Part shown: positions 1 through 64,000 of the stretch, in pieces
Numbering within the stretch: the first letter of the stretch is position 1
Layout: the number at the start of each line of letters is the position of its first letter
NCBI GenBank assembly: GCA_015522685.1
Contig: WALU01000049.1
Location: forward strand, 22,441 to 86,440
Length of the DNA: 64,000 nt
Origin: Thermoproteota archaeon
Lineage (GTDB): Archaea; Korarchaeota; Korarchaeia; Korarchaeales; Korarchaeaceae
Direction: 5' to 3'
Position numbers and translations under genes: made by a program
The notes under the pieces: generated by a model
Databases searched by the model: none
The model's input: only the letters and a program-made list of their open reading frames with translations
Told to the model about the DNA's origin: nothing

Positions 1-820
1 GCTCCTTCGACGGAAATAGGTATCTAAACTTGGAGTCCACCAAGAGAGTCAGTATTCTCCTATTTCTAGAGATCTTGGATCTGATCTTCCAATGAGACAT
101 TAATACCACATAGGGAATTAATCTTGCAATGGATGTGCCATACCTTGTGGTCATCTTGAGGATGGATACAGGTCCGCTCACCTCTACTATTATTTTACCT
201 TCCTTCTTCTCGGCGGCGTACATGAGTCCAAACCTCTTTAAGCTCCTAAGTAAGTTCTTGATCTCCCATCCCGATACTTTAGCTTCTATTCTTAGGTCAA
301 GCGCCTTGAAGAGAGCAGTTTGGAGGAGAGATAAGTTGTATTCCTTAAGGAGATTCTCTGGAGAATAGTTAAGTCCCCCAACAAGTACCTGTAACTTATC
401 TGAGTCAGCCCAGAGGCTCTTCTCCAACTCTTCCCTCTCTATACCCAGCTCCTTTGTCGCTTCATTGAGAGCATCATCCCTAAGTTCCTCAGGAACAAAT
501 CCTCCATATTTAATATTAACAAGTCTGAACACAACTTCCCTTGCTCTTTCAGGCTCAACGATGGTATTAGGCCTTTTAAACCTACTAGTTCTCTCTAGTA
601 ATATAGTTAGGCCCCTAACAAGCTTATAATCAATTCCAGTAGATTCATATATCTCCTCTATCTCCTCAACCCTCTCTTGTATCTCACTTAGCTTAACACC
701 TGCCTTAAAAACTCTAATCAGATCTCTAGCTAGCTGAAGCTCCTCATCCGAGCCCCTCGCCCATATGGGGTAGATGATGCCCTTGCTTATCCTCACCCTT
801 AGAAGCTGAGAGGGGAGCAT
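1..820 (-). CDS. bax1: Bax1 (DUF790) nuclease, XPB partner, 3' end cut by window
   Basis: The minus strand is open from an ATG at 820 to the window edge. It was read by hand and begins MLPSQLLRVRISKG, followed by about 270 residues. The N-terminal LLRVR-x-IYP segment and the later GPVSILKMTTRYG stretch are typical of DUF790. Bax1 is a Holliday/bubble-type nuclease that binds archaeal XPB and cuts opened DNA in nucleotide excision repair; the catalytic C-terminal part lies outside the window. Its ATG overlaps the XPB stop by one base (TAATG), so the two are translationally coupled. Family assignment comes from motif and context. Confidence 0.85.
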   Translation of the reverse strand, partial: MLPSQLLRVRISKGIIYPIWARGSDEELQLARDLIRVFKAGVKLSEIQERVEEIEEIYESTGIDYKLVRGLTILLERTSRFKRPNTIVEPERAREVVFRLVNIKYGGFVPEELRDDALNEATKELGIEREELEKSLWADSDKLQVLVGGLNYSPENLLKEYNLSLLQTALFKALDLRIEAKVSGWEIKNLLRSLKRFGLMYAAEKKEGKIIVEVSGPVSILKMTTRYGTSIARLIPYVVLMSHWKIRSKISRNRRILTLLVDSKFRYLFPSKE

Positions 821-2136
821 TATCTCAATCCCTTCCTTCTTCTACTGGATATCCTAACCTCAGACGTTCCTTTAGATACTACTTCATAGAGAACTGCTCT
901 TTTACCTTCTCTCTTCCTTAGTATTCTTCCTAATCTCTGAATAAACTCCCTTCTACTTCCAGTTCCTCCTAATATTATACCGACTCTGGCATCTGGCACG
1001 TCTAACCCTTCATCCAATACCTTTGAAGTGACTATCTTCATAACAGATCCTATCTTGAAGGCATCCAATATTTTCTCCCTCTCTCTTCTACTTGTCCTGT
1101 GAGTTATTAGAGGTATCAGAAATCTTTTGCTTATTTCCTCGGCCATCTCATTGTATTCCGTGAATATTATCACTTTATCTTCTCTATGGCTCTCTAAAAG
1201 ATCTTGAAGAACCTGAAACTTTGCTTTTGAGTTTATAGCTATTTTCCTAGCTTCATTCCAGGATAAAAGAGCCTTCCTAGCATGAATATTCCTACTGCTC
1301 CTCATTACAAGTTTTCTGAAGTCTTCTAAGGATCTCATCGAGATACCTGCTTTCTTTAGAGATTCTTTGTATTCTCTCAAGAAGCGCTCATACTTCTTCC
1401 TCTCATCATCCAGTAGATCTACCTTGAGCCTGATTGCATCAAACTCTGATAGATGCTCGCCAGCCAGCTCCTTTGGAGCTAATTGATAGATAATCCCACC
1501 AACCAATGGAAAAAGGAGTCTATGCCTTCCATCTTCCCTCTCCAAGGTAGCAGTTAGGCCCATTCTATAAGGGGAGGCTGATAGCTCTGCTATCTCTATA
1601 TAGCTCTCTGCAGCTAAATGGTGCACCTCATCAAATATAATAAATTGAAACCTATTCCCTAACTCAGCAGCTCTCAGATAGGCTGAATCATAGGTAATTA
1701 CTGTTATGGGATCAAGGTGCTCCTTACCACCTCCTATGATACCGACTTCAATGCTGCAAAGGGATTGTATGGTCTCTCTCCACTGATTTAAGAGGGGGAG
1801 CGTTGGCACTACAATCAGAGTAGGTTCCTTTAGAACTTCCATGGCCTTCAGAGCGATGTAGGTCTTACCAGCGCCTGTTGGAAGGGCTATTATCCCTCTC
1901 TTGCTCTTGAGCCATGAACCGAGTGCATCGTCTTGGAAGGGTTTAAGCTCAACTACTTTTCTCAGCTTAGGAGAAGGTAATAGATCCATGACCTCATCAA
2001 TGGCCTGGGGAATCAGTTCTTTAATCTCCCTGTACTTATAGGCCATCGCTCTCAGCTTTCCCATTCCAGGATCCCATTTACAATAAGGCAGCCTCTTAGC
2101 TCCCTCAATCAGCAAAGTGCCTCTATCATAGCTCAT
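820..2136 (-). CDS. xpb: XPB-type superfamily 2 DNA helicase
   Basis: DNA-opening ATPase of archaeal nucleotide excision repair, acting with Bax1 downstream. Seen in order: a short N-terminal damage-recognition-like region, Walker A LPTGAGKT near residue 85, the DEVH box (FDEVHHL) near 169, motif III GLTAT followed by the XPB-specific RED motif (LEREDGR) near 200, and motif VI QRLGRILR near the C-terminus. At 438 residues it has the usual length of archaeal XPB. It starts at ATG 2136 and shares one base with bax1. No eukaryotic TFIIH extensions are present. Confidence 0.95.
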   Translation of the reverse strand: MSYDRGTLLIEGAKRLPYCKWDPGMGKLRAMAYKYREIKELIPQAIDEVMDLLPSPKLRKVVELKPFQDDALGSWLKSKRGIIALPTGAGKTYIALKAMEVLKEPTLIVVPTLPLLNQWRETIQSLCSIEVGIIGGGKEHLDPITVITYDSAYLRAAELGNRFQFIIFDEVHHLAAESYIEIAELSASPYRMGLTATLEREDGRHRLLFPLVGGIIYQLAPKELAGEHLSEFDAIRLKVDLLDDERKKYERFLREYKESLKKAGISMRSLEDFRKLVMRSSRNIHARKALLSWNEARKIAINSKAKFQVLQDLLESHREDKVIIFTEYNEMAEEISKRFLIPLITHRTSRREREKILDAFKIGSVMKIVTSKVLDEGLDVPDARVGIILGGTGSRREFIQRLGRILRKREGKRAVLYEVVSKGTSEVRISSRRRKGLR

Positions 2137-2257
2137 TCTGAGAACTACTATCTCACCAACTAATGTGACTAGTTAAAATGAAAAATATTCGCAGCTCTCG
2201 AAGGGAATCTTTGGGTAACTTTTTAATAAAAATCGGATTTTTTGAGTAGGTGTTGTC

Positions 2258-2680
2258 ATGCCTAGGAGAAGGTTAAGTTATCCAATTGAAGCTATTGAGG
2301 GGGTAGGGGGAGCTTATTCAAAGAAGCTCAAAGGAATAGGGATTAAGACAATTAATGATCTACTGAAGCTAGCATCTAAGAGATCAGAAAGAAGAAAACT
2401 AGCTAAGAGCCTAGGAATATCCGAGAAGAGGATCTTAGGTTGGATAAACAGAGCAGACCTATTCAGAATTCCAGGAGTAGGAGAGGAGTATTCTAGTCTG
2501 CTAGAGCAAGTTGGCGTTGATACAGTTGCAGAACTATCAAAGAGAAGCCCAGACAATTTGTATGAAGCTCTTCTAAAGATAAATGAGAAAAAGAAGCTAG
2601 TAAGAAGGCTTCCTACCAAAAACCAGGTAGCTGGCTGGATAAGATCTGCGAAAAAATTAAAGAGGATAATAGAATACTAA
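2258..2680 (+). CDS. DUF4332-like helix-hairpin-helix protein
   Basis: Small basic protein of 140 residues with two tandem helix-hairpin-helix units: one around residues 10-30 (IEGVGGAYSKKLKGIGI) and one around 70-90 (IPGVGEEYSSLLEQVGV). Each is followed by a helical segment, which is the layout of DUF4332 proteins. Such units bind the DNA backbone without sequence preference. The start is supported by GGTG five bases before the ATG and by an AT-rich promoter-like stretch at about 2220-2236. It is divergent from the XPB-Bax1 pair, so a DNA-repair link is possible but inferred. The specific role is unknown. Confidence 0.75.
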   Translation: MPRRRLSYPIEAIEGVGGAYSKKLKGIGIKTINDLLKLASKRSERRKLAKSLGISEKRILGWINRADLFRIPGVGEEYSSLLEQVGVDTVAELSKRSPDNLYEALLKINEKKKLVRRLPTKNQVAGWIRSAKKLKRIIEY

Positions 2681-2914
2681 ATTTCATTATTTCTCTATAA
2701 TTTTCCATTTAATTATCATATTCTAGTTACTTTAGTAAGATAAGATATGTCTATCATATTATCTCAGATTAAAGGAATAGGATGAGCCATTTATCTTACT
2801 TGAACTGATCGAGGCAAGCCTTTTGGTCTGGAAGGTAGAATTCAAGGTCAATAAGTTTTCGCTTAGGACGACGATTAAAGTTAGGGAAATGAAAGCTTAT
2901 AAGTCCCCCCAAGG

Positions 2915-3703
2915 TCACCACAAACCAATTGCTCTAGTTCCATTCTTCTTTATATAGTACTCAACGCTTCTCATAAGTCCTAATGCAAATAGAACCATCG
3001 CTGATGATTCAGCTATTGATATCAGAAAAGCTTCGCTGAGGAGGATCGATTGCTCTGCCCCTACCGCAACTTTCATGAGATATACGGGAGCTATATAAGG
3101 TATTAAGAGGTAGGGAATCCTGATCCGAGATGGCAACATGCTTATTGGAATTATGAGAATCCCTATAATACCAAAGTTTAGTATCTCTAAGAACTGCTGA
3201 GATACACTAGTCCTCATAGATGCGGCAGAGATGGAGAGAGCATATGATAAGCTTTCTATTATCAGAAAAGTGAACCCGACAACTATAAGGATGGGATCCT
3301 TAAACGTCATCAAATCCTTACCAAAAATATCACCTAGAAAATAGCCCATAACTATAATTATGACAAATGATATTGTCGTCCCTGTCAGGACCCTACCAAC
3401 TATTGCTGTAAAGGGAGATGTATTTCTGATTATGTGCTCTTCCACCATACCCATCATTATAAAGAAATTCGTCCATCCACCTATGAGAGAGGTGAAGCTA
3501 GATATTATCGTCCAAGCTGCTATTGTCCAGTAAGCAAGCCTGAGAGCTGTTGTTAGATGGTCTGGTGGTACAAATAGTAGGATACCAAGTATGAAGAGAA
3601 GTATCCAGAGAGTTTGGGATAGTATCATGTTAAGGAAGCCCATCCCATATCTCCACAACCTGATCGTGTGGAGGATTATTATCGCCTTTATCTTAGCCAT
3701 CAT
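2915..3703 (-). CDS. ABC-2 type export permease
   Basis: Six predicted membrane segments with the ABC-2 permease pattern. It is the last gene of a three-gene exporter: ATPase 4514-5530, permease 3705-4517, this permease. The start ATG at 3703 is preferred over a GTG at 3715, because that GTG lies inside the probable ribosome binding site (GGTG, nine bases before the ATG). The two permeases are unlike in sequence and probably form a heterodimeric channel. Substrate cannot be told from sequence. Confidence 0.8.
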   Translation of the reverse strand: MMAKIKAIIILHTIRLWRYGMGFLNMILSQTLWILLFILGILLFVPPDHLTTALRLAYWTIAAWTIISSFTSLIGGWTNFFIMMGMVEEHIIRNTSPFTAIVGRVLTGTTISFVIIIVMGYFLGDIFGKDLMTFKDPILIVVGFTFLIIESLSYALSISAASMRTSVSQQFLEILNFGIIGILIIPISMLPSRIRIPYLLIPYIAPVYLMKVAVGAEQSILLSEAFLISIAESSAMVLFALGLMRSVEYYIKKNGTRAIGLW

Positions 3704-3704
3704 T

Positions 3705-4517
3705 TCATACGACACCTTTCTTCAGAGCTTTCTTCTCAGCCTTTCCAAGGGCTGAGTAGGAGGCTAAGTTGTAAAGCAGGGACATCCCCAGAAGTATTGC
3801 TATGAGAAAGGTAATCTCCGCCAGCTTAGGAGCTCCTATCAGGGATGCAAGCCTCGCCAGCTCAAAGGTATAGGTTGTAGGTATGAGACCTGAAAGTATC
3901 CTAGCCCAAGCTGGGAATAGATAAGCTGGGTAGAACGCGCCGGAAAGAATGAGCACTATAGGATTTAGCCAGCTAAGGATATTGCTCTCTTCCTTTAGAG
4001 TCAGGAGATATGAGCCGAATATCGCAGAAAAGCCGAGTAAGGGTAGCATTCCTATCACAATAGCTAAAGTTATTATGAGGACATCTTGAATACCTCCTAA
4101 GATCCCTTCTCTCCAGATAAGCAGAGGAACAAACTCTGTAAGGTGTATAGAAGACCAGAGAAGGTATCTAGGGACATATGACATGACTAGGGTAGTAGAT
4201 GTTCTGTAAGGAGCTAGAAGCATGTATGGAAGGGTTCCTGACCACCTATGAGTTAAGACGGCTCCTCCAACTTCCCACATAACGGACATCGATTCCATGG
4301 CTATGAGAGTAGATGCAACGAAGAAAACAATGGGGTCGGCATTTACCTTGACATTTGATTTGAAAGTCTGAGTTGAGCCAAAGATGAATCCCATCCCCAG
4401 CATTAGGGTCAGTAGGATATATGGCCAAGTGAGGAAGGATATCAGTTCAGCTCTATTGTTCTTGAAGAAATATATATCTAGAGTAACACCTGATTTCAGA
4501 AGGTTCAGGATGCTCAT
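3705..4517 (-). CDS. ABC-2 type export permease
   Basis: Membrane protein of 270 residues with an N-terminal cytoplasmic helix, about six transmembrane segments and the ABC2-membrane signature region (LSGAFYPAYLFPAWARILS) near residue 190. Its ATG overlaps the stop of the upstream ATPase (ATGA), and it ends just before the second permease, so the three are one transcription unit. Role: membrane half of a drug-, lipid- or polysaccharide-type exporter; substrate unknown. Confidence 0.85.
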   Translation of the reverse strand: MSILNLLKSGVTLDIYFFKNNRAELISFLTWPYILLTLMLGMGFIFGSTQTFKSNVKVNADPIVFFVASTLIAMESMSVMWEVGGAVLTHRWSGTLPYMLLAPYRTSTTLVMSYVPRYLLWSSIHLTEFVPLLIWREGILGGIQDVLIITLAIVIGMLPLLGFSAIFGSYLLTLKEESNILSWLNPIVLILSGAFYPAYLFPAWARILSGLIPTTYTFELARLASLIGAPKLAEITFLIAILLGMSLLYNLASYSALGKAEKKALKKGVV

Positions 4518-5530
4518 TCTGCCCCTCCTTCAGTCAATTCTATGAAAACATCCTCCAGAGTTGGTTCCTTGACCTCTACCCTTCTTACATGGACCCCTAA
4601 GCTATAGAGCGATTCTAAAATCTCCTGCGTCACTATCCCCCTTTCATCTGGCCTTAAAACCACCTTTATCCTCACGTTCTTCTCTCTAGGCTGTATTTCC
4701 ACATCCCTACCGAGAACCAACCTCAGATCATCAGTGATTTTTCTCAGGCTAGCCCTAGCTGGAAGTATAGCGCTTATCTCCAATGTTATATTACATAAAA
4801 CAGATCTCTTAAGCCCTTCTACTCTATCAAGTGCTATTATTTTTCCTTTATTTATTATAGCAAGTCTATCGCAGACTATCTCAGCCTCAAACATATTATG
4901 CGTCGTTATTAAGACAGTCTTGCCTTCATTATGAGATATCCTTGCAAGTAATTCCCTTAAAAGCCTAGCAGATGGGGGATCCAGACCGAGGGTAGGCTCG
5001 TCTAGGATCAATAAATCTGGATCTGTAAGCATCGCTCGAGCGACACTGAGCCTTGCCTTCATTCCTAAGGAGTATTCTTCATAGAGTTTATCCGAGGAGC
5101 CGAGTTCCTCGAGCCCAACTACCTTAAGCATTCTCTGGACCCTCTGCTTTAGATCGGAACTGCTCAGTCCATAGAGCATTCCGAAGTATGTAAGGTTCTC
5201 CCTGCCAGTCAACTTCCAGAAAAATCCCTTCTCCACGCTGAGCGATACCCCTATCCTCTTTCTAACTTCAGTGGCTTCTTTTACGACATCATAGCCAAGA
5301 ACCTTAGCCTTTCCTGAATCTGGAAGGAGAAGCGTACTTAGGATCTTAACTGTCGTCGTCTTGCCAGCACCGTTCGGTCCTAAGAGTCCAAATACCTCTC
5401 CCTTTCTAATAGTGAAAGATACTCCTCTGAGAGCTTCCACTATCTTCTTTTCCCTCTTAGTTATGCCTTTCCTTAGAAAAGTCTCATATCTCTTCACTAG
5501 GTTCTCGGCTACGACGACTTCACCCTCCAT
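4514..5530 (-). CDS. ABC transporter ATP-binding protein
   Basis: ATPase of the ABC-2 exporter encoded downstream. Visible motifs: Walker A GPNGAGKTT near residue 53, a divergent signature (YSLGMKARLSVARA), Walker B DLLILDEPTLGLDP, and the switch His in LITTHNM. A C-terminal extension of about 90 residues ends in TLEDVFIELTEG, typical of DrrA/CcmA-like subunits. GGTG lies five bases before the ATG. First gene of the operon; a promoter lies in the 65-bp gap to the divergent protease gene. Confidence 0.92.
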   Translation of the reverse strand: MEGEVVVAENLVKRYETFLRKGITKREKKIVEALRGVSFTIRKGEVFGLLGPNGAGKTTTVKILSTLLLPDSGKAKVLGYDVVKEATEVRKRIGVSLSVEKGFFWKLTGRENLTYFGMLYGLSSSDLKQRVQRMLKVVGLEELGSSDKLYEEYSLGMKARLSVARAMLTDPDLLILDEPTLGLDPPSARLLRELLARISHNEGKTVLITTHNMFEAEIVCDRLAIINKGKIIALDRVEGLKRSVLCNITLEISAILPARASLRKITDDLRLVLGRDVEIQPREKNVRIKVVLRPDERGIVTQEILESLYSLGVHVRRVEVKEPTLEDVFIELTEGGAE

Positions 5531-5595
5531 AAAAACACCTTAAGGCCCCCTACACGTAGGTTTGCTGTAAAGAAATTTAAACCTCTTGACCCAAT

Positions 5596-6402
5596 ATGAT
5601 CAAGAAGTGGGCATTAATGAAAGGCGAGCAGCATTTGGATAAGTACTCCGCAATAGTGTGGCCACTACTATCCCAGATAATATCTGCTGCAGTAGTACTG
5701 AGTATAAGGCCAACGCCGCAAATAGAACTAGGTATAGAGGAATCTGCAGGTCTATCTCTTTTTTACGTCTTAATAGTCCTTGTTACTGCCTCCTTGATAT
5801 TATTACTTATTAGAAAGGGGATGTTCAGCATAATAAGGCTGCTTACAATTACCTTCTTCGCATATTCATCTTTCATAGCAATAGATAATCTCCTCTATTC
5901 ATTACAGGTCCATTGGTCTATAGAGCTGATGGTAGCAGTAATTATAACCTGGTTAAGCTTGAGGAGAGATATCTGGGGAAACATGGCCAAGTCTTTTTTG
6001 GCTGCATCTCTAGCCTACCTATTCGTCTACTTCTTCAATGATCTCTTTATCTATTTCTTATTGGCAGGTCTTGCTTTCTACGATGCATACTCGGTATTTA
6101 AGGGGCCACTAAGCAAGCTTTTGATGGTATCCAAAGGAAAGAGCGATCCTCTTGAGCCTCTGATGGTATTTCATGGAGACATTTCAATGGGGCTAGGTGA
6201 TGTATTTTGCTACTCCATGGCTTCTGCTTCTTCTCTCAGGTCTTTGAAAATTCCTCTTGCATTCTTACCAATTGTTATTCTTAATATAGGTATTCTAATA
6301 ACTATATGGCTCCTGTATAGAGCTAAAAGATCTCTTCCTGGGCTAACTATACCTATAATTCTCTGGCTTGCTGCTCAGCTGACTTTCCATGGTATTAGAT
6401 GA
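5596..6402 (+). CDS. presenilin/signal-peptide-peptidase-like aspartyl protease
   Basis: Intramembrane aspartyl protease homolog with about nine hydrophobic segments in 268 residues. The two catalytic aspartates sit in the family contexts: Asp163 in FYDAYS (the YD motif) and Asp202 in GLGD (residues 199-202). The third family motif, PAL in the last segment, appears to be PGL (248-250, in SLPGLTIPI). Archaeal homologs cut membrane-embedded peptides such as signal-peptide remnants. A TATA-like AAATTTAAA about 20 bases upstream suggests a nearly leaderless mRNA. The next gene, on the same strand, is a HerA-like ATPase 42 bp away. Confidence 0.85.
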   Translation: MIKKWALMKGEQHLDKYSAIVWPLLSQIISAAVVLSIRPTPQIELGIEESAGLSLFYVLIVLVTASLILLLIRKGMFSIIRLLTITFFAYSSFIAIDNLLYSLQVHWSIELMVAVIITWLSLRRDIWGNMAKSFLAASLAYLFVYFFNDLFIYFLLAGLAFYDAYSVFKGPLSKLLMVSKGKSDPLEPLMVFHGDISMGLGDVFCYSMASASSLRSLKIPLAFLPIVILNIGILITIWLLYRAKRSLPGLTIPIILWLAAQLTFHGIR

Positions 6403-6444
6403 GCTGAAAGCATCATTAAATTCCGGTAATCCTTTCTCTCCTAG

Positions 6445-7842
6445 ATGGATACTATAGTGTTAGGGAAGGAAGTAGAAACAGGCAAGGACTTCAAGCTCAA
6501 GGTTCCTGAGCTTGTAACTGGAAGGACAGCCATAATAGCTAAAACTGGCTACGGAAAGTCTTGGACCATCAGGAGGATAGTAGAGCAGTTGCTGGACACA
6601 GGTTATCCCGTTGGGATAATAGATCCTGAGGGAGAGCATTCTTCTCTAGCAGAGATATTCGACTTGCTTATTATAGCGCCAGATGGAGATGTGGATCTCA
6701 CTAGGGTATCTCCTACGAGGCTAGCTCAGGTTGCTGTAAGAGGGGTGAGCTTCATACTTGATCTATCTAAGTACGATCCAGATATCTCCTCGGAGCTTAC
6801 TATCAGCACTCTAGAAGCATTAATGAATATGAAGGGCAATGGTGGTTTCCTAGTAGTGGTAGATGAAGCTAAGGTGTTGGCCCCTGAGAGGGGAGTTGGG
6901 AGTACCCTGGGGAAGCATGCTTTATTTACTACGACGTGGCTCAATGCTTTAGCGACTAGAGGAAGGAAAAGGGGGTTAGGCCTTCTCTTCTCAACCCAAA
7001 GGCCCCAGCTCGTATCTAAAACCCTACTTAGCCAAGCAGAGAACAAGATAATCTTGAGAGTTGAATATAGTCGGGATCTATCAGCAATAGTCGAATTCCT
7101 CGGCCTTAGCAAGAGAGTGGCTAGAAAGATCACTAGATTGGATAGAGGAGTAGCTTACGTGGAGGGTCCATTCGCTGATAGATCTAGCTTCGTTAGAGTA
7201 GGAGAAGTCAGAAGTGCTCATCTTGGCTCCACTCCGAGCCCTAAGCCCAGACCTCCCCCTAGCCTGAAGGAAGTAGTGAGCTTTCTTTCGATGGGTGAAC
7301 TTGAATCGTTAAATGATGAGGAGAGGGAGGTAGAGCTTGAAAGAGCTGAGGAAAGAAGGAAAGGAAAAGTAGGAGAGACTAGTATTAAAGCGAAAGAGAA
7401 AAGTGGTTTCAATAGGAAGGGAAGGAAGATAGATATTAGATCCCCGGAGATATTCTCACTACCTCCTCAAAGCCTAAGCTCAAAGATAGCTGAAGATTTG
7501 GTAAAGAGAAGGAACGAAATGAGGTCCTTGGTTAGTACCTTGGAAGACAGGAAAGGAGAAATGAAGGAACATGTTTACCAGCTATTGCTCAAGGAATATG
7601 AGAGGGAAATGAGTCATCTAGAGGATAGCCTTGAACCTTACAGGGAGGAAGCTAGAGAGGCTATTCTGGTGCTGGAAGCCGCCATAGAGGATAGAAAGAA
7701 TATGATCGCCGCCCTTAATAGAAGCAAAAGCTTCCTTAAGAAATTATGCAATAAACTGAAAATTTATAAGCTAAAAAGAGAGATAAGAGATCTAGAAAGA
7801 AGATTGAATAAGACAAAACGCCTCCTGAGTAATTTAAGATGA
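6445..7842 (+). CDS. HerA-like (DUF87) ATPase with C-terminal coiled coil
   Basis: P-loop ATPase of the HerA/FtsK superfamily. Walker A is AKTGYGKS near residue 32 and Walker B is FLVVVDEAK near 135. STQRPQLVSKTLLSQAEN follows, as in HerA-like proteins. After residue 270 there is a charged linker, then a strongly helical region (about 350-465) rich in Glu, Lys and Arg that should form a coiled coil. A classical HerA N-terminal HAS barrel is not evident, so this is a DUF87 relative and not the canonical repair HerA. Likely work: hexameric DNA or protein translocation. TATA-like sequence near 6413 suggests a leaderless transcript. Confidence 0.8.
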   Translation: MDTIVLGKEVETGKDFKLKVPELVTGRTAIIAKTGYGKSWTIRRIVEQLLDTGYPVGIIDPEGEHSSLAEIFDLLIIAPDGDVDLTRVSPTRLAQVAVRGVSFILDLSKYDPDISSELTISTLEALMNMKGNGGFLVVVDEAKVLAPERGVGSTLGKHALFTTTWLNALATRGRKRGLGLLFSTQRPQLVSKTLLSQAENKIILRVEYSRDLSAIVEFLGLSKRVARKITRLDRGVAYVEGPFADRSSFVRVGEVRSAHLGSTPSPKPRPPPSLKEVVSFLSMGELESLNDEEREVELERAEERRKGKVGETSIKAKEKSGFNRKGRKIDIRSPEIFSLPPQSLSSKIAEDLVKRRNEMRSLVSTLEDRKGEMKEHVYQLLLKEYEREMSHLEDSLEPYREEAREAILVLEAAIEDRKNMIAALNRSKSFLKKLCNKLKIYKLKREIRDLERRLNKTKRLLSNLR

Positions 7843-7858
7843 TCCCGAGGTTTAGATT

Positions 7859-8110
7859 ATGAGAAGGATATTTTAGAGGATCGAAAAAACGAATCCTCAA
7901 ATAGATAAATTTCTCAGGAGAAACAACGTATTGGCTGTGGTTGGGGTATCTAGAGATTGTGAGAGTGGAGGTATGAGTTATGTTCTTTTTCAAGGAATAT
8001 TACAGGAGAGTATACACATTAATTCAAATGCAAGTGAAATCGATGGAGATAAAGCTTATCTTAATCTATCGCGCGATTTAATGCTATATGTTATACCAGC
8101 AATAAGTTAA
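7859..8110 (+). pseudogene. remnant of YccU-like CoA-binding domain protein
   Basis: Reading the frame that begins with ATG 7859 gives five residues, a TAG at 7874, then an open stretch with KFLRRNNVLAVVGVSRD and later NASEIDGDKAYLNLS, ending at TAA 8108-8110. The VVGVSR glycine turn and the N-x-EIDGDKAY-x-SL segment are hallmarks of CoA_binding_2 (YccU) proteins. Those are normally about 130-145 residues; here about 77 remain, with internal material and the C-terminal half missing. Best read as a decayed gene. It accounts for most of the gap between the HerA-like gene and ilvB. Confidence 0.6.
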
Positions 8111-8199
8111 CAGAACCTTGATAAGTAAAGTTTATATTCAGCAGAAGTATGCTTTCAAAACCTCTATAGGGTGGGATTGTTGATCCAACTAGAAGATCT

Positions 8200-9924
8200 T
8201 TGAATGGACGAGTCGTAGATGCTATATCCTCTCTTTTGATAGAATTAGGTGTTCATACCTTAGTGGGTGTGATTGGTGGCTCCATAATGCCCCTCTATGA
8301 TGCGCTTTATCCCTACAGAGACGAGATGGAGATTATAATGTTCAAGCATGAGCAAGGGGCGGCTCATGCAGCTGATGCCTATGGCAGAGTTGCGAGGAAG
8401 CCTGGCGTAATGGTAGCTACTTCGGGGCCTGGAGCTACAAACCTCGTCACCGGCATAGCAAATGCCTATATGGATTCCTCTCCGGTTATGGCCCTTACAG
8501 GGCAAGTTGCCACGGAAGTGTTTGGAAGAGATGCATTCCAGGAGACAGATATCTTCGGTGTTATAGCGCCAATAACTAAGTTTGTGTATCAAGTGAAGGA
8601 TCCAAAAGAGACCATTCCAGCAGTAGCGGCAGCTTATAAGATGGCATTGATAGGGAGGCCTGGGCCTACTCTTGTAGACCTACCAAGGAATATTCAAGTT
8701 GCTGAGGCTAAGGATCAGAAGAGGAAGATTCTTCCACTCAACTTCAGGAGATACCTCTTACCAGATCCAAAAATCGAAGATATAAGAAAAGCTGCTAGTC
8801 TGATAGTAGAGGCAGAGAGGCCAGTTATATTGGTTGGTGGAGGTGTTTACTGGTCAAAAGCATCAGATAAGGTACTAAAATTGGCTGAATACATCCTCGC
8901 CCCAATAGTGACGACTCTTCCAGGAAAGAACTCCGTTCCCTTCAATCATCCACTTGTTATGGGACCAGCGGGAATGCATGGTAGGGCAGAGGCTGATGCT
9001 GCATTAGCGAATGCTGATGTCGTTCTTGCTGTCGGAACGAGGTTCTCAGATAGAACAGTAGGAAGATTCGATGAGATGAGGGAGAAGAAAGTTATTCATA
9101 TAGATATAGATGCGAGTGAGCTTGGCAAAAACATCCCAACAGAGGTTGCAATAAGGGGAGATGCTAAAACTGCACTAGAAATGCTCCTTAATGAGATAAA
9201 AACTGTGGAAACTAAGGAAAGGGATAAATTTCTGTCTTGGCTCAGATACATAAGGGAAGAGTTTGAAAGATCCTTGAAAGAGTGGGAAAACAGTTTTAAA
9301 GGCCTTGCTCCATGGAGAGTATTAAAAACATTGAGGAAGTTCCTTCCTAGCAACTCAATAGCAGTAACAGGTGTTGGAAGCCATCAGATGTGGTCCGAGA
9401 TTCATTGGAATGTGCTCTTCCCTGGAACATTCATAACATCGGCTGGTTTAGGAACTATGGGATTCGGTATACCAGCAGCCTTGGGAGCTAAGCTAGCAGC
9501 TAGAGATAGGCAGGTGGTATGCATAGATGGTGATGGAAGTTTTCAGATGACCTTAAACAATCTATCTCTGATTAGAGATTATGACCTTCCATTTATAGAA
9601 GTGATATTCGATAATAGAGCCTTAATGCTGGTCAAGCAGTGGCAGATATACCTTTATGAGAGAAGGATCATAGCAACTGAATTCTCAAATAATCCTGACT
9701 TCGCCAAGATATCGAATGCCTATAACATAGAGTTCTCGAGACCTGAAAGCTATGAAGATATAAAGAAATCCGTGGAATGGGCCGTTAGGAACAGAGAACC
9801 TCTCATACTTGATATAACATTGGACAATGAGAAGGACATTGTTTTGCCATGGGTTCAGCCTGGAAAATGGCTTACAGATGCCATACTTCCACCTAGCATG
9901 GAGATTGATCTGAAATGGAGGTAG
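8200..9924 (+). CDS. ilvB: acetolactate synthase, large (catalytic) subunit
   Basis: Thiamine-diphosphate enzyme that joins two pyruvates to acetolactate, or pyruvate and 2-ketobutyrate, in valine, leucine and isoleucine synthesis. Seen: activating Glu51 in FKHEQGAAHAADAYGR, SGPGATNL, the central FAD-type domain, and the C-terminal ThDP/Mg motif GDGSFQMTLNNL. The 574-residue length is normal. The only in-frame start that fits is TTG 8200; an in-frame TAG lies at 8167 and no ATG or GTG lies between. A TATA-like TTTATATT at 8131-8138 predicts a leader of about 40 nt. First gene of ilvB-ilvN-ilvC. Confidence 0.95.
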   Translation: MNGRVVDAISSLLIELGVHTLVGVIGGSIMPLYDALYPYRDEMEIIMFKHEQGAAHAADAYGRVARKPGVMVATSGPGATNLVTGIANAYMDSSPVMALTGQVATEVFGRDAFQETDIFGVIAPITKFVYQVKDPKETIPAVAAAYKMALIGRPGPTLVDLPRNIQVAEAKDQKRKILPLNFRRYLLPDPKIEDIRKAASLIVEAERPVILVGGGVYWSKASDKVLKLAEYILAPIVTTLPGKNSVPFNHPLVMGPAGMHGRAEADAALANADVVLAVGTRFSDRTVGRFDEMREKKVIHIDIDASELGKNIPTEVAIRGDAKTALEMLLNEIKTVETKERDKFLSWLRYIREEFERSLKEWENSFKGLAPWRVLKTLRKFLPSNSIAVTGVGSHQMWSEIHWNVLFPGTFITSAGLGTMGFGIPAALGAKLAARDRQVVCIDGDGSFQMTLNNLSLIRDYDLPFIEVIFDNRALMLVKQWQIYLYERRIIATEFSNNPDFAKISNAYNIEFSRPESYEDIKKSVEWAVRNREPLILDITLDNEKDIVLPWVQPGKWLTDAILPPSMEIDLKWR

Positions 9925-9928
9925 TATC

Positions 9929-10207
9929 ATGAGAGCAGAGATAAGGCTTGAGATGAGGATATTTGGCGGCCTTGATCAGCTTTCTAGGGTCATTAACATA
10001 ACTAGAAGGGGCAGGGTCTCTTATAGGAATATAGAAGTAAAATTTGAAGACGGTGAAGTCAAAGCTGCAATCGATATGAAAGGAAAAGCCAAGGAAATAG
10101 AGTGGCTTATAAAGAAAATGGCTACATTACCAGAAGTAATCTCTATTGAGACACGTGCTAGAACTGTAGAGCTCGAAGATCCCCTGACTGAGATTTTTCT
10201 TCCTTAA
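9929..10207 (+). CDS. ilvN: acetolactate synthase small subunit (single ACT domain)
   Basis: Regulatory subunit of 92 residues. It consists of one ACT domain, with the first strand LEMRIFGGLDQLSRVINI and the closing strand VISIETRAR, and lacks the second domain of bacterial IlvH/IlvN, so it resembles the short IlvM type. It begins four bases after ilvB with a clear GGAGGT ribosome binding site, and ilvC follows 20 bp later. It presumably sets activity and feedback of IlvB; whether branched-chain amino acids bind cannot be read here. Confidence 0.8.
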   Translation: MRAEIRLEMRIFGGLDQLSRVINITRRGRVSYRNIEVKFEDGEVKAAIDMKGKAKEIEWLIKKMATLPEVISIETRARTVELEDPLTEIFLP

Positions 10208-10227
10208 GTTTGATGAGGTGTTTTCCT

Positions 10228-11211
10228 ATGGCGAAGGTGTATTTAGATAAAGATGTTAGTTTAGAGCCCCTAGAGGGCAAGACTCTAGCTGTAGCCGGGT
10301 ATGGAATACAAGGAAGGGCTCAGGCCCTGAATTTGAGGGATAGCGGACTTAATGTAATAGTAGGAGTGAGAAAGGGAAAATCTTGGGATCTAGCTGAGAA
10401 GGAAGGTTTCAAAGTATATAGCGTCGGAGATGCTGTAGCTGAAGCAGATGCCGTTCTCTATCTACTGCCAGATATGGCTCAACCTGATGTATGGGCTAGG
10501 GAGGTGGAGCCTAACTTGAAGGAAGGAGCAGTAGTTAACTTTGCGCACGGCTTTGCTATACATTATGGCCTCATAAAGCCAAGAAAAGAGTTAGATGTAG
10601 TGATGGTCGCACCGAAGGCCCCGGGAGCTGCTGTGAGAGAGGAATACTTGAAAGGTAAAGGCGCCCCTGCCCTCGTAGCGATATACCAAGACTATTCAGG
10701 AATGGCAAAGGAGTTCGCCTTAGCTATAGCAAAGGGAATAGGAGCTACTAGATCAGGTGTTATAGAAACGACTTTTGCTGAGGAGACGGAAACGGATCTA
10801 ATAGGAGAGCAGAATGTCCTCGTAGGAGGGCTAATGGAACTTTTGATGAAGGGATGGGAAACTCTAGTGGACATGGGATACCAACCAGAAGTGGCATATT
10901 TTGAGGCTCTAAACGAAGCCAAGCTTATAATGGATCTAATATGGAGGTATGGTATAAAAGGAATGCTAGATAGGGTTTCCGTCACAGCTAGGTATGGCGG
11001 CCTCACGGTGGGCCCCAAAGTGCTAGATGATGGGGTGAAGGACAGGATGAGAAGATATGCTGAGAGAGTGGTGAGTGGTGAGTTCGCTAGAGAGTGGGTG
11101 AAGGCATACAGAAATGGAGGAAATAAGCTAGACGATCTCATGAGAAGAGTAGAGAGCCATCCGATAGAAAAGGTGGGTCACCGAGTCAGAAAGCTTATAT
11201 TTGGGGAGTGA
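10228..11211 (+). CDS. ilvC: ketol-acid reductoisomerase
   Basis: Second step of branched-chain amino-acid synthesis: isomerises and reduces acetolactate to the dihydroxy acid with NAD(P)H and Mg. Rossmann motif GYGIQGRAQALNL near residue 24, APKAPGAAVREEY, and the Mg-binding helix ETDLIGEQNVLVGG near 190 are visible. At 327 residues it is a class I enzyme. Start ATG 10228 is chosen over TTG 10210 because GAGGTG lies seven bases upstream and MAKVY is the usual start. The cofactor loop reads VRKGKSW, with basic residues compatible with NADP. A T-rich terminator follows. Confidence 0.95.
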   Translation: MAKVYLDKDVSLEPLEGKTLAVAGYGIQGRAQALNLRDSGLNVIVGVRKGKSWDLAEKEGFKVYSVGDAVAEADAVLYLLPDMAQPDVWAREVEPNLKEGAVVNFAHGFAIHYGLIKPRKELDVVMVAPKAPGAAVREEYLKGKGAPALVAIYQDYSGMAKEFALAIAKGIGATRSGVIETTFAEETETDLIGEQNVLVGGLMELLMKGWETLVDMGYQPEVAYFEALNEAKLIMDLIWRYGIKGMLDRVSVTARYGGLTVGPKVLDDGVKDRMRRYAERVVSGEFAREWVKAYRNGGNKLDDLMRRVESHPIEKVGHRVRKLIFGE

Positions 11212-11225
11212 TATTGAGGTGTCTC

Positions 11226-11254
11226 TTTTTTCTATTTTTATCTTTTAATTTTTG
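11226..11254 (+). terminator. T-rich terminator after ilvC
   Basis: Four T runs (TTTTTT, TTTTT, TTTT, TTTTT) within 30 bases start about 15 bases after the ilvC stop. Archaeal polymerases stop at such oligo-T tracts without a hairpin. No other gene on this strand follows for 1.6 kb. Confidence 0.5.
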
Positions 11255-11460
11255 ACATATGGAAGATTTTTTACTATTACGACTACTTTCTAAGACTATG
11301 TCGATAAAATTTTTATACAACGGTAGTATCTCTACTATACTTAAAATTTAAAAATAGTATAATAAGAATGCTTTGGCTCTATCTCTTCACTCTGTTGCTA
11401 CTATCAAGCAATCACCTAAAGGACATTTAAGTACTCACACAAAATTGTCCAGTATAGTCT

Positions 11461-11922
11461 TTAGATCTCCCTCAGCCCCTTTATTTCATCTAGCATCTCA
11501 TCCTATCTTTTTAACATTCCGTCTTGTTTCTTTAGTATTTCATCTTGTTTGTTTAACATCATGTATTGCCTTCCCAGTATTTCATCCTGCTTTCCTATCA
11601 TCCTAAGTCCTATCTCTATCATTTTACTCAGCTGCAGAGTCGTGAAATACGATCTAAATCTCTCTATATCTTTAACAGGCTCTTCATAATCTTAAGAGGA
11701 GATGCTACTAATCTCTGCTCCTTTAGGGAGTATGCTTCTAACATCATCCTCTAAAGTTCTTACTACTGCCTCATTTTCATCATATAATACTTCTACAGAG
11801 TTCTTGCATATATTCCTAGCTTAAAAAGCATTTAGGTCATGCTCACTGGCGAGGTTAGGGAGAAACATTCTGTAGCCCAAATCCTGAACTTTGCTGCCCT
11901 TAATGAGAAGCTTCCTTTTCAT
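11461..11922 (-). pseudogene. decayed acylphosphatase-like gene with C-terminal QDE repeats
   Basis: One minus-strand frame from ATG 11922 to TAA 11461 reads as a single protein interrupted by three in-frame stops (two TAA, one TAG) and no frameshift. The N-terminus, MKRKLLIKGSKVQDLGYR, is the acylphosphatase loop (usual form G-x-VQGVGYR). After the first stop come ARNICKNSVEVLYDENEAVV and an EDYEEP-like segment. The tail holds repeats of the type KQDEIL/KQDGML ending DEIKGLREI, a probable coiled coil. The preserved frame argues for recent inactivation or for readthrough. Confidence 0.65.
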
Positions 11923-12175
11923 CAATGCAAGTTGCTTTGATATCAATTTAAACGTTATCTGTCAATTGGCGATATATTTAAGGTTATGAAATTTTTAGAA
12001 ACGTATTATATTTACTATCGAGATATAGTGTAAAGTGAAGCGAATGATATGTTCACCTATCTGTCTAGTCTAGCTATATGCTCATAACCTTTCACTTTAG
12101 GAGAAGTAATGAGATAAGTTGAGAAAAATATAGGCTAGGCTAAGTGAGAAATAGCGTTAAAGATTCTTATATCAG

Positions 12176-12472
12176 TCAGAGGTTCTGGGCGGCAATCCAT
12201 TTTTCCATTATATTGTAGTGGGCTTCTCCTCTGTACTTGGTGACAATCTGGGTCATCCATCTCGGTAAGATAGTCTCTCCAGTTAAAGAAGCCTTAAGAA
12301 CAGTCTTTATATGAGCCAGCTTTGAGAATTCCTTCAGAAACTCATTCAGCTCATCCATCGAGGGGAATGAAAGCACATATGTATACTCATATCCTCTATC
12401 GCCCTTCAATTCCAGTAGTATAGGCACCTTCAACTTAGAAATTTCATCTAGAAAGCCTTCTGGGGATAGCAT
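12176..12472 (-). CDS. hypothetical protein, 98 residues
   Basis: No family recognised. Soluble alternating alpha/beta pattern with a central IPILLELKGDRGYEYTYVLS strand pair followed by an amphipathic helix, which could be a ferredoxin-like or ACT-like fold. Its ATG lies inside the end of another coding-like minus frame (12444-12716), as in an overlapping operon. It sits between decayed genes, so it could be the last intact member of a dying operon. Real-gene status is likely but unproven. Confidence 0.5.
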   Translation of the reverse strand: MLSPEGFLDEISKLKVPILLELKGDRGYEYTYVLSFPSMDELNEFLKEFSKLAHIKTVLKASLTGETILPRWMTQIVTKYRGEAHYNIMEKWIAAQNL

Positions 12473-12716
12473 GATTGGTTGGATCTGAAGAGGACATCAA
12501 TATCTTTCCCTTGTGAAGAGAGGCTACCTTATGTAAGGATGAGGAATCAGGTGAATAGGCTACTGCGAAGAAGTAGGCCTCCGCAAAGATACATCACCCA
12601 AGAGACATTCCTTGTCTCCACTTAAAAACCTTATTCTGATTCGCAACCCATATTTTATTATATAGATTATCATTATCCATTGCAAAGAGGCCATCAGTCC
12701 GCCCGTCATACCCCAT
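12444..12716 (-). pseudogene. coding-like minus-strand frame broken by one TGA
   Basis: From ATG 12716 the frame reads 40 codons, meets TGA at 12594-12596, then continues about 50 codons (AEAYFFAVAYSPDSSSLHKV and onward) to TGA 12444. Codon composition is coding-like, and the end overlaps the next gene's start by 29 bp. No family recognised. An alternative is that the second half is a separate tiny gene using the TATA-like TTTTTAAG at 12621-12628. This accounts for most of the 380-bp gap 12473-12852. Confidence 0.3.
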
Positions 12717-12852
12717 GATTCAGGTTTAAGGAATTATCATCATCGGCCATGCTATGATGAAACGAGAGCTATTAACGTTTACCACTATAAACTATAAGGC
12801 AAGCGAATAGCAGCTGTCGGAAATCTTTAATAAGCTCTCTCGGAATTCTAAC

Positions 12853-13362
12853 ATGATGACCAGACTTCTATCCTTCTTGATGCTGTCGCTGATTTCATTA
12901 GTTGTGACAAGTTCTCTTGCATCTGCATCAGTCCTCACCGGGCCTGTAGCCATAGTCTCAAATTCTATAGATATGCCAACTGCAAATAGAACAGCAAATA
13001 TCTTGAAGGAGATGGGCTTCGAGGTGAAGATATTCTTCCCCAGCGAATTTGATGACGCCCTCAAGTATGGGCAGTTTGTGATAATACTGGGGGGCCATAA
13101 GGCGCCTGAAGGCATAGGTCAGATATCCACAAAATTCCTATCCGCCGAAGAGAAGGCAAAGCTTGAAAGAAAGAATTATGCATATTATTTCATCAAGAGA
13201 GGACCTGAAAGGAAGCCTGTTGTCATAATAGCTGGCAATGATAGGTTTGGAACATATAGAGCGACAAATACCTTCCTCATTAAAGGAATAAAAGAATTAT
13301 CAGATTTCATCTCTTCACCTGGAATCGTAATGGTGGCGATGACATCGCCTGCAGGTGATTGA
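12853..13362 (+). CDS. secreted protein with S-layer-like domain
   Basis: 169 residues. Signal peptide of about 27 residues (hydrophobic LLSFLMLSLISLVV, then LASAS). The mature part reads VAIVSNSIDMPTANRTANIL, DDALKYGQFVIILGGHKAPEGIG and VVIIAGNDRFGTYRATNTF. The DR-x-GT-x-RA segment resembles the C-terminal domain of archaeal S-layer proteins and similar cell-surface domains. It is a paralog of the protein at 20802-21893 over its whole mature length. Likely placed outside the membrane. A strong hairpin follows eight bases after the stop. Confidence 0.75.
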   Translation: MMTRLLSFLMLSLISLVVTSSLASASVLTGPVAIVSNSIDMPTANRTANILKEMGFEVKIFFPSEFDDALKYGQFVIILGGHKAPEGIGQISTKFLSAEEKAKLERKNYAYYFIKRGPERKPVVIIAGNDRFGTYRATNTFLIKGIKELSDFISSPGIVMVAMTSPAGD

Positions 13363-13368
13363 GTTGCC

Positions 13369-13391
13369 CCTAGCTCCTACGAGGAGCTAGG
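13369..13391. terminator. 10-bp perfect hairpin after secreted-protein gene
   Basis: CCTAGCTCCT and AGGAGCTAGG face each other across a 3-nt loop (ACG), starting seven bases after the upstream stop. No U run follows, so it may be an mRNA-stabilising or processing structure and not a terminator; a transposon end or a protein-binding palindrome is also possible. Confidence 0.45.
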
Positions 13392-13819
13392 AGATTGAGA
13401 TGCTAGCATCCCCCCCATAAGCTTACTCAGGGGTAGAGTATTTCTCCCCATGGCCTTGCCCCTGAGGTACCTGGCAGGATGCTCTGATCCAGATGATCCA
13501 ATATTTCACTTATAGAAGCCATTTTAGTAACAGGTCCTCCTTTAATTCCTGTTTTAGAGGGAGGGCCTAGCTGCACTGGTGGCTGGAAGAATAAATGCAT
13601 GTAGCTAGGTATCCCCCTTCCCTATGAAGTAGCTCTATTCTCCTTGCCTTGGATTGGTTCATGTTAAACACTGCTGGAAGGGAAAGAAGAGCTATCAATA
13701 GATGAGATCCTTCATTTCGTTTCTAGCCTCTTGAATGTCATCGAGTCTATATCTATCCAAATACCCGGGAAATCCATTCTCTCAGTATCAACGCAAACCA
13801 TGTTTACTTATCTACTACC
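13392..13819. other. intergenic stretch, no confident gene
   Basis: About 430 bp. Short minus-strand stretches look coding-like, for example around 13570-13690 where a frame reads KARRIELLHREGGYLATC and is then stopped by TAG, and a 33-codon ORF near 13440-13540. No family could be identified. Probably degraded sequence, possibly from a mobile element, but no ends or motifs prove that. Confidence 0.3.
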
Positions 13820-14266
13820 TTAAGGCGATTCAGCATCTTTTATCTTCTCTAGTAGGAGAGATAGACCTCTTCTCAAAGCTCTATCTGAATTTTTTCCCAA
13901 CCATCTGGGTCTATTAATTAGCTCTTCTATCTCCTCTTTTTTATGAATCTTCTCGTAGATCTTCAGGCCTAGGTGACCTTGCCTTCTTAAACTGCACTGA
14001 AGGGTAAATCCATTGCCTTCCTCCTTACTGAAGCTGCATGAAACAAATACGCCTTGAGAAACTTCCACCTTCAGCATTTCTATCGCTGATTTCTGTACTA
14101 GGATCTTATTTAAGGTTGATAGCCCTCGAACTTTAAGCTCCGTAAGCAGGTAAGTTGAGAAAATGTTGGCAGAGTTGATGAAATTTGTAGAAGCAGCTAG
14201 CTCCCTTGCGAGAGATGTGGCAGTCTCCAAGGATCCTGACGACCCAGATTTGATTATCATAAGCAT
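13820..14266 (-). CDS. hypothetical protein, 148 residues
   Basis: No family recognised. The C-terminal two thirds (from about ALKVEVSQ-like region to the end) has a normal charged protein composition, including EKIHKKEEIEELINRPRW. The first 45 residues are antisense to another coding-like stretch (14163-14565, plus strand), so the true start may lie further in, for instance at the ATG of MLKVEV. No clear ribosome binding site precedes the long form. Confidence 0.4.
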   Translation of the reverse strand: MLMIIKSGSSGSLETATSLARELAASTNFINSANIFSTYLLTELKVRGLSTLNKILVQKSAIEMLKVEVSQGVFVSCSFSKEEGNGFTLQCSLRRQGHLGLKIYEKIHKKEEIEELINRPRWLGKNSDRALRRGLSLLLEKIKDAESP

Positions 14267-14565
14267 GAAATCTCCAAGGAAGAGGTTAGATCAGATGAGA
14301 GAAGAGAGATAATGAGCTAATCACTAGAATTCTCCTCAAGAGCTCCTCCGTTGAAAGAGCCATCAAACCACTTAAGGAGGAGTTCTCCAAACTTAGGTTC
14401 ATAGTGGAGCATGCTGGCGCCGAGTTGGAGGCTTCTAAGACAGATATCTTTATACCATTCATAAACCGAGCGGGAGGAAGGGGAACTTATCAAGCCTCTT
14501 TGAGCATCCCCTTTAAGTACAAGGCTTACCTAGACCTGTGTTTCAGATTATATCATGGTGCTTGA
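14163..14565 (+). pseudogene. frameshifted plus-strand ORF, unknown
   Basis: From ATG 14163 a frame reads LAELMKFVEAASSLARDVA, then DPDDPDLIIISMKSPRKR, to TAA 14310. The coding pattern continues in the +1 frame across the purine tract at 14300-14310 as DNELITRILLKSSSVE and ends at TGA 14563. Joined, this would be about 133 residues. No family recognised. It overlaps the start of the opposite-strand ORF. Decay or a sequencing indel are both possible. It fills the gap 14267-14636. Confidence 0.35.
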
Positions 14566-14636
14566 CGGTTTTTATTATAGAGCTCAATGCAATAGATGTT
14601 AAGGCTGGAAAGATGCCTAGCCTAATTACGTGCAGC

Positions 14637-15419
14637 CTAGATAAATATCTTTAGAATCATCCAGAGAGCAGCTCCTAGAAGTATCAACGAGAAGGCTCCT
14701 CTTAACCTTCCCTCATCTATCTTTACATGCATTCTAGATCCTACCTGAGACCCAAGAATGACTAGAAAGCCAAGAAATGTGGCGAGCGTAGGATCTATCC
14801 CTCCTCTTACTACATGACCCAAGAAAGACATGGAGGATGACGATAGGGCCAAGAAGCTATTTGTGGCCATAGCTATCCTGAGAGGGACTCCTCCTAAGAT
14901 TGTGCATATAGGAACTATCAATCCTCCTCCAGATATCCCAGCCATCCCTGCTAGAAAGGCCACTATAGTCACAGGAGGAATCATTCCGGCAAGCCAGATC
15001 TCATAGTCTGTCTCTCCAACATTTCTTCTGATCAAGAAGAGTCTCGATCCCTTGAATTCCTTCTTAGATAATATCATGAAGGCTGACATTATTAGTAGAG
15101 ATGAGAAGCATATCTTGAGGTAGATTGAGGGTATTCTGTAAGAGATAAATCCTCCTAGAAAGGAGGAGATTCCTACTACTGCTCCAAGTATTATAGCTAG
15201 AGTCCAGTCCAAGAGCTTATGTTTTCCATGGTAAACGATCACCATGGAAAGCCCTTGCAATGTTATCAAGAGGAGACCCAATGATGCAGCTCTGTAATAG
15301 CTGAAGCCAAGCAGTGTCATCAGGATGGGGATGTAGAGTTCTCCTCCACCTTTCCCAAACATTGAGAAAACCAATGAAATGAGGAAGATTAGTATTGCTG
15401 TCATCAAAAACTGGTGCAT
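14637..15419 (-). CDS. TauE/SafE (TSUP) family membrane transporter
   Basis: 260 residues, eight predicted membrane helices in two homologous halves, each opening with the family motif: FGKGGGELYIPILM near residue 22 and AGISGGGLIVPICT near 165. TSUP proteins move sulfite, sulfoacetate or similar anions across the cytoplasmic membrane. A promoter-like AT-rich stretch lies at about 15425-15445. It lies 70 bp downstream of the Fe-S protein gene on the same strand; a shared role is not established. Confidence 0.85.
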   Translation of the reverse strand: MHQFLMTAILIFLISLVFSMFGKGGGELYIPILMTLLGFSYYRAASLGLLLITLQGLSMVIVYHGKHKLLDWTLAIILGAVVGISSFLGGFISYRIPSIYLKICFSSLLIMSAFMILSKKEFKGSRLFLIRRNVGETDYEIWLAGMIPPVTIVAFLAGMAGISGGGLIVPICTILGGVPLRIAMATNSFLALSSSSMSFLGHVVRGGIDPTLATFLGFLVILGSQVGSRMHVKIDEGRLRGAFSLILLGAALWMILKIFI

Positions 15420-15493
15420 AGAAGCTGCTAGCTTAAGTTAGTATATAAACTTAAGCAACTACAGACTGAGAGGTGATCGTGCTTATGCTATAT

Positions 15494-15838
15494 CTATACA
15501 TCCCTTTTCGCTAAGATCTCCTGAACTTTAGGTGCGATATCTTTTCCTACTATTCTACACGCGTTAGGAGGAGCTATTCCAGCTGCGATAGCCTCAGCAC
15601 AATCTCTACATGTAGGAAAGCCACATGCTCCACAGTTCATCTTTGGGAGGAGAGAGTAGATCTCATCAACGAGGTTCTTATCCCTAAGTTGATACTGAGC
15701 ATCTGTATGTGGTGCCTGAGCTATTGAAGGTATTGATTGATTTAGATAAGCTGGCCAGTGCATCCCTCTAGCGCTCATTCTAATTCTCATCCCTTTTCCT
15801 TTGCTTCTTCTCCATCTCCGTCTGTATCTGTAACCCAA
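15494..15838 (-). CDS. stand-alone 4Fe-4S domain protein
   Basis: The C-terminal half carries the PF04060-type cluster motif MNCGACGFPTCRDCAEAI, then PNAC, giving four cysteines as in RnfB and the gamma subunit of CO dehydrogenase/acetyl-CoA synthase. The N-terminal half is very basic (many Arg) and not part of that domain. Start TTG 15838 is chosen because GGTGATT lies three bases before it; longer GTG starts up to 15853 fall inside that site. Probably a small electron carrier or an Fe-S scaffold; partner unknown. Confidence 0.7.
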   Translation of the reverse strand: MGYRYRRRWRRSKGKGMRIRMSARGMHWPAYLNQSIPSIAQAPHTDAQYQLRDKNLVDEIYSLLPKMNCGACGFPTCRDCAEAIAAGIAPPNACRIVGKDIAPKVQEILAKRDV

Positions 15839-15913
15839 AATAATCACCACCACTTAAGTTGAGGCTGCCTATTAAAGTTAGGTGGACTGATCTTTTTTAT
15901 ACACCTTCCTAAG

Positions 15914-16642
15914 CTAATAATGTGTCTTTGAGATTCTCAGGCACTTGAGGAGTAGAATTATGAAAATGGAGATTAGAGGAGATACTAGTGCAGGCAAAAG
16001 TGAATTCATACCCGAAACAGCAATTATCGATAGAAAAGTAGAGAAGTAGGGAAGCAACTTAGTAACTCCTAGTGATCCCTTAAGGTCGTCCCTAGCTATG
16101 GCTCGGTAGAGCAATAGGGATATGTAAGAAGTGAAGAACCATCCTATGAAATTCTCGGTGGGTATACCGAACCAAGGACCGGTGGTCTCCCATTTCCAGA
16201 CCTCTAGGTCTGTCATTACCGGATCTACCGCCATATCAAGAATTACCATTAGCAGGGAAGTGAGAAGATCTCGCGCCACTCCAGTATATAGATAAGAGGC
16301 TGCTATGTAGGATATGTAGAGGTATACGCCCCAAGCAAATATTATTGGGATCGGTACTCCAAAAACCTTGGCGCCTTCAAATTTAAGATACTCATATCTG
16401 CCAAATGGCAGTCCATAGTTGATGCCTACGTATTCCATGATTAAGCCAACCAACGAGCCTGATGCAAACAGTAGCAGACTACTCTCCCATTCCTTAGATG
16501 ATATGGCGAGCGAGAGAAAGAAAAGTATAGTTAGAGATATATCCGCTTCTTTCCTATAGCCTAAAAAGGAGAGGAGAGCATTAAGGATGTATGCAAGTGA
16601 TAGTAGGTAGAGGGAGATTCTGAAATATGTATTACCGATCAT
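15914..16642 (-). CDS. CruF-like carotenoid biosynthesis membrane protein (DUF422)
   Basis: 242 residues with about seven membrane helices. The conserved family core is visible: LIMEYVGINYGLPFGRYEY near residue 70, IFAWGVYLYIS near 105, LDMAVDPVMTDLEVWKWE near 145, and GIPTENFIGWF near 170. Relatives are the carotenoid hydratases CruF and CYR (bisanhydrobacterioruberin hydratase). A hydration step on a C40 or C50 carotenoid is plausible, but no other carotenoid gene is in the window. Confidence 0.8.
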   Translation of the reverse strand: MIGNTYFRISLYLLSLAYILNALLSFLGYRKEADISLTILFFLSLAISSKEWESSLLLFASGSLVGLIMEYVGINYGLPFGRYEYLKFEGAKVFGVPIPIIFAWGVYLYISYIAASYLYTGVARDLLTSLLMVILDMAVDPVMTDLEVWKWETTGPWFGIPTENFIGWFFTSYISLLLYRAIARDDLKGSLGVTKLLPYFSTFLSIIAVSGMNSLLPALVSPLISIFIILLLKCLRISKTHY

Positions 16643-16671
16643 TGAGAAAAAAGACCTTCATACTTTTTCAA

Positions 16672-16701
16672 TCTAATCTATTCTATTCTAATCTATTCTA
16701 T
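16672..16701. repeat. two exact tandem copies of a 15-bp unit
   Basis: TCTAATCTATTCTAT occurs twice head to tail. The repeat covers the stop codon region of the ABC-2 permease ending at 16693. A similar TAGAA-rich run occurs on the plus strand at 47912-47940. Probably slippage-generated low-complexity DNA. Confidence 0.8.
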
Positions 16702-17466
16702 AGTACTCCTCTCGAATATTCTAACCGAGACGGTTATGAATCCGATGCATAGAATGATTAACGCAGATATATCAGCGATTAATGGTATGGAATTCACTCC
16801 AGTTAGGAAGTACCTCGTAGAATCAACAGCAAATGTTAATGGGTTCATATAGAATATAATCTTAGCCGCACTAGGAAGTCTGTCTATTGGATAGAAAGCT
16901 CCACTAAGAAATATAAGAGGTAATGTTATCAGGCTCATTATGAGCTGGAATCCCTCGGGGCTTCTCATCTTAGAAGCTATCGCTATACCTAATCCATTGA
17001 AAGAGAGGGCTGTAACTAAACCAAGGGCCAAGGCTGGTAGTGAGCCCTCAAGCTTCAATCCGGGCACTAAGAGATACATCATACAGAGCACTATTGCTCC
17101 TTGTAGTACGGATGTTAGCGAATCCCCAAAGGCCCTTCCTATTATTGCATAAGTTCTAGAGGCAGGCGCTACCAGTACTTCCTTCAAGAATCCAAATTCC
17201 TTGTCCCAGATGACTGATATTCCTCCCACTAGGCTTGAGGTGAATATCGTCATTACAGTGATGCCCGGAGCTAGGAAAGCTAAGTAATCTATTCCTCCGA
17301 AGAGCTGCTTAGATAATCCTCCCCCTAAAGAAAAGCTCCATCCCATCCCTAGAAAGAGAAAGAATATGAGTGGATTAACTATAGTACCGATTAGCCTAGA
17401 TTTAGCCCTGAAATATCTCTTCAGCTGTCTATAGGTCATAGCAAGAAGTATGCCTCCTTCGTTCAT
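16693..17466 (-). CDS. ABC-2 type permease of PadR-linked exporter
   Basis: 257 residues, six membrane helices and the DrrB-like ABC-2 signature LPLIFLSGAFYPIDRLPSAA near residue 180. Four bases downstream of the ATPase, with GGTGATC three bases before the ATG. With the ATPase and the PadR regulator it forms a drug- or lipid-export operon. Substrate unknown; PadR regulation points to response to a toxic small molecule. Confidence 0.9.
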   Translation of the reverse strand: MNEGGILLAMTYRQLKRYFRAKSRLIGTIVNPLIFFLFLGMGWSFSLGGGLSKQLFGGIDYLAFLAPGITVMTIFTSSLVGGISVIWDKEFGFLKEVLVAPASRTYAIIGRAFGDSLTSVLQGAIVLCMMYLLVPGLKLEGSLPALALGLVTALSFNGLGIAIASKMRSPEGFQLIMSLITLPLIFLSGAFYPIDRLPSAAKIIFYMNPLTFAVDSTRYFLTGVNSIPLIADISALIILCIGFITVSVRIFERSTIE

Positions 17467-17470
17467 GAGA

Positions 17471-18484
17471 TCACCTCCTCATTCTAGCTCTGGCCGCCCT
17501 TCTCATTCTTATAAGATCCTTCCAGTTTCCTTCCTCATCTCTCAGCTCTCTACCGGTGTAATGAAGAAAGACATCTCCTAATGATGGCTGAGTGTACTTT
17601 ATCTCTTCTACTTTGATATCGAACGTGTTTGCAAGTTCGAAAACGGGAGGTATTGCCTTAGATGCGTATCTCACGCTAAATGCAACCATATCTCCCACTA
17701 ATCTATAAGATAGAGCTATTCTCTCCCTTACGATCTCTTCCGCGAACTCTTTAATCTCATCCATTGGATTGTTTACCTTTACATAGAGCATATCGCCACC
17801 AAGGCTATTCTTAAGATCTTCCGGACTACCCATAGCCATTATTTTACCATGATCTATTATAGCGACCTTGTCGCATAGTTTTTCGGCCTCATCCATGTAG
17901 TGGGTTGTCATGAATATCGTGACATTCTCCTCTTTCCTCAGCATGCGTATGTATTCCCATATTCTAGCCCTAGTTTGGGGATCCAATCCTATCGTAGGCT
18001 CGTCTAGGAACAGAACCTCTGGACTATGCATCAATGCACGCGCTATCTCAAGCCTTCTCATCATACCACCGCTGTAATTCTTAACAGGCACACTTTTGAA
18101 CTTTGTAAGCTCAGCAAACTCTAATGCGTCTTCTATTCTCATCTTAAGCTCATCTCCTTTCAAGCCGTATATGAGACCGTGTATATACAGATTTTCCCAT
18201 CCAGTTAAGTATCTATCAGCCGTATTGTCCTGAAAGACTACTCCTATCTTCTCTCTTACCTTTATAGGCTCTTTTATGACATTATGACCGGCGACAAAGG
18301 CCTCTCCTCCAGTCGGCTTCATAACAGTTACAAGGATGTTTATAGTCGTGGTCTTGCCAGCGCCATTGGGCCCTAAAAAGCCGAAGATCTCTCCCTTCTT
18401 TACATCAAAACTAACTCTATTTACAGCGATTAGATCCCCAAATTTCTTGACTAAATTCCTTGCAGAAATTGCAGATTCATCCAT
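17471..18484 (-). CDS. DrrA-like ABC transporter ATPase
   Basis: Walker A GPNGAGKTT near residue 40, signature YSGGMMRRLEIARAL, Walker B EVLFLDEPTIGLDPQ, His switch in TTHYMDEAEKL, and the DrrA-type C-terminal region ending SLGDVFLHYTGREL. ATG 18484 is preferred to GTG 18493, since that GTG is part of the GAGGTG ribosome binding site. The gene touches the PadR stop upstream and the permease downstream, so the order is padR, ATPase, permease in one transcript. Confidence 0.92.
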   Translation of the reverse strand: MDESAISARNLVKKFGDLIAVNRVSFDVKKGEIFGFLGPNGAGKTTTINILVTVMKPTGGEAFVAGHNVIKEPIKVREKIGVVFQDNTADRYLTGWENLYIHGLIYGLKGDELKMRIEDALEFAELTKFKSVPVKNYSGGMMRRLEIARALMHSPEVLFLDEPTIGLDPQTRARIWEYIRMLRKEENVTIFMTTHYMDEAEKLCDKVAIIDHGKIMAMGSPEDLKNSLGGDMLYVKVNNPMDEIKEFAEEIVRERIALSYRLVGDMVAFSVRYASKAIPPVFELANTFDIKVEEIKYTQPSLGDVFLHYTGRELRDEEGNWKDLIRMRRAARARMRR

Positions 18485-18489
18485 TTGGC

Positions 18490-18960
18490 TCACCTCAGAT
18501 ACTTATCACTCATAATTCTCTTGAGATCGCCAGAAAATCTCATAAAAGAGATTCTAACTTCTTCTTTTTGCTTTTCGCTTAAGGAATTGTAGGAGGATAC
18601 TACTTCCTTTATTAATAGGAAAGGTTTTAAGCCTATTTCTGAGATAAATTCTCTGAAAGCCTTTATGCTCTCTATCATTGGTTTTACTTCGTCCCTATGC
18701 TCCCTGAGGAATTCCAGCCCTTGATTTGTTATATGGTAAACGTTCTTCCTTTCTACCCTCTCAGAAACAATGTAATCCATATCCTCAAGGAGCTGAAGAG
18801 TAGGGTATATTATACCAGGACTTGGCTCGTAACCTCCTCCAACGAGTTCCTTTATCCTCTGTATTATCTCATAGCCATGCAGAGGCCCCTCCCTGAGCAT
18901 ATATAACATTAGATACTTGAAATTCCCCCTCACCTTGAGCTTTGGCTTAAAGTCGTACAT
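18490..18960 (-). CDS. PadR-family transcriptional regulator
   Basis: 156 residues. The winged-helix domain is clear: YLMLYMLREGPLHGYEIIQR near residue 16, then PSPGIIYPTLQLLEDMDYI, followed by a helical C-terminal dimerisation region. First gene of the exporter operon, and its start codon abuts a perfect 28-bp palindrome. Expected to repress its own operon and release DNA on ligand binding, as PadR proteins do in bacteria; the ligand is unknown. Confidence 0.9.
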   Translation of the reverse strand: MYDFKPKLKVRGNFKYLMLYMLREGPLHGYEIIQRIKELVGGGYEPSPGIIYPTLQLLEDMDYIVSERVERKNVYHITNQGLEFLREHRDEVKPMIESIKAFREFISEIGLKPFLLIKEVVSSYNSLSEKQKEEVRISFMRFSGDLKRIMSDKYLR

Positions 18961-18987
18961 ATATCTCTAGATATATCTAGAGATATA
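18960..18987. promoter_or_regulatory. 28-bp perfect palindrome, probable PadR operator
   Basis: The sequence built on ATATCTCTAGAT and its complement reads the same on both strands over 28 bases and overlaps the first base of the padR start codon. An AT-rich TATA-like stretch (TTTATTACTATATC on the minus strand) lies immediately upstream, at about 18985-19003. The palindrome therefore spans the initiation region, and bound protein would block TBP/TFB or polymerase. Confidence 0.75.
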
Positions 18988-19166
18988 GATATAGTAATAA
19001 AGTTGATCCCTTACAACATTAGATTCAGCTGAAGAATGAGGGGGGTAGGTAGGTTATCTAACCACAGGGAGGATCAAGTGGAGCATAGTTGTTGATGTAA
19101 TGTATACTTACTTTCACTCAATCAGCTAATGCTACGAACTTACATGAATGCGAAAAGTCATCCCCT

Positions 19167-19350
19167 TCATAGATTTGGAGGGAAGAGCATGACTCTGGCA
19201 TTGTCTAGCATATCACGATTATTATTGAAGAATATGTATGCGCGCGAATTTCCCCTTATTAAGCTCATTAGTTCGTCCTTAGCATCAAGTTCGGAATAAG
19301 TATTAGATAAGATCTTATGGTTTACATATCGCCAAGTTACCAGTTACTAT
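19167..19350 (-). pseudogene. C-terminal remnant of a DUF72 protein
   Basis: A minus-strand frame ending at TGA 19167-19169 reads WRYVNHKILSNTYSELDAK, then RGNSRAYIFFNNNRDMLDNA. The AY-x-FFNN-x-x-x-x-x-x-NA block is the C-terminal hallmark of DUF72 (TIM-barrel) proteins, which are about 240 residues long. No start codon or upstream part of the family was found. Nothing else is evident in the rest of the gap 18988-19410 apart from the promoter of the next gene. Confidence 0.5.
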
Positions 19351-19410
19351 AAAGCTTGACCACTATCTCGCTTCCCTCTTAATCATTAAATTTTTGTACA
19401 TATAAGTAAC

Positions 19411-20616
19411 ATGATGAGGATAGCTGTTATTGGAGCGGGATTAATGGGTAGAGCCGCGGTCCTCGATTTAGCTGATGACTCGATGAGCCCTAATGTAGAG
19501 GCGATACTTGTAGTTGATATTAATGAAAGAAGAGCAAGAGAGGTATATGAAGAGGCAATAAAGCTCACAAGCACTAAGGAGATGGAATATCGCAAGATAG
19601 ATGCTACATCGAAAGATGAGGTGATTAGCATATTAAAGGAGTTCAAAGCAGATGTAACGCTTAACGCTGCTCTTTATACAACTATTCATACAGTGATGAA
19701 AGCATCTTTGGAGGCAGAATCTCACTATCTAGATCTAGGAGATGATGTAGATGCATTAATCTTTCAACGAAGTTTAGATCTAAAATTTAAGGAGAGAGGG
19801 TTAATTGCTCTACTGGAGATGGGAGGAAGTCCTGGCCTCATAAATATTATGGCCTCTAAAGCAGTTGGAGAGCTGGATAGGGTAGAGGAGATAATCCTAA
19901 GGGAAGGGTGGATCGATCTGAACAACTACGACTCCCTTGGAATCCCTCTCCCAGTTCCTTATTCCTTTGATACTATATTAGATGAGTTAGAGCAGCCAGT
20001 GGAGATATGGAAGGATGGTAAGATAGAAAAGGTACCTCCCTTCTCTGGCAGAGAAACAATGGAATTTGTAGATCCAATAGGGAAGCAGGAGCTCTATTAC
20101 GTGGAACATCCAGAGGTCTACTCACTTGGAGAGACCTTCAAAAGGAAGGGGTTAAGGTTTGTGGATTACAAGCTTTCCTTCCCCAGAGATTTGCTACTGA
20201 AATATAGACTGCTCAATTGCTTAAAATTGACTTCTAACTCCCCTGTGAAAGTAGATAGTATGAATATAATCCCTAGAGATCTTTTGAGGGAGATGGTAGC
20301 ACAGATGATGGAGAATAAGGAGGTAGAGCCCAACGATTACGATATCATGAGGGCCATAGCGAAGGGTTGGAAGGGAGGAGTCAGGTCTAAGGTAACGATA
20401 GAAGCTTTGATAAAGTGGAGTGAGAGGTGGAAGGTGAGTGCCCAAGCTCTGCTCGTCGGCAGTCCAGCATCAATAGCGGCCCAATGGATCGGACTTGGGA
20501 TTTTAGATACGCCAGGTGTTCACTACCCTGAGGAGATAATAAATCCTATTCCATTCTTGAAAGAGGTGATGAGTAGAGGAATAAATTTCATAGAGAAAGT
20601 GGAATTCCAGCTTTAG
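19411..20616 (+). CDS. saccharopine/lysine 6-dehydrogenase-family oxidoreductase
   Basis: 401 residues. Rossmann start IAVIGAGLMGRAAVLDL, then HYLDLGDD near residue 105, GGSPGLINIMA near 145, and a long C-terminal domain, as in saccharopine dehydrogenase-like reductases and L-lysine 6-dehydrogenase. It likely oxidises an amino group of a lysine-like substrate with NAD(P). The promoter TTTTTGTACATATAAG lies immediately upstream, so the mRNA is probably leaderless from ATG 19411 or 19414. Exact substrate not determinable. Confidence 0.8.
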   Translation: MMRIAVIGAGLMGRAAVLDLADDSMSPNVEAILVVDINERRAREVYEEAIKLTSTKEMEYRKIDATSKDEVISILKEFKADVTLNAALYTTIHTVMKASLEAESHYLDLGDDVDALIFQRSLDLKFKERGLIALLEMGGSPGLINIMASKAVGELDRVEEIILREGWIDLNNYDSLGIPLPVPYSFDTILDELEQPVEIWKDGKIEKVPPFSGRETMEFVDPIGKQELYYVEHPEVYSLGETFKRKGLRFVDYKLSFPRDLLLKYRLLNCLKLTSNSPVKVDSMNIIPRDLLREMVAQMMENKEVEPNDYDIMRAIAKGWKGGVRSKVTIEALIKWSERWKVSAQALLVGSPASIAAQWIGLGILDTPGVHYPEEIINPIPFLKEVMSRGINFIEKVEFQL

Positions 20617-20801
20617 TTCCGGTAGCTCCTTCACTAACACATCAACTATCTAACCCAGAGCTTTCTCCAGTGGCTATTGCAAATTTACCCCTTAATCCTA
20701 GTCCATAGGGAAGCTACCCTGTATACTAGTGAAAAATCCTTGCTGTGAGGTTACGTCATCAACGTAAAACTCTTTAAAAGGTGAGTATACTCTAGGAGCT
20801 G

Positions 20802-21893
20802 ATGAAAAACAGACTTGCCTTACTGCTCGCATTGATTCTACTCCTACCGATTCTAATAATAGGACAGGCAAGCGGAGAAAATCCCCCTAAGATTGTTATA
20901 GTTAGCAATAAAGCTGATATGCCTACTACTAGATTCATTGGTAAGCTATTAAATCAATCTGGGTTAGCTTATAATGTATTAGGGCCCAGTTCCTTTGAAG
21001 ATGCCCTCAAGGGCTATGATATGATCCTATTGCTGGGTGGTCCTAAGGCTTATGATGGTATGGGAAACATAACCTCCAATTATATACCGCCCAGCAATTC
21101 ATCGACGCTTATAGAAGAGCCAAAGACCTTCCTAATCTCTGTTTTTAAAGGAGGCAGGGATATAGTTGTATTAGCAGGCCACACTAGGAGAGATACTATG
21201 GATGCTGCTTCATATTTCTTCAAGGATTCAATAAGGCTTACGAGCCTCTGGGGATGGGCTGGATACCCAGTTGATTTCAGGGTAGGATCCTTCGTTATAT
21301 ACTATGTGGCAAGATACTACTACAATAACAAGACGGGTGAATTTAAGGGATATCCTTGGGGAAACGTGAAAACAGAGACATTAAGCAAGCAGGATATCAA
21401 TGATAGTACTCTGTACAATGTGACCACCATCGAGGAGCATCTATACTTAGATGTGAATTATACAACAGTAACTGTGAACTTGGTGGATAGTTTAGGAAGG
21501 CCGCATATCTGTAAGATGGTGCAATTTATAGATAGCAATCTATCTAGGCAGTCGAAGGGCTGCCCGAAGCCATCCCGTGGAAGCTTAGGAAGGACTAGGG
21601 TATATGTTACCTTTAAGTTTGAGGAGACAGCAAATAGAAAATACTGGAAAATCGCAGGGAATAATGTCAGGAGGTCTTTACCTTATCCAATAGGCACGAG
21701 GCATATCAAAACAGATCTTGTGCTTAAATATGCATTCAAATACCCCTCTTGGAAGCCAGACCCTGAGTTCATCCTGTTATACGTAAATCCAGCAATACCC
21801 TTTGGAGGTACTGTTGTAAGGACATTGAATTCGGTAGTCAATGGACAGCCAATTACGACAGAGGTAATAAATCTCACAGCTTTTAGGCCATGA
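20802..21893 (+). CDS. secreted S-layer-like protein, paralog of 12853-13362
   Basis: 363 residues. Signal peptide of about 25 residues (LALLLALILLLPILIIG, then QASG). The first mature domain reads IVIVSNKADMPTTRFIGKLL, FEDALKGYDMILLLGGPKAYDG and IVVLAGHTRRDTMDAASYFF, parallel to the shorter paralog. It is followed by about 200 further residues, beta-rich, with many N-x-S/T sequons that could be glycosylated. No C-terminal membrane anchor is seen. Probably surface-exposed or shed; function unknown. A TATA-like TCTTTAAAAG lies about 25 bases before the start. Confidence 0.75.
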   Translation: MKNRLALLLALILLLPILIIGQASGENPPKIVIVSNKADMPTTRFIGKLLNQSGLAYNVLGPSSFEDALKGYDMILLLGGPKAYDGMGNITSNYIPPSNSSTLIEEPKTFLISVFKGGRDIVVLAGHTRRDTMDAASYFFKDSIRLTSLWGWAGYPVDFRVGSFVIYYVARYYYNNKTGEFKGYPWGNVKTETLSKQDINDSTLYNVTTIEEHLYLDVNYTTVTVNLVDSLGRPHICKMVQFIDSNLSRQSKGCPKPSRGSLGRTRVYVTFKFEETANRKYWKIAGNNVRRSLPYPIGTRHIKTDLVLKYAFKYPSWKPDPEFILLYVNPAIPFGGTVVRTLNSVVNGQPITTEVINLTAFRP

Positions 21894-22014
21894 ATGTATA
21901 AGAGTCAGAAAATGCAATAAGGTATATTATTCAAGGTTGTTTGTGGCGGATTACCCCACTATCAATCATTATATGTAAGCATAGATCTCTTCCATGATAA
22001 AGAACGGTGATCCT

Positions 22015-22893
22015 ATGGAAGCAAGGGCGGTGTCCTCCAGAATTTCCGACTATATATGCCTAACGAAGCCCAAGCAAACATTTCTTCTCCTCCTTACCTC
22101 TATATTTACCTACCTAGGTGCCGGTGGTTACGATTTGAGGGTTCTAGTTCTTCTAACAGCAGCCATGGTTCTTTCCATATCAGGGACAACAGCAGTTAAC
22201 ATGACTCTAGATGCAGACATAGATTCATTGATGAGGAGAACTAAGGAGAGACCTGTACCTTCCGGTAAGGTATCTCAGGAAGGCGCTTTATCGTTTGGAA
22301 TTACTATCTTTCTCTTAGGTGTAGCCGTAGCTTACATTATAAACTCTTGGACGGCTTTAGCTACATCCTTAGGTGTAATATTTGATCTGTTAGTTTATAC
22401 TCTATGGACAAAGAGGAAAACTCCCTTTTCCATAGTCTTCGGCGGCATCGCTGGAGCTGCACCTTCTCTTGCTGGATGGACCGCAGCTAGAGGCTTAGTA
22501 GAGCTACCTGCCATTCTTATAATGCTAATAACGATGCTGTGGATACCAGCTCATATTTGGTACATATCGATATATTACTTGAATGATTATAGGGCAGCGG
22601 GAGTTCCCATGCTCCCTGTTGTTATAGGTGTAGAAAGAACTGCAAAGGTAATTGCAGCGTCTATAACTATAATGACAGTGACTGAACTGGCGCTTTTCCT
22701 GATAGGATCTATGGGCATGGTATTTCTCGCAATAGCTTTACCTCCTACCCTGCTTCTCCTGTATAGATCGATCTTATATGCTAGAAATCCAACAGCAGAA
22801 GGAGCTAAGAAAATGTATAAGACAGCGAGCCCGGTAGAAGGAGCGGCTTTCCTTGGTATTGCACTGGATGGATTGGCCAGACTTCTGCTGTAA
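22015..22893 (+). CDS. ctaB: protoheme IX farnesyltransferase (heme O synthase)
   Basis: UbiA-superfamily enzyme that adds farnesyl to heme B, giving heme O for heme-copper oxidases. Nine hydrophobic segments; the diphosphate-binding motif NMTLDADIDSLMRRTKERP and the second conserved loop LNDYRAAGVPMLPVVIG are visible. ATG 22015 is chosen because GGTGATC lies two bases before it; ATG 21994 is in frame but has no such site. Implies an aerobic or microaerobic terminal oxidase elsewhere in the genome. Confidence 0.9.
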   Translation: MEARAVSSRISDYICLTKPKQTFLLLLTSIFTYLGAGGYDLRVLVLLTAAMVLSISGTTAVNMTLDADIDSLMRRTKERPVPSGKVSQEGALSFGITIFLLGVAVAYIINSWTALATSLGVIFDLLVYTLWTKRKTPFSIVFGGIAGAAPSLAGWTAARGLVELPAILIMLITMLWIPAHIWYISIYYLNDYRAAGVPMLPVVIGVERTAKVIAASITIMTVTELALFLIGSMGMVFLAIALPPTLLLLYRSILYARNPTAEGAKKMYKTASPVEGAAFLGIALDGLARLLL

Positions 22894-22931
22894 GCTAAAA
22901 CTTATTATGTCACATTTTTAGGGTATAGGTT

Positions 22932-23348
22932 ATGAGTTCTAAGGTAATTGTTAAGGGAGAGCTTGTCTTCAGCAATGGAGATGAGTTATTCCCCTTCTTT
23001 GATAAGTTAGGGATACCAGAGGAGAAAATAAAGCTGGGGAAGGCCTATACAGATGAACTGAAGATCGAGGAGATAAGAAGGGAGAATAATGAATATCATG
23101 TCAAGTTTGAGGGCGATCTCAATTGGCCATCAAATCTAGCACCTTCTGGAGAAAACCCACTAGATTGGCTCAAGACTCAGACGGCAGGTTTGGTATGGGA
23201 TGTAGAGGACCTAAAGACTTTAGAGGTTTTTAAGGGATCCGAAGACCTCAAATTCTCATTCTACTCCGATGAAGAGCTAGCTAAAAAGAGAGAAGAGTAT
23301 AATAAGTGGTGGATAGATTCTGCTAGCAATATAGTCGGGCTTTTCTGA
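22932..23348 (+). CDS. hypothetical protein, 138 residues
   Basis: Not recognised. Soluble, acidic, with a short opening beta strand (VIVKGELVFSNG), a helix containing LFPFFDKLGIPEEKI and a Trp-rich C-terminal half (WPSNL, DWLKTQ, KWWIDSA). It follows ctaB at 38 bp on the same strand and may be co-transcribed. Codon use matches its neighbours, so it is taken as a real gene. Confidence 0.6.
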   Translation: MSSKVIVKGELVFSNGDELFPFFDKLGIPEEKIKLGKAYTDELKIEEIRRENNEYHVKFEGDLNWPSNLAPSGENPLDWLKTQTAGLVWDVEDLKTLEVFKGSEDLKFSFYSDEELAKKREEYNKWWIDSASNIVGLF

Positions 23349-23455
23349 GATTGACATTCAATGCTGAAAAATAAAAAGGAGGTTACTTTATAGTGGCTAT
23401 TCACCAAAAGTATAGCATAGGTTTTTATATAGTCTATGAAACTAGGTAGCTTGGA

Positions 23456-23779
23456 ATGGTTGCATTCGATGAGAGATTAAGAGATCCAGTTACAGGACTT
23501 CCACTGGAGCTTTTTTCCTGGGAAGAAGTCGAGAAAGAACTTACACCGGTAAGGATAAGATCGGAGAGGAGAAGGGGAAGGGATGTCACCATTATAGAGA
23601 ACCTCCCATTTTCAAAGGAAAACATGAAATCATTTTTGAAGGAGATGAAGAAGATACTGGCTTGTGGAGGGACCTATAAGGATGGATATGTACTTTTGCA
23701 GGGAGATCATAGATACAAAGTGGCAAAGCTATTGAAGGAGAGGTGGGGAATACCGGAGGATCAGATAGAGATAGAGTAG
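23456..23779 (+). CDS. translation initiation factor aIF1 (SUI1)
   Basis: 107 residues. SUI1 fold signatures: RRRGRDVTIIENL near residue 38, ILACGGTYKDGYVLLQGDH near 67, and the closing IPEDQIEIE. aIF1 binds the small ribosomal subunit and enforces start-codon choice. The N-terminal DPVTGLPLELFSWEEVEKE is typical of archaeal members. A strong promoter (TTTTTATATAG, about 23421-23431) sits about 25 bases before the start. Confidence 0.9.
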   Translation: MVAFDERLRDPVTGLPLELFSWEEVEKELTPVRIRSERRRGRDVTIIENLPFSKENMKSFLKEMKKILACGGTYKDGYVLLQGDHRYKVAKLLKERWGIPEDQIEIE

Positions 23780-24001
23780 ACGATCATCGGTTAGGTAAAC
23801 TGTAGCAGCCAATACAGTTACTTTCTATGGGGCTTATAGTGTAGCCAGTTTGCCCTGCTCTCCTTATGAGGCGTAGCTTGTATAGGTATAGTCATCAGCA
23901 TGTGAGAAGCCATTGTTGATAAAAGCTCGCAATAAGTTAAAGAAGTGGAGCTTAAAAGAAAAATAGATGAAAGAGTGGAGAATTCCTTATACGAGGAAAG
24001 A

Positions 24002-26044
24002 TCATGGTGGAAAGAAGGCAACGAATGTCAGGGCTACTATGGTAACTAGCTTTATGAATATGTGTAATGATGGACCTGCTGTATCCTTAAGTGGATCTCC
24101 AACAGTATCCCCTACCACGGCAGATTTATGAGCATCAGATCCTTTTCCCCCATACAGCCCTGTCTCCACCAGCTTCTTAGCATTATCCAATGCTCCACCG
24201 GCATTTATCATGAATATCGCTAGCAAGCCTCCCGCTATTGTCGCTCCGACTATAAAGGAACCGAGAGGCCCTCTACCAAAGATTAGCCCTATTATTATTG
24301 GAGCGAAGAACGTTATTAAGGTTGGAGATATCATCTCCTTCAATGCATGCTTTGTTGATATATCTACAGCTTTAGCATAATCTGGTTTAGCCTTGCCCTC
24401 AAGTAAGCCTTTTATTTCCCTGAACTGCCTTCTCACTTCATCTACTAATTTATTAGCGGTTCTACCAACAGATTGCATGGCCATGGCAGAGAAGAGATAT
24501 GCTAACGTTGAACCTACTATTACACCTACTAAGATGAAGGGATTTGCTAACTCCACTCCGGCTGCTTGCGGATTTACTATCCTAACATCTGTGAGATATG
24601 TTTTCAGGCCGGCAGATGTTAGGTAAGCAGAGAAAAGAACGAATGCTGAAAGCAAAGCGCATGCCATAGCATATCCTTTAGTTATGGCTTTCGTTGTATT
24701 CCCTACAGCATCTAAAAGGTCTAAGCCTCTCCTCACATCTTTACCTAAACCAGACATTTCAGCTATACCTGCAGCATTGTCGGAGATTGGACCAAAAGTA
24801 TCTGCTGCCATTATTATACCTGTAGTAGAGAGGATTCCTGCAGTAGCTGCTGCTATTCCATAGAGCCCATCTATCCAGAAGGCTAAAGATACTACAGTGC
24901 CTATCACTATTAGGGGAAGAAAAGCGCTTTCCATCCCCATAGAGAGACCTGCTATAACGTCTAAAGCAGGACCGAACTTAGACGATTCTGCTATATATCT
25001 AACTGGCCTGTACTGAGTTCCAGTATAGTACTGTATAATCATTCCCACAAGCAGGCTTGCGACTAACCCCAGCACAGCGGCATAGAATACTTCTATGTGA
25101 CCTAGGAAGTTTACAGCCATTACATAGAAGAATGCTAGATTAAGAATACCAGCTACAAGTAATGATACGTTAATCGCTGTTATAGGACTTTTAACACTCT
25201 CTCTTACTAAGAATATTGCCACTATTGTTGATATAATCCCGAGAGATTCGGCTAATAGTGGAAACATTATACCATTAAGTCCATAGAGAGAGAAGAAGGC
25301 CACTCCGAGAAGCATCATGCCAATTATGTTATCTGAGAAAGACTCGAAGAGATCCGCTCCCCTCCCAGCGCAGTCACCTACATTATCCCCAACCTGGTCA
25401 GCTATAACAGCAGGATTCCTAGGATCATCTTCAGGTATGCCAGCTTCCACCTTTCCCACTAGATCAGCTGATATATCTGCAGCTTTTGTGTAAATACCTC
25501 CCCCCAGTTGAGCAAATAATGCAGCTAAGCTAGCTCCCATGCCAAACGGGACTATGGTGTGGAGGGCCATCTCAAGCTGTTGCGGCGATTTAATGGAATA
25601 GAATGCATTTATTGCTAGATAGAGAAGCCCTATACCTAAAATGCTTAAACTGACTACAGATAAGCCCATGACAGAACCTCCCCAGAAAGCAATTTTGAGG
25701 GCCTTCTTTGGAGAAGTTCTGGCAGCATTCGTGGTCCTAACGTTCGCTCTCACTGCTGCATTCATCCCTATATATGCTGCTATGAGCGAGAGGACTGCTC
25801 CTGTTATGAATGACCCTGCTGGAATATCTCCTTCTAGAATCCCAAGAGCTATAGCTATTAAGATAATGAATACTGTTATTGTATAAAACTGCCTTTTCAA
25901 ATAAGCATTAGCTCCTTCTTGCACATAGGATGCAACAGCTACCATTTCAGGGGTTCCTGGTTCTTCTCTATTCACAAGGTAGTAGATGAGAGCTACAAAC
26001 AGCATCCCCACTATCCCCATTATTAAAGGAATTAGTTCTAGCAA
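24002..26044 (-). CDS. hppA: membrane-bound proton-pumping pyrophosphatase
   Basis: Integral membrane enzyme with about 16 helices that couples pyrophosphate hydrolysis to ion pumping. Seen: substrate motifs DVGDNVGDCAGRGADLFES-like (DNVGDCAGRGADLFE) and VGDTVGDPLKDTAGP, and the specificity segment GNTTKAITKG. The Lys there replaces the Ala of potassium-dependent enzymes, predicting a K-independent, H+-pumping type. TTG 26044 is chosen because GAGGTGATC lies three bases upstream; the in-frame GTG 26053 is inside that site. Supplies proton motive force from biosynthetic PPi. Confidence 0.95.
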   Translation of the reverse strand: MLELIPLIMGIVGMLFVALIYYLVNREEPGTPEMVAVASYVQEGANAYLKRQFYTITVFIILIAIALGILEGDIPAGSFITGAVLSLIAAYIGMNAAVRANVRTTNAARTSPKKALKIAFWGGSVMGLSVVSLSILGIGLLYLAINAFYSIKSPQQLEMALHTIVPFGMGASLAALFAQLGGGIYTKAADISADLVGKVEAGIPEDDPRNPAVIADQVGDNVGDCAGRGADLFESFSDNIIGMMLLGVAFFSLYGLNGIMFPLLAESLGIISTIVAIFLVRESVKSPITAINVSLLVAGILNLAFFYVMAVNFLGHIEVFYAAVLGLVASLLVGMIIQYYTGTQYRPVRYIAESSKFGPALDVIAGLSMGMESAFLPLIVIGTVVSLAFWIDGLYGIAAATAGILSTTGIIMAADTFGPISDNAAGIAEMSGLGKDVRRGLDLLDAVGNTTKAITKGYAMACALLSAFVLFSAYLTSAGLKTYLTDVRIVNPQAAGVELANPFILVGVIVGSTLAYLFSAMAMQSVGRTANKLVDEVRRQFREIKGLLEGKAKPDYAKAVDISTKHALKEMISPTLITFFAPIIIGLIFGRGPLGSFIVGATIAGGLLAIFMINAGGALDNAKKLVETGLYGGKGSDAHKSAVVGDTVGDPLKDTAGPSLHIFIKLVTIVALTFVAFFPP

Positions 26045-26114
26045 TTTGATCACCTCGCTTAGATTTGCTTTCTAAGCGACTTTGGGGATTCCCTTTTAGA
26101 ATTTAAAAAGGTAA

Positions 26115-27638
26115 TTAACAGGGTTCTATTGTGCTAGGAGGCTTAGTGGTTATCGCATAGGTAACCATTGTGACCTGAGGAATTTCTGACGTTATCCTCT
26201 TGGATATCTCCTCTAGAATATCCGAAGGCAGTTCATACCAATCGGCCGTCATGGCGTCCTCGCTCTCAACTATTCTCACTGTTACTATGTAGCCATCGAC
26301 GCGAGTATCCCCCTTTACACCTACCCACCTATCGTCCCCAACAGATGCGAAGGCCTGCCACACTTTATTGTAGAAACCTTTCTTCCTGAGCACCTTTTCA
26401 ACTATTGCTGAAGCCTCTCTCACAATACTCAATTTTTCCTCTGTAACCTCTCCTATAATCCTTACTGCCAATCCGGGTCCTGGGAATGGGTGCCTCTCAA
26501 CAATCTCCTTGGAGAGACCTAAATGGAGAGCTAGCCTTCTCACTTCATCTTTGTAAAGGTATCTTAAGGGTTCTATAACCTTAACCTTAGATTTGATCCA
26601 TTCAGGAAGCCCGGCCACATTATGGTGACTCTTTATCCTATCGGCCCCTATCTCTCCCCCACTCTCTATCACATCAGGATAAAGAGTACCTTGAACCAAA
26701 CAGTCAAAATCCCTACCTTTAAGTGATTTAGAGAAGACCTTCACGAAAAGTTCTCCTATTATCTTCCTCTTTTTCTCACATTCTTTTACTCCTCTTAAGG
26801 CACTGAGGAACTCCTTTGAAGCATCTATATATATGGGATTTATTCCAGTCCTTTCAAGCAAATTTAACACGTCTTCCGGCTCGTTCTTTCTTAACAGGCC
26901 ATGATTAACGAATATTGAGGTGAGCCTGTCACCTGCAAATTGATTTACTAGGAAAGTAGCTACTGTGGAATCAACCCCTCCGCTTACAGCCGATGATATG
27001 CTACTGCATTCCTCAAGTTCCCTTTTGAGGTATTCTTTTATGAGCGAGATCATCCTATTCTCAGTCCAATCTCTGCTGCTTCCAGCTATTTTTACAAAGT
27101 TATCAAGCAGGATACTTCCTTTGTAGGTATGCTTTACCTCAGGATGGAACTGAACACCGTAGATGGGTAAGCTCCTGTGCTTGAAAGCAGCAATATATCC
27201 GTTCTCAGATATGGCAGTTACTATAACGTCTTGAGGTGGAGATGCAACGTGATCGGAATGACTCATCCAAACAGTCTCCTCCTCATCCCATCCCTCAAAT
27301 AGACCCGATCTATCCAGTATCTTTACCTTAGTAGGACCGTATTCCCCTTTTGATCTCCTCACTTCTCCGCCCATCATAGCCGCTATAAGCTGGAACCCAT
27401 AGCAGATTCCCAGCACTGGAATTCCTAAACTTAGTATCCACTTGCCAATTTTAGGGGCTTGAAGCTCGTATACACTACTAGGCCCCCCAGATAATATTAT
27501 TGCATCTGGTCTTATCTCTCTTACCATTTTTAGAGTGATCTTGGTGTAGGGAAGTATCTCAGCATAGACCCTTAGATCTCTGATCCTACGCGTAATTAAG
27601 TGGGCATATTGCCCACCGAAGTTCACCACTAGGATCAT
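26115..27638 (-). CDS. guaA: GMP synthase (glutamine-hydrolysing), fused form
   Basis: Makes GMP from XMP, ATP and glutamine. N-terminal class I amidotransferase with Cys79 in LGICYGFQ and His/Glu in VQFHPEVKHT; then the ATP pyrophosphatase P-loop AVSGGVDSTVAT near residue 220, and the C-terminal dimerisation domain ending YAITTKPPSTIE. Many archaea split this into two subunits; here both are in one 507-residue chain. Its ATG overlaps the upstream tldE stop (ATGA). Confidence 0.95.
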   Translation of the reverse strand: MILVVNFGGQYAHLITRRIRDLRVYAEILPYTKITLKMVREIRPDAIILSGGPSSVYELQAPKIGKWILSLGIPVLGICYGFQLIAAMMGGEVRRSKGEYGPTKVKILDRSGLFEGWDEEETVWMSHSDHVASPPQDVIVTAISENGYIAAFKHRSLPIYGVQFHPEVKHTYKGSILLDNFVKIAGSSRDWTENRMISLIKEYLKRELEECSSISSAVSGGVDSTVATFLVNQFAGDRLTSIFVNHGLLRKNEPEDVLNLLERTGINPIYIDASKEFLSALRGVKECEKKRKIIGELFVKVFSKSLKGRDFDCLVQGTLYPDVIESGGEIGADRIKSHHNVAGLPEWIKSKVKVIEPLRYLYKDEVRRLALHLGLSKEIVERHPFPGPGLAVRIIGEVTEEKLSIVREASAIVEKVLRKKGFYNKVWQAFASVGDDRWVGVKGDTRVDGYIVTVRIVESEDAMTADWYELPSDILEEISKRITSEIPQVTMVTYAITTKPPSTIEPC

Positions 27639-28957
27639 GTTACACCCGGTCCTGCCACCTTAGCTATAAACCTTATAGATCCCCCTTTAAAGTTGGAGAA
27701 TGCTTCTATATCATCTCCAATACCATATATACTTTTTAGGAATCCTCCTAAGGTGAAAGCCATGCTCGTCTGTCTTAGGGACTTAGTGACCTCGCCGTTT
27801 TCTATGAGGAAAGATGTTTCTGCCATTCCACTGAACTCTCCCGTTGCTAGATTAGGCGTATCTATAGTGTACACTACTAATACTCCTCTCTTAGTATCTA
27901 TAAGCTCGTCTGCCTTCATTCGAAGGGAGGGAGCTTCTATACTCACGGTATGAGGTGAGATCGAAGGAAGATGTGCGTGATCCCTTGAAGCATTGCCTGT
28001 GCTTTCCTTTCTCTCTTTAGATGCTGTATACCAATTGTGAAGTAGGGCTTTGAATACTCCTTTCTCCACAACGTAAGTTTTACGGGTAGGTATCCCTTCA
28101 GCATCAAAGCTTGAGCTGCTACTTAGCCAAGGGATCCTTCCATTGTCTACTATACTTATCTCATCCTTCGAAATTCTCTCACCAACTTTCCCGGTAAGAA
28201 AGCTCCTACCATACTGTACATTCTCCGCATTGGCTGCCTGACCTGCTATGAAAGGAACTATGGTAATTTGGGCTTTAGGCTTGAGTATTAAGGGAAGTTC
28301 TTCCACGCCTATCGTTATAGCATCTAGTGTCTTTACGGCTAGCTTGCCAGCTTCCTTCCCAACTTTCTCTGGATCAAACATATCTAACCTTCTACCATCA
28401 GAGAAACCGAAGCCTGATCCTCTTTTATCACCATCTTGGCTGGCAGCTTCTACTTCCGCTGAGAAGTATGTCCTTTCCTCTGATGTATTGACTCCCTTGG
28501 AGCTGTAAATTGAGACATTTACATGCCTAAGCTCAAAGCTGCCCGAGATAGATTTTACCTTCTGGGATATCTTAGCAGCTTCTATAGATGCCATAAAGAG
28601 TGACGCTGCCTCTTCCACACCTAGATTTCTCAGCTTTGGATCCATGAGATCGTTTATGTAGGAAATGCTGGCGGGTTCAGGCAATCCCTTGAAGTTTAAG
28701 TCCTCAGGGGCAGCTTTAGCATTCATGACAGCTTTCTTTCCAATTTCACTACCATCCATCGGATTGGTAGCGAATGCGAAGCCAAGCTTCTTCCCAATAG
28801 CAGCCCTAACACCTAGCCCAGTGAACCTAACAGAGCTTGCTGTCTTCATGGCGTTCTTCTCTGCTTGGATGGAGATCCCCCTTCCTATAATCTCAAAGGC
28901 TTCTGCCTCATTAGCGCCTTCAGATAAAGCTACCTTCACAGCTTCCTCTTCTAACAT
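27635..28957 (-). CDS. pmbA: TldE/PmbA-type protease subunit
   Basis: Partner subunit of the TldD/TldE metallopeptidase, which matures or degrades small peptides. It shares the U62 fold but lacks the HExxxH zinc motif, as expected. Family segments include TGLGVRAAIGKKLGFAFATN and the C-terminal LGGFLKSIYGIGDD. ATG 28957 is preferred to TTG 28972, which lies within the tldD coding end. It follows tldD directly and overlaps guaA by four bases. Confidence 0.88.
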   Translation of the reverse strand: MLEEEAVKVALSEGANEAEAFEIIGRGISIQAEKNAMKTASSVRFTGLGVRAAIGKKLGFAFATNPMDGSEIGKKAVMNAKAAPEDLNFKGLPEPASISYINDLMDPKLRNLGVEEAASLFMASIEAAKISQKVKSISGSFELRHVNVSIYSSKGVNTSEERTYFSAEVEAASQDGDKRGSGFGFSDGRRLDMFDPEKVGKEAGKLAVKTLDAITIGVEELPLILKPKAQITIVPFIAGQAANAENVQYGRSFLTGKVGERISKDEISIVDNGRIPWLSSSSSFDAEGIPTRKTYVVEKGVFKALLHNWYTASKERKESTGNASRDHAHLPSISPHTVSIEAPSLRMKADELIDTKRGVLVVYTIDTPNLATGEFSGMAETSFLIENGEVTKSLRQTSMAFTLGGFLKSIYGIGDDIEAFSNFKGGSIRFIAKVAGPGVT

Positions 28958-28958
28958 A

Positions 28959-30317
28959 TCATCTCCCCCCAAAGACTAGCTTCTTTACCCTAATATGGGG
29001 TGCTCCCGTCGTAACGGGAACCCATTGACCATACTTTCCACACATTCCAGGATCATGGGTCAGGTCGTTTGCAATAGCATCTATATTATGGAGAACATCT
29101 AAGGTCATTCCCGTAATTGCTACCTCTCTAAGTCTCTGTTTTAGCTCTCCATTCTCTATTAGCCACCCTCCTTCAGCTTTAAACATAAACTGCCCTTTTG
29201 CTGGGTCTGTATACCCATATAAAGATCCAAAGGCATATATTCCGCTTTTCATTTCTGAGAGCATCTCATCAAAACTCCAGTTCCCAGTTTCTATGAAAGT
29301 GTTAGACATCCTGACTATAGGAGGGTTATCATAATCCATTGATCTGGCATTCCCGGTTGGCTCTATCCTGAGCCTTGATGCCGTTTCCAAGCTGGTCATA
29401 TAACCTGAGAGCAAGCCTCTCTTCACAATATACTTCCTCTTTGATTCCGTTCCTTCATCATCATACTTGTAGCTCCCATACAGGCCCTCAATAGTTGGAT
29501 CATCGATAACGCTTATCATATCAGATCCGACCTTCTTATCCATTTTCCCGACAAGTATGCTTTGATTATTTACTATGGCATCTCCCTCAGCTGCATGGCC
29601 GAACGCCTCATGTATGAAAACACCAGCTAGTTTCGGATCTAGAATTGCTGGTGAAGTGCCTGGAGGAGCTGGCTTAGCGGATAAAGCTTCCACTGCCCTT
29701 TTAGCAGCAAGCTCTGCTACGTTCGATCCTTCAACTATCTTCATACCTCCAACGCCTCCCTTAGATTCGAAGGCACTCTCTGTAAGTTCGGCTTCATGAG
29801 AAAAGATGTAAGCAGCTAACCTGACTCTAGCTGTCTTTTGATTTATGTCCGTTCCTAAAGAGTTAACGATTCTAGTTTCTCTCATAACATCTCCGAATAG
29901 TATGTTGGTGTTTCTGATCTTGTCCATCTTTCTGGCCTGTTTATCCTGTTCCTGGATTAGTTCTACCTTTTCTGAAGTGCTAACCTCCCAAGCTGGCTTT
30001 TGAGCTTTTACCTCATATCTACCTCTGAAGGAAGGCCATTCTGGCTCTATATGTTCCGCCCATTTAGAAGATAGCTTAGCCAGCTCAACAGCATCTTTAA
30101 CAGCATCTTTCAGCTTAGCTAATGAGCTGGCAACTCCTAGCCCCCAGCCCCCTTTGTAAAGAGCTCTAACACTTATTCTGAACTCGCTTCCTCTAGATAG
30201 CTCTCTAACCACTCCGTCTATCATACGGATCGTTGTAGTCTCAGATCTTTCCCTCCTAACTTCAACAAAATCTACACCATCATCTAGCGCGAGAGATATT
30301 GCATCCTCCAACTCCAT
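28959..30317 (-). CDS. tldD: TldD-type metalloprotease subunit
   Basis: 452 residues, usual family length. Zinc-binding HEAFGH in FIHEAFGHAAEGD near residue 235, plus VIDDPTIEGLYGSYKYDDEGT and the C-terminal MCGKYGQWVPVTTGAPH. Forms a heterodimer with TldE encoded next. First gene of the tldD-pmbA-guaA transcript; divergent from the FdhD-like gene, sharing a gap of 133 bp. Confidence 0.93.
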   Translation of the reverse strand: MELEDAISLALDDGVDFVEVRRERSETTTIRMIDGVVRELSRGSEFRISVRALYKGGWGLGVASSLAKLKDAVKDAVELAKLSSKWAEHIEPEWPSFRGRYEVKAQKPAWEVSTSEKVELIQEQDKQARKMDKIRNTNILFGDVMRETRIVNSLGTDINQKTARVRLAAYIFSHEAELTESAFESKGGVGGMKIVEGSNVAELAAKRAVEALSAKPAPPGTSPAILDPKLAGVFIHEAFGHAAEGDAIVNNQSILVGKMDKKVGSDMISVIDDPTIEGLYGSYKYDDEGTESKRKYIVKRGLLSGYMTSLETASRLRIEPTGNARSMDYDNPPIVRMSNTFIETGNWSFDEMLSEMKSGIYAFGSLYGYTDPAKGQFMFKAEGGWLIENGELKQRLREVAITGMTLDVLHNIDAIANDLTHDPGMCGKYGQWVPVTTGAPHIRVKKLVFGGR

Positions 30318-30450
30318 ACATAGTTATTGAGGAGAACCCGATATAATCATTCTGAGTTTCATCAAAGGTGCTATGCTAAGAGATTCTTCAGATGAGTGGA
30401 CTTTCTACAGCCAGAAGAGAAAGCAGGATAGGGTCCATTACCAAGTATGA

Positions 30451-31278
30451 GTGAAGCATTTTAATCTGAAACTGAGAGTTAGTGCGAGGTTCTCTGAGAT
30501 GCATCCATGTAAAGATGCAACTAGAACTTGGCGCGGTATAAGGATAGCTGCAGATTATAAGTATACCATTGAGCTGGAAGGTAAAGGTAAGGCTGGTTAT
30601 TTTTACACAAGCCCAAATTTAATTGAGGAAGCGATAATAGGGTTTCTCTATTATAAGAAAGGGATAGATTATGATATACGCCTGGTGGATCTCACTAAGA
30701 TCAATGAGTTAGAATATTTAGCTAAAGTTTCAAGGAAAGATAAGTTATTGGAAATACCAAGTTGGGTAGAAGGCTCGATAGATTGGGACCTAGCTCTAAA
30801 ATTATTAGGGAAGTTATCAGAGCTTGTCCCAAAGAATGAATGCCCTTATGCATTCCATTCGATGGCTCTCTTCCTTTTACTTGATGGAAAAATCTCTTCC
30901 ATAATATCCCTAGTAGATGCAAGTAGACATACTGGTATGATTAAGATATTGGGATGGGTATTGAGGAAAGGCTCCTCTCTGAGTGGTTATACCCCTGTCC
31001 TAGTTACAACTGGTAGAGTTTCAAGCGATCTGATTGATATGATAAATTCCATAAAACTGAAAATTGTGCTAAGTCCGAGACATGCGTTAATGAGTGGAGT
31101 AGTTTCAGCAGAGTCGGAAGGTATCACTTTAGTTTCTAAGGATATAACTCGTAGATTGAAAGTATTTACATATCCAGAAAGAATAGCAAACGCCCCTATA
31201 GTTGAATGGAAAGAGAATCCAATAACAGCAAACTACAGAAAAGATGTAAGTAAGGGAGGAAGCCTGCCCATTTGTTAA
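30451..31278 (+). CDS. fdhD: FdhD-like formate dehydrogenase accessory protein
   Basis: 275 residues starting with GTG. The C-terminal half matches FdhD: FHSMALFLLLDGKISSI, VDASRHTGMIKILGWVL (usual form D-x-GRHNA-x-DK), VTTGRVSSDLIDM and a later SAESEGITLVSKD. FdhD passes sulfur from a cysteine desulfurase to the Mo/W-bis-MGD cofactor of formate dehydrogenase. The CxxC pair that carries sulfur in the bacterial protein is absent; one Cys remains near the expected place (KNECPYAF). Its location next to fdhE and fdh genes supports the role. The N-terminal third is divergent. Confidence 0.7.
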   Translation: MKHFNLKLRVSARFSEMHPCKDATRTWRGIRIAADYKYTIELEGKGKAGYFYTSPNLIEEAIIGFLYYKKGIDYDIRLVDLTKINELEYLAKVSRKDKLLEIPSWVEGSIDWDLALKLLGKLSELVPKNECPYAFHSMALFLLLDGKISSIISLVDASRHTGMIKILGWVLRKGSSLSGYTPVLVTTGRVSSDLIDMINSIKLKIVLSPRHALMSGVVSAESEGITLVSKDITRRLKVFTYPERIANAPIVEWKENPITANYRKDVSKGGSLPIC

Positions 31279-31293
31279 TGTCCTTAAGAATTT

Positions 31294-32181
31294 TTATTCT
31301 CCTTGCTCTTGCTCAGATTCAGATTCAGACTTAGATTTGAGAGATGCGTTTAGACTATCTAACTTGAATGTCCATACCGGGTATAGTTCCCTAGGAATCA
31401 TTCCCCCGGCTATCTCCTCATCAACAACCTTCCAGTACTCACCGCATTTCTCACACACATAAAGCCTAAATTTGTTGCTCTCAAGAGAGTAGAAGCCAAG
31501 CTTCTTCTCATCTTCATTCCCACAGAACGGGCATTTTAACCTCCGAAATGGCCATTCCATTCCACAGATTTCACATTTGAGGGTTAATTTCCTCCCTTCA
31601 CCAGACATGTATCCTGTTCTTGTATAACTACCACATATCGGGCAGTATCCTCTATACCAGCTTTTAACGTCTATTTCATCGCTTGAGATCTCTTTAAGTG
31701 ATTTTAGAACAGGCTGTATTGTCCAAAGAGCCAAGGCTTTAATCAAGTCTAAGTCTACATCGAGACCTGCAGCTACGCCTCTCGCATAATCTTCTTTACC
31801 TTTTAGGGAAGATATAGCTAACTCTTTGATATCAAAAGCCCTTTTATCGAGGGCAGATAACACTTTATTTAAATCATCAATTAGCTCTTGCCTGTGTTCT
31901 TTCACAACACTGATTATTTCCTTCATTAGATCTTCCCAAAGCTCTTGCTTTATTGTGGGAATCCCGAAGATCTCTATTAGAGGTTTCCCTTCTTCAGTTA
32001 CCTTCCCTGCTCTTTCCCTTATAACATCCTTTTGCCAATCTATCTCCTCTGTAACTCTTTTAGATAACTTATCTTGGATTTTTAGTAAATCAGAGTAGAA
32101 AAGTAAGGATTTCCTAAGCTCTGGCTCATCTAGGGATATCTTATCAACTGCCTGCCTCAGTAAATCAAGCTCATCACTCAT
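31294..32181 (-). CDS. fdhE: FdhE-type formate dehydrogenase accessory protein
   Basis: 295 residues. N-terminal helical part, then rubredoxin-like zinc/iron knuckles: CPICGSYTRTGYM near residue 185, LKCEICGMEW near 210, LKCPFCGNED near 222 and LYVCEKCGEYW near 245. FdhE binds the catalytic subunit of Tat-exported formate dehydrogenase and checks its maturation before export. It lies downstream of the three fdh structural genes on the same strand, with a 69-bp gap, and has GTGATC just before the ATG. The C-terminal tail is Ser/Glu rich. Confidence 0.9.
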   Translation of the reverse strand: MSDELDLLRQAVDKISLDEPELRKSLLFYSDLLKIQDKLSKRVTEEIDWQKDVIRERAGKVTEEGKPLIEIFGIPTIKQELWEDLMKEIISVVKEHRQELIDDLNKVLSALDKRAFDIKELAISSLKGKEDYARGVAAGLDVDLDLIKALALWTIQPVLKSLKEISSDEIDVKSWYRGYCPICGSYTRTGYMSGEGRKLTLKCEICGMEWPFRRLKCPFCGNEDEKKLGFYSLESNKFRLYVCEKCGEYWKVVDEEIAGGMIPRELYPVWTFKLDSLNASLKSKSESESEQEQGE

Positions 32182-32250
32182 GTGATCACAGGTCCTCTAG
32201 ATGGACCTTTGATTTAATTCTTTTCATAAAAAAGAGGAAGGGGATTATAA

Positions 32251-32982
32251 TTACTCTTCTTCCTTCCTATGCCATCCTGGAAGATGCTTTGCAACATACT
32301 CTTCTGTCAGCCTACCGGTCCTGAACATCGCCCTTACCATTGGTCTATGTTCGGGTATTAGGACAGCTGTGTAAACATGAACTATCAGACCAATTGCTGC
32401 TAGGAAGAATCCTATATCATGTATCATGTGAGCCCATCCCCATATGCTTGGGGAGAACATGTCTCTGAACCACATTATGGTGCCAGTCACGTACATCACT
32501 ATCATTCCTATAATAACAGTCCATATCCATCCTTTCTGCCCTAAGTTATACTTGGAGAAAGGTACAGACTTTTTGTGTACATAATAGTCAACTAAGTCCT
32601 TAGTTCCTTTCTTAAAGCAGCTCCAGCTCCAGCATTCAGGCCATATCTCCATTTCCCTTAAAGCCCCAAGTTCCCCAAGGAAGAAGGGTATCAGTATTAG
32701 AGCCAAGCCAAAGGCTGAAAGTCTGTGTACGAGCCTCGCTATTTCCATTCCTAGCGAGTAGGGATTGTACACCGGGCCTATCACGACAGAAACTGGATAG
32801 CTGTAAAGGTAAGCTAGCCAGCCAAACCAGTCCTTGCTGATGAGAGGCAATCCCGTTAGGAAGAAAGCTGCAACAAAATGGATGAGATGCTTATGAACCC
32901 ATATCTGCATCTCACTGAATGTCCTAACTGCCTCACATTTGCTTATCCACATAGTATGAGTGATGCATTCCTCTTTAGCCAT
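32251..32982 (-). CDS. formate dehydrogenase gamma subunit (cytochrome b)
   Basis: Four-helix membrane subunit like FdnI/FdoI. It carries histidines for two hemes b in helices: WVHKHLIHFVAAFFLTGLPL near residue 32, ARLVHRLSAFGLAL near 85, and WAHMIHDIGFFLAAIGLIVHVY near 190. It moves electrons from the beta subunit to quinone. ATG 32982 is used; the GTG nine bases earlier is in the ribosome binding site and overlaps fdhB. Third gene of alpha-beta-gamma. Confidence 0.88.
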   Translation of the reverse strand: MAKEECITHTMWISKCEAVRTFSEMQIWVHKHLIHFVAAFFLTGLPLISKDWFGWLAYLYSYPVSVVIGPVYNPYSLGMEIARLVHRLSAFGLALILIPFFLGELGALREMEIWPECWSWSCFKKGTKDLVDYYVHKKSVPFSKYNLGQKGWIWTVIIGMIVMYVTGTIMWFRDMFSPSIWGWAHMIHDIGFFLAAIGLIVHVYTAVLIPEHRPMVRAMFRTGRLTEEYVAKHLPGWHRKEEE

Positions 32983-32983
32983 A

Positions 32984-33790
32984 TCACTCACCTCCCTTCT
33001 TAAGTTCCTTCTTCTCTCCTTTTTCCTGCATTCTCTTAGCTCTCCAGTAGATGAAGTGACCAGCAGCAGCTAGGAGCGTGAGACCGACAAGACCCCATCC
33101 TATGGGCTTTACCACGTTGGCCTCAGACTCAATCTCTCCCTTACTTGGGTTCTTAAGAAGCCTCTCTCCAAAGTATTTTGGATCGGTGAGCTTTCCTTTA
33201 TATTTCTTAGATGTGTAAATCCAATGTGTATGGCCCACAACATTATTGACATTATCTCCGTAGACTTCATATCCCTGAGATTTGTATTTGTTCACTAGCT
33301 CATTGTAATCGCCGAATACTAAAGCATCTGTTGGGCATGCAGTAACACATGCTGGATTAAGCCCATTCTGAATTCTATCGATACAGAAGGTACACTTGTA
33401 AACTTTCTTGGTGTAGGGATCATATCTAGGAACATTGTAGGGACAGGCCTCAATGCAGTACCTACAGCCTATACACTTATCTTCTCTTATGACCACAGCA
33501 CCCTCTGGATGCACCTCTATCGCATTGACTGGGCATGCCTTAGCGCATGGAGCATTGCTGCAATGCATGCATTGCCTCTTAAAGAAGAGCCAGTGAAACT
33601 CACCACCATCCTCTATCTCCTTAGCCTCCATCACAGTCCAAACGTTTGGCAAGAGATCTGGAGGATTCGTCAACGTTGGAGTAAAGTCTGTTACCTCAGC
33701 TCTCGTGTTGTTCCAGACATGGCAAGCTACCTGACAAGCTCTACAAAAGATACAATTATCTACATTAAATGCTATAGCTTTTTCTCCCAT
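32984..33790 (-). CDS. formate dehydrogenase beta subunit (4 x 4Fe-4S)
   Basis: Electron-transfer subunit of 268 residues with four ferredoxin-type cysteine groups: CIFCRACQVAC, CMHCSNAPCAKACP, CIGCRYCIEACP, and CTFC paired with ACVTACP. A single C-terminal membrane helix (GLVGLTLLAAAGHFIYW) anchors it, as in FdnH. GGAGGTGATC lies two bases before the ATG. It sits between alpha and gamma with tiny gaps. Confidence 0.93.
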   Translation of the reverse strand: MGEKAIAFNVDNCIFCRACQVACHVWNNTRAEVTDFTPTLTNPPDLLPNVWTVMEAKEIEDGGEFHWLFFKRQCMHCSNAPCAKACPVNAIEVHPEGAVVIREDKCIGCRYCIEACPYNVPRYDPYTKKVYKCTFCIDRIQNGLNPACVTACPTDALVFGDYNELVNKYKSQGYEVYGDNVNNVVGHTHWIYTSKKYKGKLTDPKYFGERLLKNPSKGEIESEANVVKPIGWGLVGLTLLAAAGHFIYWRAKRMQEKGEKKELKKGGE

Positions 33791-33794
33791 AAGA

Positions 33795-36700
33795 TCACCT
33801 CCTTGGCCTTATACCAGGTACATTCACCTCATTAGCTCTGTAATCGTACTTCTCTGGAGACGCTTTCCTGACAAATGCCAAGAATACCTTTGACTCCTGC
33901 ATCGTGGTGACTGTGTCCATGTAAACATCAGTAATCGTATTCGCCACGGCATACGTGCTATGGGCGCCCTGCCATCCCCAATGCCAAGGTAAGTTTATGA
34001 CATATACTTCTTTACCATCTATATTGAGTTTAGGTACTCTATGCGTGACTAGGGCTCTCACATAGATGATGTTCCTGTTGTTTCCTACTTCCACTATATC
34101 TCCGGGTTTTATCCCTAGTTTATCTGCTAAAGGCTTTGGAATTTCAGCAAATGGTTCTGGAACAAGTTCAGCTAGAAGAGGAACATTTCTAGTGAGCTGA
34201 CCTGTATGGAAGTGCTCTGTCATCCTATTTGTCGTAGCGACAACCACTTCAGCTCCTTTTGGCTTCTCCATTTCTTTCGGTAATATACTAACTGTCTCCT
34301 TGAGATGCTCCCAACCAGATGGTGGCTCCAAGAATTTATAGTTCTCAGATCTCCTCCAAGCCATTGCAGGGTATTTTGTCGCTAAATCTAGACTTGGAGA
34401 TTCAACAGGCTCATAATGCGTCGGATATCTCATATCCCAGGCGAGGATCTCACTTGGATTGCTCGGGTTCGGATATGCATACCACTCTCCGTACTTCTGC
34501 TTCATCTTTATTATCGCTTCTTTAAAGCCTACCTGTTCCACAAGGCTTCTCAATTCCTGGCTGAACTTATCCTTCACTTTAGCCCAATCATAGTAACCAA
34601 CATACTTGATGGTCTTTCCATTAACTTTCTTTGTTCCCTTGAAGTATGGTTTGAGGTAACTAGCCTTCCCTGCGTTTACAACTTCCTTATCATAGTAGAA
34701 GCTCTCACATAATGGACATCTTATCCCTAACTCATTGTAGCTTACCACTTTAGCCTCTGAACTTGAGAATTCTGCTATCTTGCCAACAACCTTCTCGTAC
34801 CACAGTAGCTCCTTAGAACTCCTTGCCCCAGTGAACAAATCAGCCATTCCTGACCAAGCCCTCTTATAGAATTTGCCTATAAGGAAGTTATGCCCGGGTA
34901 TGAAAGCAGGTCTCCATTTTCCGCTCTTTGCATCCATTATTTCTCCGCTCTCTCCAGTTATACTAACTGCCATCCCATTTAGCTCCTTACCAACCATGAA
35001 CTCTCCTGAAGGGAATTTGAAGTTGAACTTCTTGCCTAATGTTTTTGAGAGAGTCCACAGGTTATAGAGGATCCTTACGTTCTTGGGCCAAGTCCAAGAC
35101 CAGTCCTTATACATAAGGTATTTCTTATCTAGAATACCGTCTATGTCATTTTCTTCCCTGAGTAGGGGCTTCCTGCGTTTAGATAAATTTCTATGGTAAT
35201 ACCAGTCATACATCCCATTATAGAGATCCACCGCTAGATCTATCTCCTTATAAACGAGTTCAGGATCCACATACGCGTAGTCAGAATCGGGGAACTTACC
35301 AGTAGCGTAATCCATGAACGGCTCTATCTTTCTCTCATATAAATCAACGAACTCACCGGTGTATGGATTCTTTATTGCTACCTTCTCGCTTCTCTTACCG
35401 TAGGTTAGGCTTGGCATTCTTACTACTCCATATCTCTTGAAATAGTCCCAAAGCTTGACCATTATCCAGAGATCAGGCTTGGCCTCTCCTGCGGGAGGTA
35501 TTACTCTATCCTGCCACTGAACCCAACGATTGCTATTAGTTATAGAGCCATATTTCTCATACTGAACAGCCCCAGGAAGCAAGACATCAGCAAATGTTGA
35601 CGTCTCAGTTTCCCATAAGTCAACTACCACTAGAAGCTTAAGAGAAGCTAGAGCTTGATATGTAGCAAGGGCATCTGCATCACTAACAGCTATATTCTCA
35701 GCCATTATCATTGCTGCTTTTATCACATTATCAAAGAGAACGCCCTGCCACCAAGTATTCTCAGTGTACCCTTTACCAAACGGGAAGTCGCTTATTACTG
35801 TCCCGTTCTTGGGATCGCTTTCTGGATCAGTCCCAACGAATATCCCCCAAATAAGCTCGAAGCGACGCCAGTTCTGGAACCACCAGGACCACATAATCTT
35901 GGCGGAGTTGACATTGCCTTTTTCCCTTGGGCCAAAGCTACCTCCGGCCCAGTCAGGTATATTCCAGTGCCAAGCATCTGGGAAGCCTTGATTCTTCCAA
36001 TCCTGGTAAACTCTCATTTGAAGTGGGCTTGATGGCTGCTTTATATATCCAGGTAATACGTGGGATAAGATACACATATCAGTTGTCCCTTGAACATTAC
36101 TATGTCCTCTATATGGGTTGAGACCACCACCAGGGAATCCCATGTTCCCTAACGTGAGTTGGATTAAGGTACTCATTCTAGTAATTTGAGTGCCTACGTG
36201 ATGTTGAGTTTGTCCCATTGCCCACTGTATTGAGCCGAACCTCTTGAAGTTTGTTGTCACTCCACTATTCTCTACGTAAGTTTTAGCGATGAGCTCGAGC
36301 TTATCAACAGGTATACCTGTTATTTTAGATACCTCCTCGGCTGTATAAGCTTTTGACATATCTTTGAACTCTTTTATCTCACTCAGATCAACGTTGAACC
36401 TTGTTGCATATTCCTTGAATGTATCAAGTTCATCTACAGGTGGATTTCTCTCCCAGAATGCATAATGAAGGAGATACATCATGAAAGCCAGATCTGAGCC
36501 TGGCCTAAAGAATGTGAATATATCTGCCTGAGAAGCAGTCCTATTGTACCTAGGATCTACGACTATTAATTTCAGTCCCTTCTCCTTACCCCTCAGAGTA
36601 TGCCTCATACTGACTGGGTGGTTCTCAGCAGGATTACCACCGAATATCAAGTAAGCCGTTATAAATTGAGTATCTATGAAAGTTTGAGTCTGAGCTCCGA

Positions 36701-37421
36701 AACCTACAGTACCAGCAAGGCCAGCCACAGTCGTAGAATGACATCTTCTAGCATCATGATCTATGTTATAGCTTCCTAGCATTGTCGCGAGCTTCTTTAT
36801 GATGTATGCTTCTTCATTGGTAAGCTTAGCTCCAGCCTCTATCCAAAACGGGAACTTCTTGCCTTTATAGTAATAACCATCACTATTCTTCGGATTCCAT
36901 CCAACTTCATCTAATATCTTCTTCGTCTTCCCAGCTATATAGTTAAAGGCCTCATCCCAAGTTACACGCTTCCAGACAGGCTTATATTTCTCCAGTATTG
37001 CTCTAAGCTCATCTTGATTTCTTACTTTCTTTAGTTCTTCAACAGGAGGTTTGGGATTGACCCTTATCATAGGATATCTTAGCCTCCTAGAGTTATACTC
37101 TCCAAGTAGCTCCAAGGACGCTTCTCCTTTGGGACATAGCTTCCCTTCATTCAGCGGATTATCTGGATCTCCTTCTAAATGAACAACACTATCTCCATGT
37201 TTATAGAATATTATTCCACAGCCAACGGAGCAATATCCACAAACTCCCCTAACTTCTCTTGTTATCTGTAAGTTTTTCTGGCCTATCTCGCCAAGATAGT
37301 ACCTTTTAGGCTTAGGAAGTCCAAGTACTTTCTTTGTAGCATCTGAGAACATTAAAGAAAATGCACCGAGGCCCGCTACCTTGAGAAAAGTTCTTCTTGA
37401 AACCTTCAAATCTTCTATCAA
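33795..37421 (-). CDS. formate dehydrogenase alpha subunit, Tat-exported Mo/W enzyme
   Basis: About 1,208 residues. Tat signal SRRTFLKVAG near the N-terminus, then the 4Fe-4S motif CGYCSVGCGIIF with CPKG, and the molybdopterin core. The active-site motif is RRCHSTTVAGL near residue 226-230, with Cys where many enzymes have selenocysteine, followed by the catalytic His. It oxidises formate to CO2 on the outer face of the membrane, by analogy with FdnGHI. It is about 200 residues longer than FdnG; an insertion near residues 860-960 contains CPLC. TTG 37421 is preferred because GTG 37433 lies within the GGTGAT site. Confidence 0.92.
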   Translation of the reverse strand: MIEDLKVSRRTFLKVAGLGAFSLMFSDATKKVLGLPKPKRYYLGEIGQKNLQITREVRGVCGYCSVGCGIIFYKHGDSVVHLEGDPDNPLNEGKLCPKGEASLELLGEYNSRRLRYPMIRVNPKPPVEELKKVRNQDELRAILEKYKPVWKRVTWDEAFNYIAGKTKKILDEVGWNPKNSDGYYYKGKKFPFWIEAGAKLTNEEAYIIKKLATMLGSYNIDHDARRCHSTTVAGLAGTVGFGAQTQTFIDTQFITAYLIFGGNPAENHPVSMRHTLRGKEKGLKLIVVDPRYNRTASQADIFTFFRPGSDLAFMMYLLHYAFWERNPPVDELDTFKEYATRFNVDLSEIKEFKDMSKAYTAEEVSKITGIPVDKLELIAKTYVENSGVTTNFKRFGSIQWAMGQTQHHVGTQITRMSTLIQLTLGNMGFPGGGLNPYRGHSNVQGTTDMCILSHVLPGYIKQPSSPLQMRVYQDWKNQGFPDAWHWNIPDWAGGSFGPREKGNVNSAKIMWSWWFQNWRRFELIWGIFVGTDPESDPKNGTVISDFPFGKGYTENTWWQGVLFDNVIKAAMIMAENIAVSDADALATYQALASLKLLVVVDLWETETSTFADVLLPGAVQYEKYGSITNSNRWVQWQDRVIPPAGEAKPDLWIMVKLWDYFKRYGVVRMPSLTYGKRSEKVAIKNPYTGEFVDLYERKIEPFMDYATGKFPDSDYAYVDPELVYKEIDLAVDLYNGMYDWYYHRNLSKRRKPLLREENDIDGILDKKYLMYKDWSWTWPKNVRILYNLWTLSKTLGKKFNFKFPSGEFMVGKELNGMAVSITGESGEIMDAKSGKWRPAFIPGHNFLIGKFYKRAWSGMADLFTGARSSKELLWYEKVVGKIAEFSSSEAKVVSYNELGIRCPLCESFYYDKEVVNAGKASYLKPYFKGTKKVNGKTIKYVGYYDWAKVKDKFSQELRSLVEQVGFKEAIIKMKQKYGEWYAYPNPSNPSEILAWDMRYPTHYEPVESPSLDLATKYPAMAWRRSENYKFLEPPSGWEHLKETVSILPKEMEKPKGAEVVVATTNRMTEHFHTGQLTRNVPLLAELVPEPFAEIPKPLADKLGIKPGDIVEVGNNRNIIYVRALVTHRVPKLNIDGKEVYVINLPWHWGWQGAHSTYAVANTITDVYMDTVTTMQESKVFLAFVRKASPEKYDYRANEVNVPGIRPRR

Positions 37422-37446
37422 ATTTTTTATCACCTCTCTTGCAGAG

Positions 37447-37463
37447 TAGGGTCAAAGACCCTA
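37447..37463 (-). promoter_or_regulatory. 7-bp hairpin in fdhA leader
   Basis: TAGGGTC and GACCCTA pair across a 3-nt loop, ending about 15 bases before the fdhA ribosome binding site. A TATA-like TATATTTATATT on the minus strand at about 37484-37496 would place this in the 5' leader. It may affect mRNA stability or translation; function unproven. Confidence 0.4.
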
Positions 37464-37546
37464 AAACTTAGTTGAGACTTTTACAATATAAATATAGCCG
37501 AAAAATAACTTTATTATTCATTTTGGGATAGATATATCGAATCATA

Positions 37547-37566
37547 GTTATTATAATTGTGATAAC
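37547..37566. promoter_or_regulatory. imperfect palindrome, candidate ModE-type operator
   Basis: GTTAT-N10-ATAAC, symmetric at 16 of 20 positions, lies between divergent fdhA and the plus-strand genes 37675 and 37955. The half-site resembles the CGTTAT/ATAACG half-sites bound by bacterial ModE. The ModE-type regulator encoded 390 bp away makes this a natural target. Sequence resemblance only. Confidence 0.4.
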
Positions 37567-37674
37567 GTAATTGTCATATATAATTTATCATATGTTAATT
37601 AGTCTTTATGTTTTCGGAAGTCATTAGCCAATTGTATACAAAGGGTTATAATCGAGGATTGGACCATTTAGTGT

Positions 37675-37812
37675 ATGAGTTGTGAAGAGGATGATAATTT
37701 CGTAGAAGAACAGCCAGAAGATGAATTTGCTCTAGAAGAGCTAATGTTCCCTGAGAGGTCTAAATGTAGGAAGAAAGGTAGTAGGAAGAGGGATAAGTTT
37801 GTAGCTCGGTGA
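37675..37812 (+). CDS. small protein, 45 residues, acidic then basic
   Basis: ATG 37675 to TGA 37810-37812. It opens MSCEEDDNFVEEQPEDEFA and ends with a Lys/Arg-rich segment (RKKGSRKRDKF). Two cysteines. A TATA-like GGTTATAATC at 37645-37654 lies about 25 bases upstream, so a leaderless transcript is expected; that is the main evidence that it is expressed. Lies between the fdh operon and the ModE-type regulator. No family recognised. Confidence 0.45.
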   Translation: MSCEEDDNFVEEQPEDEFALEELMFPERSKCRKKGSRKRDKFVAR

Positions 37813-37954
37813 AAGTCCAAGGATCTTGTTGGTCTCTGCTCTTCTCTTTGTTAGTATACCGTGATGATATCATTTGATGGAATTTGTCACATGGGTATTC
37901 TATATTGGATAAGAGATAGTTTTATTAATCTGGGTTTTTAGGGAGTAGTCAGGA

Positions 37955-39016
37955 ATGAAACAAGAAAGTCTTCTAGATAGTTTGAAAGCATATAGAGAGG
38001 TAGCAATCACATACAAGGGACAAAGAATCCTCGATTCAAAACTTGCTAAGATTTTGGAGGACATAGATAAGAAAGGCTCTATTCTCTCTGCTGCCAAATC
38101 ACAGGGAGTATCTTATTCGTGGGTTTGGAACAAAATTAATGAAATGGAAGAACTATTAGGAGAAAAGGTAGTCTGTGTGAAGAGAGGAGGTCATAGAGGG
38201 GGAGGGGCCTCCTTAACAGATACTGGGAGGCTCGTTTTAGATTTTTATAATCAATCATCAGCTAAAGGTTATAGAAGGCCCTCTAAATCTAAAGCTGAAA
38301 CTAAGGAGGATAATACAGTATTTGGTGGGGGGTATGACCCTATCATAGAGGCTCTCCTAAAGCAATATGCCAGTGAAATAGAGTTTCAGTGGACAGGGTC
38401 CCTTACAGCTTTAACAGGTCTTCTTGCAGGTACAGTAGATATTGCTGGTATACATTTATATGATCCAGAGACAGGTACTTTTAATATCCCTTACGTGAGG
38501 AGGCTCTGGCTATCCGATTCCCTTATAGTGATGAGAGGATTTGAAAGAGAAATAGGCCTCATATTCAGGCCTGAGCTGGATGTATCCTTTCCATCGGAGA
38601 TAATAGAGAAGGGGCTTCGATATGTTAACCTAATCAAAGGTCATGGAGCCAGAGTACTTGCCGACTGTCTTCTAAGGATGAGTGTTAGGATGCTAGGTCA
38701 TAGTGATCCCAATTTGGAGAAGTTGATAAGGGGATACGATGTCGAGGTGAGAACGTCATTTGGGGTAGCCAAGAAGATAGTTAGAGGAGAAGCTGATGTT
38801 GGATTCGGCATAAGGAAGGTAGCCGTAGAGTTCGGTTTAGGGTTCAAAAGGTTATTATGGGAGAATTATGATCTTGCAATCCGAAAGGAATCGTTAGGAA
38901 AGCTTATGATATCTAAGATAATTGAGATTCTCACATCAGAGAAAGCAAAGAGTATGATAAGGAAAAGTGAGGGTTATAGACCTTCACCTGATTTTGGTGC
39001 CATTCTCCTTAGATAA
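37955..39016 (+). CDS. ModE-type HTH regulator fused to a molybdate/tungstate-binding-like domain
   Basis: 353 residues. The N-terminal winged helix of the ModE/LysR kind spans about residues 25-95 (KGSILSAAKSQGVSYSWVWN, then RGGHRGGGASLTDTGR). From residue 115 there is a periplasmic-binding-protein-like domain (LTALTGLLAGTVDIAGIHLY near 155, FGVAKKIVRGEADVGFGIRK near 270), PF12727-like. Such proteins sense molybdate, tungstate or the cofactor and regulate uptake or molybdoenzyme genes. Placement opposite the fdh operon suggests it controls it. Confidence 0.82.
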   Translation: MKQESLLDSLKAYREVAITYKGQRILDSKLAKILEDIDKKGSILSAAKSQGVSYSWVWNKINEMEELLGEKVVCVKRGGHRGGGASLTDTGRLVLDFYNQSSAKGYRRPSKSKAETKEDNTVFGGGYDPIIEALLKQYASEIEFQWTGSLTALTGLLAGTVDIAGIHLYDPETGTFNIPYVRRLWLSDSLIVMRGFEREIGLIFRPELDVSFPSEIIEKGLRYVNLIKGHGARVLADCLLRMSVRMLGHSDPNLEKLIRGYDVEVRTSFGVAKKIVRGEADVGFGIRKVAVEFGLGFKRLLWENYDLAIRKESLGKLMISKIIEILTSEKAKSMIRKSEGYRPSPDFGAILLR

Positions 39017-39061
39017 GACTTAGAGCATTAACTGGGAACATGAACTATAGTTCCCTGTATC

Positions 39062-39367
39062 CTACTCGGGAAACATTTCCTCGATATGGCTCGTATCAGG
39101 GTTCCAAACTTTCAATTTTATCCCCTTTTTCTCCTTAGGTTCTATCATAAGATATCTCTTGGAAGTTTTGGTGGGTATTATAAAGTACTCATCCACTCTA
39201 CCACTCTTATGGTAAAGTACTAGTTTATACTTATTCTCTGTCCTTTCTTTCGTTTCTAGGTCTCTATACTCTATGAGAGCGAACTGACCTCTGGAGACTA
39301 TTGTCCTTATTTCCTTCTTTCCCTTCCTACTTATCGTTATTGCCTTCTCCACAGACATACCCATCAA
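39062..39367 (-). CDS. hypothetical protein, 101 residues
   Basis: Not recognised. Basic, mostly beta: KAITISRKGKKEIRTIV, FALIEYRDLETKERTEN, YKLVLYHKSGRVDEYFIIP. It lies 35 bp downstream of another small protein, itself downstream of the MobB-like and DUF84 genes, all on the minus strand, so it is probably the last gene of a four-gene transcript. Confidence 0.55.
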   Translation of the reverse strand: MMGMSVEKAITISRKGKKEIRTIVSRGQFALIEYRDLETKERTENKYKLVLYHKSGRVDEYFIIPTKTSKRYLMIEPKEKKGIKLKVWNPDTSHIEEMFPE

Positions 39368-39402
39368 ATATTGCTGTGATAGGAGGATATAATCTTCTCC
39401 AT

Positions 39403-39726
39403 TTAGTAACCATAGCCTTCCTCCGTGAAGCCACTTGTCTCTTCCTTTTTGAGATTAAGCTTCAGCATATCTCCTATTGTCGGTCTTCCTAACTTCTCAT
39501 ACTCTTCCGGAGTTAGTGTTATGGTTACCGCAGGCATTTGAACCTGAGCAACTGGAGTAGGTAGCTTCATGTACTTCTCCATAGCCCTGACTACTTGAAA
39601 CATCATAGCTTCCTCCTCGCTCTCAGGAGGAGGTACCTCTTCAACACCTTTAGGCCTGCTTAGAGAGAGGATTACCCCAGGAGGAGCTTTCCTGACTTCA
39701 GTCACTTCTAAATAAAGTTCTAACAT
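39403..39726 (-). CDS. hypothetical protein, 107 residues
   Basis: Not firmly recognised. A beta-strand opening (MLELYLEVTEVRKAPPGVIL), a proline-rich acidic linker (EEVPPPESEEEAM), a helix, then VTITLTPEEYEKLGRPTIGD. The last segment recalls small proteins that accompany archaeal actin-like genes, but no actin is in the window and the resemblance is weak. ATG 39726, with AGGGG upstream, is preferred over ATG 39750. Confidence 0.5.
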   Translation of the reverse strand: MLELYLEVTEVRKAPPGVILSLSRPKGVEEVPPPESEEEAMMFQVVRAMEKYMKLPTPVAQVQMPAVTITLTPEEYEKLGRPTIGDMLKLNLKKEETSGFTEEGYGY

Positions 39727-39798
39727 TATAACCCCTTTTTTGAGTTGCATACATTAATAATGTTTGATCCTCCATTTCTTCAGTAGTCGCTATGAGCA

Positions 39799-40314
39799 TT
39801 AAGCTTTTCGAGGTAATGGAGGAAGGTACCTCATCCTCCTTCCCTCCCCTATTATCGCCTCAGCTAGCTCTCTAGGACTGTTATAACCTCTTGTATAGTC
39901 TCCTCTGGTAGAATAAACTCCTATTATAGGAGGAGCTAGCTGATCTATTAAGGAGATCGCTTCCTTAGCGCTCCACACAGCCAGCGCCTTGAAAACTCTC
40001 TCATCATCAGCTGCTATCTTCCTGAATCCTAGTAAAATAATTGCATCTGGCTTTACAGGCATCAGGCATTGAATTCCCTTGACAAGTTCATCTAAACTGT
40101 CAGGAACGTATGTAGATGTGTAAGCTATTCTACCGGCAGAGTATGCCACTTTCACACTTGCTCCAGCCCAAGCCAGTTCCATGAGTTCTTTAGGCATGCT
40201 TACTTTCCTCAATGATATTGCAGAGGCTACTCTATATCCAGAACTTGCCAGTATCTTAGTAAGAGCACCATATAAGTCATTTCTTTTGCTTCCTAAGATT
40301 GATACAAGCATCAT
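39799..40314 (-). CDS. MobB-like protein lacking the P-loop
   Basis: About 171 residues. The layout follows MobB (molybdopterin-guanine dinucleotide biosynthesis accessory GTPase): an opening strand MMLVSILGS, a helix, then SSGYRVASAIS. A middle segment, ELMELAWAGASVKVAYSAGR, echoes the AGA-x-x-V block, and DAIILLGFRKI echoes the D-x-x-x-x-EGF block. The Walker A motif is missing (GSKRNDLYG in its place), so nucleotide binding by the usual route is unlikely. ATG 40314 is chosen because GGTG lies six bases upstream. It begins about where DUF84 ends. Confidence 0.5.
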   Translation of the reverse strand: MMLVSILGSKRNDLYGALTKILASSGYRVASAISLRKVSMPKELMELAWAGASVKVAYSAGRIAYTSTYVPDSLDELVKGIQCLMPVKPDAIILLGFRKIAADDERVFKALAVWSAKEAISLIDQLAPPIIGVYSTRGDYTRGYNSPRELAEAIIGEGRRMRYLPPLPRKA

Positions 40315-40319
40315 TTTCA

Positions 40320-40847
40320 TCACCCAGGCCATCTCTCGGATGATACAAACTTAGCTAGAGCCATAAAGACCCCATGCACATATAAATCAGTCCTACTTAC
40401 CGCCCCTCTCGTGAAAAATCCTATAGCACCTTCTTCCCTCCTTATATTTGCTCTGCCACTTATTTCAGCCATGAGGTCTCCCAATTCCTTCCCCATGAGG
40501 AGCTTAGGAATGAAGCTTCTTGGACATTCAAACCAGCCGCTAGTTCCAGTGTTATAAACTCTATCCTTTCTCTCTATCCAGACGAACCCGGTACAGTAGT
40601 AGCGGCCGGCAAAATAGGATATTCCTCCTTCTATACCCACCCCGAAGTCGGCACCTGTCTTCATTAAAGAAGCTTTAGCCCTGTTCTTGGCTCCTTCTAC
40701 TACCAAAGGCCCAATAGGCTCTAGAGGTACTCTGCTATCTACCTTGACTCCTTCTACCTCAACGATCCAAAATTTAGAGAAAGCACGCTTGGTAGCTTCT
40801 ATTTTAACGGGGTTTGTGGAACCTACTGCAACCAACAACTTCTCCAT
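40320..40847 (-). CDS. DUF84 inosine/xanthosine triphosphatase
   Basis: 175 residues, the YjjX/DUF84 family of house-cleaning NTPases that hydrolyse ITP/XTP. Motifs: [16 protein letters not shown] at the N-terminus, [10 protein letters not shown] near 55, [11 protein letters not shown] near 68, and [19 protein letters not shown] near 130. First gene of a minus-strand group of four. Its promoter shares a short divergent region with the YbjN-like gene. Confidence 0.88.
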
Positions 40848-40912
40848 CTCGGATCATAATCAATGTACACTTATACTTATTACTACGCACCTCATTAACT
40901 CCTGGTGATCAT

Positions 40913-41314
40913 CTGACAGGTGAGATAGAGGCCCAAGTAGAGGAATATCTCAATAAAATGAATGTGAAATACCGGAAGGAAGAAGGTGCAATCACTTCTC
41001 TTTGGAAGGTCGGAGATAAGGAGTATTGGGTTCTCGTATTCATCGGAGACGATTGGGTTGCTGTTAGAGCAACAATTTTGAGGAAAGATAAGGTTCCACA
41101 AAGCGTAGATTTCTTTAAGCAGCTGCTTAAAGCCCATTACAGCCTTGCGGAGGTGAGATATGACATGGATGAGGAGGGTAATATAGGATCAAGTAAAACA
41201 ATACCAGCTACAGGCCTTAATCAAGATATATTCTCAAGCGAGTTCAATTCTATTGTCTTCGCTATAGACTACTTCAGACAGGAGATAGCTTCTAGGTTTG
41301 AGATAAAACTCTAG
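40913..41314 (+). CDS. YbjN/T3SS-chaperone-like small protein, probable CTG start
   Basis: About 133 residues: an N-terminal helix EIEAQVEEYLNKMN, then beta strands DKEYWVLVFIGDDWVAVRATI and a helical C-terminus (FNSIVFAIDYFRQEI), like the YbjN/CesT chaperone fold. GGTGATC at 40904-40910 is followed by two bases and CTG, the exact spacing used before ATG in ctaB and fdhB and before TTG in pyrH. A TATA-like CTTATACTTAT at 40870-40880 agrees. The only upstream ATG in frame (40814) lies before this TATA and inside the DUF84 gene. ATG 40958 would drop the first helix. Confidence 0.65.
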   Translation: MTGEIEAQVEEYLNKMNVKYRKEEGAITSLWKVGDKEYWVLVFIGDDWVAVRATILRKDKVPQSVDFFKQLLKAHYSLAEVRYDMDEEGNIGSSKTIPATGLNQDIFSSEFNSIVFAIDYFRQEIASRFEIKL

Positions 41315-41416
41315 ACTAATCTAAACTAAAATTATTTTCTTCACTTTCATTAGATCTTATCTCAAGGATTAACATTTATGGGTAGGGAACTAGTTCAAAG
41401 GATTTACCACTATCCT

Positions 41417-42430
41417 CTATCTTTCCTCTATAAACTCATCTACAGCCATTCCAAAATGTCTAGCCATTCTACCTTCGACGTATGCTAGTATCTTATCTCC
41501 AATCTTAGCTTCAGTGACTGATAAAGGAGTTCCATCAGGCCTCATTAGAGGAACAGTCTCTGCGAGCTGAAGAATTGCCCAACCTTCTTTTCCATTAGTC
41601 TTAGCCCTGATTAGGACTAAAGGCCTTCTTTCCATCTTAGCCCTTCCTGTGCTCATGACTCTTTTCCTGCCATCCTTGCTAACTGCTAATACCTCTACTC
41701 CAGACCTTATCTCGGATAGATACTTTGTCTTTTCATTCGGCATTAGTATATAGTTTGAAACAGCCCCAGCATTAACCCTGAACTCCCTAGGCGATGTGAA
41801 AGGCGATTCTAAATTCTCACTATGAACTAGGAGGAAGAAAGAAGCGGAACCGCCTACAAGCATTCCCTCCCCCTTTGAAAGGATTGAGGCCGTATCCACG
41901 CAAACCCGATCACCCATACCTACCTCTCTAACCTCAGTAACTTCTGCAGTGACTAGGTGTAGGGGAGTAGCCTCCTCAAGTATTCTCTTAGCCTCGCTTA
42001 ACTCACTTAAATCATGTATGGAGACCACCACTCCCTTTATTCCTCTTTCCAATACTCCCAAGAGGGATCTAGCTTCTTCAAGTGTGGTAGCAATAGCATA
42101 GATCCTATCCCCGCTGCCAAGGCTAGCAATTAAATTCTCTAAAGGAATTATCTTCCAGCCCTTGCTATCTATGAGTACATTCTCAGAAGTAGCAGCTTCC
42201 TCTACTATAGAAAGATCATCTGGACTCTTAATCCTGACTAATGTGAGATCCCCTTTAGAAGGCCATTCTTCCACTTTGACTAGAGATGAAGCATTAACTG
42301 AACCCTCTAAACTCTCCCTCGCTTCCTGACTTAAGGCCAGTATCTTAAAGCCCATCTTAGCAGCTTTCTCTATAATCAGATCGGGAGAGTTATCAGCCAG
42401 AATTATGAGTTCCTTGGACTCCGTAGACAT
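41417..42430 (-). CDS. aroB': 3-dehydroquinate synthase type II
   Basis: Archaeal enzyme that oxidatively deaminates and cyclises the amino-dideoxy heptulosonate precursor to 3-dehydroquinate with NAD, replacing the DAHP route. Conserved segments: DRVCVDTASILSKGEGMLVG near residue 180, NLESPFTSPREFRVNAG near 212, and GRMARHFGMAVDEF at the C-terminus. 337 residues, normal. A 24-bp piece of its 5' region recurs at 42586-42609. aroE and aroK lie 1.6 kb away on the other strand. Confidence 0.92.
   Translation of the reverse strand: MSTESKELIILADNSPDLIIEKAAKMGFKILALSQEARESLEGSVNASSLVKVEEWPSKGDLTLVRIKSPDDLSIVEEAATSENVLIDSKGWKIIPLENLIASLGSGDRIYAIATTLEEARSLLGVLERGIKGVVVSIHDLSELSEAKRILEEATPLHLVTAEVTEVREVGMGDRVCVDTASILSKGEGMLVGGSASFFLLVHSENLESPFTSPREFRVNAGAVSNYILMPNEKTKYLSEIRSGVEVLAVSKDGRKRVMSTGRAKMERRPLVLIRAKTNGKEGWAILQLAETVPLMRPDGTPLSVTEAKIGDKILAYVEGRMARHFGMAVDEFIEER
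42343..42366. repeat. 24-bp direct repeat, copy inside aroB'
   Basis: Exact match to 42586-42609. Within aroB' it encodes the AAKMGFK region near residue 25. A 24-base identity 240 bp apart is not expected by chance. Confidence 0.8.
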
Positions 42431-42585
42431 CGCATTAGCCTATAGAAATGAAGTAATTTAAGTTGAAGTGCGATTCTCTCTGCACTCCCAATATCTAGAA
42501 ATTGTTACATTAACTTGATGGATGCAAATTTCGTTCTACTTGGAGCTTCTCTCTGGCGGTGATTCTATTAGGCTAATAAAGAGCT

Positions 42586-42609
42586 TCTTAAAGCCCATCT
42601 TAGCAGCTT
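42586..42609. repeat. 24-bp direct repeat, intergenic copy; surrounding gap 42431-42732
   Basis: Exact copy of 42343-42366. On the minus strand the surrounding frame reads AAKMGFKKLFISL but is stopped by TAA just before and TAG soon after, so it looks like a degraded partial duplication of the aroB' 5' region. A 75-codon plus-strand ORF (42522-42749) covers the same DNA but has no ribosome site or recognisable family and is not annotated. Nothing else is seen in the 302-bp gap. Confidence 0.7.
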
Positions 42610-42732
42610 ATAGTATTCTCCACATCTTCGATCTCACTGGACTGGATGGTATATATCTAGCCGGTATGGATATTATCCTAACAGGTGCCTGGTCCTTTTC
42701 CCAATTCCCTCACATAATTGTAAGGAGGAACT

Positions 42733-42978
42733 CTAGGCACTTCGATTAAGTATCTCCAAGAACTCTGGTTCTGCACGATACCTGGGCCTTTTCGACAGAA
42801 CCCTCGTTAGCTCCTCCTTTCTCGGTTTACTAATCTCTTCTCTCACTACCTTGACAGCGCATCCTCCGCAGTATCCAGCTCCACTACATAGTAGAGGAAA
42901 GACAATTATTCTGCTTATGATATTAGCAAGCAGTTCTCCTTCAGCTGCATCAGCCATATCAGCTGGGAGTATCTTCAT
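42733..42978 (-). CDS. small Cys-motif protein beside core MetE
   Basis: 81 residues. The middle carries LLCSGAGYCGGCAVKV, a Cys-x5-Cys-x2-Cys loop like the cluster-binding loop of 2Fe-2S ferredoxins; no fourth cysteine follows, so a full ferredoxin cluster is doubtful. The C-terminal part is basic and helical. It begins 22 bp after the methionine synthase gene on the same strand, so the two are likely co-transcribed. It may bind metal and serve that enzyme; this is inference. Confidence 0.6.
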   Translation of the reverse strand: MKILPADMADAAEGELLANIISRIIVFPLLCSGAGYCGGCAVKVVREEISKPRKEELTRVLSKRPRYRAEPEFLEILNRSA

Positions 42979-43000
42979 CTCATCTTCACTTTAGACTTCT

Positions 43001-43945
43001 TTAGATTGATCTAACCACCTCCACTATTACTCTTAGTTTCCTTATAGCTGACTCATAAGCTTCTGGACCAGCTGATTTTAGACCACCGAATCCACAATCT
43101 CCACTTACTAAATCTACTCTTTCCTCGCCAAATCTCTCGATTATAGCCTTTAGAAATCGCCTGACTTCATCCTTGCTCTCCACCCTCAAGCTCTGAGCAC
43201 TGACAATTCCGGGTGAAATTATCTTACCACCTTCCTCCAACTTTTCCCTCGAGAACCTCTCCAAATTAGATCTGGAATTATAGAACTCATGGCTAAGATA
43301 TTTGAGAGGCAGTTTCATCAGCAGGTTTGCCAGTTTAGGAGACAGCTTACCGCATATATGGGTACCTCTCTTAGCTCTCACGTTAGAGAATACCTTCTCG
43401 TATGACTCTACTATATCTTCTTCAGTGTAATCGAATAAGATCCTTCTCCCTATTAAGAGATCGACTACTGGTTCATCAATGAATATATATCCAAAACCTT
43501 TAGAATTTATTTCTCTGGATATCTTGGCGACATATGGTACGAAAAATTCAAATAGATTCTTCTTATCCGCTACTAGTGAATTGAATATACCTCCTTCTTT
43601 TATCTCAACCCTGCTAGCGAGGGTAAATGGACCTGTTATAGGAAATCGTACTTTAGAAAGGTCGAAATTCATTTCTCCAGCGATACTGAGGAACCAATCA
43701 ACTTCCTCTATATTGATTTGAGGTTCTCCTCTTAGATCTATGGGCCTGTACTTCCCTCTCCCTATTGGTTCCAGGTACCCCATCTCAGCTAGGGGTTCAA
43801 GGTACATATCTGTAAAAAGCCTCAGTTGAGGTACTGGAGGTATGGTTATCCCGGCATCTAGCGTATCTAGGAAGGCCTTCCTCAGATTGTTTATTGAGTG
43901 ATCTAGAGGGTAACTGCCCACATGAGACGTCTCCACTTTCGACAC
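43001..43945 (-). CDS. core cobalamin-independent methionine synthase (MetE C-domain type)
   Basis: 314 residues, corresponding to the catalytic half of MetE only. Opening SHVGSYPLDHS; zinc ligands in GTHICGKLSP near residue 195 and SGDCGFGG near 282; substrate Glu/Asp in FIDEPVVDLL near 152. Transfers methyl to homocysteine. Short archaeal forms lack the folate-binding N-half and are thought to use methylcobamide or another protein-bound methyl donor. GTG 43936, six bases after GGTG, may be the true start. Downstream lies the small Cys protein. Confidence 0.82.
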   Translation of the reverse strand: MSKVETSHVGSYPLDHSINNLRKAFLDTLDAGITIPPVPQLRLFTDMYLEPLAEMGYLEPIGRGKYRPIDLRGEPQINIEEVDWFLSIAGEMNFDLSKVRFPITGPFTLASRVEIKEGGIFNSLVADKKNLFEFFVPYVAKISREINSKGFGYIFIDEPVVDLLIGRRILFDYTEEDIVESYEKVFSNVRAKRGTHICGKLSPKLANLLMKLPLKYLSHEFYNSRSNLERFSREKLEEGGKIISPGIVSAQSLRVESKDEVRRFLKAIIERFGEERVDLVSGDCGFGGLKSAGPEAYESAIRKLRVIVEVVRSI

Positions 43946-44104
43946 CTATACTAGGTGATCCTCAGAGAATTAAGCATTGACCTCAATCTAGGTCTAAAAT
44001 CACCCAATTGCCTAACAGAATACTCTTGGGCCTGAGAGATGGCAGCTGTTATTTCGCCTTGCATGCACTCAAAGCTCTTATTTATCATGTACCATCGCCT
44101 AAAG

Positions 44105-44932
44105 ATGGTAGTAAATTCTAGAACGAAACTCACATGCCTTATCGGCCACCCCATCTCTCATTCCATTTCTCCACTGATACATAACACCTCTTACAGGGAT
44201 CTGGGATTGAATGCTATCTATCTAGCCTTCGATGTAATTGATTTGCCAAAGGCTTTAAGAGGCCTGGAAGAACTTGGAGCTATAGGCTGTAACATAACCA
44301 TACCTCATAAGGAGCTTGCTCAGGATCTTATGAGCTGGTTGAGTGATAGTGCTGAGCAAGTGGGAGCTGTGAATACCGTGAAGTTCGATGACGGTCTCTT
44401 AGGATATAATACTGATGTGAGTGGCGTGATCTATAGTCTCAACCTGTTCAACACAAGTCATTTTGATAGAGTCCTCCTATTAGGCGCCGGAGGAGCTGCA
44501 AGATCCGTTTTAGCCGGTATTTTCGGAAGAGCTAATAGGGTATATGTGACATCTAGAAGGATTAAAAGAGCTAGAGGAATCCTAAGCCTATGTAGCAGGC
44601 TGGGACTAGATGCTGAGGCCATCCACTGGGAAGAGAGAGAGAAGTATGTCGGGAAAGTAGATTTACTAGTTAATGCAACGCCGCTTGGAACTCTGAGTGA
44701 AGAGATTCCTATCAATCCAAAATTCCTCAAGCCAGGCTGTCACGTGTTCGACCTAGTTTACAATCCTCCTAAAACTCACCTAGTGAAGGAAGCTATTAGA
44801 ATGGGATGCGAGGCCGTAGGAGGAGTCCCTATGCTAATTAGGCAGGCCTCTGAGAGCGAGAAGATATGGTTTGGTGCTAATCCTAATGAGGAGATAATGA
44901 TGAGGGCTGCAATAGATTATCTAGGTGATTAA
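44105..44932 (+). CDS. aroE: shikimate dehydrogenase
   Basis: NADPH reduction of 3-dehydroshikimate. GHPISHSISPLIHN near residue 12 (substrate site), NITIPHKE near 63 (catalytic Lys), VGAVNTVKFDDG near 90, Rossmann LLGAGGAARSVLAGI near 125, and GVPMLIRQASESEKIWFG at the end. ATG 44105 is chosen: a TATA-like TTATTTATC lies about 30 bases upstream, and longer starts add a non-conserved tail. Its stop lies just ahead of aroK, which is translationally coupled. Confidence 0.92.
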   Translation: MVVNSRTKLTCLIGHPISHSISPLIHNTSYRDLGLNAIYLAFDVIDLPKALRGLEELGAIGCNITIPHKELAQDLMSWLSDSAEQVGAVNTVKFDDGLLGYNTDVSGVIYSLNLFNTSHFDRVLLLGAGGAARSVLAGIFGRANRVYVTSRRIKRARGILSLCSRLGLDAEAIHWEEREKYVGKVDLLVNATPLGTLSEEIPINPKFLKPGCHVFDLVYNPPKTHLVKEAIRMGCEAVGGVPMLIRQASESEKIWFGANPNEEIMMRAAIDYLGD

Positions 44933-44933
44933 A

Positions 44934-45749
44934 GTGAGGAAGATAAGGGTTAACGGTGCCATCACTGTAGTCAATGCCATAGCAAGCTGGAAGGGATCTG
45001 CTATAGGGATAGATTACGAGGTTTCAGCAACAGCAGAGGTATCGGATGATCTTCATGTGAGGCCAGATGATCTTCTCATTAGAGAAGCAGCGTCGCTAGC
45101 ACTCAAGGCCATAGGGGGAGAGGGTGCCTATGTCGAGGTTAAATCAGAGATACCGATAGGTTGGGGTCTGAAGAGCAGTAGTGCAGTAGCTAATGCCACA
45201 GTCTTGGCAATAATGTCCTTATATGGAGAAGTTAGCATGAAGAAAGCTTTAGAGATATCAGTAAGGGCCTCTAGGATGTCTGGAGTTAGCATCACGGGAG
45301 CTTTGGATGATGCGGCAGCCTCGATGCTTGGGGGTTTCGTCATAACTGATAACTTGAAGGATGAGATCCTCATGAGAGCTCCTTTAAAGGAGAGGAACGT
45401 GGTCATACTTTTACCTGATAGAGAGAAAGCAAAGCTAACAAGAGAACTTGACGCAAATATGATGAAACCCCTGGCTAATGTCGCAGAATCGATATTTGAT
45501 TTATTACCTAAGAGAGTATGGGAGGCCATGACCCTCAACGGCCTCCTCTACTCCTCAATATTAGGTTACGATCCCAGTCCCGCCTTGGATGCAGTGAAGC
45601 TAGGTGCTCTAGGAGCGGGTCTTTCTGGTACCGGTCCAGCAATAGCTGCCGTCTGTGATAAATGCGGTGAGATCGTCAGGAAGTGGTCCTCTTTAGGTAA
45701 AGTTGTAGTCAGGAGGATAACCAATGAGGCTGCCAGGTTCACTACATAG
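44934..45749 (+). CDS. aroK: archaeal shikimate kinase (GHMP type)
   Basis: Phosphorylates shikimate; unrelated to bacterial AroK. GHMP motif PIGWGLKSSSAVANATV near residue 80, SITGALDDAAASMLGG near 120, and the C-terminal LGALGAGLSGTGPAIAAV. GTG 44934 is taken as start because GGTGATT lies three bases before it; GTG 44925 in frame is inside that site and would overlap aroE by eight bases. Confidence 0.92.
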   Translation: MRKIRVNGAITVVNAIASWKGSAIGIDYEVSATAEVSDDLHVRPDDLLIREAASLALKAIGGEGAYVEVKSEIPIGWGLKSSSAVANATVLAIMSLYGEVSMKKALEISVRASRMSGVSITGALDDAAASMLGGFVITDNLKDEILMRAPLKERNVVILLPDREKAKLTRELDANMMKPLANVAESIFDLLPKRVWEAMTLNGLLYSSILGYDPSPALDAVKLGALGAGLSGTGPAIAAVCDKCGEIVRKWSSLGKVVVRRITNEAARFTT

Positions 45750-45829
45750 TCCATTAGGTATTTAGCTCCTCTATAATTGCTAAGAGATAAGGAGAATGTG
45801 CCGCAAATGCACCACTTATCCAACCAGCA

Positions 45830-47656
45830 TTAAAGAGACCTTAGTTCATTCCATCTAGCTAGATTAACTGTTTGTTTTATGAAATCTGGGAGCAGCTTAA
45901 AATACGTGCGCTTAGCGTATCTTTCATCTGCCATGATGAATATGCCTCCATCCTCCTCCGATCTTATTACCCTTCCAAGGGCTTGAGAGGCTCTTCTTAG
46001 CGCTGGAACTACATATGCTAGATATCTTCCCCTCCTTGTCCCATAAACTCTCTGACTATATTGGATAAAGAGCCTTGTCTTCGTTGTAAGACGATCGAAT
46101 GGTATTCCTAACAGCATTACTCCTTCCAGTTCCTCACCAGGGAAATCAGCTCCTTCAGCAAATCTGCCACCAGAAGGCGCAACTAGCAATCCTATCTTAC
46201 CCTGCTTGGGTAGCAGCTTAAACTCATCTAGCATATTACTGGCTTCATCACCAGGCATATCTTTCTTCTCAATAAAGAGATGGCAATTATGCCTACCTGA
46301 TAGCTCCTCTATACTTGGTAAGACCTCATCCTGAATTCTATAGCTTGCAGTGAATATGGCTAGATTCCTAGGAAGAGATAAAAAGGTATCTATGACTCTG
46401 AAATACCTCCCAACCATTTCTCGTGATAGTTCCTCCCCCTTTGTGCTCACTCCCTCTATTATAATACTTTTAACCTTATCTGGATCCGCCGTAGATGGAA
46501 CGCTCATTCTGGCACATTTTTCCACTCCTGTGGTCTCAGCAAAGGCATCTATTGGCTCAAGGGTCCCTGATATGAATATGACGGAGTGAAAGTCCTTCCA
46601 GATGGAAGCCAGTATGTCCCTAGCGCGCATATCCCATACTTCAAGCTTCACTCTCTCCTTATCTCTAGAATAGAGATAGGCTACCCCATCTTCTCCTTTT
46701 TTCTCCAAGGCTGCCACTAAGAAATCGGCTAGGGAGTTTAAGTAAGAACGAGGCTCCTTCCCCTCAATAATCCGATCCTTATATATATCATTAGCAAGCT
46801 TGTAAATGAATCTTATATCTTCTGGCGTGAAATCGGTGGAAGATAGGAGGTCTTCCAAGTAAAAGGTACCGTCCTTTGATGTTGTTACCTTCAGCATGAA
46901 ATTTGATAATCTCTCTATTTTCTCCCTAAGCCTATACTCATCATTTGGATCGTATTTCTCCGCCTCTCTAAGAGATCTTTCAACGGTAGTGGAGGTAATT
47001 GATTTACTATTCATTTCTATAGCGGCCCTATTTATATTATGGGCCTCATCGATGATGAGTATAGATTCCCTAAAGGGAATCTTCCTCCTTATAACCCATC
47101 CAAGCGGTGAGAGTATGTAGTTATAGCTCAGAGAAATGACATGGGAGTATTCTAGGAGAGCTATTTGTAGGAAGTAAGGGCATACCTTCATCTTTTTCGC
47201 TATTTCAAATATTTCAGAAAATGTAAGAGGCTCTGAAGGAATTAGTAGATCTCTCATTCTCTTTAGATTGCGATAATAGAGACATTTATCCCTCTTCATT
47301 CTGCAAAGCGTTCCAACTCCCTCATAGCTCTTAACATTAAGCTCCCTAGCCAGAAGGCACATATCTCTCTTTCCCCTGAAGGAGAGGCCAAAGACCCTTC
47401 TCTTCTTATTCACCATTGCCAGCTCTTCTATCGGTCTATCCGTCTCATTTCCGGTTCTAACAGTCCATATTATGGATCCTTTCATACCCTCTATGAGAGG
47501 GAGTAGAGCAGCGAGCACTACGGGAGTCTTCCCGAATCCGGTAGGCGCATGAAGGCAAAAATTCTTTCCCTCCTCTACGGCTGATCTTATGGATGCTATG
47601 GCCTCCTTTTGATAGTGACGAGGTTCGTAGGGAAAGTACTCTAGATCTGGATCCAT
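45830..47656 (-). CDS. xpd: XPD/Rad3-type Fe-S helicase
   Basis: 5'-3' superfamily 2 helicase of nucleotide excision repair. Walker A APTGFGKTP near residue 38; DEAH in LIIDEAHNI; motif VI QALGRVIRSEEDGG near 555. Four cysteines between about residues 96 and 157 (DMCLLAR, GTLCRM, DKCLYY, KVCPYF) match the 4Fe-4S domain, which is essential for unwinding. 608 residues. Not linked to xpb, 44 kb away. Confidence 0.93.
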   Translation of the reverse strand: MDPDLEYFPYEPRHYQKEAIASIRSAVEEGKNFCLHAPTGFGKTPVVLAALLPLIEGMKGSIIWTVRTGNETDRPIEELAMVNKKRRVFGLSFRGKRDMCLLARELNVKSYEGVGTLCRMKRDKCLYYRNLKRMRDLLIPSEPLTFSEIFEIAKKMKVCPYFLQIALLEYSHVISLSYNYILSPLGWVIRRKIPFRESILIIDEAHNINRAAIEMNSKSITSTTVERSLREAEKYDPNDEYRLREKIERLSNFMLKVTTSKDGTFYLEDLLSSTDFTPEDIRFIYKLANDIYKDRIIEGKEPRSYLNSLADFLVAALEKKGEDGVAYLYSRDKERVKLEVWDMRARDILASIWKDFHSVIFISGTLEPIDAFAETTGVEKCARMSVPSTADPDKVKSIIIEGVSTKGEELSREMVGRYFRVIDTFLSLPRNLAIFTASYRIQDEVLPSIEELSGRHNCHLFIEKKDMPGDEASNMLDEFKLLPKQGKIGLLVAPSGGRFAEGADFPGEELEGVMLLGIPFDRLTTKTRLFIQYSQRVYGTRRGRYLAYVVPALRRASQALGRVIRSEEDGGIFIMADERYAKRTYFKLLPDFIKQTVNLARWNELRSL

Positions 47657-48034
47657 AATGATACCCTCATTCTGATGGTATTAAAGCGGTCTGATTCGTA
47701 CTATCATATAGACAGTTTGATATAAGGTCGCATCTAGTAGATCTTAGGCTGATGGCCTTCAAATCAATTTCTATCTGAACGATCTCATTCACATTCCGAT
47801 CAGTTAGCTAGCTGATGGAATTTATGTCTTCACAGGATATATGATTCTTATGTCCCTGTAGCTTAGGCTTAGCATGTAGACATCCTGACCCGGTATTTTC
47901 CTATTAGGATTTAGTAGAATAGGATAGAATAGAATAGAAATCAGCCATTACAAATATTCACTTAGGATATAAGATGCTTTGAGAGGAGGAGTATAGGGTC
48001 ATCCTATGAGCGATATCCATAAATAAAAGGAAAG
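47657..48034. other. intergenic, upstream of decayed ORF; AT-rich repeat run
   Basis: Contains the xpd promoter side and a TAGAA/ATAGAATAG low-complexity run at 47912-47940. No gene or RNA recognised. Confidence 0.5.
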
Positions 48035-48254
48035 ATCTTGAAATACTTGGAAAACTAAGGTTCCAGTACTTCCTTTACTTTCACCGCAGGCCCTCAGCGC
48101 AAATGCTATCAAGGCTGGGAGAGAGAACATACTTTCTCCGCTTTTAAGGAAAGCTAACTTAGGTGAATTTATGGCTTATATCGTAGATAAAGAAATAGAA
48201 GTGAAGAAACTAGGATCTTTGGGTGTAGTAAGAAGGGCTACAGAAGTGATTTAA
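48035..48254 (+). pseudogene. coding-like 3' remnant, no start codon
   Basis: An open frame of about 72 codons after a TGA reads TKVPVLPLLSPQALSANAIK, then ENILSPLLRKANLGEFMAYI, and stops at TAA 48252-48254, directly abutting the ATG of the HAD gene. No ATG, GTG or TTG lies in its first 40 codons. A neighbouring frame just upstream (KRKDLEILGKL) seems to continue it across a frameshift near 48053. Family not recognised. Confidence 0.35.
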
Positions 48255-48788
48255 ATGGAGAAATGCGCAGTTTTTGACATAGATAATACACTTTTTGATG
48301 CAAGAGAGAGGTATAGAGTGGCCATAAGAAAGTTTAATGTTCTTTCTCCTAGAGAACTTCCTTTTGAATTACAGAAGGATTTTTGGAAGGACTTTATGAG
48401 TCCCGAGCTATTTCACTTAGATAAGCCTATCTCTAGATCAATAGAGATGATAATAGGTGCTAAGAAGAGGGGTCTGAGGATCGTTTTGGTAACTGGCAGG
48501 TATGAGTGGTTGAGAAGGGAGACCATCTTGCAGTTAATGTTAGCTGGAGCTCCCTCTGATGAGTTGTTGATGAGGCCCAGTGATAATTATCAGGAGGACA
48601 GAGAACTAAAGCCATTCCTGATAAAGGATCTAAAATGCGAGGTCGTAGAGTATCATGATGATGACTTAGGTGCTCTACTAGAGATGAGAAAAATGTTTCC
48701 TAATGCGTTATTGTTCTTGCATAAGCCTGATGGAACCTTTAATATACTTCCTTATGGAGATATGCCAAAGCGATCTCATCTTCTCTAG
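48255..48788 (+). CDS. HAD-superfamily phosphatase
   Basis: 177 residues. Motif I DIDNTLFD near residue 8 gives the nucleophile Asp and acid/base Asp; motif II VTGRYEWLR near 80; motif III/IV probably KPFLIKDL and EYHDDDLGAL near 135. A small cap of about 50 helical residues sits between motifs I and II. Substrate unknown. The start codon follows directly on the stop of a decayed upstream frame. Confidence 0.82.
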   Translation: MEKCAVFDIDNTLFDARERYRVAIRKFNVLSPRELPFELQKDFWKDFMSPELFHLDKPISRSIEMIIGAKKRGLRIVLVTGRYEWLRRETILQLMLAGAPSDELLMRPSDNYQEDRELKPFLIKDLKCEVVEYHDDDLGALLEMRKMFPNALLFLHKPDGTFNILPYGDMPKRSHLL

Positions 48789-48830
48789 TTCATCGCTGAT
48801 CTTACGTGGCTAAGTATCTAGAGGATTATA

Positions 48831-48891
48831 ACTGCCCCCGAGGATAGACGAGCAGGGTTTATAGCTACAATCCTTGAGGGATGTAGGCAGT
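48831..48891. other. GC-rich inverted-repeat segment, possible structured RNA
   Basis: ACTGCC (48831-48836) pairs with GGCAGT (48886-48891), and inside it AGGAT (48841-48845) pairs with ATCCT (48870-48874). GC content is well above the flanks. It lies in the 141-bp gap between two plus-strand genes. No box C/D or H/ACA signals found. Confidence 0.3.
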
Positions 48892-48929
48892 AAGTAAAGT
48901 AAATTAGTTGGGAGATCTACATAAGAATC

Positions 48930-49469
48930 ATGAGAAAATCTAAGAGGTATCTCATTTGGGCTTTTATCCTGTTGATAGCTATTGCATCTCTTGCAGCATG
49001 CCCAGTCAATTTAGAGGAGGGAATATCATATGCTTCCAGCTGGGGAATACCAGTAACATTTGGAATATCAGCATTATTGATATCGATTAAGCTGAGATCT
49101 GCTGGTTTAGATACTTTGAAGCCTTTTGCTGCATTCACAGCGGCTTTCGGCTCTCCTTGGGTGGTAATCTTAACTATTTTTGCTTCGAATAGAGTTATCT
49201 TGGTTTTATATTATGAAGGAATAGGAAAGAACTATCTTCTAATGCTAATATCATGGTTTATTTATCTGGCCTTATCTTCTTATATAATAACATTTAATCA
49301 CAGTAGCGAGAAGATCATTGAGGTTTCATCCATTTATATGGTACTATCTGCCGCGATTCTATCTATACTTCCCATCTGTTCCGTTGAATGCTTAGTTTGC
49401 ATAGTTCCCGCTAGCTTGATCTCTATAGGGATTCTCGGAATAATAGTTGAACCTAGGAGGCTCATTTGA
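48930..49469 (+). CDS. multi-pass membrane protein, unknown
   Basis: 179 residues, about five or six membrane helices. The first helix ends LAACP, a lipobox-like sequence, followed by a short outside loop. A cysteine-rich stretch, ILPICSVECLVCIVP, lies in the last helices. No family recognised. It stands alone between the HAD phosphatase and the convergent eIF2B-like gene. Confidence 0.55.
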   Translation: MRKSKRYLIWAFILLIAIASLAACPVNLEEGISYASSWGIPVTFGISALLISIKLRSAGLDTLKPFAAFTAAFGSPWVVILTIFASNRVILVLYYEGIGKNYLLMLISWFIYLALSSYIITFNHSSEKIIEVSSIYMVLSAAILSILPICSVECLVCIVPASLISIGILGIIVEPRRLI

Positions 49470-49570
49470 TAGTAAAGTTAGAGGACCCTTCGTTCATTAA
49501 GGAGTATTTTTGGTTCAGCTCGAAGTTCTCTCATATTCTGTCTGTTATGAGTGCTAATAAAGTTAATTAT

Positions 49571-50272
49571 CTAATCTAATAGCTTATCTAGCCTTTTGAA
49601 GGCTTTATCTATCTCTTTTGGGGTTATAGAGAAGCCCTCAAACACGATGCTCTTCAGGACATCTAAAGGAGTTTCATCAAAGTACATATTCACTAGATTA
49701 ACTCCCTCGAGCTCTGCTACCTCTCCGGGCTCCCTCTCTTTAATTACATAGGTTTCGCTGTAGAGCTTTAATAATCCTGGAACAGTGATGGTACTCACTG
49801 ATAGAGCTAGAGGGTAGGTTCCGGCCTTATTTACTAGATACTTGGGAGTTACTCTATCAGCTCCTACAAGTCCAATAGCTCCAGATCTTTTAGCATACCA
49901 AGGCAGCAGAGCATCAATCACTAAAGTGATTGAGAATCCTTCTTCTCTGAGTATTTTAGCTGTCTCTATTCCTTCTAGGCCAGGACGTGATTCACTTATG
50001 ATCACTTTGCTGACACTCGATCTTTTCAGGCAGTTGATCACAGCGGAGCTTCTACTTAAAGTCGCTATTTTCTCAATATTCATGTCTGACAGAAGATTGG
50101 CACATGTTTTAGCTAGTTCTACCTTAGATTTCGTATAAAAGCTTTTTAATCTATTCAAGGATCCAGAGCATGCAGAATCTCTCAAATGCCCTAGTATGGA
50201 CATCTCTGGATGGGCCGTTAGCAATCTATTTGCATCTGAACATGGATCATTGCTTCTAGCTAATATACCCAA
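49571..50272 (-). CDS. eIF2B alpha/beta/delta-related protein, start probably further upstream
   Basis: Rossmann-like C-domain of the eIF2B/ribose-1,5-bisphosphate isomerase family: KVIISESRPGLEGIETAKIL, then AIGLVGADRVTPK near residue 132, and NKAGTYPLALS. 233 residues from TTG 50272 is short for the family, and the frame upstream to about 50329 still reads family-like (LLRDKRRGSLEIFEDAL). That part has no ATG, GTG or TTG; ATT 50327-50329 overlaps the glyA stop and is the likeliest start. It could be the AMP-pathway isomerase or an unassigned paralog. Confidence 0.75.
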   Translation of the reverse strand: MGILARSNDPCSDANRLLTAHPEMSILGHLRDSACSGSLNRLKSFYTKSKVELAKTCANLLSDMNIEKIATLSRSSAVINCLKRSSVSKVIISESRPGLEGIETAKILREEGFSITLVIDALLPWYAKRSGAIGLVGADRVTPKYLVNKAGTYPLALSVSTITVPGLLKLYSETYVIKEREPGEVAELEGVNLVNMYFDETPLDVLKSIVFEGFSITPKEIDKAFKRLDKLLD

Positions 50273-50324
50273 AGCATCCTCAAATATCTCGAGAGAACCT
50301 CTTCTCTTATCCCTCAGGAGAGAA

Positions 50325-51629
50325 TCAATGCTCGTATGCTAGACCCTCCTCAAATGTATACTTAACCGTTCTAAAGTTCTTTCTAAGATCTCTAACCTCC
50401 TTCGCAATCTTGCTTGGATCTTCCTTATCTAGTAGGACTTTTCTGTACAGCTTGGCTATAAGTTTCATCTCATCTCCTCCCATTCCAAGCCTAGTTATCT
50501 CAGCTACACCCAACCTCAGTCCACCTGGATCCTTGAAGGTCCTTCCTCTCTTTATATCCCATGGTAGAAGATTTCTGTTCACAATAATGTTAGCCTGCTC
50601 AAGCAGTTTTTCGCACTTATACCCTCCACCTACCTCGTCAACATCGAGTAGAACCTGATGACTCTTGGTGAAACCCAAGTGCTCTGCCACTACTTTGAAT
50701 CCTTCGTCATGCAGGGCATAAGCCAAGGCTTTAGCATTACTTACCACGGCTTTAGCATAGTTCTTGCCAAAGTTAAGAATTTCGCAGGCCGCTATAGCTA
50801 GAGCGGCTACTGCATGCAGGTGATGGTTGCTGAGGAGCCCTGGAAAATTAGCTCTCTTTATCAGATCAAATTTCTCCTCATTGTTTGTTATAACTGCTCC
50901 ATGTTGCGGGCCAAAGAATGTCTTATGCGTGCTAAAGGTCATGGTATCTGCTCCTTCATCTATAGGATGCTGAAATTGTCCTCCCGCTATGAGGCCAGCC
51001 ACATGAGCTGCATCATAATTCACTAAGGCTCCCATAGACCCGGCCACCTCTACTATCTCCTTAACGGGCTGCGGGAAGAGGATTACGCTACCACCGAGCA
51101 TCATTAACTTAGGATTATACTTCTCTATCCTCTTGATAGTCTTGTCTACATCTATGTTCATGTTCTCATCATCGAACGCTATATACCTGACATTTAGCCC
51201 TCTCACTGCCCCGGCAGTGCCTCCAATGAATTGGCCCTTAGATCCTGTAAGGGGTCCCATACTTATGTGCCCTCCTTTAGTTATTGGGAGGGCCATCACT
51301 ACATCTCCCGGCTGAGTTAAAGCTGTATAGATGGATAGATTAGCTACTACGCCACTGATTGGCCTAACATCAGCAAATCTAATGTGATATATCTCCTTTA
51401 TGAGATCCATTGCTAGAGATTCGACCTTATCTATATATTTTGTCCCAGCATAGACTCTCTCGCCTACCCATCCTTCTGCATATCTATGACCGAAATCGCT
51501 TGCTATAGCTCTTCTAACAGCCGGGCTGGAGACATTCTCACTAGCTATCATGGGAAGAGAGGAATCAAACCACTTGCGATGCTCCTCTATCGAGGAGAGG
51601 ACCTCCTTATAAGCGCTTCGAGGATCCAA
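50325..51629 (-). CDS. glyA: serine hydroxymethyltransferase
   Basis: PLP enzyme interconverting serine and glycine with a pterin C1 carrier. HRYAEGWVGERVYAGTKY near residue 48, DAAHVAGLIAGGQF near 208, and PLP-Lys in MTFSTHKTFFGPQHG near 235. 434 residues. Starts at TTG 51629 preceded by a GGTG-like site. Coupled to the eIF2B-like gene downstream, divergent from thrC. Confidence 0.95.
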   Translation of the reverse strand: MDPRSAYKEVLSSIEEHRKWFDSSLPMIASENVSSPAVRRAIASDFGHRYAEGWVGERVYAGTKYIDKVESLAMDLIKEIYHIRFADVRPISGVVANLSIYTALTQPGDVVMALPITKGGHISMGPLTGSKGQFIGGTAGAVRGLNVRYIAFDDENMNIDVDKTIKRIEKYNPKLMMLGGSVILFPQPVKEIVEVAGSMGALVNYDAAHVAGLIAGGQFQHPIDEGADTMTFSTHKTFFGPQHGAVITNNEEKFDLIKRANFPGLLSNHHLHAVAALAIAACEILNFGKNYAKAVVSNAKALAYALHDEGFKVVAEHLGFTKSHQVLLDVDEVGGGYKCEKLLEQANIIVNRNLLPWDIKRGRTFKDPGGLRLGVAEITRLGMGGDEMKLIAKLYRKVLLDKEDPSKIAKEVRDLRKNFRTVKYTFEEGLAYEH

Positions 51630-51690
51630 AATATCACACCCAATATGGGATGAGGGAAGAAGTTATAACTGTAAGCGAACTTAAAGTAGA

Positions 51691-52878
51691 ATGCTTGAGG
51701 AATATGTGCTTAGGTGCATCCAGTGTGGTCATGAGCTTAAAGCCGATCCTTGGGTGCTGTCCTGCCCTAAATGTGGAGGCCTTTTATCCTCTGAGATTAA
51801 GGAGAAGCCCCTAGCCATCTCATGGTCTCTTTTTAGAACTAGAAGATTTGGTGTCTGGAGATATAAGGAACTCCTGCCTCGGATAAAGGAACCGGTTACG
51901 TTAGGAGAGGGTGGAACTCCCCTAGTGAAGATAGGTAAGAAGATATGGGTTAAATTTGAGGGAGCTAATCCAACTGGGAGTTTTAAAGATAGGGGAATGA
52001 CTGTAGCTGTATCTTTAGCTAAGGAAAGCGGTGTTAAAAATGTTATATGCGCATCCACTGGAAACACAGCTGCTTCTATGGCTGCCTATGCATCAAGAGC
52101 TGGGATGAGAAGTTTTGTTGTGCTTCCTAAGGGAAAAGTGGCGAGAGGAAAACTTGCACAGACTGCTCTCCACGGTGCCATAGTAATAGAGATAGAAGGA
52201 CCGTTTGATCTGGCTTTAGATGTTGTAAGGGAAATAGCTGGTCCTGATACTGGGCTCTATCCACTAAACTCTCTCAATCCTTGGAGGATTGAGGGACAGA
52301 AGACCTTAGCATATGAAGTAGTAGATGAGATAGGAGTACCTGACTGGATTATTTTACCTATAGGAAACGCTGGTAACATATCGGCTATATGGAAAGGCTT
52401 TTTGGAGATGAGAAAGTTCGGGCTGATAAGAAGAATGCCAAAGCTTGCCGGTGTACAAGCAGAGGGAGCAGCCCCCATAGCGAGGGCATTTAAGGAGGGA
52501 AGGAAGGAGCCCCTATTCACTGACAATCCCAAAACAATTGCAACGGCTATAAGGATAGGAAGACCAGTTAACTGGGCTAAGGCATTCAAAGCGTTGAGAG
52601 AGAGCCAAGGAGTCGCTGAGATTGTAAGCGATCAAGAGATAATAGATGCTCAGAGGAAGTTAGGAAGGATGGGTCTAGGCGTAGAACCTGCTTCTGCTTC
52701 ATCCTATGCTGGCTACCTCAAATTGCTGAAAGGAGATGTGATGGGAGAAGAAGATCGCATAGTAATGATTGCTACTGGCCATGCCTTAAAAGACCCAGAC
52801 TCCTCACCTCCAGTGGAATCTATAAGAGCCTTAAATAAAGAAGAGGCAATTAATAAGATAAAGGAGTTGATCTCATGA
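51691..52878 (+). CDS. thrC: threonine synthase
   Basis: Converts O-phosphohomoserine to threonine. N-terminal zinc ribbon CIQCGHEL with CPKCGG, PLP-Lys in NPTGSFKDRGMT near residue 95, phosphate loop GNAGNISA near 225, and C-terminal GVEPASASSYAGY. 395 residues, normal. Its stop overlaps the thrB start (ATGA). Confidence 0.95.
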   Translation: MLEEYVLRCIQCGHELKADPWVLSCPKCGGLLSSEIKEKPLAISWSLFRTRRFGVWRYKELLPRIKEPVTLGEGGTPLVKIGKKIWVKFEGANPTGSFKDRGMTVAVSLAKESGVKNVICASTGNTAASMAAYASRAGMRSFVVLPKGKVARGKLAQTALHGAIVIEIEGPFDLALDVVREIAGPDTGLYPLNSLNPWRIEGQKTLAYEVVDEIGVPDWIILPIGNAGNISAIWKGFLEMRKFGLIRRMPKLAGVQAEGAAPIARAFKEGRKEPLFTDNPKTIATAIRIGRPVNWAKAFKALRESQGVAEIVSDQEIIDAQRKLGRMGLGVEPASASSYAGYLKLLKGDVMGEEDRIVMIATGHALKDPDSSPPVESIRALNKEEAINKIKELIS

Positions 52879-53774
52879 GGGTTAGGGCTTGGAGCACAAG
52901 CGCTAACCTAGGTCCAGGCTTCGATATAGTGGGAATAGCCCTCAGGGCCTTTAAAGATTCGGTAGAGGTTGAGCTGGAAGAAGGAGGCCCAAATGCTCTT
53001 GTCACAGAAGTTAAAGGTCCTTACTCATCCTTAGTACCGAGGGGAAGGGATAATGCTGCTGCCTTCGCAGCCAGAGCAGCATTGGAGATCGCTGAGCAAA
53101 AGCTAACTGCCAAGATAAGGTTATGGAAGGGAGTTCCTCCGAGGAGGGGATTGGGGAGCAGCGGCGCCTCCTCGGCTGCTGTCGTTAAGGCAATAAATAT
53201 AATGCTAGGAAACCCATTAGATGAGAATAAGTTGATAAAAGCTGCAGCTGAAGGAGAAAGAGCTACATCTGGGCATCCTCATCTAGATAATGTGGCTCCT
53301 TCTCTTCTAGGTGGGCTTGTCATAATAGGAGAAGAGATTGTAAAGATAGAACCTTCAGTTAGGTTTGTGCTTGCAATTCCTTGGATAAATACTCCAGATA
53401 GAAAAACAGAATTCATGAGATCCATACTCCCTAGAAAGATTGAGATGAGCAAGTTAGTGAAGAATTCAGCTAGCCTTGCACTGCTGACTTTAGGGATGGC
53501 GACCGGTGATTTAGAGATAGTCGGCAAGGGAATGTCCTTCTCAATCATAGATGAGTTGAGATCTAGGATGATCCCCGGATTCAACAAGATTAAAGAAGCA
53601 GCAATGAGAGCTGGTGCCCTGGGGTTATCTATAAGCGGGGCTGGGCCTAGCCTTCTCTTCCTTTGTGATAAGTGCGAGCCTGTTCTAATGGCAGTTAAAA
53701 GAGCTTATATTTCGGTAAATATACCAGCTAGTATAATGGTTGTAGAGCCAGCTGAAGGATCTGCGAAAGAATGA
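52875..53774 (+). CDS. thrB: homoserine kinase
   Basis: GHMP kinase making the substrate of ThrC. AWSTSANLGPGFDIVG at the N-terminus, ATP motif PPRRGLGSSGASSAAVV near residue 90, GHPHLDNVAPSLLGG near 133, and the C-terminal LGLSISGAGPSLLFL. 299 residues. Overlaps thrC by four bases; a PLD-like membrane protein follows at 13 bp and may share the transcript. Confidence 0.95.
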   Translation: MRVRAWSTSANLGPGFDIVGIALRAFKDSVEVELEEGGPNALVTEVKGPYSSLVPRGRDNAAAFAARAALEIAEQKLTAKIRLWKGVPPRRGLGSSGASSAAVVKAINIMLGNPLDENKLIKAAAEGERATSGHPHLDNVAPSLLGGLVIIGEEIVKIEPSVRFVLAIPWINTPDRKTEFMRSILPRKIEMSKLVKNSASLALLTLGMATGDLEIVGKGMSFSIIDELRSRMIPGFNKIKEAAMRAGALGLSISGAGPSLLFLCDKCEPVLMAVKRAYISVNIPASIMVVEPAEGSAKE

Positions 53775-53786
53775 AGGGTGTAAGTA

Positions 53787-54500
53787 ATGGAGGAATTTGT
53801 AGGCCTAGCTCTCCTGCTCGTTGATCTAATGCTCCTTATAGCAACCATAATTCTCCTGTATTTCAGCAGACATGAAGCGGAAGGTAGAAGAAAGTTGGTT
53901 GAGCATCTTATAGAAGCGACGAGGGTTCTTACTAGGACTCAATACTTTCACTTCGTAATAGATGCTATGAGGAGTGCGAAGAGGGAAATTTTCGGCTCTA
54001 TTACCGGAGCTAAGCCAGGAGAATCATTGGAGTTCTTCGAGAAGATCGTCGATGAGATACAGCATGCCACATCAAAGGGCGTGAGAATAAGATACCTGGT
54101 TCCTGAAGGAAGGGGATGCCTTTACGTTGGATATAGATATACTAAAGCGGGAGCTGAAGTAAGATATCATAGTGGTCTAGTTGTGTATGATCTGAGGCAT
54201 ATGGTTGTAGATGATAGGGTAGTAGCGATGGGATTCCCTGAGAGAGTGGGTGCTGAGCAGCCCACTAGAACGGGAATAAAGATAGAGTCAGAAAGCCTAG
54301 CTAAGATATTTAAGGAGAGATTTGAGAAGCTTTGGAGAGAAGCAGTACCTTATGAGAAATACTTGAGCCAAGTTATTTCAGATATAGAGAGAGCTAACCC
54401 GAAGATATCGCCTAATCTTGTAGCTAAGCAGTTAGATCTTCCTATTGATGAAATAGATAGAGTATGGACTAATATGAATAAGAGTATTGACCAAGGATAA
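53787..54500 (+). CDS. membrane-anchored PLD-like protein, catalytic motif degenerate
   Basis: 237 residues. One N-terminal membrane helix (LALLLVDLMLLIATIILLYF), then a phospholipase-D-fold domain related to that of TrmB-type regulators: FHFVIDAMRSAKREIFGSI near residue 55, GVRIRYLVPEG near 100, HMVVDDRVVAMGF near 140. In the last, the HxK motif is HMV, so phosphodiesterase activity is unlikely. The C-terminal tail (ISPNLVAKQLDLPIDEIDRV) looks like a small HTH. GGTG lies six bases before the ATG. May be a membrane-bound sensor or scaffold. Confidence 0.65.
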   Translation: MEEFVGLALLLVDLMLLIATIILLYFSRHEAEGRRKLVEHLIEATRVLTRTQYFHFVIDAMRSAKREIFGSITGAKPGESLEFFEKIVDEIQHATSKGVRIRYLVPEGRGCLYVGYRYTKAGAEVRYHSGLVVYDLRHMVVDDRVVAMGFPERVGAEQPTRTGIKIESESLAKIFKERFEKLWREAVPYEKYLSQVISDIERANPKISPNLVAKQLDLPIDEIDRVWTNMNKSIDQG

Positions 54501-54527
54501 TAGAATCAATTCAATTTGATTTGATTT

Positions 54528-55778
54528 TTACTTGCTATTGAATATAATATTACTTTTGTTTTTATCTTTCTTGGAAATCGTCCGCTCACTTTCACCTTTC
54601 TCTTTTATCGATAGGGCAAAGAGGAAGTCATATAAGGAATAGAGAAGAGCAAATGCAGAGGCAGGGTATTCTAAGTATATATCGAGGAGGTCGCCTCCTG
54701 CTAATGAGGAGATGGCCCTTGGTCCAACAAGGGAAAGGTTATAAAGGGAGTTCGCAGTTCCTCTATCCTCTACTGGCGTGTTTTCCATAAATAATGTCCA
54801 TATAAGAGGAGCTGGTGCATAAGATCCCATGGCCTGGAGAACTAATATAATAGATGCTATTAGGAAATTATTCACGAAGGGAAGAAGTGCCATTAACGCT
54901 GCGGTCATTCCTTGAGAAATAACGATAAATCTCACCGTTCCTATAACCTTTGAGAGGGAGGGGGCTATTAGATAGCTAAATGATGATACCAAGTAAATTA
55001 AGGTGAGGACCGTTCCGACAGGACCTGATTCGACTCCATACTTCTTTCCTAAGTAGTAACTTGTCAGGGGATAGAAGAAGCCCATTGCAAGACTTGATAT
55101 AGACAAGAGAATGATCAGGTTTCTCGCTACTGAGTTCTTAAATGACCTAGTTACTTCGCTCCATCCCACATGACTGATGCTGGACGCTCTATTTTTCTCC
55201 TTTATTAGCAGGAGTAGGGGAATCGCAGATAGAGTAGCTAAGAGAGAGAGAGCTATCATGAACCTATAAGCTTGAGGATAACTTATTCTAGAAGATGCCA
55301 CCATGAGTTCTGGTATCCACCCCATTAAGCTGCCGGTAGAAAAGCTGATGCTGTATAGAAACATTTGGAGGCTGGACGCTTCCTTCAGTTTGCTCTCCGC
55401 AAGATCTGCCAGCCATGACTGGAATGCTGGAAGTGCCAGAGATGAAAATCCCCCTAAAACTCCACTTAGAATTATAGATATTACATTCAGCCCCCAGAAC
55501 ACTACTATTCCTATTGATAGAGCAGATAGAGTGTATCCAAGGAGGACAGGCCTCTTCCTCCCCACCTTATCTGTCATTACTCCAGCTGGCAGGAAGACCA
55601 AGGTCATTATAATACCTTCTAGGAAACTGTAGAGCCCTAGATAACTACTATTAATACCTTTTGTCTCAAAGTAAAGTCCCCAAACTGAGTAAAAGAGGCC
55701 ACCAGATAGACCTGTAGGTATACTTGTGATCAGCAATAGTTTCAAGTCCTTCTCTAGGTTCCCTAATCCATTAATCAT
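54528..55778 (-). CDS. major facilitator superfamily transporter
   Basis: Twelve predicted helices with the MFS loop motif GVMTDKVGRKRPVLLGY near residue 60 and a related DxxGR-like loop in the second half (PVEDRGTANSLYN). ATG 55778 is preferred: a TATA-like TTTAATATATA lies about 30 bases upstream, whereas TTG 55835 would lie before it. Drug or sugar efflux possible; substrate unknown. Confidence 0.85.
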   Translation of the reverse strand: MINGLGNLEKDLKLLLITSIPTGLSGGLFYSVWGLYFETKGINSSYLGLYSFLEGIIMTLVFLPAGVMTDKVGRKRPVLLGYTLSALSIGIVVFWGLNVISIILSGVLGGFSSLALPAFQSWLADLAESKLKEASSLQMFLYSISFSTGSLMGWIPELMVASSRISYPQAYRFMIALSLLATLSAIPLLLLIKEKNRASSISHVGWSEVTRSFKNSVARNLIILLSISSLAMGFFYPLTSYYLGKKYGVESGPVGTVLTLIYLVSSFSYLIAPSLSKVIGTVRFIVISQGMTAALMALLPFVNNFLIASIILVLQAMGSYAPAPLIWTLFMENTPVEDRGTANSLYNLSLVGPRAISSLAGGDLLDIYLEYPASAFALLYSLYDFLFALSIKEKGESERTISKKDKNKSNIIFNSK

Positions 55779-55983
55779 TTTGGATAATAAGTAGAATCCT
55801 GTATATATTAAATAATTTCCCTTCTTCTTTATCAATTTATCATATAAATTGAAAAAAATAAAGTTTTCATATACAAAATTCCAATACCTATTATTATAGG
55901 TAGTATTCTTATCTGAAAAATCGGGAGGAATGGAGAGTAATATCCCACATAAAAGATTATATCACTAGCATCTCTTTTAATTC

Positions 55984-56059
55984 GGGCCGGTGGTCTAGAG
56001 GCTATGACGCCGCCCTCACACGGCGGAGACCGGGGGTTCGATTCCCCCCCGGCCCACCA
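55984..56059 (+). tRNA. tRNA-Val (CAC)
   Basis: Acceptor GGGCCGG pairs with CCGGCCC (56049-56055). Anticodon stem CCGCC/GGCGG encloses loop CTCACAC with anticodon CAC. T-stem GGGGG/CCCCC with TTCGATT. Discriminator A at 56056 followed by encoded CCA. Uninterrupted, no intron. Body identical to tRNA-Val(GAC) at 63858-63930 except in the anticodon loop. Confidence 0.95.
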
Positions 56060-56088
56060 TGGTGAAATGATTGGAGAGGGAAGGAAAG

Positions 56089-56370
56089 ATGGCCCGATAT
56101 TCTATATCTAGATTAGCTGGGAAACCCATAATAACTGATAAAGGCCTTATGCTGGGGGAGGTTACTGATTTGGTGGTCGATGAGATAACCGGAAAGATGA
56201 TTTCTTTGGTTATTAGAAGTAGTAGGGGTGCTGCTGATGCTCTACTCCAAAAATTAAAGAGAGATAGGAAAGGAAATGTCCTAATTCCTTATTCTACAGT
56301 TAAATATATAAGAGAAATGATTGTAGTAGATGAAAGGCTTCTTAAAGTATATATCGCAACTAAGGGATGA
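56089..56370 (+). CDS. PRC-barrel domain protein
   Basis: 93 residues, a single PRC barrel: SRLAGKPIITDKGLMLGEV, then DLVVDEITGKMISLVI, and the closing LIPYSTVKYIREMIVVDE. Archaeal stand-alone PRC barrels are conserved small proteins; some bind CdvB/FtsZ-type division proteins, others act in RNA processing. ATG 56089, with GGAGAGGG upstream, is chosen over TTG 56071. Lies 30 bp after tRNA-Val. Confidence 0.85.
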   Translation: MARYSISRLAGKPIITDKGLMLGEVTDLVVDEITGKMISLVIRSSRGAADALLQKLKRDRKGNVLIPYSTVKYIREMIVVDERLLKVYIATKG

Positions 56371-56640
56371 TCAGGCCTTTTTTCTTGACTCTCTTTCCAA
56401 ATAATCGGCTATATCCTCAGACAATCCTGACAGGAGTAATTTTACTTTAATGATAGCGGGTGCTTCTTCCTCTGCAACACTTCTCATATATTTAGATCGA
56501 TCTGCTAGTCCAAGCATTTTATATGCCTCATCTAAATAATCCATAGCCTCATCTATATCTACTGTCTTACCTAATAAGAGATTTTCCCTTATCTTCCGTC
56601 TGAGTTCTTCATTTAATTCTAATATATAACTTAAGGACAT
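56371..56640 (-). CDS. small helical protein, unknown
   Basis: 89 residues, all-helical and acidic, with no cysteines or obvious ligand motif; segments ELNEELRRKIRENLLLG and DIDEAMDYLDEAYKMLG suggest a helical bundle. Its stop abuts the PRC-barrel stop (convergent) and it is divergent from the Rpo8-like gene, sharing a 61-bp promoter gap. Family not recognised. Confidence 0.6.
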   Translation of the reverse strand: MSLSYILELNEELRRKIRENLLLGKTVDIDEAMDYLDEAYKMLGLADRSKYMRSVAEEEAPAIIKVKLLLSGLSEDIADYLERESRKKA

Positions 56641-56701
56641 CAGTTAATTAGTGGCGCATATTTTTACATGTATGCCTTCGCAATCAGCTGGTGAAAGTTT
56701 A

Positions 56702-57055
56702 ATGGTGGAAGTTACCCTCAAATCCATTAGGCAGGATCCAGCATTCGAGCTAGATGTACTAAGATTTTCCTCGGAGAACGACTCTCTTACATTAACGTTG
56801 GAGCTCCCAAAGGGATTCTTAATCCTTAAAAAAGGATCTAAAGCAGTCCTGATTATAGGAGAGGAGGGAGAAGGAGATCTAGTGATGAAAGGCCACGTCT
56901 ATAGAGCAGATACTAATTCAAGACAGGTAGAGATATCATTCCATGGACTTTGGCTTAGAATGACCTATAAGAGTTCCCTACCATTCAAATTAATGGAAGG
57001 ACAGGATGTATATCTCACAATGAGATTCATAAATGGTTTATCAATAAAAAATTAA
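56702..57055 (+). CDS. rpo8: RNA polymerase subunit Rpo8 (Rpb8/RpoG-like)
   Basis: About 117 residues, all-beta with the Rpb8 pattern: LTLTLELPKGFLILKKGSKAV, then LVMKGHVYRADTNSRQVEIS, FHGLWLRMTY and FKLMEGQDVYLTM. Rpo8 is an auxiliary polymerase subunit found among archaea only in Crenarchaeota and Korarchaeota. ATG 56702 with GGTGA upstream is preferred over ATG 56651. It lies directly upstream of tfb, which supports the call. Sequence similarity is moderate. Confidence 0.6.
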   Translation: MVEVTLKSIRQDPAFELDVLRFSSENDSLTLTLELPKGFLILKKGSKAVLIIGEEGEGDLVMKGHVYRADTNSRQVEISFHGLWLRMTYKSSLPFKLMEGQDVYLTMRFINGLSIKN

Positions 57056-57125
57056 TGTGATTATGAAATTTTTATTTTACTTTCATGCAAGAAATATTAA
57101 TATTTTTGAATAAGTATTTAGAGTG

Positions 57126-57869
57126 ATGCATGAAAGGACGTGTCCTCTCTGTGGTTCTCCCTTAGTTAGGGAGAATGGTCTGCTTGTGTGTAGTAACTGC
57201 GGTTACATTGTGAGTGAAGAATTGCTACCAAGCAGATTTGATGGAGCTTATTATATCAAAGAAGATGAATTTAGATCAATAAATGATATAGTCTCCAGAC
57301 TAAATTTACCTAGCGAGGTTTCTAACATGGCTAAAGAAATAATATTGAATTATGAGGCCAGTACAGGCAAAAAAGTGACTCTATCTATGCTTATTGCCTC
57401 TGTGATAATCTCAGCCAGATTGTATGACATACCTATACCGATTAAAGAGGCCAGCAGGAAATATCCAAGAGTATCCCCTTCTCATCTAGCCTTAACCATC
57501 GGTGTGTTGGAAGATGAGCTCCCAAAGAAGGAAGGTGTACCGTGGGAAGGCTATATCAATTATCTCATTAGAAAACTGTCTCGGGATGAGAGAGTTATAG
57601 AGATCCTCAAACAATCTTCTGGAAAATTACCTCTGCAGATAATAATAGAGAGACTCAGGATAAACTCTATAAGAGAGATGAGAAGAGTAAAGAAGGATAG
57701 TAGATCTCGTATGGTAGGTAGAAACCCTATATACATCGCTGCTGCAATAGTTTACATAACTGGCAAGAAGATAGGTATAAGAGGGCTGTCTCAAGGCCTA
57801 ATGGCAGATGCCCTAGGTGCGAATAGATCTACCATCTCTAAAGCGTTAGTGGTGGTGAGAAGGGATTGA
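57126..57869 (+). CDS. tfb: transcription initiation factor B (TFB), divergent
   Basis: 247 residues. N-terminal zinc ribbon CPLCGSPL with CSNCGYIVSEE, a B-finger/linker, and two cyclin-like repeats; the second contains IYIAAAIVYITGKKIGIRGL and ends with the DNA-reading helix ANRSTISKALVVVRR. Recruits RNA polymerase to TBP-DNA. It is shorter than typical TFBs (about 300) and the first repeat is divergent, so it may be a specialised paralog. Overlaps the next small ORF by four bases. Confidence 0.85.
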   Translation: MHERTCPLCGSPLVRENGLLVCSNCGYIVSEELLPSRFDGAYYIKEDEFRSINDIVSRLNLPSEVSNMAKEIILNYEASTGKKVTLSMLIASVIISARLYDIPIPIKEASRKYPRVSPSHLALTIGVLEDELPKKEGVPWEGYINYLIRKLSRDERVIEILKQSSGKLPLQIIIERLRINSIREMRRVKKDSRSRMVGRNPIYIAAAIVYITGKKIGIRGLSQGLMADALGANRSTISKALVVVRRD

Positions 57870-58018
57870 ATTATGAGGAGATTATGTTTGAGATAGAGAC
57901 CATCTCCCATCAAATAGAGTTTCTCTTCTTTAAGCTTGATGATTTGATGAAGAGGATAAGCAACATTGAAAGTAGGCTGAATACCATTGAAAAGAGGATG
58001 GACCTTGAGATTAGGTAG
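57866..58018 (+). CDS. 50-residue coiled-coil protein between tfb and HerA-like gene
   Basis: TTG 57866 overlaps the tfb stop (TTGA). The chain, with IEFLFFKLDDLMKRISNIESR then LNTIEKRMDLEIR, has a clear heptad pattern and is a predicted coiled coil throughout. An ATG at 57884 is an alternative start. Its end overlaps the start of the next gene by 14 bp. Coding-like codons and the tight overlaps on both sides support it. Confidence 0.55.
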   Translation: MNYEEIMFEIETISHQIEFLFFKLDDLMKRISNIESRLNTIEKRMDLEIR

Positions 58019-59723
58019 AGAAAACGTTTCGATAATCCTCGCAATAATCCTACTAACTATTACTTATGTGTATAAGCGACTGAATTTAATTCTATCTATT
58101 GTAAGTAAATACCAGCTCATTCTAAGTGCTTCATTAGCTCTAGCACTGATTTCTTTAGCTGTACTCTTAAGTAGGAGAAAGATTTATGGCTCTACCCCAC
58201 TTCAAAACGCATTGACCGTGGAATCTAGAGGAAGAAGATATCTGATTCTTCCAACTGAATTAGAAGTCGAAGAACAGAGCGCGCAGTTAGATCTCAAAAA
58301 AGTAAAGGGTATCATAGAGAGTATGAATGTTGGAATGTCCCTCCTAGTAACACAGTGGTCAGGCAGAAGATTCTTCAATCAGATAGTAGGAGGAGGGATT
58401 AGTACTAAGCTGTTACTATGGTCTCCTCTAGGAGATCTCAATGAAGCGGAAAACTCTCTTAAGGCTACTCTTTCTGCTCTCAATAGTTCAATAGAGGGAA
58501 TTAGACTGAAGATTGATGAAAACTTCTCAATTGATCCGGAGGCGCTATCTGGGATATTAAATTTGAGCAAAGGATCAGAAAATCTTGAGGGTATAGCATT
58601 TGGAAGAGAAGAGAAAAAAGATCTGCCTATGCTGGAGATAGGTGAGCATAAAGGAAAGGTTATTGGCATCCCCTTGGCGGATATATCAAGGCATATCCTG
58701 ATCGTAGGTCAGACAGGTTCTGGTAAAACTACAACATCCAAGAGGATAGTATACGAAGCATGGAATTTAGGAATACCCTCTCTCGTCCTAGATATACATT
58801 GGGAGTATAAATCTCTGATTTTCCAGCTTGGAGGTAAGATCTTTACAACGAAGGGAGGATTACCTAACATATGCATAAATCCCCTTGCGGAAATTCACAA
58901 GAGCAGCGAGAAGGAGATATTTTTACTCTCTGAAACTCTATCTAATATCCTAGACTTGACCCCCTCTCAATTTTATTTCCTAATGAACGGTCTCAAAAGG
59001 ATTAGAGATCAGGCATTAGATGGTAGCGCTCCCTCAATGAAAGATCTGGTATCTGAGCTTAAGGAGATGAGGCTAGCTTCACAGGCAGAGGAAGAGAGTA
59101 GAGCTTCATTAGTCAGAAAGCTCGACCCAATTATCATGTCAGAAGGAGCTGATATATTCAATTATGATAACCTAAGTATCGAGGAGATAGGTGGCTCTCT
59201 CTCCCTCATTGACATAGGGGATATAAGAAGCGATATCTTAAAGCAGTTAGTGATATTCTTCATCTTAAGAAGGATAAAAGATAGATTTGTGAGAGAGGAA
59301 GGGAAAGCTCTCTATCCAAGGATGCTTATAGTTATAGAAGAGGCTGAAAAACTCATACCACATTATAGCGATGTTACTGGAATGAATATAATCGACAGAT
59401 TGTTCTCAGAGCTGAGGAAGTTTGGAGTTTCCTTGGTACTAATAACTCAAAGCCTAACAGATATCCCGGAGGGAGTAGTGAGAAATACTGGAACCAAAAT
59501 ATACCATAGAGTCGAATCACCCTCAGATTTGAGGGCCCTCAAATCTATTCTGGGAGAGAAGAAACTTCTGAACCTAGTAACATCCCTCTCGCAAGGAGAG
59601 TGCCTTGTTGTAACCTCAAGCTCAGTGTATAGGGCAATGGTTTCCTCTGTAGAGGAAAGATCAATAGATGCTAAGGCCATAGAGAGAATCTTGAGGTATA
59701 CTCCTTTCTATTGGCCATCTTGA
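58005..59723 (+). CDS. membrane-anchored HerA/DUF87-type ATPase
   Basis: About 572 residues. Two N-terminal membrane helices (VSIILAIILLTITYVY and LSASLALALISLAVLL), a mixed domain of about 150 residues, then a HerA-type ATPase: Walker A GQTGSGKTTTSK near residue 242, VLDIHWEYKSL, Walker B MLIVIEEAEKLIP near 445, and LVLITQSLTDIPEGVVRNTG with downstream arginine. The fold suggests a hexameric pump sited at the membrane, as in conjugation-like or secretion ATPases. TTG 58005 with an upstream GAGG is chosen over TTG 57987. Its end overlaps the convergent adenylate-kinase-like gene. Confidence 0.8.
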   Translation: MRLGRENVSIILAIILLTITYVYKRLNLILSIVSKYQLILSASLALALISLAVLLSRRKIYGSTPLQNALTVESRGRRYLILPTELEVEEQSAQLDLKKVKGIIESMNVGMSLLVTQWSGRRFFNQIVGGGISTKLLLWSPLGDLNEAENSLKATLSALNSSIEGIRLKIDENFSIDPEALSGILNLSKGSENLEGIAFGREEKKDLPMLEIGEHKGKVIGIPLADISRHILIVGQTGSGKTTTSKRIVYEAWNLGIPSLVLDIHWEYKSLIFQLGGKIFTTKGGLPNICINPLAEIHKSSEKEIFLLSETLSNILDLTPSQFYFLMNGLKRIRDQALDGSAPSMKDLVSELKEMRLASQAEEESRASLVRKLDPIIMSEGADIFNYDNLSIEEIGGSLSLIDIGDIRSDILKQLVIFFILRRIKDRFVREEGKALYPRMLIVIEEAEKLIPHYSDVTGMNIIDRLFSELRKFGVSLVLITQSLTDIPEGVVRNTGTKIYHRVESPSDLRALKSILGEKKLLNLVTSLSQGECLVVTSSSVYRAMVSSVEERSIDAKAIERILRYTPFYWPS

Positions 59724-60271
59724 GGCAAAGAATCGATTATTGATATGAAGTCTGAGGACCAGTTAAATCTCCCTAATTCTCTCCTCTTCCTTCCCCTTAA
59801 AAAATCTAAAACTACCCTAATCTCATCATCTGGCTTACTTTCACATCCATCTACTTCTACTATCCGTTCCCTTCCTATTATTACTAAGGCATCATAAACA
59901 GGACCATCTATCACTTCATACTCTATATTCTCTCTTATTTTACCTAGAGAATACCCCCTAGACCTCAATCTTTCCAAAAGGATTGAAGGTCTGCATCTAA
60001 TTACTACAGTGATTATTACGAGATCCTTCGGTATCGCGTTAGGGGAAATCGTTTCAACAACTAAGCATTTATTATCAACCAACTTTTTTATCTCTTCTGT
60101 GATTGGTACTTCATCTAAAATGAGAGAATTTCTTTTATGATCGATTCCTAAGATGAATCCCCTCTCCTTAGCCAATGATCCAACGTTTAGATAGTCGCAT
60201 CTTATCTTCGATGCTAGTCTCTTGGCCAATATTGTCTTGCCAGAACCTGGAGTTCCTATCACAACAATTAT
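59708..60271 (-). CDS. AK6/Fap7-type adenylate kinase, non-AUG start likely
   Basis: Small P-loop NMP kinase: IGTPGSGKTILAKRLASK, then CDYLNVGSLAKERGF, and VVIRCRPSILLERLRSRGYS (lid), as in the Fap7 family, which acts as adenylate kinase and in small-subunit ribosome maturation. The frame is open further upstream but only as antisense of tRNA-Glu. A TATA-like AATATAAAC at about 60302-60310 puts transcription start near 60280. After it, the first plausible codon is ATA 60271; the next is GTG, which would delete the first strand. Confidence 0.75.
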   Translation of the reverse strand: MIVVIGTPGSGKTILAKRLASKIRCDYLNVGSLAKERGFILGIDHKRNSLILDEVPITEEIKKLVDNKCLVVETISPNAIPKDLVIITVVIRCRPSILLERLRSRGYSLGKIRENIEYEVIDGPVYDALVIIGRERIVEVDGCESKPDDEIRVVLDFLRGRKRRELGRFNWSSDFISIIDSLPQDGQ

Positions 60272-60333
60272 CCCATGGGGCTTATCTTCTCTCGAGAAAT
60301 GTTTATATTCCCTATATCCATTCCATGCCTTAG

Positions 60334-60408
60334 GCTCCGGTGGTGTAGCCCGGCTAAGCATAGGGGCCTCTCGAGCCCCAGACCTGGGTTCAAATCCCGG
60401 CCGGAGCA
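60334..60408 (+). tRNA. tRNA-Glu (CTC)
   Basis: Acceptor GCTCCGG pairs with CCGGAGC (60401-60407); anticodon stem GGGGC/GCCCC encloses loop CTCTCGA with anticodon CTC; T-arm has TTCAAAT. Discriminator A at 60408, no encoded CCA. TATA-like GTTTATATTC at 60301-60310 lies at the proper distance. Its complement overlaps the upstream open frame of the kinase gene, not its likely coding part. Confidence 0.93.
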
Positions 60409-60426
60409 TCATTTTTATCTACTCAC

Positions 60427-60810
60427 TTAGTATGGAAGTTCTCCAAAGAGGGAGATGATAGGATGAAAGTTCGCGATTCCAACTAAAGCTAGCCATAGTA
60501 CATAAGCTACCAAAGCTGTCACTATGAGACGAACTGGTTGTTTGTTATAGGCAGGAATTAGTAGAAATAAAGCCTGCATCATAACTAATATCAAGTAAAA
60601 GTTACTTAAAATTACATTTTGGGGTTGCATCCATACGATCATGACCCATACCCCTAGCTCAGCTATGAATAAAGCTACAGGAAATGTGAAAATGGCAAAT
60701 AATGCACCATAGATTGTTTCTACAAGTACTTTCTTTATGGCAGGGGGTAAGCCTCTCTTTCTTCTAATGGTAGAAGTCTTGCTCCTCCAACTCCTAGACG
60801 ATCTTAGCAT
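60427..60810 (-). CDS. small membrane protein, unknown
   Basis: 127 residues: a strongly basic N-terminus (RSSRSWRSKTSTIRRKR), then four predicted helices, including IYGALFAIFTFPVALFIAEL and LILVMMQALFLLIPAY. Six bases downstream of pyrH on the same strand, hence co-transcribed. No family recognised. Confidence 0.6.
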   Translation of the reverse strand: MLRSSRSWRSKTSTIRRKRGLPPAIKKVLVETIYGALFAIFTFPVALFIAELGVWVMIVWMQPQNVILSNFYLILVMMQALFLLIPAYNKQPVRLIVTALVAYVLWLALVGIANFHPIISLFGELPY

Positions 60811-60816
60811 ATAGAA

Positions 60817-61518
60817 TCACCCCAACTTTATAATGCTTCCTACATTCTTTCCTTCTATTAGATCGAGTAAAGCTTCTGGATTATCTCCACTTAAAATTAT
60901 CGTTGAGATAGACGATCTTCTCAGGATTTTAATTGACAATGCGTCGAGAAGCTCGTAAGTACCTGGATGATAGGATTTATCTATTATAATATGCTCTAAT
61001 TCATCATAAGTTAAAGTTTCTATCTTTTTAGCATCTGGATATAGCTTAGGATCCTTATCATAAACTCCATCGACTCCAGTCATTTTAGCAATAATGTTAA
61101 ACTCAAGCTTCTCAGCCAAGAGGGCAGCAACTGCATCTGTAGATTGACCTGGCTGCATCCCTCCACTTACAGGTATTCTATTCATTGCTATGGCAACTGC
61201 AGCATCTTCATAGCTCTTAACTATTTTAGGATAGGCTAAAGAGCCAAGAGAAGACATAATTACTGTAGCATGCAGCCTAGTAGCAAGTATTCCTGCATAA
61301 TCTTGGGTATAGTTATCTCCTCCCATGTTCCTAATCACATCTATGTATATCCTTGCTAGGTCACTGCCACCAGTTACTATCGCTATCTTAATACCCAAAC
61401 CCTTCAACTCTCTCACTACCTTCGATATCCTCATTATCAACGAATAATCTCCGCTCATTATGCTTTTGAATGTATATCCCCCCATTAGGAGGACTAAACC
61501 TTCTACCTTCGAGGCCAA
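60817..61518 (-). CDS. pyrH: UMP kinase, archaeal type
   Basis: Amino-acid-kinase fold: LLMGGYTFKSI at the N-terminus, IAIVTGGSDLARIYI near residue 50, DAVAALLAEKL near 127, and MTGVDGVYDKDPKLYPDAK near 145. Makes UDP from UMP. The opening loop reads GGYTF, where most have GGSVL. Starts at TTG 61518 with GGTGATC two bases before it, a textbook case of the site used in this genome. Follows taw1 by 24 bp. Confidence 0.9.
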   Translation of the reverse strand: MASKVEGLVLLMGGYTFKSIMSGDYSLIMRISKVVRELKGLGIKIAIVTGGSDLARIYIDVIRNMGGDNYTQDYAGILATRLHATVIMSSLGSLAYPKIVKSYEDAAVAIAMNRIPVSGGMQPGQSTDAVAALLAEKLEFNIIAKMTGVDGVYDKDPKLYPDAKKIETLTYDELEHIIIDKSYHPGTYELLDALSIKILRRSSISTIILSGDNPEALLDLIEGKNVGSIIKLG

Positions 61519-61542
61519 AGGATCACCTTTCTCCTAAATAAC

Positions 61543-62529
61543 TTAGTAGAATCTTATGGCTCTTTCTAATCTAGATAAAAGTACAATTCTGCTTTGAGGT
61601 GACTCGTCTATTATATTATATCCAGATAAGCTAGCTAGTTTGCGAGCAAACTCCTTCACTTTCTCATGACTTGGCATATTCTCCCTTCTTAATCTCCTCC
61701 TTGAGTATCCTATCCACATGTAGGCCTTGGGCTCAACGTAAGTTGGCGTAGATCTCTTTATTATACGAGAAAATTCCCTGATAGTATCATCATCCATATT
61801 AAATTCTTTTATGAGGGGAATCCTCATTACCGTAGGACATGAAAATGATTGAAGGAGGTCTAAAGTTCTGTTTACCCTCTCCCAAGCATCAGACCATAAA
61901 GGCCTAGTTATCTCCATGTAAAGCTTCTCATTCGGGGCTGGTAAAGTGACATAAAGCTGAGTGGGCTCTTTCTCAAGCCTCTCTAATCTCTCTGGCAAGG
62001 TCCCATTTGTAACTATGAAAGTAGTCATTCCCCTTCTAGAATAAGCTTCAACCAATCCTCCTATATGAGGATATAATGTAGGCTCTCCTGTGAGAGATAT
62101 GGCGGCATGCTTTGGCTCTTCTGCCTCAAAAACCCATTCTCTCTTAAAAACCTTCACTCCCTTATATCCTTGGACCATCATTCGATGGAGCCTTATGCTC
62201 TCCTCAGCTATATCTTCAGGGTCATCCCATCTATCCGATTCATCAGGTACTTCTTTCCATCTATTCTCAAGGGGAACATCGCTAACATTTAATCTCCAGC
62301 AGTAAAGACATTGTAGATTGCAGAAGGATGCTGTTGGGGTCGTCTGTAGGCAGCGCCACGAAGGTATCCCGTAAAATTTGTGTTTATAACATGTCCTCCC
62401 TTCCATTAAGGCTTTTCTAAACCAATGGCATGGTTTTATGGCTGAATGATTTAGAACAATCTTATAGCCCTGCTTTTCCATGAGCTTTCTCACATAATTA
62501 GGTACCTTTACAATGCCAGTAGATAACAT
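61543..62529 (-). CDS. taw1: tRNA 4-demethylwyosine synthase (radical SAM)
   Basis: Builds the tricyclic wyosine base at G37 of tRNA-Phe from N1-methylguanosine and pyruvate. Radical-SAM motif SFCNLQCLYCW near residue 70 plus a conserved earlier cysteine (WRCLQTTP) and C in GRTCYKHKFYG for the second cluster; also AISLTGEPTLYP near 142. 328 residues; archaeal Taw1 lacks the flavodoxin domain of yeast Tyw1, as here. First gene of taw1-pyrH-membrane protein. Confidence 0.93.
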   Translation of the reverse strand: MLSTGIVKVPNYVRKLMEKQGYKIVLNHSAIKPCHWFRKALMEGRTCYKHKFYGIPSWRCLQTTPTASFCNLQCLYCWRLNVSDVPLENRWKEVPDESDRWDDPEDIAEESIRLHRMMVQGYKGVKVFKREWVFEAEEPKHAAISLTGEPTLYPHIGGLVEAYSRRGMTTFIVTNGTLPERLERLEKEPTQLYVTLPAPNEKLYMEITRPLWSDAWERVNRTLDLLQSFSCPTVMRIPLIKEFNMDDDTIREFSRIIKRSTPTYVEPKAYMWIGYSRRRLRRENMPSHEKVKEFARKLASLSGYNIIDESPQSRIVLLSRLERAIRFY

Positions 62530-62563
62530 CTTTATCCATTCTGAGTCCTTGTTCTAGATAATA

Positions 62564-63187
62564 ATGATTCTTCCCATGTTGGTAAGTAAGCAGTTAGAGT
62601 TAGCTCGCGATGAGCTAGAGCGTCTGAATTCATTAAGGGAGGAAGCAATGAAGCTGTCAAGGAAATGGCTTTCTCTCTGCAGAAATTCGATCCTGAAAGC
62701 TAGGGAGAAGAGGGAATTGGGTCATGTAGAGGACCAGCTGAGGTCTATGATAGAGGAAGTCAATAAATTTCTCAGAAGATGCACACTGCAGTTAGGCTAC
62801 CTCGATAGTTCCGTAAGATCCTTGATTTCTGACTCTCTCCAAGAGGCAGTAGAAGGTATAGCCCTAGCGAGGTTTCTAAGGGGAATGGAAATACCTAGTC
62901 ATAAGGAGCTCAATGTTAGCCCCAGGGAATATGTACTAGGAATTGGAGATGCCGTAGGAGAGCTTAGGAGAGTAGCTCTCCAGCTTTTAATAGAAAGGAA
63001 AATAACTGATGCCGAGAAACTGGTATCATATATGGACGAGATATATGAAAACCTAAACTCTATGGTATTTCCTGATTCGCTTCTGCCTGTAAGAAGGAAG
63101 GCTGATGTCGCTAGATCTCTTATAGAGAAGACTCTCTCTGAGATTATTATGATGAAAACTTCCACCGAGGTAAGAAGCGATGAGTAG
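62564..63187 (+). CDS. translin-family protein
   Basis: 207 residues, all-helical. Translin signature pieces: EAVEGIALARFLRG near residue 90, REYVLGIGDAVGELRRVALQ near 120, and the C-terminal RRKADVARSLIEKTLSEII. Archaeal translins form octameric shells that cut or bind short RNA. The acidic residues expected for the C3PO-type nuclease site cannot all be placed with certainty. Overlaps ribK by eight bases. Confidence 0.8.
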   Translation: MILPMLVSKQLELARDELERLNSLREEAMKLSRKWLSLCRNSILKAREKRELGHVEDQLRSMIEEVNKFLRRCTLQLGYLDSSVRSLISDSLQEAVEGIALARFLRGMEIPSHKELNVSPREYVLGIGDAVGELRRVALQLLIERKITDAEKLVSYMDEIYENLNSMVFPDSLLPVRRKADVARSLIEKTLSEIIMMKTSTEVRSDE

Positions 63188-63857
63188 GGAATTAAAAGAA
63201 CTAGATCCATATACCTCACATTTGCTATTGGCTGTAATCCTCCTTGGAGGATCTAAGAAGCCTGTAAGAGCTTCCGATTTATGCGAATACTTGGGCACCT
63301 CTAGGGCAACAATATCAAGGTGGATATCAAAAGCTGATAATCTCGGCTTTTTGAGATCAATTATAGCCAAGAGGGTTCAATACATAATGGCTACTCAGAA
63401 ATCCTTAGAATTGATCAAGACGATATATGAAATGACCGAGGGAGTAAAATGGGATAAAGAGGTGCTAATGGCAGAGGTATTCTCAGGCATGAGAGAAGGT
63501 GCATATTATATATCTCGTCCAGATTATGTAATGGGTTTTAAGGAGATAGTGGGATATACGCCATTTCCAGGCACACTGAATTTGAAAATAAGGGAGGAAA
63601 ATGTTATCAAGGTCAAGGAATGGAGGAGAAAAGTTAGGCCAAGAGTTGTACCAGGTTTTGTTGAAGCGGGGAGGGCCTTTGGAGAGGTAGAAGTGCTCCC
63701 AGTAGAGCTCAATGGATCAATACATGCTCATGCTATATTTCCTCTTAGGAGGCATTACGGTGATAATGTATTGGAAGTAATATATCCTGAAAGCTTAAGA
63801 GTCAAACTAGATCTGAAAGATGGGGATATAGTAGCAGTTACACTGGAGACATGGTAA
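63180..63857 (+). CDS. ribK: CTP-dependent riboflavin kinase with N-terminal HTH
   Basis: Makes FMN using CTP; archaea-specific. The N-terminal 80 residues are a winged helix (ASDLCEYLGTSRATISRWIS). The kinase domain has GMREGAYYISRPDYVMGF, GYTPFPGTLNLKI and HAHAIFPLRRHYGDNVLEVI, all diagnostic. The fused HTH suggests it also represses flavin genes. Its stop touches the 3' end of the convergent tRNA-Val. Confidence 0.93.
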   Translation: MSRELKELDPYTSHLLLAVILLGGSKKPVRASDLCEYLGTSRATISRWISKADNLGFLRSIIAKRVQYIMATQKSLELIKTIYEMTEGVKWDKEVLMAEVFSGMREGAYYISRPDYVMGFKEIVGYTPFPGTLNLKIREENVIKVKEWRRKVRPRVVPGFVEAGRAFGEVEVLPVELNGSIHAHAIFPLRRHYGDNVLEVIYPESLRVKLDLKDGDIVAVTLETW

Positions 63858-63930
63858 TGGGCCGGGGGGGAATCGAACCCCCGGTCTCCGCCTCGTCAAG
63901 GCGGCGTCATAGCCTCTAGACCACCGGCCC
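63858..63930 (-). tRNA. tRNA-Val (GAC)
   Basis: Minus strand: acceptor GGGCCGG/CCGGCCC, anticodon stem CCGCC/GGCGG enclosing loop TTGACGA with anticodon GAC, T-arm TTCGATT between GGGGG and CCCCC. Discriminator A at 63858, no encoded CCA. Outside the anticodon loop it is identical to the Val-CAC gene. Confidence 0.95.
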
Positions 63931-63950
63931 CTCTGACCCAAGGAAGAGGT

Positions 63951-63965
63951 CCTTAAATAAGTTTT
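63951..63965 (-). promoter_or_regulatory. TATA box of tRNA-Val (GAC)
   Basis: On the minus strand AAAAAACTTATTTAAGG precedes the tRNA 5' end by about 22-25 bases, the normal archaeal TATA distance. The rest of 63966-64000 shows nothing. Confidence 0.6.
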
Positions 63966-64000
63966 TTAAAGAGAATATCCCAGCATCTTGCCACTAGGAC

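Follow-up and report, generated by a model that had tools for sequence, protein, structure and literature searches.

Outside the methanogens, the methyl donor of archaeal core methionine synthases is unsettled, and one locus in the window (the whole stretch of DNA analysed, 64,000 nucleotides) raises the question in a concrete form: does the short ORF that follows a core MetE gene there encode part of a donor system? An earlier note had described a MetE-like protein without the folate-binding half and, 22 bp further on, an 81-residue protein with a C-x5-C-x2-C motif, which it thought could, as a metal or Fe-S protein, belong to the methyl donor system. As a description this was accurate: spacing and motif are as stated, both ORFs lie on the minus strand, and the first, of 314 codons, lacks the folate-binding half and gives a match to Pfam Meth_synt_2 at E = 2e-8 (Table 1).

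Table 1. Features at and near the core MetE locus, in positions of the window
Feature	Position	Strand	Remarks
Core methionine synthase, MetE catalytic half only	43001-43945	minus	Intact ORF, 314 aa, GTG start
81-aa ORF, decayed stump of the RACE N-terminal [2Fe-2S] domain	42733-42978	minus	ATG start
Continuation of the RACE stump in another frame, QVSCRTRVLGDT	42749-42784	minus	Stop is the next codon; fourth cluster cysteine inside
Non-coding remainder, former site of the RACE middle and ASKHA domains	42431-42732	.	No convincing remnant
Perfect 24-nt direct repeat	42343-42366 and 42586-42609		Copies 243 bp apart
Arcadin-1 homologue	39403-39750	minus	Pfam E = 2e-7

The zinc ligands H196, C198, E220 and C284 are shared by all 46 core MetE family sequences compared, the window protein among them, and so are S11, Q40 and D157 of the homocysteine site (46/46). 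The AF2 model of the protein, for which 22 aligned sequences served as input, has a mean pLDDT of 95.5; its best fold match in the PDB is the methionine synthase 3rpd, and it matches both this single-barrel structure and full MetE structures. A phmmer search of the PDB with the window sequence gave no match, and a profile search recovered MetE structures. Corrinoid- or methylcobalamin-dependent methylation of homocysteine, a further trait of core methionine synthases, is predicted for this family in relatives with an intact corrinoid system.

The 81-aa ORF resembles the plant-type [2Fe-2S] domain (Pfam Fer2) at E = 2e-4 and over 31 residues only, and phmmer found nothing in the PDB beyond weak plant-type ferredoxin-domain matches. 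Plant-type [2Fe-2S] clusters are ligated by four cysteines; the ORF holds three in frame, and the fourth lies in another frame. In the closest relatives it aligns, at about 50-54% identity, with the first ~67 residues of much longer ORFs of 510-556 aa beside core MetE, which encode corrinoid reductive activases (RACE). True in-frame homology to RACE stops near codon 56, the tail being out-of-frame sequence, and is taken up in another frame by QVSCRTRVLGDT, which tblastn aligned collinearly with RLACRTRVLGDA of the RACE of the sister genome, G014 (67% over 12 aa). Because the two homologous pieces combined reach an E value near 1e-15 (2e-15 by tblastn) and the homology crosses into another frame, the resemblance to the RACE N-terminus can be taken as neither a chance match nor the mark of an intact gene. 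Both downstream domains, Raco_middle and RACo_C_ter (the ASKHA ATPase), are absent from the window locus. In the non-coding remainder tblastn returned only weak RACE pieces (E about 0.01 or worse), which we do not claim as remnants and one of which overlaps the 24-nt repeat of the DHQS start. The distance from MetE to DHQS is 570 bp in the window versus about 2.7 kb in the sister genome. No PF14574 match, and no second RACE, was found anywhere in the window genome. On this sequence evidence, the ORF is a pseudogene, what frameshift and truncation have left of a gene for a RACE/RamA-type corrinoid reductive activase of ~540 residues.

That the 81-aa protein nevertheless works as a small [2Fe-2S] or metal protein serving core MetE is highly improbable. 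The frame is open, its start codon lies just behind MetE and it retains three of the four cluster cysteines; against this reading stand the out-of-frame fourth cysteine, the frameshift inside the homology, the loss of both domains for ATP-dependent work, and a dN on its own branch of about 0.23 versus 0.10 for the sister RACE (56 codons only). The would-be functional partners, a corrinoid protein and an MtrH-like protein, are pseudogenes in the window genome as well. A small ferredoxin or metal chaperone was also considered, and was rejected in view of the frameshift and of the full-length RACE homologues in relatives. The suspected link to methyl donation is nevertheless supported: the gene beside core MetE in relatives encodes a corrinoid reductive activase, which serves to maintain a corrinoid methyl carrier. 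The case also carries a caution, in that short ORFs beside enzymes need a pseudogene check before being named as small Fe-S proteins.

Two other features were noted in the surroundings. One copy of the 24-nt repeat lies inside the start of the DHQS gene and the other where the missing RACE domains used to be encoded; the repeat is possibly the scar of a local duplication. Further along the window lies a homologue of Arcadin-1, a crenactin-associated cytoskeleton family, and similar ORFs occupy the corresponding place in several relatives.

The genomes compared are public assemblies, mostly drafts, among them the window genome (G000), its sister G014 and G009, presumably Korarchaeum cryptofilum OPF8, on which the genus name Korarchaeum for the congeners rests. 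In most congeners, a RACE ORF of 510-556 aa lies directly 3' of core MetE. Among five relatives scanned for domains, Raco_middle and RACo_C_ter are clear in all five, and Fer2 scores above its cut-off in four; the fifth protein, whose start was called late, reaches 20.2 versus 21 bits. Fer2, Raco_middle and RACo_C_ter together are the make-up of ATP-dependent corrinoid activases such as RACE and RamA. Well-covered Korarchaeum-type genomes have one RACE each, with the exception of the window genome and G002, which have none; in G003 only the N-terminus is present, at a contig end.

Two further genes follow the same distribution. A single small corrinoid protein, composed of B12-binding_2 and B12-binding domains and most similar to MtbC, MtgC and the cobalamin domain of MetH, is encoded in each congener (the gene of the sister genome is broken by contig ends), the exceptions again being the window genome and G002, which have no intact copy. 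One MtrH-like gene (PF02007) per genome was found in the searched module-positive congeners except G013, a genome of 70% completeness, and none in the window genome or G002; G003 and G006 were left out of this search. The MtrH-like proteins of relatives score 117, 102 and 122 bits against Pfam MtrH (gathering score 22.8), and their gene comes after an MTHFR-like gene in the genomes inspected. A pterin-binding protein of PF00809 had been a candidate for the methyltransferase and was rejected: its distribution is out of step with the module, and that of PF02007 MtrH is in step. Korarchaeum has its corrinoid, MtrH and RACE genes at three separate loci; in the more distant archaeon G053, genes for MetE, corrinoid protein, RACE and MtrH stand in a row.

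A wider scan yielded 43 core MetE loci, 35 of them outside Korarchaeum. At 21 of these 35, at least one of RACE, corrinoid protein and MtrH is encoded within 10 kb of core MetE, and at nine, all of Desulfurococcales type, MTHFR, MtrH, RACE, corrinoid protein and MetE are clustered together (L172, L174, L179, L180, L184, L185, L188, L191 and L201; Staphylothermus and Thermogladius bins are among them). No match to the RACE profile turned up in 22 control loci taken from elsewhere in Korarchaeum genomes. The cobalamin motif DxHxxG is kept in all 24 corrinoid proteins checked, and the four cluster cysteines in 20 of 21 full RACE proteins; in the exception, L179, the called ORF begins too late to include the first three. 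The conservation that the earlier note proposed to survey thus exists for core MetE and RACE, in both Korarchaeum-like and Desulfurococcales-type archaea. Our search of the literature, whose searchable part under-represents subscription journals, found no paper on a cluster of core MetE, MtrH, corrinoid protein and RACE.

These components suggest how methyl groups could reach core MetE. An MTHFR-like reductase would supply methyl-pterin, from which the MtrH-like methyltransferase would pass the methyl group to the Co(I) of the small MetH/MtbC-like corrinoid protein; core MetE would then transfer it from methyl-Co(III) to zinc-bound homocysteine, giving methionine. RACE, through its [2Fe-2S] and ASKHA ATPase domains, would return accidentally formed Co(II) to the reduced state. 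Genetic evidence shows that the bacteria Phaeobacter and Desulfovibrio need RamA-like proteins to make methionine by the B12-dependent route (PMC5764234), and methylcobalamin serves characterised core MetE enzymes as methyl donor in vitro, the suspected donors in vivo being corrinoid proteins (PMC7005905, PMC7857596). The methyl-donor question thereby receives a predicted answer, running from methyl-pterin through MtrH and the corrinoid protein to core MetE, and the five-gene cluster offers a concrete donor chain for core MetE in archaea that are not methanogens. The co-encoded module proteins come from hyperthermophiles.

Two observations limit this assignment. Within Korarchaeum, the link of the module to core MetE rests on co-occurrence and co-decay, and several core MetE loci in Nitrososphaerota, Bathyarchaeota and other Thermoproteota bins (L189 and L193-L198) show none of the genes for RACE, corrinoid protein and MtrH within 10 kb. 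MtrH, corrinoid protein and RACE might instead form a separate C1 or methylotrophic pathway that core MetE merely adjoins or feeds; such proteins are known from many methyl-transfer pathways, and the corrinoid gene of Korarchaeum adjoins a PLP enzyme, not MetE. We consider this improbable, as Staphylothermus, Thermogladius and others have all five genes in one cluster, and a different methionine synthase appears in the two genomes without the module, which points to methionine as the product. The PLP enzyme in question is threonine-synthase-like, and at the Korarchaeum loci that were inspected its gene immediately precedes the corrinoid gene; the G001 ortholog has a C-terminal helix-turn-helix domain, and the gene is intact in the window genome (contig C11, L135 1035-2168) despite the dead corrinoid gene.

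The window genome preserves core MetE and MTHFR intact and only scraps of the other three module genes, at three separate loci. Behind the syntenic PLP gene on contig C11, the corrinoid gene survives as pieces in two frames that lack residues 55-115 and hence the DxHxxG cobalamin motif, and beside the intact MTHFR gene on contig C29 some 40 aa of MtrH are left, likewise in two frames. The window genome is a 63-contig draft, 92% complete, and one might suspect that the three truncations are errors of assembly or sequencing. This is hardly credible: the neighbouring genes are undamaged and syntenic at each of the three scrap loci, hundreds of bases are missing within otherwise clean contigs, and the scraps show diverged amino acids beyond their indels. 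Gene decay in the window lineage goes beyond the methionine module, since a 237-aa gene of the sister genome is also reduced to a two-piece scrap (contig C29, L204 4253-3998). It has run in the opposite direction too: the window genome keeps a complete amidohydrolase gene next to MTHFR (L204 6930-8633), of which only a 67-residue fragment has a match in the sister (L154 5914-6114).

Both genomes without a working module encode a split MetE, an adjacent MetE-N and MetE-C pair (contig C7 in the window genome, C26 in G002) consisting of a Meth_synt_1-type and a Meth_synt_2-type protein with intact zinc ligands. No such pair was found in G001, G009, G011 or G014 (six Korarchaeum genomes were searched in all). 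Between the window genome and G002, identity amounts to 88.7% for one protein of the pair and 77% for the other; both are clearly related to NCBIfam NF003317 and NF006350, yet below the cut-offs. Because this identity exceeds that of the other shared genes compared (49-65%), the split MetE was probably gained by horizontal transfer. Homocysteine methyltransferases of the S-methylmethionine type (PF02574) were found in none of 12 Korarchaeum genomes. In G002, we found neither a module gene nor core MetE. The simplest reading would be that a B12-dependent methionine synthase was replaced by a B12-independent one, completely in G002 and partially in the window genome, where MtrH, the corrinoid protein and RACE have decayed and the split MetE would have taken over methionine synthesis. 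The stump, the conserved module, the parallel decay and the split MetE are seen directly in the sequences, and the reaction sequence, the replacement and its order are deduced from them. The pair at the window locus is thus very probably the local remainder of a dispersed B12-dependent methionine synthase whose module has decayed and whose replacement is the split MetE. Across Korarchaeum, the genomes amount to a natural series of gene loss: a B12-independent synthase is present in both of those that lack a functional B12 module, and one of the two retains an intact orphan core MetE.

This orphan does not behave as plain replacement would predict, for it lacks any sign of decay. RACE, corrinoid and MtrH scraps combined carry at least five disabling lesions in roughly 630 bp, a density at which about seven would be expected in core MetE (a rough figure that assumes equal time and rate), and none is present in its 945 bp. 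Zero lesions versus about seven expected suggests that core MetE stayed in use after the death of its partners, or lost its use later. Its dN is 0.061 on its own branch versus 0.070 in the sister, and the end branches of the tree measure 0.16 for the window genome and 0.14 for the sister. It is accordingly a tangible possibility, though short of an even one, that the gene is no vestige and is kept under selection with another methyl donor or another thiol substrate. The lesion count, the dN values and the full retention of catalytic residues favour continued selection; weighing against it, gene losses may be staggered in time, the rate comparison with RACE rests on those few stump codons, and no core MetE was found in G002. 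A broader version, by which the Thermoproteota have an unrecognised core MetE family with an MtrH, a corrinoid protein and an activase dedicated to it, and the window copy outlived the corrinoid system under selection and now uses another donor, we regard as somewhat doubtful. Replacement by the split MetE remains our preferred reading.

The window core MetE scores far below all NCBIfam cut-offs for methionine synthases and separates from the split MetE-C in the tree with 100/100 support. Against NF002119 (PRK00957), which by our own reading stands for MesA, it scores 68 bits at a cut-off of 258, so this proxy does not place it in MesA. Characterised MesB has Asp in place of Glu665, and most MesC have His in place of Cys643 (PMC7857596), whereas E220 and C198 are kept throughout the window family (46/46 each). 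MesD is co-encoded with MesX (DUF1852) in aerobic bacteria; the host lineage of the window protein is archaeal. A fifth core MetE family is thus a proposal, based on NCBIfam scores and on the published descriptions of MesB and MesC.

Like the window protein, MesA-D and the Dehalococcoides core-MetE consist of the MetE catalytic half only (PMC7857596, PMC7005905), and its H-x-C / E / C zinc site is shared, apart from the His for Cys643 of typical MesC and the Asp for Glu of characterised MesB. For MesA-C, too, a corrinoid-protein methyl donor has been predicted, namely MtrA or CoFeSP (PMC7857596); here, in contrast, the candidate donor is a dedicated corrinoid protein of the MtbC/MetH-like kind, accompanied by an MtrH and a RACE of its own. 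The split MetE resembles Pyrococcus PF1268/PF1269 (PMC7857596), in which MetE-N and MetE-C genes are adjacent as in the window genome and G002, and this proposed replacement belongs to a family separate from the window core MetE. Full-length RACE proteins of relatives share Fer2, Raco_middle and RACo_C_ter with the RACE, RamA and AcsV activases, the window copy being an N-terminal stump. The same division of labour is seen in Phaeobacter and Desulfovibrio, whose MetH or split MetH is reactivated by RamA-like proteins (PMC5764234, PMC12478193) and where a pterin methyltransferase, a corrinoid domain, a homocysteine-activating enzyme and a RamA-type reactivator are likewise combined. The module differs in being archaeal, in its MtrH-like pterin enzyme, and in having core MetE as the homocysteine enzyme instead of the homocysteine domain of MetH.
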